Source of the DNA: a virus
DNA: 25,333 nt
IMG/VR virus record: IMGVR_UViG_3300020180_000115
Span: 1 to 25,333 of that record
Reading direction: 5' to 3' (one strand)
Positions 1 to 25,333 of the stretch are shown one piece after another (positions within the stretch are counted from its first letter, which is position 1; every line of letters begins with the position of its first letter). Both the position numbers and the translations under genes were made by a program. The notes beneath the pieces are model-generated. The model searched no databases. It was not told where the DNA came from and worked only from the letters and a program-made list of their open reading frames with translations.

Positions 1-18
1 ATTTTTTAAATAAACAAA

Positions 19-24
19 GAAGGG
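19..24 (+). promoter_or_regulatory. Shine-Dalgarno-like site of the first gene
   Basis: GAAGGG lies four bases before the ATG at 29 and resembles a ribosome binding site. It supports that ATG as the start of the first complete gene. The 28 bases before the gene are otherwise AT-rich and too short to judge for a promoter or the end of an upstream gene. Confidence 0.5.
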
Positions 25-28
25 TATT

Positions 29-349
29 ATGGAATGGACTTTAGCATTGTCGTTAATAGCGGGAGCAATAAATATTAGTGGATTAGTGTACGTAGTAGCT
101 AAAACATCACAAGATAGTACAAATTTGTATGACTTACGAGCGCAAGTACATTCGTATGAAGCACAGAAGACGTATGAAAAACAATCAATAGCTAGGTTAG
201 CGGCTATGCACTTAGAAGTAGAAAGAGAGTCAAAAGCACGGCAGTTAGCTCAAAGTAAGGTAGTTGCCGACAAAATACAAAATACAAGTACAAATAATCG
301 TTTAGATATGATAGAACTTGAGCTTGGGAAAATACGGGATAGGTTCTAA
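29..349 (+). CDS. small membrane-anchored coiled-coil protein
   Basis: This 106-aa protein has one hydrophobic segment at about residues 4-25 (TLALSLIAGAINISGLVYVV). A long, charged, probably helical coiled-coil region follows to the C-terminus. There is no cysteine lipobox. The build, one N-terminal membrane anchor plus a coiled coil of about 80 residues, is what inner-membrane spanins (Rz-like) look like, but it is not specific to them. The stop codon shares one base with the next ATG (TAATG), and the next gene has the same architecture, so the two probably act together in the envelope, perhaps in lysis. That role is inference; no family was recognised from sequence. Confidence 0.75.
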   Translation: MEWTLALSLIAGAINISGLVYVVAKTSQDSTNLYDLRAQVHSYEAQKTYEKQSIARLAAMHLEVERESKARQLAQSKVVADKIQNTSTNNRLDMIELELGKIRDRF

Positions 350-666
350 TGGAGGCAATAAAGTATATTACGATAGTAGAACCAGTCATATTCATAGTGG
401 TTATCGGTATAGGGTGTATATGGGGTAAAATCACAACAATGCGGAACAAGCGTAAACGTGAAGAAGAGAGACTAAAAGAAGAAGAATTCCAAAGGGCAAG
501 GATAGCGAAAGCAATAGAAGATGGCGTACGTGAGGAAAAAGCTTGGGCGGAATACCGTGAAAGCCACGCAAAATACGAGAAAGATATGGAAGAAATAAAA
601 AAAGATTACGAAGCAACAAGAAGAGAGATAGAAGTAATAAGAAGAGGGTTGGGAAATGGACAATAA
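349..666 (+). CDS. second small membrane-anchored coiled-coil protein
   Basis: This 105-aa protein has a hydrophobic segment at about residues 5-26, directly followed by a very basic stretch (TTMRNKRKREEERLKEEE). A highly charged helix runs to the C-terminus. The positive charge just after the membrane segment suggests that the long helix faces the cytoplasm (positive-inside rule), unlike a classical spanin, whose coiled coil is periplasmic. It starts within the stop codon of the preceding gene (TAATG) and overlaps the next gene by 11 bases. The single cysteine at the end of the membrane segment is not in a good lipobox context. Function is unknown; a partner of the preceding membrane protein is the simplest guess. 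Confidence 0.75.
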   Translation: MEAIKYITIVEPVIFIVVIGIGCIWGKITTMRNKRKREEERLKEEEFQRARIAKAIEDGVREEKAWAEYRESHAKYEKDMEEIKKDYEATRREIEVIRRGLGNGQ

Positions 667-1384
667 CAATCCTATACTTGTAATATTGCGGATTACAACA
701 ACAGATGATACCGAAAAATGGTGTTACATCAAAGACCTGACAAAGGCAGGACAATACGATACATTAACTTATTATACTGACATTGGGCAGATTAGTCATA
801 GCAGAAACTTTAGGCGACACGATGTCCCCGAGATAGAATTTAGGTTTGATACTGCGAGGAATGTGTTGTTGGAATATGCAAGGGAGATTTATCCTGACGC
901 ACAGTATATATTCTTAGACACGGACGAAGTCTTAGTAGAAAGGCATAGAGAGCCATATCAAATTGGTATGTATAGAATTGATATTGCTTCGCCACACATT
1001 ACTGCGTTAGGTAGTAAGTTAGATTTAAGACAGGTTAAACGTGGTATTAGTAGTTATGATACAGGTAGATATGAAAGAGCTATCCACGAGATGTATGGAG
1101 CGAATAGCCCGACAGAATATTTGTCAAATTATTATATAGAGAATTTTGGTTACGATATTTCTATGGAAGAAATGAAACTAAAATGCCGTAGAAACATTAA
1201 ATTGCTTGAAGAATCTTGGGCTGAATATCCAACACCAAACACAATTATTTATTTAGTACAGACTTATAGAGTTCTTGATGACGTAGTCAATGCGAACCAA
1301 TATTTGAAATTTTTAAAAGATATATTCCCTGAAGCATATAGGGAAGTAGAAACAATGTTAAACAAACAAAAGGAAATAAAATGA
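656..1384 (+). CDS. compact family 2-like glycosyltransferase with helical C-terminus
   Basis: The 242-aa product shows several landmarks of the GT2 glycosyltransferases that carry a TPR-like tail. They come in the expected order. EFRFDTARN at 61-69 resembles the family's W..DFS.ARN segment. IFLDTDEVL at 85-93 is the metal/nucleotide-sugar binding D-x-D-E motif. RAIHEMY at 141-147 resembles the conserved g.iHE segment. RRNIKLLEESWAEYP at about 178-192 begins the TPR-like helices that usually follow. The N-terminal nucleotide-binding part is short and degenerate (TYYTDIGQIS at 38-47 in place of a clear V-D-T-G-S-T-D). It could therefore transfer a sugar from a nucleotide-sugar donor in the cytoplasm, or be an inactive descendant. 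It overlaps the gene before by 11 bases and the GroES-like gene after by ATGA. The target (virion protein, host glycan or DNA) cannot be seen from the sequence. Confidence 0.55.
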   Translation: MDNNNPILVILRITTTDDTEKWCYIKDLTKAGQYDTLTYYTDIGQISHSRNFRRHDVPEIEFRFDTARNVLLEYAREIYPDAQYIFLDTDEVLVERHREPYQIGMYRIDIASPHITALGSKLDLRQVKRGISSYDTGRYERAIHEMYGANSPTEYLSNYYIENFGYDISMEEMKLKCRRNIKLLEESWAEYPTPNTIIYLVQTYRVLDDVVNANQYLKFLKDIFPEAYREVETMLNKQKEIK

Positions 1385-1791
1385 TAGAGGATAAGTTATA
1401 CCCCGAAGCTGAATGGGACTTCAGACCAATTAATGACCATATAATTGTAAGAATGGATAAAGTCGAATTGACTACACCAAGTGGCATTATTTTATTAGTA
1501 GATGACGATTTAGATATAAAAACCGAAGCCAAAGAAAGTGCGCATAAAGTAACAACTGGCACTGTATTGGCGGCAGGGTTTAGCAAAGTACATAGCTTAA
1601 CTGGCAATAGAAGCGAACTAATAATCCGCAAAGGCGACAGGATACGATTGAGAGACGTACGTTATCCTTCCATTGAATACAGAGGCGAAGCGTGTGTTCA
1701 GCTAGTCGAAACAGATATTATTGGGATATACTTTGAGAAGGGTTCAACAGACAATAGATTGTCAGAATACTGGAAAGAGAAGAGCGTATAA
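1381..1791 (+). CDS. GroES-like co-chaperonin
   Basis: This 136-aa protein follows the Cpn10/GroES pattern throughout. FRPINDHIIVRMDKVE at 14-29 corresponds to the N-terminal strand (I-R-P-L-H-D-R-V-I-V in E. coli). TTPSGIILL at 31-39 corresponds to the mobile loop, with I-I-L at 36-38 as the GroEL-binding tripeptide. GTVLAAG at 60-66 follows. KGDRIRLRDV lies near residues 84-93, then VETDIIGIYFE, which matches the typical S-E-S-D-I-L-A-I-V ending. It is longer than bacterial GroES (97 aa): there is an acidic/charged insertion of about 20 residues after the mobile loop and a C-terminal extension of about 15. Phages such as T4 (gp31) and RB49 encode GroES substitutes that let host GroEL fold their capsid protein. 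A role in folding the capsid protein encoded about 6.5 kb downstream is the natural inference. It is coupled to both neighbours (ATGA, TAATG). Confidence 0.85.
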   Translation: MIEDKLYPEAEWDFRPINDHIIVRMDKVELTTPSGIILLVDDDLDIKTEAKESAHKVTTGTVLAAGFSKVHSLTGNRSELIIRKGDRIRLRDVRYPSIEYRGEACVQLVETDIIGIYFEKGSTDNRLSEYWKEKSV

Positions 1792-2240
1792 TGAGAGAAA
1801 GTTACATACAAGACTGTATAGATGAGATTTCGTTGTTTGTTACAGAGCTTTACCAAGATTACGACCACGAAGAAGTTTATAACGAATTTATAGACAGTTT
1901 GAATATTGCAAGTAAGAAGTCTAGCAATTTCCAAATGGATATGTTGTCGCAAGTAATCAGCTTATTCGATAAGAACCCACAATTATTTTGGGATTTAAAG
2001 CCTAGAATAGTTAGGTCAGGGAAGAATGAATTATGTATTTTCTGCACAATGGCAGGTGTTAGTTCTCATATATTCTCAATTGGTTTCAGAGATGACCCCG
2101 ACGAATGCGAATACTTATTCTTGGGTGCAGGGAATAACGAAATGATAATTAGTACATTTTCAAATTTAGATTATTTATGGGATATGGTGGTCGCTAATGT
2201 CAAATATAGCAGTACAAAGAACTCTCCAAAAAGCACGTGA
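1791..2240 (+). CDS. hypothetical protein
   Basis: This 149-aa protein was not recognised. It is acidic in its N-terminal third (helical, many D/E/Y). The middle, about residues 80-115, looks like beta strands (ELCIFCTMAG, HIFSIGFRDD, EYLFLGAG), and the C-terminal tail is short and polar. There is no membrane segment or signal peptide. It begins in the stop codon of the GroES-like gene (TAATG) and its last 44 bases overlap the next gene. The tight packing and readable length support a real gene; function is unknown. Confidence 0.7.
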   Translation: MRESYIQDCIDEISLFVTELYQDYDHEEVYNEFIDSLNIASKKSSNFQMDMLSQVISLFDKNPQLFWDLKPRIVRSGKNELCIFCTMAGVSSHIFSIGFRDDPDECEYLFLGAGNNEMIISTFSNLDYLWDMVVANVKYSSTKNSPKST

Positions 2241-2565
2241 GCAAGTTGAAGCTCGGTTAGGTAGTATTAAGCAAGAAGTAGCTATGGAAGGGCTAGAAGG
2301 AGAACACAACTATTATCTTGTAGGGGATAAGTTAGTTGATGAAGTTGCATTAGTAATAAAAGGATTTCTTAATGAGTTCTTTGAATATAATGTGATTAAC
2401 GAAGGGCAATCTTTCCCTGTTGATAACGGTGCGAGATTGGTACATAAAAAAACTTATGAAGAAATGTTAAGTTTAGGAAATTGGGACTTGCACAGTTTAG
2501 GAAAAGAAGTTATATTTGCGATGAGTGCAGAAATTGTTTCTAAAGTCCTAAGTAGGTTTGAATGA
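2197..2565 (+). CDS. hypothetical protein
   Basis: This 122-aa, mostly helical protein was not recognised. The ATG at 2197 gives a 44-base overlap with the preceding gene, the longest in the window. The next in-frame ATG is at 2284 and would remove the first 29 residues, so the start is not certain. A weak GGTGG lies seven bases upstream of the first ATG. The C-terminal half (NWDLHSLGKEVIFAMSAEIV) is amphipathic. It ends with an ATGA overlap into the next gene. No motif indicates a function. Confidence 0.65.
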   Translation: MSNIAVQRTLQKAREQVEARLGSIKQEVAMEGLEGEHNYYLVGDKLVDEVALVIKGFLNEFFEYNVINEGQSFPVDNGARLVHKKTYEEMLSLGNWDLHSLGKEVIFAMSAEIVSKVLSRFE

Positions 2566-2819
2566 CTTATATACTTGAATACCTTGACGATGACTACGTT
2601 GTGCCTGATTACGTACTAGCGGATTACCCCTATGACGTGTATCAATTAATGCAAATTTACAAATGCAATGCGCAAGAGATAATCAGATTAGGCTTTGTAT
2701 GTCAAGAATATATGTGGAATCCTTCAAATACTCTTAATGGATTACGCAATGTTAGATTTAAAAAGAAATTCTTAAAGCATCTTGAAAGGTTTTACAACAA
2801 ATATCCAGTACAGAGGTAA
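2562..2819 (+). CDS. small hypothetical protein
   Basis: This 85-aa protein is rich in tyrosine and acidic residues in its first half (YILEYLDDDYVVPDYVLADY) and basic at its end (FKKKFLKHLERFYNKYP). The start overlaps the preceding stop as ATGA, and the stop lies one base before the next ATG. It is unrecognised. The charge polarity hints at a small protein-binding factor, but nothing more can be said. Confidence 0.65.
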   Translation: MTYILEYLDDDYVVPDYVLADYPYDVYQLMQIYKCNAQEIIRLGFVCQEYMWNPSNTLNGLRNVRFKKKFLKHLERFYNKYPVQR

Positions 2820-2820
2820 A

Positions 2821-3033
2821 ATGCCTAAATATACAAGAAGAACAGTAGTAGTAGAAGCAAAGCAAGTAGGGACACAAACAAACTTAGGGTCTTTGGGCGT
2901 TGCATTAGCGACATCAGATTGGTTGATAACGACTGCAAGTGGCACATTAGTTACCACTAGTGCCGTAAATTTCGCTAACAAATATACGACTGCTCCCGAA
3001 GGGTCGGAAACTACAGGTGTTTATTACGATTAA
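2821..3033 (+). CDS. short VVVEA-type phage protein (PGDYG-like)
   Basis: The 70-aa product starts MPKYTRRTVVVEAKQV and later has DWLIT, then FANKYT. This order (K-Y-R-K-K-P-V-V-V-E-A, then D-W-L-I or G-D-Y, then F..T-Y) is seen in a widespread group of very short phage proteins of unknown function, some annotated as PGDYG-containing. The frame could extend upstream to a TTG at 2782. The ATG at 2821 is preferred because it sits one base after the preceding stop, follows AGAGG at 2812-2816, and reproduces the usual M-x-K-Y start. The last 17 bases overlap the nuclease gene. Confidence 0.6.
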   Translation: MPKYTRRTVVVEAKQVGTQTNLGSLGVALATSDWLITTASGTLVTTSAVNFANKYTTAPEGSETTGVYYD

Positions 3034-3376
3034 TAACGCCAAAGAATTAAATAAGATTAAAGCCGAAACCATTAGGAATCGGTTTTTTGCTATTTTAAAT
3101 GAGAATACATTGCCTATCCCAGTGTTTGAATATCAGTTCCACCCTAAGCGGAAATGGCGTGCTGATTATTGTTGGATAGACGAAAAAATTATACTCGAAG
3201 TGGAAGGCGGGGTATGGACTGGAGGCAGACATACTAGAGGCTCGGGATTTGCTAAGGATATGGAAAAATATAATAACGCAGCGTTGTTGGGCTTTAGGTT
3301 GCTTAGAGTAACTCCGCAACAATTACACGGGAATATTAATATTGAGAATATTAGGTTAATACTAGGTCTGTTATGA
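3017..3376 (+). CDS. Vsr-like / PD-(D/E)xK endonuclease
   Basis: This 119-aa protein carries a well-conserved nuclease core: FEYQFHPKRKWRADYCW at 37-53, then ILEVEGGVWTGGRHTRG at 59-75, then EKYNNAALLGFRLLRVTP. D50 and the E61-x-E63 pair are the likely metal-binding residues, and E38 may complete the site. Small phage proteins with this R-x-D...E-x-E-G-G-x-W...G-R-H-T-R-G pattern are usually annotated as Vsr-like endonucleases. Likely roles are DNA processing at packaging or in recombination; the gene lies two genes before the large terminase. The start is GTG at 3017: an in-frame stop lies at 2966-2968, there is no ATG before the core, and the next alternative (TTG, residue 32) would cut into the domain. 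It overlaps the preceding gene by 17 bases and the next by ATGA. Confidence 0.75.
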   Translation: MFITINNAKELNKIKAETIRNRFFAILNENTLPIPVFEYQFHPKRKWRADYCWIDEKIILEVEGGVWTGGRHTRGSGFAKDMEKYNNAALLGFRLLRVTPQQLHGNINIENIRLILGLL

Positions 3377-3642
3377 ATCAATTAGTGTTTGACGGCAAAC
3401 CATTAGAAGAATTATTACCCATTAAGCCTACAAATAATGACTTAATGGATATGGTAGATATTACGTTAGGGCAAGGGTTATCCATTGCTTATAATGTAAT
3501 GAAAGACAATGGTGCAGAGAACAAAGATAAAATCCAAGCATTAAATTCGGTTGTGCGAGTGGGTCAATTTTTAGACCAACGATTTAAAAAGAAAGAAGAA
3601 GAAAAAGGTATTGACTTCGGAGACCTGACAATTGAACGTTAG
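3373..3642 (+). CDS. candidate small terminase subunit or packaging accessory
   Basis: This 89-aa, mostly helical, acidic-basic protein sits directly upstream of the large terminase and overlaps it by 11 bases. Position alone suggests a small terminase (DNA recognition). It is shorter than most small terminases (about 140-200 aa) and no helix-turn-helix is evident. The second half (NKDKIQALNSVVRVGQFLDQ, then RFKKKEEEK) could form an oligomerising helix. The stop is TAG, one of only two TAG stops in the window. The small-terminase label is positional inference only. Confidence 0.6.
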   Translation: MNQLVFDGKPLEELLPIKPTNNDLMDMVDITLGQGLSIAYNVMKDNGAENKDKIQALNSVVRVGQFLDQRFKKKEEEKGIDFGDLTIER

Positions 3643-5134
3643 TGATATAATTAAATTTAACGACCGCCAAAAAGAAGCATTTCAATATATTGGTAAAGGC
3701 AAGAAAATCTTTTATGGTGGAGCAAGGGGTGGCGGTAAATCGTATTTTGCACGGGCTGCTGCGATACTAACAGCATCACAATTTCCTGGCATATCAATAG
3801 TATTTATCCGAGAAACATTCGATGAATTGAATGCAAATTTTATCTTAAAGATTCAAGAAGAGTACGATGCAGGTTTGTGGAAATACAGAATGCACCAAAA
3901 AGAAAAAGTGATGAAATTCCAAAATGGTTCTATGATTCACTTTAGAGCGATGCAAAGATATACTGATGCAAATAAGATACAAGGTTTAGAATATCAATTT
4001 ATGATTGTGGACGAAGCACCGAACGTAGCATTGTCCTTATTACAAAAACTATTTGGTTCGTTGCGTAGTGCAAGAGACGATGGTTTTATTCCGACAGTAT
4101 TAATGACAGGTAACCCAGGCGGTGGAAATGACAAATGGTTTCAAGTACGATTTGTTAATCCTGATTTCTCATACTGGACTGAATTTGAATTAAAACACAA
4201 AGACAAATATGTATTTGTTCCTGCTACTGTATATGACAATCTACACGTAACGCCACAATACATAGAAGAATTAGAAACATTACCCGAGCATTTGCGAGAG
4301 GCGTGGCTAAATGGACGTTGGGATATATTCGCTGGGCAATTCTTTGACGAGTTTAATTCAGAACATCACGTAGTCCCAACATTCGCTATACCGCAACATT
4401 GGACAAGAGCGTGTGGGGTGGATTTAGGTTTTACAGATAAACACCCAACGGTATGCTTATGGGCAGCACAAGACCCCGAAGATTTAACAGTTTATATTTA
4501 TAGAGAATATACTGGAGGCAAAAGTGGCTCTACAGAGTTGTATGCGACCGATATAAGACATCAAACGGCAAACGAGAATATATTTGGTTATTACTTAGAC
4601 CCTATGATGTTTGCTTTGCAGAAAAGAGATACTACCGACGCAATATCTCCTTCACAAATATTTGAAAATTCGGGAGTAATGCCATTATACAAAGCAAATA
4701 ACAATCGTGTATTTGGTTGGGATATATTGAAACAATGGTTGCATTGGAGAGCAAATACCCCGTCTAAATTAAAGATAATGGATTGTTGTACTTTCTTGAT
4801 AGAGAGTATTCCTGAACAAATATATGTAAAAGAGGGCGAGACTAAATCAAGAGACTTAGATTCAAGCCGTAACGACGATGCCGTAGATGCTTTAAGATAC
4901 TTAATGGTATCGGGTGGTTTTGAATATCCGACCGACGCAGTGATGCAACAAGTATATAAAAGCAGAGCAAAAGGGCAAACAAAAACGCACACAAGAGAAG
5001 AAATACAAAAAAGGTTTGTGGGATTAGATAGTGAATGTTATATTGCAGAAGATAATGGATTATACCCAATAAGCACAGAATCAAGATATGGCGATTCCAA
5101 AACTAATAAGTCAATTAGAATTTCGAGATACTAA
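3632..5134 (+). CDS. terL: terminase large subunit (packaging ATPase/nuclease)
   Basis: This 500-aa protein is the DNA packaging motor. The ATPase domain has a Walker A GGARGGGKS at 29-37, a Walker B MIVDE at 124-128 and a T-G-N-P coupling motif at 159-162. The C-terminal RNase H-like nuclease has D264 in CGVDLGF, D323 in YYLDP and the acidic cluster RNDDAVDALRYL at 413-424. It cuts concatemeric DNA and pumps it through the portal. The start must be TTG at 3632: an in-frame TGA is at 3626-3628, and no ATG or GTG occurs before Walker A. The start lies inside the preceding gene, and the stop shares a base with the portal ATG (TAATG). The last 60 or so residues after the nuclease are polar and poorly conserved-looking. 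Confidence 0.95.
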   Translation: MNVSDIIKFNDRQKEAFQYIGKGKKIFYGGARGGGKSYFARAAAILTASQFPGISIVFIRETFDELNANFILKIQEEYDAGLWKYRMHQKEKVMKFQNGSMIHFRAMQRYTDANKIQGLEYQFMIVDEAPNVALSLLQKLFGSLRSARDDGFIPTVLMTGNPGGGNDKWFQVRFVNPDFSYWTEFELKHKDKYVFVPATVYDNLHVTPQYIEELETLPEHLREAWLNGRWDIFAGQFFDEFNSEHHVVPTFAIPQHWTRACGVDLGFTDKHPTVCLWAAQDPEDLTVYIYREYTGGKSGSTELYATDIRHQTANENIFGYYLDPMMFALQKRDTTDAISPSQIFENSGVMPLYKANNNRVFGWDILKQWLHWRANTPSKLKIMDCCTFLIESIPEQIYVKEGETKSRDLDSSRNDDAVDALRYLMVSGGFEYPTDAVMQQVYKSRAKGQTKTHTREEIQKRFVGLDSECYIAEDNGLYPISTESRYGDSKTNKSIRISRY

Positions 5135-7221
5135 TGTTTGAAACAGCGAGTAAGATAGTTAAAGAAAGAGAATACAAGCAGGAAATTTACAGTAAAATCG
5201 TAAACGACCTTACTTCAGTTTCTGCTATCTTTAATGAATTTTTGATTGAGCGTAATAAGAATTTTGATTTCTATAAAGGAAAACATTGGACGGTAGAAGA
5301 AGAACAAGACCATATCGACCAAGACAGAATCCCTTATGTATTCAATGAGATATATAGAATTATATCGCATTTGGTAGGTACGCAACAACAAACAAGATTA
5401 GATGCTAGAATAGTAGCAAGAGAAAAAGGCGATGAAGCTAAGGCTGAACTGTTATCTAATATAATAAAATGGTGCGAGCAAATGAATAAGCTCGAATCAG
5501 TAGAGACTGAAGTATTCCTCGAAATGATGATAGGCGGAGCAGCCGCAACGGTAAATTCGTGGAAAATGGAAGATATAGAATATGGCTATCCTAGTGTGGA
5601 CGTTGTTCCGATTGCAGAGTTAAAGTGGGATTTACGTTCCATTAAAGAAGATTTAAGCGACGCAAGATGGATTGCAAGAACATTAAATTTAACAAGAGCT
5701 GATTTAAAAGAAGTATATCCTGAATATGCAGAAACGATAGACCACGCTACAGGTGTCCCTTACCCAGTATATAGTGTCTATGGCGAAGAAAAAACAGATT
5801 ACCAGAAAAGGATAGAGAGGATTAATGCCTCTACTAATTCTGATAGAGAAATAATTAGAAATATTGAATACTACGAACGCTTAAAAAAACCACAATGGAT
5901 TGTGAGTGATTTATTAGCAGATAAAACTTATCTATACGAAGACGAAGACGCAGGAATGGAATTTCTTGCAGGGCTTCAAGAAGCGTATATCGAAGCTGGC
6001 GAAGTAATGGTAATGCCTGATGGCGAGCCTACCGTGCAACTACACCAAATCTCACGTAATTGTATCTATCAATCGGTGGTCATAGGAGACGAAGTAGTTG
6101 AATGTAACGAGTTAGAGATTACAGAGTTCCCTTATACTGTTGCGTTTGCTAATTACAAAGATGGCGAATGGTGGGGTTATATAAGGAACTTAATATCTCC
6201 ACAAATAAGTTTAAATCGTTCTTTTAGTTTATGGGATAATATGTTACAGCGTAGCACTAAAAATGCTATTGGTGTAATTGTGAGCCGATTAGAAACTGGC
6301 TTTACCCTTGAGAATGTAAGACAGGAAATGTCAAGTGTAGCACCAGTTATACCTATGAAGACAGGCGATGCAATATTCCCTCTGCCTGACACGAAAGCAA
6401 ACGCACAATTATTTCAGAACGTGGAATATGCGATTGGTCGTATAAATGAATATGGTGGTGGTAAGAACGCATTAGGCTTACAAGAAAATTCAGCTGAAAG
6501 TGGCAAAGCTATTATGGCAAGAGCCTCGCAAGGTGGAGTTGGTCGTTTGCCGTTATTTGAAAAATTAAAGAATTGGCGAGAGTCAACTACTCTGAAAATG
6601 GTTTGGTACGTGTCAAACATAATGCCAATTAAACAAGTATTCAGAATTATTGGCTACGATGGCGAAGTATCTTATATTGATTTAGACGATGGCATATTAG
6701 ATACATTCAGAGAGATTAAAACAGACGTAATCGTAGAAGAAAGCGTACAGTCCTCTACAATGAAAGAAAGATACTTTAATCAGTTTATGGAAATTGTAGG
6801 GCGTGTAGCATTACCACCTGAAATAGTCCAAGCGTTCTTATTAGAACATAGTAACTTACCTGCGAAAACCAAACGTGAGATTGAAGAAAAAATTCAATGG
6901 CTAGCAAAGTTTAACGAAGAGCAAGCACAAACTCAAGCACAGCAAAAACTACAAAAAGAAGTAGAAGATGCAATTGCTAAGACTAAACTAAAAGAGCAAA
7001 TGCTAATGGGCGAGCAGTTAAAAGATTCTGAAAATGAAATTAAAAACAAACAAAGAAGTATCAAAGCACAGATGACAGAGTTAGAGCAATTAGTAATGAT
7101 GGCTCAAAATTCAAACGCAGATATTTCAGATAAATCAAAAATAATTAATAGTACTGACAACGTACAAGAAGCACAAGGCGTTGTTGGTTCTCAAAATCAA
7201 GGTGCTTTATTAAGGGGTTAA
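5134..7221 (+). CDS. portal protein, P22-like
   Basis: This 695-aa protein forms the dodecameric ring at the DNA-entry vertex. The N-terminal region has the P22-type portal signature: NFDFYKGKHWT near residue 43, RIPYVFNEIYRIISHLVGTQQ near 65, then a D-A-R-I-V-A-R-E segment. The length is close to the 725 aa of the P22 portal. Residues about 590-670 are a Gln/Lys/Glu-rich coiled coil (EEQAQTQAQQKLQKEVEDAI), in the place where P22 has its long helical barrel reaching into the head. It starts in the terminase stop codon (TAATG). One base separates its stop from the scaffold start (TAAGATG). The assignment rests on motif pattern, length and position between terminase and scaffold/capsid. Confidence 0.9.
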   Translation: MFETASKIVKEREYKQEIYSKIVNDLTSVSAIFNEFLIERNKNFDFYKGKHWTVEEEQDHIDQDRIPYVFNEIYRIISHLVGTQQQTRLDARIVAREKGDEAKAELLSNIIKWCEQMNKLESVETEVFLEMMIGGAAATVNSWKMEDIEYGYPSVDVVPIAELKWDLRSIKEDLSDARWIARTLNLTRADLKEVYPEYAETIDHATGVPYPVYSVYGEEKTDYQKRIERINASTNSDREIIRNIEYYERLKKPQWIVSDLLADKTYLYEDEDAGMEFLAGLQEAYIEAGEVMVMPDGEPTVQLHQISRNCIYQSVVIGDEVVECNELEITEFPYTVAFANYKDGEWWGYIRNLISPQISLNRSFSLWDNMLQRSTKNAIGVIVSRLETGFTLENVRQEMSSVAPVIPMKTGDAIFPLPDTKANAQLFQNVEYAIGRINEYGGGKNALGLQENSAESGKAIMARASQGGVGRLPLFEKLKNWRESTTLKMVWYVSNIMPIKQVFRIIGYDGEVSYIDLDDGILDTFREIKTDVIVEESVQSSTMKERYFNQFMEIVGRVALPPEIVQAFLLEHSNLPAKTKREIEEKIQWLAKFNEEQAQTQAQQKLQKEVEDAIAKTKLKEQMLMGEQLKDSENEIKNKQRSIKAQMTELEQLVMMAQNSNADISDKSKIINSTDNVQEAQGVVGSQNQGALLRG

Positions 7222-7222
7222 G

Positions 7223-8170
7223 ATGAGTGAAGAGTTAGAAGGCTACGAACCAATTGAAGAATATGAATCCGAAGCCGAAGAATTAGAAGACGATGGTTAT
7301 GAAGAAGACCAATCGGAAATACCTCCTGATGAGGGAGAGGGCGAAGAGCCGTTAGAAGAAGCCGAGCAAGGCGAAGAAGATGGTGCAGAAGATGACGATG
7401 ACGGGATACCATTTGAGTTTGAGGACGCTAGTGGGAATTTAGTTACTAAATCATTGACTTATGACGAGTTATCCGATTTAGTAGCAAACAACGGCAAAGG
7501 CACTATACCACCACAAGTGAGCGAATTTGTAAATATGGCATCGCCCATAGTTGAAAAACACGCAAATTCCGAGTTTTTAAGATTTTACGACTATTACAGT
7601 AATCAAGGTTATAGCGATGCCGCTATTATCGAACATATAGTTAATACGAGAATTAACGCAATGCCGAATAATTCTCAAAACCAAAGTGAAGATTACGAAG
7701 AAGAAGAATTAGACCCGACACAAAGAACCGTAAGAGAGCTTCAAGCTAAGATACAGGCAATTGAATCGGAGAAACAACAACAAACTGCAAGCATAAGACA
7801 AACGCAAATCAACAATCAAAACGAGATGTTGTTTAGCCAAGCATTGCAGAACCACAATATAGACACGAAAACATTGACATCAGCCGACCAAACAAATTTA
7901 GGGGATATTATTAAGGGCTTATACCCTAATATAGACCCAACAGTTTCTTTATCGGAAAAACAATGGAATGTAATTGTAAGAGAATTTGTAGCAACTAAAG
8001 TTATCAAGCCAGTTTCGCAAGTGCGAAGCCAAGCTAAAGAGAAGTTGCGACAGTTTAATGCACCTAGAATTATTGGGTCAGCACCAAAAACAAACACACA
8101 ACCATTAACACAAAGAAAAACCGATGGCGTAACTCAAAAAGAGAAAAACGCTAATTGGTTAAATATGTAA
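7223..8170 (+). CDS. capsid scaffolding protein
   Basis: This 315-aa protein has the hallmark composition of a scaffold. The first roughly 70 residues are extremely acidic (runs of E and D with G/P). A small folded segment follows. There is a coiled coil at about 165-205 (RELQAKIQAIESEKQQQ), and a basic C-terminal tail (RSQAKEKLRQ, QRKTDGVTQKEKN) of the type that binds coat protein. It lies between portal and major capsid genes, as in P22-like phages. No protease signature (S/H/D) is seen in it or nearby, so it is probably released intact rather than cleaved; that is inference. It is the last gene before the 24-base gap preceding the capsid gene. Confidence 0.85.
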   Translation: MSEELEGYEPIEEYESEAEELEDDGYEEDQSEIPPDEGEGEEPLEEAEQGEEDGAEDDDDGIPFEFEDASGNLVTKSLTYDELSDLVANNGKGTIPPQVSEFVNMASPIVEKHANSEFLRFYDYYSNQGYSDAAIIEHIVNTRINAMPNNSQNQSEDYEEEELDPTQRTVRELQAKIQAIESEKQQQTASIRQTQINNQNEMLFSQALQNHNIDTKTLTSADQTNLGDIIKGLYPNIDPTVSLSEKQWNVIVREFVATKVIKPVSQVRSQAKEKLRQFNAPRIIGSAPKTNTQPLTQRKTDGVTQKEKNANWLNM

Positions 8171-8194
8171 CAAAAAAAATAGACAAGGAATAAA
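8171..8194 (+). promoter_or_regulatory. leader and ribosome binding site of the capsid gene
   Basis: This is the first gap of more than a base or two since position 29. It is A-rich and contains AAGGA at 8185-8189, five bases before the ATG. This is one of the best Shine-Dalgarno matches in the window and fits the need for high capsid synthesis. No promoter is recognisable in it. Confidence 0.55.
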
Positions 8195-9484
8195 ATGTCA
8201 ACTAATAACTTACAGAGAGCTGGCGTACGTTCGAGCGTAACCGTCAACCCTCAAATAATGGCAGAAGATGTATCAGAGAAATTGAGCGTCCTAAAGCCAC
8301 ATAGATTACCAATTCAAGCTCTATCGGCTAAATTGGGAAGAGGGGCAAAACCTAAAAGCCATAAGATAGCAATTGCAGAATACCACCAACGAGACCCTTA
8401 TGATTACACGTCTGATGTAACTATTGACACAGCAGGTGGCGGATATTCAAGATTCGCATTGATTAAATTTGACAATGCACAATCTCCAGGCATTAGTGAA
8501 ATCCCGTATAGTCCACAAGACCAATTTACTGTATTACAGACAGGACAAGCGGTCGAAGTAGTTATGACGCCGACGGCTGCATTTAACCCGCAAGGCGCGG
8601 GAGAAATTACATTGCCAGCGTCTTTGACTGGGGATACAACAACACGTTCAGTTGCAGGCTACGTAGTAGTTAGAGCAGTAGAGCAAGAAGCAATCCTTCC
8701 ATTCACGCAATCTACTATGATTTTTAGAGGTCGTACAATTGTCGAATCTCAAAAAATCGAAGGTACTTCTTATCAATCAGATAGATTTTACCGTTCAAAT
8801 TTCGTGGAACATAAAGAAGCAGTATTGCAGTTTACAGAAGCGCAAAAGAAATGGCTAGAAACAAAAGCAGGGATAAAACCTGATTGGGAATTCCACCAAG
8901 AGCAAACAATGAACTCTTTTCAAGAAAGTGTAGAGTTAACTTTGTGGTTTGGCGAAAAAGCAGTTGATTATACTCTACCTGGCAGACCTAAGCGTACACT
9001 TGAAGGTATTATCCCTTCAATTAGAACAAACGTATCATACTACAATCCTGCGACTACAAGTGATTTTGAACTATTGTTAATATCATTTATTAATGAACAA
9101 GCATATCGCTATGACAGTACTACTAATAAAAAAATTGGTATGGCGGGTCAAGGATTCCTATCGAATTTCAATATGGCATTCAGAGATATTAGAAGAACAA
9201 ATCAAGTACAAGGCGAGCTTACGAAAATTGGATTAAATTACAGTTCTTATGAGTTTTATGGTAAAACATTGAATTTTATTGATACTGGCACATTTAGACC
9301 AAATACCGAAGCATCAGATTGGTTAGTAGTATTTGACCCTGCGATGGTTGATTTGCGTTTAGTGAAAAACTACGAAACAAGAGAGTATTCTGCTCCTAAC
9401 GAAAGAGATGTCAGTTTAATGATGGAGTGGCAAGGAACAATTGCATTTAATTTAGAGCAACACGCCGCTCTTTTAAGAACATAA
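8195..9484 (+). CDS. major capsid protein (HK97-type fold)
   Basis: This 429-aa protein directly follows the scaffold and has the best ribosome binding site, as expected for the most abundant virion protein. The N-terminal helix region (NPQIMAEDVSEKLSVLKPHR) and the order of later motifs resemble HK97-fold coat proteins. FQESVELTLWFGEKA is at 242-256 and RPKRTLEGIIPSI at 264-276. The second resembles the R-x-x-x-G-I motif of SU10/DUF5309-like and related coats. The C-terminal half has a further D-x-R-L-V-K segment typical of the A domain. Length is close to P22 coat (430 aa). No N-terminal delta domain rich in helices and no protease site were recognised. The exact capsid family cannot be fixed by eye. 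It is a likely client of the GroES-like protein encoded at 1381-1791. Confidence 0.88.
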   Translation: MSTNNLQRAGVRSSVTVNPQIMAEDVSEKLSVLKPHRLPIQALSAKLGRGAKPKSHKIAIAEYHQRDPYDYTSDVTIDTAGGGYSRFALIKFDNAQSPGISEIPYSPQDQFTVLQTGQAVEVVMTPTAAFNPQGAGEITLPASLTGDTTTRSVAGYVVVRAVEQEAILPFTQSTMIFRGRTIVESQKIEGTSYQSDRFYRSNFVEHKEAVLQFTEAQKKWLETKAGIKPDWEFHQEQTMNSFQESVELTLWFGEKAVDYTLPGRPKRTLEGIIPSIRTNVSYYNPATTSDFELLLISFINEQAYRYDSTTNKKIGMAGQGFLSNFNMAFRDIRRTNQVQGELTKIGLNYSSYEFYGKTLNFIDTGTFRPNTEASDWLVVFDPAMVDLRLVKNYETREYSAPNERDVSLMMEWQGTIAFNLEQHAALLRT

Positions 9485-9501
9485 AAATAGGATAACAAAC
9501 A

Positions 9502-10167
9502 ATGTATTACATTTCAAAAATAGAAAACCTTGCTATTCGTAACCGAAACGGGGCAGTAGCATACCAATTCAAGAACCACCGATTATTAGTCGGCTCGGCT
9601 ACAACTGATGTTGGAGCTGGAAATAAAATTGACGCAACACTAAAAGCAGCAGATACGGACAATGAATTACAGCGACTAACTAGATACCCTACAGATTTAT
9701 TAGGTGCAGTTACAAACTGCGTAGAAATGGCAGGGCAAGGAAGTTTAGTAAGATTGTCAGATGGTGGCACAGCATTAAGTGCTTTAATCTGTGGTTACAC
9801 AGGGCTATTCTTCAAAGCACCGACTATTTCGGGTGGCACAGCAGTACCTGCAATTGCAGGGATTACTTACAGAGTAGAAGCAGGCACAGTTACTTACAAT
9901 AGCATAGCTTACGGTGCTACAACTACATTTGTCACAGATGGCACAGCGACTGCGACAAGTGGTTCGGGCGCTAAATTCAGAGTATGGATTCCAAAATCAT
10001 TGGACGATAGTAACGAAGAACAATACTTAACAGAATCGTTCAAAATTGCTCAACTAGAAACTGGTTTGGAATCTCCAAACTACTTCAATTACAATATTGG
10101 CGGTGCAGCACCGTACTCAAGTATGACAAGTAGTGCTACGAATTTCTATGGTAAAACTCAACTATAA
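9502..10167 (+). CDS. probable capsid decoration or head-fibre protein
   Basis: This 221-aa protein follows the capsid gene after a 17-base gap containing TAGGAT. The first 110 residues look like a small beta/alpha domain. Residues about 112-165 form a Thr/Gly-rich beta module with TYRVEAGTVTYNSIAYGATT. The pattern Y.V..GTVTYN...Y..G.TF recurs in short add-on domains of phage head-fibre and decoration proteins. The rest (SLDDSNEEQYLTESFKIAQ) returns to a helix-rich segment and a polar tail. Its place between capsid gene and terminator means it is probably made with the coat protein at high level. The decoration role is inferred from position and module, not proven. Confidence 0.65.
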   Translation: MYYISKIENLAIRNRNGAVAYQFKNHRLLVGSATTDVGAGNKIDATLKAADTDNELQRLTRYPTDLLGAVTNCVEMAGQGSLVRLSDGGTALSALICGYTGLFFKAPTISGGTAVPAIAGITYRVEAGTVTYNSIAYGATTTFVTDGTATATSGSGAKFRVWIPKSLDDSNEEQYLTESFKIAQLETGLESPNYFNYNIGGAAPYSSMTSSATNFYGKTQL

Positions 10168-10185
10168 ATAGTTGGTATAATTTTA

Positions 10186-10213
10186 GGGGGCAGGAATGCC
10201 CCTATTATTTTTA
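10186..10213 (+). terminator. intrinsic terminator after the capsid/decoration genes
   Basis: GGGGCA at 10187-10192 pairs with TGCCCC at 10197-10202 across a GGAA loop, with one extra G-T pair outside. A T-rich tract (TATTATTTTT) follows. Stem, tetraloop and T-run fit a factor-independent terminator. It lies 18 bases after the decoration gene and before the next gene's ribosome binding site, so it probably trims readthrough from the high-level head genes. Confidence 0.78.
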
Positions 10214-10227
10214 ATTAAGGTATAAGA

Positions 10228-10626
10228 ATGGCAGAGAATAAGAAAATAGAAGCAACGTTTGAAATAGAGGCTTCAAGCAAACCACAAATAGTACAATTAA
10301 TGGCTGCTCCTGAAAAGAACAAGCGAGTGCCTAGAGCAATACGAAGTTTGTATATGGATAAAAAGTCAACCGCAGATAGCGTAGTATTTTTATCTTATCA
10401 TAAAGAATTATGTATTATGTATGAGACTCCTGAAATAGTTGAATCATTACATTTTGCAAATAGGGTCTTTGTAACTAATAACGCTAGCGTCATTGAATAT
10501 TTGCGAGAAAATAGTGCTATAGGTAAAGCGTATTGGGAAAAAGAATATCCACAAGGTATAAAAAACAAACTTGCAAGAGAAGAAAATGGTCTTGCGAGAG
10601 AAAAAGAAGAACACGAATTAGGTTAA
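10228..10626 (+). CDS. small phage structural or accessory protein
   Basis: This 132-aa protein has AAGG at 10217-10220, seven bases before its ATG. A beta-rich N-terminal part (KKIEATFEIEAS) is followed by FVTNNASVIEYLRENSAIGK. The pattern F-x-T-x-(D/N)-x-x-(V/I)-I-E-Y-L-R is common in very small phage proteins encoded just after capsid genes. The C-terminus is a charged tail with a short repeat (KLAREENGLAREKEE). No enzyme motif or membrane segment was seen. It may be a head or head-tail accessory protein, but the function is unknown. Confidence 0.6.
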   Translation: MAENKKIEATFEIEASSKPQIVQLMAAPEKNKRVPRAIRSLYMDKKSTADSVVFLSYHKELCIMYETPEIVESLHFANRVFVTNNASVIEYLRENSAIGKAYWEKEYPQGIKNKLAREENGLAREKEEHELG

Positions 10627-10637
10627 TAGGTTAAAAA

Positions 10638-11075
10638 ATGTCAGCAACATACCAAAAGAGCGTAGAGTATTCAAGCGGTCAGCCAGTTAAACGAAAACAG
10701 CAAGATAGAAGTAAATCTACTTCGGACTTTCAACTTGGCAAAACAGCGGCTAAATTAGAACAACAAAAAACTGAAAATGAGCAGACTGCACAAATGAACG
10801 CAGTCCAAGCTCAACAATTGCAATCGGCAAAAATGGAACTAGATACGCAGATGAACCAAATAGCTATATTGGTGCAACAAATGCAGTCACAGTCATCGGT
10901 AAATCAAATAGCACCACCACCAATGCCTGGCACTATGCAACCACCACAAGGCGGAATGCCCCCTGAAATGAGTGGAATACCACCGATGGGCGGAATACCA
11001 CCACAAAGCGGAATGCCACCAATGGGCGATATGCCTCCTGAAATGGGCGGAATGCCTCCAATGGGCGGAATGTAA
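10638..11075 (+). CDS. protein with helical N-terminus and Met-Pro-Gly-rich repeat tail
   Basis: This 145-aa protein is polar and Gln-rich. Residues about 30-85 are predicted helical or coiled coil (LEQQKTENEQTAQMNAVQAQ). Residues 93-145 are a low-complexity tail of short units such as GGMPPEMSGIPP and GGIPPQSGMPP, with G-x-P-P-x-G spacing of about six to eight residues. Nearly every unit contains methionine, and the protein ends MPPMGGM. There is AGG seven bases before the ATG. Its place between head and connector genes suggests a virion-associated or assembly protein. The tail is not a classical collagen G-x-y repeat. No family was recognised. Confidence 0.7.
   Translation: MSATYQKSVEYSSGQPVKRKQQDRSKSTSDFQLGKTAAKLEQQKTENEQTAQMNAVQAQQLQSAKMELDTQMNQIAILVQQMQSQSSVNQIAPPPMPGTMQPPQGGMPPEMSGIPPMGGIPPQSGMPPMGDMPPEMGGMPPMGGM
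10914..11072 (+). repeat. short imperfect repeats encoding the Met-Pro-Gly tail
   Basis: Variants of GGCGGAATGCC(A/C/T)CC and CCTGAAATG are repeated here in frame inside the preceding gene. Unit length varies between about 18 and 24 bases. Such tracts can change copy number by slippage or unequal recombination. They also create an open reading frame on the opposite strand that is an artefact. Confidence 0.7.
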
Positions 11076-11087
11076 TAAATACTAAAT

Positions 11088-11116
11088 TTGGCATATTGCA
11101 TAGTACGATATGCCAA
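11088..11116 (+). promoter_or_regulatory. perfect inverted repeat covering a mini-ORF start
   Basis: TTGGCATAT at 11088-11096 is the exact reverse complement of ATATGCCAA at 11108-11116. One G-T pair and one G-C pair inside extend the hairpin to 11 pairs with a seven-base loop. No T-run follows, so it is not a normal terminator. The 3' arm contains the ATG at 11110 of the mini-ORF. It could control translation, stabilise or process mRNA, or be a protein-binding palindrome. Confidence 0.6.
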
Positions 11117-11160
11117 TTGACGAAGAGACAGAACTAAAAATCATAATTAAAGAAGCATAA
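11110..11160 (+). CDS. possible 16-residue leader peptide
   Basis: An ATG inside the hairpin at 11088-11116 opens a frame reading MPIDEETELKIIIKEA, and the TAA shares one base with the ATG of the next gene (TAATG). An in-frame TAG at 11101 prevents a longer form. The junction type is the same as between most real genes here, which suggests a translated coupling peptide that brings ribosomes to the connector gene. No ribosome binding site is visible, so it may also be chance. Confidence 0.3.
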   Translation: MPIDEETELKIIIKEA

Positions 11161-11861
11161 TGACAGCTCTACCGTATGTTGCACGAATGCGACAAATATT
11201 GCACGATTTCGAGACACCAACTTCAAAAGGTCTGTTTTGGCAGGACGATGAGTTGGTGCTTTGTTTAAATATAGCTCAATACAGCATATTGAATACTGCA
11301 TTGAGAAACGGCACAGTACATATATTAGACAAACTTCTTAAAATTATCCCAGTTAATTTTGGGGATAATTTACCAGTAGATTATTGCCAAGCATTAACAG
11401 CTAAAGTAAAGATATTAATGAAGAACGCTACTGGTGGCACAGAAGAACATTTTATGCAAGCAAGGTTATATGAACAAGGCGAGGCGTATAATTACATCAC
11501 AACAAACCACAATAAACTATTAATTATAGAAGAGAAAGTATATCCTTATAATAGAGAGACGCAATCGCAGGCATTATTTACTTATATCAAATACCCAAGT
11601 AAGATTACATTAGATACTAACGACGCAGAATTTGGACTTAGTTCTTTTCCCGAAGATGTATATAGGAATATTATTACAATCTTAGCTATCGCAATTGCGG
11701 GCTACAAGGAGTTTAGTAACAGTAGAGATACTAAGTACTATAAAAAACTAGTAGATTATATCAGCTCATTAGGGCAAGACCATTTACCTTATATGCAAGA
11801 CATAGAGAATGTAATGCCTAAAGAAATGAAACCAACTAAAGAAAGCGACAATGACAAATAG
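11160..11861 (+). CDS. connector/ring-like protein A (first of five)
   Basis: This 233-aa protein opens with a helical segment VARMRQILHDFE and, after a short turn, WQDDELVLCLNIAQYSIL. The same pattern (helix, short loop, then E/D..L...N-x-A-x) recurs at the start of the following genes and is typical of head-to-tail connector proteins such as P22 gp4, SPP1 gp15 and T7 gp11. The middle is beta-rich and less alike. The C-terminal part has FPEDVYRNIITILAIAIAGY, a helix matching the P-x-x-Y helix of its neighbours. It likely forms a ring on the portal. Of the five it is the most divergent. It ends in TAG and overlaps the next gene by 11 bases. Confidence 0.6.
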   Translation: MTALPYVARMRQILHDFETPTSKGLFWQDDELVLCLNIAQYSILNTALRNGTVHILDKLLKIIPVNFGDNLPVDYCQALTAKVKILMKNATGGTEEHFMQARLYEQGEAYNYITTNHNKLLIIEEKVYPYNRETQSQALFTYIKYPSKITLDTNDAEFGLSSFPEDVYRNIITILAIAIAGYKEFSNSRDTKYYKKLVDYISSLGQDHLPYMQDIENVMPKEMKPTKESDNDK

Positions 11862-12537
11862 TGAAATATTATCAGCTTTAAGATTAGTCCTTGACGAAGT
11901 ATCTCAAGACTATATTTCATCGGCTGAATACAACAATGCTATTAACCAAGCACAAATGCTTGCTATCCACAGGGCATTCCGTACTGGGGATTTTCGTTGT
12001 TTAAGACCATTAGTAAAAGAAACAGATTTATTGCTAAGTGGTGCAACTATCCCAAATGATGATTTTTTATATCCCTTAGCCGCTTATATCACTAAGAATA
12101 CAGTTCCAATTAACTTTACTAACTCAAGCAAGATGAGAGTAACTTATGCAGAGCCAAATGTATATTGGGGATATGACGGGAATGGTTTATTAATATTGCC
12201 ACCGGATATTGCAACTAACCAAGCAGCGAGTGTTTATTTCTATACCACACTAAAGAACAATGAGACCGATGCAACTACTGTACATTTTAACACGCAAAAT
12301 GACAATGCAACATCGAATGTATTTATAAGGTTGTTATATGTTAAAAACCCAATTGTTGTAAATATCTATGGTGGAACTAATAGCACGAATAAAATTTCGT
12401 TACCGTTAGAATACCACCCTGCAATAGTTTCGTTCGCAGCTGAATTGCTACAAGGAATTGATGTGAATGAAGTTGAGAGAGGCGATTTAGTTTTCCAAAA
12501 TACTCGACAAAACATTGAGAGGTTCGGCAATTTATGA
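11851..12537 (+). CDS. connector/ring-like protein B
   Basis: In this 228-aa protein the N-terminal two-helix unit is clear: ILSALRLVLDEVSQ, then SSAEYNNAINQAQMLAIHRA. A beta domain follows with IPNDDFLYPLAAYITKN, in the position where its neighbours have L-P-x-D/E-F. Near the end is PLEYHPAIVSFAAELLQG, the shared C-terminal helix. This layout fits the gp4/gp11-like adaptor fold that sits beneath the portal. The ATG lies 11 bases inside the preceding gene and the stop overlaps the next start as ATGA. The ring role is inferred from architecture and place. Confidence 0.65.
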   Translation: MTNSEILSALRLVLDEVSQDYISSAEYNNAINQAQMLAIHRAFRTGDFRCLRPLVKETDLLLSGATIPNDDFLYPLAAYITKNTVPINFTNSSKMRVTYAEPNVYWGYDGNGLLILPPDIATNQAASVYFYTTLKNNETDATTVHFNTQNDNATSNVFIRLLYVKNPIVVNIYGGTNSTNKISLPLEYHPAIVSFAAELLQGIDVNEVERGDLVFQNTRQNIERFGNL

Positions 12538-13325
12538 TAGTTTACAACAATAAAACCGTAAGTAATATTTACGAAGAACTCAACTCGCAAATTAGGATAT
12601 TCAGATTAGGCAATAACTTTGACTATGAGACTTTCTTGCTTTACTTAAATAGAAGCATTAAAGAAATATATAGTTTATTTATGGCTTACGAAGACTGGAA
12701 TACGACAGATACATTGGTCGTATCAAACAATGCGTTATTGCCAAGAGAGTTTGTTGATATGGTAAAAGTAATGGTTTCTCGGAATGGCAGTCCTACCTTT
12801 ATTGAGGCTACTTATATTGCACCAGTAGAATATACAAACCTTACTAATTGGTATTCGAGACAAAGGTGGAATGCAGGTTCAAATTTCAACCCAGTTTATA
12901 CTTTATGGTCGGAAGCTAATGCACTTGGTGCGAGCCAATTAAGAATTAAAATATACCCAAACACAGAATATTTAAGCGGTGCAGCACCAACAGGTTTCTT
13001 CTACCCAACACAAAACTTTAGTGGCAAAGCGACTTACTTAGCAATGCCAAGTGATTTATCTAGCCTACACGATATAATTCCAGTTCCTTATTTATACCAC
13101 GATTTATTATTATTGTCAGTATTTTTAAAAGTTTGCACTAAGGTCGCAGATGCACAAGTGTTCGTAGGTGTTTACCAAACAATGGTAAAAGAGCGAACTG
13201 AAGTAATGGCAAAGAGAATTGAAAGAGAAAAAATATCAAAACGCAAGTTAGATGATTTCTTAGAACCAGTTTACCCAAGCGTTCCTAAAAAAACACAACC
13301 TAAAGAATTGGAGCATTTACAATGA
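12534..13325 (+). CDS. connector/ring-like protein C
   Basis: This 263-aa protein has SNIYEELNSQIRIF, then FDYETFLLYLNRSIKEIYSL, as the N-terminal helices. ALLPREFVDMVKVMVSR is the strand after them. PVPYLYHDLLLLSVFLKVC is the conserved C-terminal helix. It has an extra basic tail of about 50 residues (KRIEREKISKRKLDDFLEP) absent from the others, which could contact DNA or a neighbouring ring. ATGA overlaps link it to both neighbours. It is assigned to the same connector-like series; the exact family is not determined. Confidence 0.65.
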   Translation: MIVYNNKTVSNIYEELNSQIRIFRLGNNFDYETFLLYLNRSIKEIYSLFMAYEDWNTTDTLVVSNNALLPREFVDMVKVMVSRNGSPTFIEATYIAPVEYTNLTNWYSRQRWNAGSNFNPVYTLWSEANALGASQLRIKIYPNTEYLSGAAPTGFFYPTQNFSGKATYLAMPSDLSSLHDIIPVPYLYHDLLLLSVFLKVCTKVADAQVFVGVYQTMVKERTEVMAKRIEREKISKRKLDDFLEPVYPSVPKKTQPKELEHLQ

Positions 13326-14080
13326 CACTAAGAGATTATATCGATGAAATCACTATGCGACTATCAAGGTTGGCGATTAATAGGACTTTGGGCGACACAG
13401 AAATAATTGGATATATCAACAGGGCAAGACAACTAGTATTTAAACAGACTTATTCATTGATACCTGAAAGATATACTAAAAGAAAAGTTATTTCTACTGG
13501 CGGGCAAACCCCTAATAATGACAATGGAATTAATAGTTTGCGATTGGAATTACCAAGTGATTTTGTAGTAGATTATGTAGTTTGGGTGCAATATTTAAAT
13601 AATGGCATCACTTATAGACCGCAATCACGCAAAGTAGAGAACCAAGAATTTTACAATGTAGGTACGCACGATTGGATTAAGCCGACTAAACATAGTCCTG
13701 TTTATTACATAGATAGCGAGCAAACTTTAAATAATATATACGGTAAGAAATACTACATTAATATAACTTTAGGCGGGAGCTTGTTTGACAGTGCCTCAAC
13801 TAATAGTTCGACTGTAGAAGTACTCTATGTAGCGGCATTAAATGATTTACAATTATGGGCTATAACTGGCACAGTACAAGAACAAGAAACGACCATTCCT
13901 GCTGAATATGACGAATTAATTATTATTAATGCGTTAATGATGTGTTTAAGAGAAATAAATGTTTTGCAATCCAATGAAAATGTTAAATTAGAGTATGACT
14001 TTTTAACAAAAATGACAAAAACTTTATCAGAACAAATGATATTAAAATACCAAGTCGATATTCCAAGTAAGGGTGCATAA
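13322..14080 (+). CDS. connector/ring-like protein D
   Basis: This 252-aa protein opens with LRDYIDEITMRLSRLAI, then GDTEIIGYINRARQLVFKQ, the best match in the window to the connector N-terminal helices. LELPSDFVVDYVVWVQYL is the shared strand. TIPAEYDELIIINALMMCLR is the shared C-terminal helix; P-A-E-Y-D-E-L-I is the classic form seen in tail-completion and adaptor proteins. It starts with an ATGA overlap, and its stop shares one base with the next ATG (TAATG). Confidence 0.7.
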   Translation: MTLRDYIDEITMRLSRLAINRTLGDTEIIGYINRARQLVFKQTYSLIPERYTKRKVISTGGQTPNNDNGINSLRLELPSDFVVDYVVWVQYLNNGITYRPQSRKVENQEFYNVGTHDWIKPTKHSPVYYIDSEQTLNNIYGKKYYINITLGGSLFDSASTNSSTVEVLYVAALNDLQLWAITGTVQEQETTIPAEYDELIIINALMMCLREINVLQSNENVKLEYDFLTKMTKTLSEQMILKYQVDIPSKGA

Positions 14081-14793
14081 TGGCTAGTTTTTATAGCGAA
14101 TTATATTCAGATTTTAAAGACCAAACGAAGAATTACGTAGAGAAGCTAGACATAACTCCTGCTTCTTTTATGCGTTATTTCTCCCGTGCAATGCAACAAT
14201 TCCAAAGAGACACAGAATATAAAGAAATCAATGTAATATTGACTGCGGTAAACGGTGTATTTACTATGCCTACTGATTTAATTAGGATTATTGAAGTTAA
14301 AGATGCTGATGGTTTTTTAATGCTACAACAAGACCCTGACCAATTTAGTAGATATATGGAAGAAGAACCTGCACACAGAACCGATGGATATAGTGATTAT
14401 ATACGTAGATTAGACGCTAGTAGAGGAAACCTTCCTAACCTATATACGATATGGGGTAGAGTATTTAACTTCTATCCTGCTTACACTAAAACAACTATTA
14501 AAGTACGTTATATCCCTGAAATTAGTGCTTTTAGTGCAGCAAGCTCTCAATGGGCATTGTGGTTTACTAACGAAGATGCTTTTGAAACTCAATTTACCAC
14601 AACTGGTGTGCCAGTAGAATTTAATAGCTTTGAACAATCATTTTTGAATTACACAATTGGACAATACATTAAAACGCAAGGTAATCGTAATTATCAAGTC
14701 TTTGAAAGTATGTATAAAACCGATGTTAAATTAGCCAAAGATATTAAACCAGTATATTTCAAACAAGGTGTAAGACCTGCTAAATGGATATAA
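14080..14793 (+). CDS. connector/ring-like protein E (last of five)
   Basis: This 237-aa protein has FYSELYSDFKDQTKNYV, then TPASFMRYFSRAMQQFQRD, as N-terminal helices. GVFTMPTDLIRIIEVKD is the strand. EFNSFEQSFLNYTIGQYIK is the C-terminal helix. As the last of the series, and the one next to the giant hub gene, it is the best candidate for the ring that meets the hub. The stop is one base before the hub start (TAAGATG). Confidence 0.65.
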   Translation: MASFYSELYSDFKDQTKNYVEKLDITPASFMRYFSRAMQQFQRDTEYKEINVILTAVNGVFTMPTDLIRIIEVKDADGFLMLQQDPDQFSRYMEEEPAHRTDGYSDYIRRLDASRGNLPNLYTIWGRVFNFYPAYTKTTIKVRYIPEISAFSAASSQWALWFTNEDAFETQFTTTGVPVEFNSFEQSFLNYTIGQYIKTQGNRNYQVFESMYKTDVKLAKDIKPVYFKQGVRPAKWI

Positions 14794-14794
14794 G

Positions 14795-17700
14795 ATGCCT
14801 TTTGATAAAAAGACCGTAGTTAAATTTGATGGCTTAGTTAATGGTATTCGCTCCGAGCTTATACCCGATGGTGCTGCACGAGATATTTTAAACTTCCGAT
14901 TTGAAAAATTAGGCAAATTAGTTTCCCGCAACGGGGTACTGATAGGCTTATTTACTATTCCTAATAGCGAAGAAACTACTGTTACTGGCGATTTAGGTAG
15001 CAATAAATTTGACGAGGTATTACCTAGCTCAAGGTTGCAGAATAAAGTTTATTTGCATTCTGCTGGTATTGTTGGCATAGGCGAGTTTGTGCTTGAGGCT
15101 AAGTGGAATGCTATTGATAGCGATAGATTAATGGTATATGCTGTTAAGTCAGAATTAGCCGCTTATCCTGTGGCTTATTTATTCTCTCCATTGACTGGTA
15201 AATATGCAAACCGTCTGTTGTATCACGAAGGACAAACAAACTCTATTAATGGCGTAGCCGAAGCATTTAATGTGCTTGGTAGAATGGACTACGTAACTGT
15301 TGATACTGCTAAATTCCAAGCTCCCAAAAGACTAAACCCAACTGAAACTTACAATAGTGAACTTGCCGAGGTAGATTACTGGATTGACCAATTCGTAAGA
15401 ATGAACCAATACAGACATAAGCTAATTATATCTGATAGGATTAATGGCGATATGATGTTGGTGGACGATTACAACTCGCAAACTGACAAAGTAGAAGCAG
15501 AGAAAACCCACCAAATATACTTTAAACCTGTCAAACTACAAGATTTCGATATAGACGACGTAGAAGTAGATACAGGGTTAGATACTTACATAGGTGGCGA
15601 CAAAGGTATCAATTTAGGAGCAGTCAATACAGGTATGGGTTTATACAAGTTTGTTTTACCTAAAAAACAAATGATAGCGAGCGAGGATAATTATAGCGAT
15701 TACATAGGTAACCAAGATAAATTATTTCCGACAAGTATCCCGTGGAACGAAGGAAAAAGCCTTGATGCACGGAAATCTAAGCAGAGAGAAATTGCGAACT
15801 ATATTGTAAGGAAAGAAAATACTACATTCTTATCTTTCTACACTTTCGACGATGCAGTGCAAGTTGCTTATCCTGATGGGGTAAAACAAAAGAATTATGA
15901 TGGCACAGATACTGGAGAAATGCCTTATTATAGGCATTTAACGATTGCCAATGGTACAGAAGACCACCCCGAGTTAGAATATATATTTACTAATGGCGAA
16001 GAGAATACTGAATTTTCTGATATAATGGGAACTCCCGAATTAGAAGAAGTGCGTGGCGACGAAGAGACCGAAAAGAGTGCCAATGTTTTCGTATGGAATG
16101 ATTTCAAAATTGACTACTATGCTTCAAATGGCAAAGAATATACGACTGATAAAGATTTACGATACTACTTAAAAGATATAGATAGGATTTTTACTAAAGT
16201 GTCAAGCGGTATTCCGAAAATAACTAAACTTACAGTCAAAGACGAAAAAGGTCGTAGGGTTCCTTTGGGTGTTTATCGTTATAGATTTGTTTGGGATATG
16301 GGCGATGGCGTTTATTCTGCTCCTTCTGCCGAATTAGTAGTGCCTGATATTATGTGGTCAGCAACTCCTGATAGCCAAATGACAAATAGCGGTATAGATA
16401 AATATGTGCGACCTAGAAAAATTACAACTACTGACATCAAGAAAAGTTTAGTACAAACAAGTTTAGACGGCACTTTAATTGGCGAAGAACTTGAAGCATT
16501 TAAATTCGCAAATTATAATACACCTAATTGGACAATCAAGCCTGAAATGGAATCGTTTTGGAATTTAAAGAAAAAACTATATTCAGATACATTTAGATTC
16601 GGCAGTCAAACAAATACGTTTGCAGATTTCAATGCTTTGTTAATGTCGGACGATGTACAAGCAAAGAAGAAACAAAACTTTACAACGCTAATCACTATTG
16701 ATTATGGCGGTAGTCTAGTTAGCCTAAAAGGTAAAGTGTGGGATAGCGTTGGCGTGGCTACAAATGGTGGCGATGGTTTCCAAAACATAGGGGCTACAGC
16801 AGCAAAAGAGTGGGTAATAGGCACTCAAAATCCACAACAATATACGAGCAAAGCTTCTACTATGCCAAGTGGTGCGTTTTGGTCGACAATGGGTAGTACT
16901 AGGGTTTATCAAGGGGCTGGAGGGATTAAAGTGCCAATCTTCCAAGATGGCAGAGATATAACATTAAATTCGATATTTGATAGCGAAGGTAGATACAGAC
17001 CTAGTATTACAACGGTACAACCAACTTGGATTTTGCCGGGTATGAATTATGGGGTCGGGAATCCTTCTTCTTGGAATGGCGTGCCAATATTAGGCGATAG
17101 TGATAATGTAAGTATATTCGATGGCAGTCCAGCTGACCCATTTTTTAGTGTTAACCATTTGAAGCATAGTTGGAGAATAACGAGTACGGAACGCTATCAA
17201 TGGTCGGCTTTAGCGACTTCTTTAGTAGCAAGTGGAGTTGATACGGATATTTATTTTAATTATGAATTAAATAATTATGCCACACTCCCATTTAGTACGT
17301 ATTTAGGTGGAGACAGCAATAACCAAACGAACAATACTAAAAGAGTTGGTACAATTTTCCGTGCGATTAAAAGTGGTAATGATGATTTAGCTAATTTTAA
17401 AAGCGATATTCCTAACCAAGTAATTGATAGGATTTTATTAAAAGGCGTGCTAGAATTAATATTACAAGATACAACCGATAACTTCAGCATTGATACTGAA
17501 TATATTGATACGATGTGGGCTGCCCAAGTTTACTGGAATGCAACTTTTGACAAGGCACTTAGCGACGGGCAAATATCAATAAGTCCGTTATATGGCAGAA
17601 ACCATTTAAAAGGAGTATCACGTAACTATACTAAAGGGATTAAATTAACCAATTTCATTGGCTTTCTTAACCCTACGTTAAATTGGAAATATTATGGTGG

Positions 17701-20251
17701 TAGAGTTACAAAAGGAGGCGTGGTAGATGAATTTTCTGCTACAAGTTTTGGGTATCCGATACCTACCCGAGCCGTTAGTACAGATTCAAGCAACGGTGTT
17801 ATTACCGATAATTACTATAGCTCTTGGGAAGAAATAAGACATTATACGGCAAGTACGATAGGTGCAAGTAATGCCTTAGCCCCTTTATTTGCACATCAAA
17901 CAAATCCACAAGATGTAGCAGCCGTCCATTTATATACGAACTCACGCTTTACTTCTAATTTTAGCAAAGTCAAAATAGCTATGTATGGGACAGGCTCACG
18001 ATTATTAGCATTAGAACAACTTACTGCATATTTCCCAAGCTCTTTATTATTTAAATCGCCAAGGATAGGTTTTCAAATCCCTGCCGACAAAGTGCCAAAT
18101 GAAGCTAAGAAATTATTAATATTTAGGACTAGAGCTTCACACGAAAACGACTACAACCCAAACAAATATGGTCTAGTAGAAACAGTCGATATTAGCAGAG
18201 TTAAAGACGGTATTGTAGGTTCGGTTGATAATACGGTAACTTCTAAAAAACAAGTTTTAGGTAGCGACAACAAGAAGAAATTAGTTGACGTACAAGCGTT
18301 ATACTTCTTTGACGATGTGCCTGACAAAAAAGTGGATTTTGGCGTACAACCAAACCAATACAATGGTCAGACTACACAACTAAAAAGTGCGTTTAACATA
18401 GCACTAAATGAAAGAACGTATTATGCTAATTTCAAACAAAAACAAGATAGCATTAAACCAAGAAATTATCCTTTTCCAATCTCAACTATACCTTATACTA
18501 ATGAGTTAAAGTCAGTACAATTTTTCCAAGTAGATTCAGCAGAGGGTTTTGATTATGGGGAAGCACCAGCATACGCAATAGTATATGAGGACTTAGCAGG
18601 GCAAAAATCATTACCAACTTATTTAGCTAATTTGTCTCCTTCAATTTCAGCACCAACTGACCCAACTAAAAAGAGGGCAGTTGTTTTAGCTTATTTACCT
18701 GCGGGATATGACGAAGAAATAAAGCAATTGTTAATTTACCGTAAAGATACAGGGTCAGTTTTATACCGCTACATTGGTATTTGCAAGAAAGAAGATGAAG
18801 GTATCTTCATAGACAGCAAATTAACTCCGCAAGGTGTTTTAAAGTCCGATGCGAATGACTATATCAATTACGAAAGTGGCTTAATGTATTCAGAGACATA
18901 TAGACCCGATTGGATTAAAGCAGAGAATTTCGTTGAGGTTAAATCGGGAGATGGCAAGCAAATTACAGGATTAGTCTCATTAGCAGGTAACTTAGTTATC
19001 TTCAAAGAAACCTCTATGCACAGATATGCAGTTCAAGGGACAGACGACCCATTGAGTAGAAACGATGAGATAGACCCGCAAGTTGGCTGTATAGCACCAA
19101 ATGCCTTGATAAATGTGTCTAATTTAGTCTATTTCCTATCTTGGAAAGGATTAATGCGTTATGATAATAATAGATTAGAAAAGATTGACGGTGCTTTTGA
19201 CGAAGAGTTGCAATATATTTTAAAGAATATGCACGAACAAGACGTTAGATATATTTCTTTAGGGTATAATCCTTATTACAATGAAATTTATTTAAACTTG
19301 CCACAAGTCTATAATACTAGTAATAACGAAGTAATAAACGAAGCACAAGATACAGAACAAGCATCGCAATTCTTTGAGCAAGAAAGAAGTACAACTGGTC
19401 ATATATATATAATCAACGAAGAAAAGAAATATATAACTAAGTTTGGCTATCCATCGACTGTCGTGTATTCTGATTATATTAGTGATATGAATGTGCTAAG
19501 GTGGCAAAATAATGGGCGAGAAAACTTACGAATGTACTATACTAATACTTTAGGGGAAATGCGTAGTGCAGATTTATTCCCGAGTGTCTTTGGTCATTCA
19601 AATGTTTATGTTCCGATTGACGATACTGCAAATAAAGTATGGGCGGGGATTTACAACGAAACTCCTTATAAAGAAAGGGGAGAAGGGCTTGTTAGACCTG
19701 AAATTTATTTAGATTATGATGAGACATTAGACCCAAGAGAATTTACTCAAGAGCCACTTACTAGGGCAGTAACTTGGGATTTCGATAGTACGGTTGTGAG
19801 ACCTAATAGATATATTGATACAATTGCAGGAGTTTTTCCTGCTGTTGGTAAAGTTCCTATTGCGAACTTGTATAAATCTAAGTATTTTGCAGCAGATGAC
19901 GAGACAATTTGGAAGAGATTACGAAAAGTCGTAATTGATGTTTTTAGTAGAGGAAAGATTACTTTAGACATAAAACCAAGAACAAAAGATAGTGCCAATT
20001 CCTATACGCAAGAAGCCGATACTTCGCATACGTTTGAATACAGTTCAACAGTAAATAGCGTAGATTTATTAAAAGGCGAAGCATTAATAGGAACTAACTC
20101 AAATATATTAGAAGCCGTGCCTGATAGCAGACAAGATAGTGCTACAAGAAATAAGCCATTAGAAGTGTCGCTTGAAATATCGTCTTCACAAAGAACAGAA
20201 ATTAAAGAAATTTCATTCTATTGGAAACCAATTAAAACGTATCTAAAATAA
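14795..20251 (+). CDS. giant tail hub/nozzle (stabilisation) protein
   Basis: This 1818-aa protein makes up over a fifth of the window. The N-terminus VVKFDGLVNGIRSELIPDG, then ARDILNFRFEKLGKLVSRNG (29-48), is the opening seen in phage tail nozzle, tail-tubular-B-like and P22 gp10-like proteins. Near 475-520 is an Fn3-like strand set (GVYRYRFVWDMGDGVYSAP). A second similar unit lies near 1230-1340 (YAIVYEDLAGQKSLP, QLLIYRKDTGSVLYRYIG). Residues about 1376-1490 carry the hub signature: ITGLVSLAGNLVIFKETSMH, VGCIAPNAL and FLSWKGLMRYD (1447-1457). The protein is far longer than P22 gp10 (about 470 aa) or T7 gp12 (about 800), comparable to the large muzzle proteins of crAss-like phages. It probably closes the DNA channel and anchors the fibres. 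No frameshift or stop interrupts it. No lysozyme motif was found. Confidence 0.8.
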   Translation: MPFDKKTVVKFDGLVNGIRSELIPDGAARDILNFRFEKLGKLVSRNGVLIGLFTIPNSEETTVTGDLGSNKFDEVLPSSRLQNKVYLHSAGIVGIGEFVLEAKWNAIDSDRLMVYAVKSELAAYPVAYLFSPLTGKYANRLLYHEGQTNSINGVAEAFNVLGRMDYVTVDTAKFQAPKRLNPTETYNSELAEVDYWIDQFVRMNQYRHKLIISDRINGDMMLVDDYNSQTDKVEAEKTHQIYFKPVKLQDFDIDDVEVDTGLDTYIGGDKGINLGAVNTGMGLYKFVLPKKQMIASEDNYSDYIGNQDKLFPTSIPWNEGKSLDARKSKQREIANYIVRKENTTFLSFYTFDDAVQVAYPDGVKQKNYDGTDTGEMPYYRHLTIANGTEDHPELEYIFTNGEENTEFSDIMGTPELEEVRGDEETEKSANVFVWNDFKIDYYASNGKEYTTDKDLRYYLKDIDRIFTKVSSGIPKITKLTVKDEKGRRVPLGVYRYRFVWDMGDGVYSAPSAELVVPDIMWSATPDSQMTNSGIDKYVRPRKITTTDIKKSLVQTSLDGTLIGEELEAFKFANYNTPNWTIKPEMESFWNLKKKLYSDTFRFGSQTNTFADFNALLMSDDVQAKKKQNFTTLITIDYGGSLVSLKGKVWDSVGVATNGGDGFQNIGATAAKEWVIGTQNPQQYTSKASTMPSGAFWSTMGSTRVYQGAGGIKVPIFQDGRDITLNSIFDSEGRYRPSITTVQPTWILPGMNYGVGNPSSWNGVPILGDSDNVSIFDGSPADPFFSVNHLKHSWRITSTERYQWSALATSLVASGVDTDIYFNYELNNYATLPFSTYLGGDSNNQTNNTKRVGTIFRAIKSGNDDLANFKSDIPNQVIDRILLKGVLELILQDTTDNFSIDTEYIDTMWAAQVYWNATFDKALSDGQISISPLYGRNHLKGVSRNYTKGIKLTNFIGFLNPTLNWKYYGGRVTKGGVVDEFSATSFGYPIPTRAVSTDSSNGVITDNYYSSWEEIRHYTASTIGASNALAPLFAHQTNPQDVAAVHLYTNSRFTSNFSKVKIAMYGTGSRLLALEQLTAYFPSSLLFKSPRIGFQIPADKVPNEAKKLLIFRTRASHENDYNPNKYGLVETVDISRVKDGIVGSVDNTVTSKKQVLGSDNKKKLVDVQALYFFDDVPDKKVDFGVQPNQYNGQTTQLKSAFNIALNERTYYANFKQKQDSIKPRNYPFPISTIPYTNELKSVQFFQVDSAEGFDYGEAPAYAIVYEDLAGQKSLPTYLANLSPSISAPTDPTKKRAVVLAYLPAGYDEEIKQLLIYRKDTGSVLYRYIGICKKEDEGIFIDSKLTPQGVLKSDANDYINYESGLMYSETYRPDWIKAENFVEVKSGDGKQITGLVSLAGNLVIFKETSMHRYAVQGTDDPLSRNDEIDPQVGCIAPNALINVSNLVYFLSWKGLMRYDNNRLEKIDGAFDEELQYILKNMHEQDVRYISLGYNPYYNEIYLNLPQVYNTSNNEVINEAQDTEQASQFFEQERSTTGHIYIINEEKKYITKFGYPSTVVYSDYISDMNVLRWQNNGRENLRMYYTNTLGEMRSADLFPSVFGHSNVYVPIDDTANKVWAGIYNETPYKERGEGLVRPEIYLDYDETLDPREFTQEPLTRAVTWDFDSTVVRPNRYIDTIAGVFPAVGKVPIANLYKSKYFAADDETIWKRLRKVVIDVFSRGKITLDIKPRTKDSANSYTQEADTSHTFEYSSTVNSVDLLKGEALIGTNSNILEAVPDSRQDSATRNKPLEVSLEISSSQRTEIKEISFYWKPIKTYLK

Positions 20252-23200
20252 TGCCACAATATAGAAAATCAATAATGAACGAACACGCTCGAAGTTTCGA
20301 CGGGCGTTATCTGAAAGTTACCGAAAAGGCTACTTTTAGTTACTTAGGGGCAGCAGGTTACTTACGAGTAGATGCCAACGGTGTGCTTGCTTTAGCTGAC
20401 CCATTATCGGGAGGCGGGGCTGGTGCTTGGGGTTTAATTGGCGGTACGATTACTGACCAAGTAGATTTACAAGCTATCTTATCGACGAAATTAGAAGCTA
20501 ATACTACAATAGCTTTAATTAACAAAACAATTGACGGTTCATTAAATACAATTTCAAATGTAGGTGGTTCTGCTATTACAAGCGGGACAATTGCCGATAC
20601 AAGATTAAGTTCTAATATCACTCAAAAAGGCAATGTTTTTAATTTAGCAAACGGTTTAGTCCAATTAGATTCAAACACAAAAATCCCTATTGCATTGATT
20701 CCCGATGGTATAGCTGGTGGTTTGCAATTCCAAGGTGTTTGGAATGCTACAACTGGTTTACCGACTATCCCTGCCGCTATACCTGCGAACAACAGCTTCT
20801 ATTATAAAGTTGGTGTTGCAGGTAGTACAGATGTAGGCGGAGTTACTACTTGGGACGAAGGAGATTGGGTAATTTCCAATGGAACTAATTGGGAGCAAAT
20901 TAAAACTTCCGATACTATTACGAGCGTATTTGGTAGAACTGGGACAGTAGTTGCAACTGCGGGAGATTATAATGCCGCTAAGATTACTTTTACCCCTTAT
21001 GGTTCGGTTACAGGCATACAATTACAATCCGCACTAGAACAGATTATTGATAGTTTAGGCACTACTTTACCTGTGAACAGCACAAATGGTACTTTAAGAT
21101 ATAACGGTTCAGCTTATGTTGCCTCAAGTACTCTTTTAGTCGGAGCTAATAGTATTGGCGTAAATGGCAATCCTGCGGGAGCAGTCGCCTCTTTGAATGT
21201 AGTTCCTGATAGTAAAGATTATGGCGTTTATCAGTTAGGCTCGCCAACTAAAGCATTATATCACGGTGTTGCACAAACTGGAGAAGTATTAGTTGCTTAT
21301 CCAAATAATGCGACTAAAGCAGGTATATTGATTGACAAAAATTCAATATTAAACAGCAATACTAAATCGGGGCATATAGTTCTCGGGACACAAACTGGTT
21401 TAGAGCAAAATTTTATTTCGGCAGGTTCTTACGTTTCTTCAATTGGTGCTAACTATTCTAATTTAGACCTATCATTCGCTGTAAATTCAAGCGGTGGGGT
21501 ATTGAGCAAAGACGGCTTTACTGTTACGACCAACGTTGAAACTCCTGCCAATTATTTAAAAGTTACTGGTACTCCTACTGGTGCGAGAGTTATAACTTTG
21601 CCCGATGCAACTACGAACTTAGTTGGTCATAATACAGCACAAACATTGACTACTAAAACACTTGGTAGTGGGACTAAGATTAATTTAGGTACTGCGGCTA
21701 TAGGAGACTTTAATTACAGCTCCGATACGTCGGGGACTTTAGTAAGATTACCTGTCGGCACAACTGGTCAAGTATTGACAGTTACAGCTGGTGTGCCTAC
21801 GTGGTCAGCAGTTCAAGGGACTGGAGACGTAAATGGGTCGGTATCTTCTGTTAATGGGCAAATAGCTTTATTTAATGGTACAAGCGGAAAATCAATTACT
21901 CCATTTACTGGTACTGGTTTGCCACGTTTTGAAAACGGTATGATTAGTGCGGTATATGTGTTGACGGGTGCACCATTAACCGATATAGATGCACAAACAG
22001 TCCGCAATAAAACTTTAAACAACACTAATGCTTATAATGTTAAAGATACATTGTTTACATTAGAAGATAACGCTGATGCGACTAAGCAAGTACAATTTGA
22101 ATTATCTAGTATTGCAACTGCAACAACAAGGACATTCACTTTCCCGAATGCAAGTGGAACTTTCATAACTGACACTTCTACTAATACATTCAGTAATAAA
22201 TCAATTAGCGGTTCTACGAATACATTGACTGCAATAGCACCAAGTTCAATTACTACAGATTCATCTAATAGGTTTGCAACCGATGCCGAAAAGACTACTT
22301 GGAATGGCAAAGCAGATTCAGTCCACACACACGCTGCGGCTGATATAGTTTCAGGCGTTGTAGCGACTGCACGTTTAGCCACTGGCACTGCAAATAGTAC
22401 TACTTACTTACGTGGGGACAGTACTTGGGCGACAATTACCACAGGCGTTAGTTCATTTAATTCACGTAGTGGTGCGGTTGTTCCTGCAAGTAGCGATTAT
22501 ACTTTTGCTCAAATAGCTTCTACTCCAACTACGACAACTGGTTATGGGATTACAGACGCTGTTACTTTGACAGGCACCCAAAACGTTACGAACAAAGGGA
22601 TTAGTGGTTCTACTATAAGCGTGAATGCTTCTGATTTAACTTTGTTAGCGGCTACTTCTAAAACAGCAATATTCGCACTAAGTCAAGCTAATTCAACAGC
22701 AAGAACATTCACTTTGCCAAGCACAAGTACAGTCTTAGTTGGCGATGATACTACTCAAACTTTAACTAATAAAACATTAGATGAAGGGAATATAGTAGGA
22801 TTACGTTCCGATAGATTTAATTTAAAAGCAGTAAGTGATATAAGCAAACAAGCAGTATTTAATTTAGCAAATATTACAACGTTAACAACAAGAGTATATA
22901 CTTTACCCGATGCAAATACTACATTGGTTGGCACAGCTACTACAGATACTCTAACCAACAAGTCGATTAGTGGTTCAACAAATACTTTAAGTGCAATAGC
23001 AAATGGAGCATTAACTAATAGTGCCGTAACTATTGGTTCTACTTCTGTTTCGTTAGGTGCTACTGCAACAACGATAGCTGGTTTGTCTTCTGTAACTTCT
23101 ACTACTTTTGTAGGAGCTTTAACGGGAAATGCTTCAACAGTAACCACAAACGCAAATCTTACTGGTAATGTAACGAGCGTAGGGAATGCTACTACGATTG

Positions 23201-25125
23201 CGAATGCGGTTGTAGGAATTGCTAATTTATCAGCTTCAGGAACTGCGAATGCGAGTACTTACTTACGTGGCGATAATACTTGGGCGGTAGTTAGTGCAGG
23301 TGGCGGAACGTGGGGTGCAATTGCGGGTACATTATCTTCACAAACAGATTTAAATACTGCATTAGGGCTTAAAGCTAATCTAATCAGTCCTACATTTACT
23401 ACTCCTGCCTTAGGTGTGGCAACTGCAACAAGTTTAAATGGTTTAGCGGTTACAACTACGACTGGTACATTGACTATGACAAACGCAAAAACGTTAGCAG
23501 TAACAAATACTTTGACTTTGAGCGGTACAGATTCGACAGTAATGACTTTTCCAACTACAAGTGCTACAATAGCAAGAACTGATGCGGCTCAAACATTCAC
23601 GGGCGTGCAGACTATGCTTATGCCTAACTTACAATTGCCTCTTATTACTGGTTTAGCAACTGGTGCAGGTGTTGCAAGTGCTGCTACTGTTTCTACTTTA
23701 GCAACCCGAGATGCAAGTGGTATATTAAGAGCGGTTAATTTCGTACCAAGCTATACAACCACAGCAACAGCAGCGGGGACAACAACTTTAGTAGTAGGGT
23801 CAACCGAAATACAAAGATTTTCAGGTTCGACAACGCAAAATGTAGTAATGCCTGTTACTTCAACATTAGTAACTGGACATACATTTTCGATACAAAACAA
23901 TTCAACTGGTACTGTAACAGTACAATCAAGCGGAGCTAACACAATTGTTGCGTTGGGCGGTGGTCAATCGGCAAGATTCACTTGCGTTGGTACTGCGTTG
24001 ACGACAGCAGCTGATTGGAATACCGACATTGGTGGTTTAGTTAATTTCACAGAAAGTACAAACACTTTTTCTACAAGAGTTGGGACAAGGTTAGTCTCTA
24101 CAAACGCAGGTACTGACGTAGATGCGGTTATATCCCCAAAAGGGACTGGGGCTTTCTACTTAGGTGCTTATGCAGATGGGGCAGCGACTGGCGGGAACAA
24201 TAGAGGTGCTAGAGCAGTTGATTTGCAATTAGAAAGGGGAAACACTACTCAAGTAGCATCGGGAGGGAACTCTTTTACTGCGGGTTTAAGCAACACGGCT
24301 TCGGGCAACACCTCTGTAGCTATGGGTGTTGGCTGCGTGGCTTCGTCATCAAGCGCTATAGCTATAGGTAATGGCAGTACGGCTTCGGGGTCGAACTCTG
24401 TGGCTATGGGTGGTAGTTCCAACACGGCTTCGGGACAAGCTTCTGTGGCTATGGGTGGTAGTTCCAACACGGCTTCGGGCAATCAGTCTGTGGTTTTGGG
24501 TGGCACTGGTAGTACGACTTCGGGGTCATACTCTTCGGTTTTTGGTGGTAGGGATAATACGGCAAGTCAATCTGATTCTGCAATTATAAATAGTATCGGT
24601 TCTACTATTTTAGCAACTGCAACAAGCACCACAATTATAGGTGGGAGAAGCCAAGTGGCAAACAGGGTTGGTGCTACATATCTAAGCAATGGGAATGCTA
24701 TGGGGGCAAACCACGCATACAAAGGGATTGTTTCCACAGCTTTATTTGGTCAAACTACGACAACATCAACAGTCCAACTTTCTGCGGACGGAGTGGCAAC
24801 AGCCACTTCGGTTAACAATATCCCAATACAAGACAAAGGTTTAACGATTGCTACTTACTATATCATAGCACAAAGAAGCGATGGGGCATCACACGCAAGT
24901 TTCACAAGGCAAGTTACTTGTGGAAGAACTTCGGGCGGGAACGCTACGATAATAGGGTCGGTACAAACAATAGGCACAGATACAAGTAATTTTGGAACAG
25001 TACCAGTTGTAGCAATATCGACCGACACAAGTAATCAATGTTTAGTACTAATGGCACATAGCGGAATGACACAAACGGTTAATTGGTTTGTAAATGTAAT
25101 CACAACTGAAATGAAAATGGCATAA
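20251..25125 (+). CDS. tail fibre protein with phage-fibre repeats and YadA-like beta-roll
   Basis: This 1624-aa protein has a short N-terminal attachment part. Next is the module GAWGLIGGTITDQVDL (W60), then NVFNLANGLVQLDSNTKIP near 128-146 and SVFGRTGTVVATAGDYNA near 225-242, both very common in phage fibres. A degenerate second copy of the latter is at 733-752 (VSSFNSRSGAVVPASSDY). Multiple TLTNKTISGSTNTLSAI-type repeats fill 420-920. A second WGAIAGTLSSQTDL is at W1021. Residues about 1340-1443 are YadA/Hep_Hag-like repeats (SVAMGGSSNTASG), predicted to form a trimeric left-handed beta-roll. The C-terminal 150 residues, with a YYIIAQRSDG segment, look like a globular tip that would contact the host. 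No chaperone peptidase (S74) motif was recognised. It starts in the hub stop codon (TAATG). Confidence 0.88.
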   Translation: MPQYRKSIMNEHARSFDGRYLKVTEKATFSYLGAAGYLRVDANGVLALADPLSGGGAGAWGLIGGTITDQVDLQAILSTKLEANTTIALINKTIDGSLNTISNVGGSAITSGTIADTRLSSNITQKGNVFNLANGLVQLDSNTKIPIALIPDGIAGGLQFQGVWNATTGLPTIPAAIPANNSFYYKVGVAGSTDVGGVTTWDEGDWVISNGTNWEQIKTSDTITSVFGRTGTVVATAGDYNAAKITFTPYGSVTGIQLQSALEQIIDSLGTTLPVNSTNGTLRYNGSAYVASSTLLVGANSIGVNGNPAGAVASLNVVPDSKDYGVYQLGSPTKALYHGVAQTGEVLVAYPNNATKAGILIDKNSILNSNTKSGHIVLGTQTGLEQNFISAGSYVSSIGANYSNLDLSFAVNSSGGVLSKDGFTVTTNVETPANYLKVTGTPTGARVITLPDATTNLVGHNTAQTLTTKTLGSGTKINLGTAAIGDFNYSSDTSGTLVRLPVGTTGQVLTVTAGVPTWSAVQGTGDVNGSVSSVNGQIALFNGTSGKSITPFTGTGLPRFENGMISAVYVLTGAPLTDIDAQTVRNKTLNNTNAYNVKDTLFTLEDNADATKQVQFELSSIATATTRTFTFPNASGTFITDTSTNTFSNKSISGSTNTLTAIAPSSITTDSSNRFATDAEKTTWNGKADSVHTHAAADIVSGVVATARLATGTANSTTYLRGDSTWATITTGVSSFNSRSGAVVPASSDYTFAQIASTPTTTTGYGITDAVTLTGTQNVTNKGISGSTISVNASDLTLLAATSKTAIFALSQANSTARTFTLPSTSTVLVGDDTTQTLTNKTLDEGNIVGLRSDRFNLKAVSDISKQAVFNLANITTLTTRVYTLPDANTTLVGTATTDTLTNKSISGSTNTLSAIANGALTNSAVTIGSTSVSLGATATTIAGLSSVTSTTFVGALTGNASTVTTNANLTGNVTSVGNATTIANAVVGIANLSASGTANASTYLRGDNTWAVVSAGGGTWGAIAGTLSSQTDLNTALGLKANLISPTFTTPALGVATATSLNGLAVTTTTGTLTMTNAKTLAVTNTLTLSGTDSTVMTFPTTSATIARTDAAQTFTGVQTMLMPNLQLPLITGLATGAGVASAATVSTLATRDASGILRAVNFVPSYTTTATAAGTTTLVVGSTEIQRFSGSTTQNVVMPVTSTLVTGHTFSIQNNSTGTVTVQSSGANTIVALGGGQSARFTCVGTALTTAADWNTDIGGLVNFTESTNTFSTRVGTRLVSTNAGTDVDAVISPKGTGAFYLGAYADGAATGGNNRGARAVDLQLERGNTTQVASGGNSFTAGLSNTASGNTSVAMGVGCVASSSSAIAIGNGSTASGSNSVAMGGSSNTASGQASVAMGGSSNTASGNQSVVLGGTGSTTSGSYSSVFGGRDNTASQSDSAIINSIGSTILATATSTTIIGGRSQVANRVGATYLSNGNAMGANHAYKGIVSTALFGQTTTTSTVQLSADGVATATSVNNIPIQDKGLTIATYYIIAQRSDGASHASFTRQVTCGRTSGGNATIIGSVQTIGTDTSNFGTVPVVAISTDTSNQCLVLMAHSGMTQTVNWFVNVITTEMKMA
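22042..22998 (+). repeat. fibre shaft repeats of about 60 residues
   Basis: Three well-aligned copies lie at 22042-22236, 22633-22800 and 22810-22998, with a weaker one near 21530-21690. Each reads D..K.A.F.L..i.t.T.R.(F/Y)T.P...T.L.G..T..TLTNK(T/S)(I/L). Copies one and three end in the near-identical SNKSISGSTNTLTAI and TNKSISGSTNTLSAI. DNA identity is partial, so these are old, diverged duplications that give the shaft its periodic structure. Confidence 0.75.
24268..24579 (+). repeat. YadA-like repeat tract with an exact 38-bp duplication
   Basis: Six to seven units of 14-15 codons (S-V-A-M-G-G-S-S-N-T-A-S-G type) lie here in frame in the fibre gene. Copies at 24397-24434 and 24442-24479 are identical over 38 bases at a 45-base period, a recent duplication. 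The tract is visibly richer in G and C than its surroundings, so it may have been acquired or kept homogenised by recombination. Confidence 0.8.
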
Positions 25126-25333
25126 TGGCAAAAATGAAATCAACAATACAGGCGGCATATAACCGCATAGAAACAGGACAACTTCTTGTTACCGAGAATA
25201 TTCAACTTGCGAATTTAGCAGCGGGACTTTTAAAAGTTAATTCCGATGGAAACGTGTATTCTGAAATCGGTGGCGGTGGCGGTGGCGGAGCTTGGGGAGA
25301 GATTGGGGGAACGTTATCTGCCCAAACTGACTT
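25125..25333 (+). CDS. second tail fibre protein, start only (truncated by window end)
   Basis: The ATG shares one base with the preceding TAA (TAATG). The visible 69 codons read MAKMKSTIQAAYNRIETGQ, then LLKVNSDGNVYSEIG, seven glycines, and AWGEIGGTLSAQTD. The part from LLKVNSDG to the WG motif (W57) matches the N-terminal region of the fibre gene just upstream (YLRVDANGVLAL, glycine-rich linker, AWGLIGGTITDQVD with W60). It is thus a paralogous fibre or fibre-associated protein. The frame is open to the end of the window. Confidence 0.8.
   Translation, partial: MAKMKSTIQAAYNRIETGQLLVTENIQLANLAAGLLKVNSDGNVYSEIGGGGGGGAWGEIGGTLSAQTD

Follow-up and report, generated by a model that had tools for sequence, protein, structure and literature searches.

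Gene content of the window

The window, by which is meant the whole stretch of DNA analyzed, is a linear viral contig of 25,333 bases. Its genes follow one another on one strand in the order 10-kDa chaperonin (Cpn10 match, E 5e-9), terminase, portal, an acidic scaffold-like protein, capsid, three small genes, five consecutive genes of similar size (r1 to r5), a giant hub, and a gene for a fibre-like product of 1624 aa (Table 1). From r1 to r5 the consecutive reading frames overlap by 11, 4, 4 and 1 bases. In an annotated phage collection neither the capsid protein nor r5 had a tblastn match.

Table 1. Positions of the principal features in the window, with the grounds for each assignment
Feature	Position	Strand	Grounds
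Terminase large subunit	3632..5134	+	Terminase_3, E 4e-12; phrog_2
Portal protein	5134..7221	+	P22_portal, E 1e-69; phrog_156, as against phrog_6547 for the crAss portal
Major capsid protein	8195..9484	+	phrog_1328, through 6 of 10 family members
r1, putative ring protein, 233 aa	11160..11861	+	Fold model, Pfam matches of orthologues, link to r2; predicted hub-proximal
r2, putative ring protein, 228 aa	11851..12537	+	Paralogue of r1 and r3; Pfam matches of orthologues
r3, putative ring protein, 263 aa	12534..13325	+	Fold model, Pfam matches in orthologues, single-adaptor profile
r4, putative ring protein, 252 aa	13322..14080	+	Closest paralogue r3; Pfam matches of orthologues
r5, putative ring protein, 237 aa	14080..14793	+	Own SU10_adaptor match; predicted portal-proximal adaptor
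Giant hub, 1818 aa, nozzle/muzzle-like	14795..20251	+	C-terminal part against nozzle profile
Hub segment, residues about 1378-1464	18926..19186	+	tblastn matches to single nozzle proteins

An earlier reading of the letters alone (hereafter the sequence-only reading) had taken r1 to r5 by eye for divergent copies of one connector family, and the short motifs that it quoted are indeed present in the ORF translations. These are an N/S-x-A/S position in helix 2 (LNIAQ, INQAQ, LNRSI, INRAR, FSRAM), an L/I/M-P-x-x-F/Y/L segment (LPREF, LPSDF, MPTDL and, additional to the examples first listed, LPVDY in r1), and a P-x-x-Y/F lead of the C-terminal helix (LPLEY, IPVPY, IPAEY, VPVEF).

Conservation of the five-gene array

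Single-sequence scans of viral contigs with the portal, r4 and terminase brought up no relatives; an alignment of the terminase led to two contigs, and alignments of portal and capsid to the remainder. Computation places r1 to r5 in fixed order between the head genes and the hub in 16 other contigs (L098, L101, L103, L105, L106, L107, L108, L110, L162, L167, L168, L169, L170, L171, L172 and L173), some of which are near-duplicates; for L108, the contig (G007) is circular, and r5 and the hub are found at its opposite end. Three further contigs (L011, L097 and L166) are cut within the array. The two ends of G007, one carrying r4 and the other r5, overlap exactly by 127 bases, thus describing a genome of ~76.7 kb in which the five ring genes are consecutive. 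In a few relatives unrelated genes are inserted between or after the rings; HMM comparison did not identify the genes that interrupt the array as additional rings.

Paralogy of the ring proteins

Single-sequence BLAST does not make the paralogy visible (best pair r3-r5, 16% over 225 aa, E 3.9). Paralogy was assessed with hhalign between profiles of the five orthologous families, built with the related contigs. The strongest link is r3-r4 (99.6%, E 1e-24, 223 columns), followed by r1-r2 (96.9%, E 1.5e-10), r2-r3 (91.7%, E 8e-7), r3-r5 (75%, E 2.5e-5), r1-r3 (72%) and r2-r4 (69%). When profiles were merged, r1/2 matched r3/4 at 96.0% and r3/4 matched r5 at 84.5%. The main alignments are in register, N-terminus to N-terminus, and non-ring controls (capsid, portal and crAss non-ring families) did not exceed 2.0%. 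The claimed common origin of the five genes is thereby borne out. The accompanying expectation of mutual links above 90% held for three pairs, and the graph of the five is connected; the other pairs fall lower, and r5, whose best value is the 75% with r3, is tied to the other four through r3 only (r1-r5, r2-r5 and r4-r5 each below 1%). HMMER models of r3 and r4 also detect one another's families in contigs outside those used for profile building, with E-values down to 3.8e-16.

In a tree of 114 sequences r1, r2, r3, r4 and r5 each form one clade, which dates the duplications to before these phages diverged; a smaller tree did not resolve r4 as a single clade. The most conserved of the rings is r5, with a mean pairwise identity of 37% versus 28-30% for the others. 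Judged from these profiles and from the Pfam matches given below, the five genes are ancient paralogues that encode the head-to-tail adaptor fold.

Fold and family membership

AlphaFold models of r1 (pLDDT 83.2) and r3 (pLDDT 81.7) show a pair of N-terminal helices followed by a beta-sandwich and by helices at the C-terminus, which is the layout described for the crAss rings (PMC10172136). For r1 the best PDB match is 7qoj_D, ring protein 3 (gp35) of crAss001 (Foldseek 8e-7; Z 11.1, rmsd 3.9 over 178 residues); the r3 model matches the SU10 adaptor at 2e-7 and crAss rings at 1e-5, with Z up to 12.4. The top matches of the two models include crAss rings, SU10, KHP30, GP4, VP1, T7 gp11 and others, and, low-probability noise aside, all of them are head-tail connectors. 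As modelled, then, r1 and r3 have the fold of solved adaptors, to which r2, r4 and r5 are assigned through profile homology. The connector matches that had been predicted were thus found, the two folds matching the crAss001 rings, T7 gp11 and Sf6 gp7, an adaptor of the P22 gp4 type. These matches came from the comparison of folds only; hmmsearch with the profiles of r2, r3 and r5 brought up no real match among PDB sequences.

One Pfam family, SU10_adaptor (PF24175), is matched by orthologues of all five ring families. The r5 protein of the window matches it directly (E 1.4e-11, 45.6 bits versus a curated cut-off of 27), whereas a direct Pfam scan of the window's own r1 to r4 gave no SU10_adaptor match. 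Among orthologues it is matched by 7 of 17 for r1 (best E 2.4e-8), 2 of 17 for r2 (1.1e-7), 8 of 17 for r3 (1.9e-10) and 6 of 16 for r4 (1e-5). The models CrAss_Ring_1, CrAss_Ring_2 and CrAss_Ring_3_4 found no match among the window proteins at E 1 or among the orthologues at E 0.01; crAss001 proteins match them strongly. A search of genomes with CrAss_Ring_3_4 had no match anywhere, even among its controls, and carries no weight.

The hub

The C-terminal part of the hub matches a profile of ordinary nozzles of 490-600 aa (98.5%, E 2e-15), at a nozzle segment to which the crAss muzzle likewise aligns (89.5%). By tblastn, the hub segment of Table 1 matches two proteins, one annotated as 'phage stabilization protein' (E 5e-4) and one from a Microcystis phage (E 5e-3). 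In both the hub and the crAss muzzle the nozzle segment is preceded by ~1000 residues that are absent from ordinary nozzles. For the long central part of the hub no match was found, nor any detectable similarity to the insert of the crAss muzzle; compared directly, hub and muzzle match weakly and in the nozzle segment only, and in the N-terminal half the alignment is weak (2.7%). To judge from its sequence, the hub is most likely a nozzle enlarged by ~1000 residues ahead of the conserved segment.

Comparison with crAss001 and with single-adaptor phages

In crAss001 four paralogues form five stacked 12-fold rings ~23 nm long, with R1 at the portal and encoded by the gene adjoining the muzzle gene; the multi-ring tail has been called defining for crassviruses and linked to the storage of cargo proteins (PMC10172136). 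The rings are R1 (gp43), R2 (gp40), R3 (gp35) and R4/R5 (gp34), and the muzzle is gp44. As in crAss001, paralogous ring genes of ~225-260 aa with the adaptor fold lie between the capsid gene and a giant hub gene that shares the nozzle segment, and five ring layers would be expected. The two systems differ in that the array of the window has five distinct ring genes, versus four in crAss001 and three in many crassviruses, and is contiguous, whereas that of crAss001 is interrupted by collar and other genes; its proteins belong to SU10_adaptor instead of CrAss_Ring_1/2/3_4, its head genes are SU10/P22-like, and the central hub is unrelated by sequence.

SU10 shares with the window PF24175, matched for all five rings, and its type of capsid family; a single adaptor protein is described for its tail (PMC9509320), as against five tandem paralogues and an 1818-aa hub here. 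In Paracoccus KLEP18-1, Microcystis Mae-JY35, T7 (gp11/gp12) and P22 (gp4/gp10) the adaptor gene directly precedes the nozzle gene, just as r5 directly precedes the hub, but these podophages have one adaptor of ~170-250 aa, a much smaller nozzle and no array.

The profiles connect the array to both sides. Merged r1/r2 matches crAss R3/R4 at 91.2% (r2 alone 41%), and the r1/r2 HMM finds proteins of the crAss gp34 type (E 8e-4 and 2e-5); together with the common order of capsid, rings and hub, this match makes the comparison with the crAss ring stack, drawn in the sequence-only reading, an apt one. A single-adaptor profile of other podophages matches r3 (85.9%) and r5 (76.9%), and crAss ring profiles do not match that profile. 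P22 gp4, T7 gp11 and the lone Paracoccus adaptor, taken as single sequences, had no ring match by profile; however, crAss R1, R2 and R3/4 do not detect each other at the same profile depth, so these negatives carry no weight. Quick trees hint at a grouping of r1/r2 with crAss R3/4 (88) and of r5 with crAss R1 (88, with a long-branch warning). Constraining r1 to r5 to one clade was not rejected (p-AU 0.355), and the data are thus compatible both with common descent with the crassvirus array and with a separate expansion.

Head genes and alternative readings

If the phage were a divergent crassvirus, the array would simply repeat what is already known from that order. The gene order shared with crAss001 (10-kDa chaperonin, terminase, portal, capsid, rings, giant hub) would fit this reading, as would the match of r1/r2 to R3/R4, the occurrence of relatives in MAG contigs from Bacteroidia, Ignavibacteria and Kapaibacterium, which suggest hosts in these groups, and a weak link of the crAss portal to phrog_156. 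We nevertheless consider it quite improbable, since the terminase, portal and capsid all belong to PHROG families that differ from the best crAss families. The capsid family is phrog_1328, that of the SU10 capsid (the window's own protein matches it at E 0.13), and not the crAss family phrog_11589. In profile comparison the terminase matches SU10 at 97.8% over 306 columns versus crAss at 79.9% over 69 columns, and the portal matches that of a Paracoccus podophage at 99.8% versus 7% for crAss; both profiles are closer to SU10, P22 and the Paracoccus podophage than to crAss. Of the features by which Crassvirales are recognized, several ring genes are present (five), and the capsid, portal and terminase are not of that order. 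Neither the absence of CrAss_Ring matches nor the size of the circular relative (76.7 kb, versus 102.7 kb for crAss001) favors a crassvirus. By family and profile assignment, the head genes are SU10/P22-like and not crAss-type.

It is also conceivable that axial rings are formed by fewer than five of these proteins, and that one or two serve instead as a collar, a fibre-docking hub or a part of the portal vertex while keeping the adaptor fold. The collar proteins THA and THB of crAss001 are encoded in the same gene cluster as its rings (PMC10172136), and r1 to r4 are less conserved than r5. Still, such a division of roles appears unlikely: against THA and THB none of the five exceeds 0.7% by profile, compared with the 91.2% of r1/r2 against R3/R4, and the adaptor Pfam model is matched in all five families. 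In long-tailed phages the capsid gene is followed by a number of small genes for neck proteins, and on this general ground the array might be an ordinary neck of unrelated adaptor, stopper and terminator proteins that are alike in size only. The mutual homology of the five by hhalign makes that reading scarcely credible, as do the nozzle-like character of the next gene and the lack of any match to the tape-measure family PF10145 when five of the clade's long contigs were searched. These last two observations also lend slight encouragement to the earlier suggestion that the stack replaces a tail tube.

A proposed five-ring barrel

The reading that we prefer, and hold with good confidence, is that r1 to r5 are paralogous rings of adaptor fold stacked as a short, wide tail barrel that is closed by the hub. 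Each of the five would form a 12-fold ring. Translation of neighboring genes would be coupled through the overlap of their start and stop codons, which would favor near-equal amounts. As the muzzle-adjacent gene of crAss001 encodes the portal ring R1, r5 would by analogy be the ring next to the portal and r1 the one next to the hub, giving the predicted stack portal - r5 - r4 - r3 - r2 - r1 - hub, in which the hub would close the far end of the barrel as the muzzle does in crAss001. The place of r5 in this order is also in keeping with its higher conservation and with its position directly before the hub, where outgroups have their only adaptor gene. We infer the 12-fold symmetry, the formation of one ring by each gene product, the stack order, and a use as conduit or store; a single protein might supply two rings, in the manner of crAss001 gp34, or one of the five might not be a ring.

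In the literature searched, multi-ring barrels are reported from crassviruses only. A conserved five-gene array next to SU10/P22-type head genes suggests that the multi-ring design is broader than that group, and on balance we lean toward a multi-ring barrel built from five genes outside Crassvirales, arisen independently of crassviruses or older than they are, that bridges adaptors and crAss rings. The clade would constitute an evolutionary bridge in that it matches both single adaptors and crAss rings, which miss each other at this depth; the transition from a one-ring neck to a barrel is thus made testable, and so is the question of whether ring number sets tail length.

Genes accompanying the ring array

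The genes found inside or right after the array of five paralogous ring genes (r1-r5) in loci L011, L172 and L105 of related contigs are not additional rings by HMM, and a Pfam scan of those from L011 and L105 gave no match. The carboxypeptidase-like product encoded in L171, a relative whose source is a Bacteroidia MAG, might be a tail cargo enzyme.

Features in the window (no prefix) and in loci of related contigs
Feature	Coordinates	Location	Basis
GroES-like co-chaperonin	1381-1791		Cpn10, E 5e-9
145-aa protein, PPxxGG/MPPMGG repeats	10638-11075	immediately 5' of r1	
Fibre-like protein, 1624 aa	20251-25125	downstream of hub	resemblance of repeats judged by eye
D-Ala-D-Ala carboxypeptidase-like gene	L171:18216-18860	between r5 and hub (nozzle/muzzle-like protein)	Peptidase_M15_4, E 2e-8
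Inserted gene, unrelated	L011:18324-19490	inside or right after ring array	
Inserted gene, unrelated	L172:13839-14546	inside or right after ring array	
Inserted gene, unrelated	L105:14655-15764	inside or right after ring array	
Terminase frame, extended upstream	L097:4649-7021		
Terminase frame, extended upstream	L110:7387-9963		

Both extended terminase frames are open well 5' of the usual start, and the terminase match within them falls in two separate pieces; an insertion within the gene is possible. In crAss001, a crassvirus with a multi-ring tail barrel, a 10-kDa chaperonin also precedes the terminase, a position similar to that of the GroES-like gene.

The 145-aa protein, which is present in at least four relatives, carries its repeat run C-terminally. 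The fibre-like protein, for which a Pfam scan gave no match, contains repeated T-N-K-type segments and, in its C-terminal stretch, many S/A-x-A-x-G repeats that by eye resemble trimeric autotransporter heads. The circular 76.7 kb relative G007 (L182, L183, L184) encodes a 2423-aa protein with no Pfam match, multi-domain glycosyltransferase/methyltransferase genes and, close to the tail genes, two collagen-repeat proteins.
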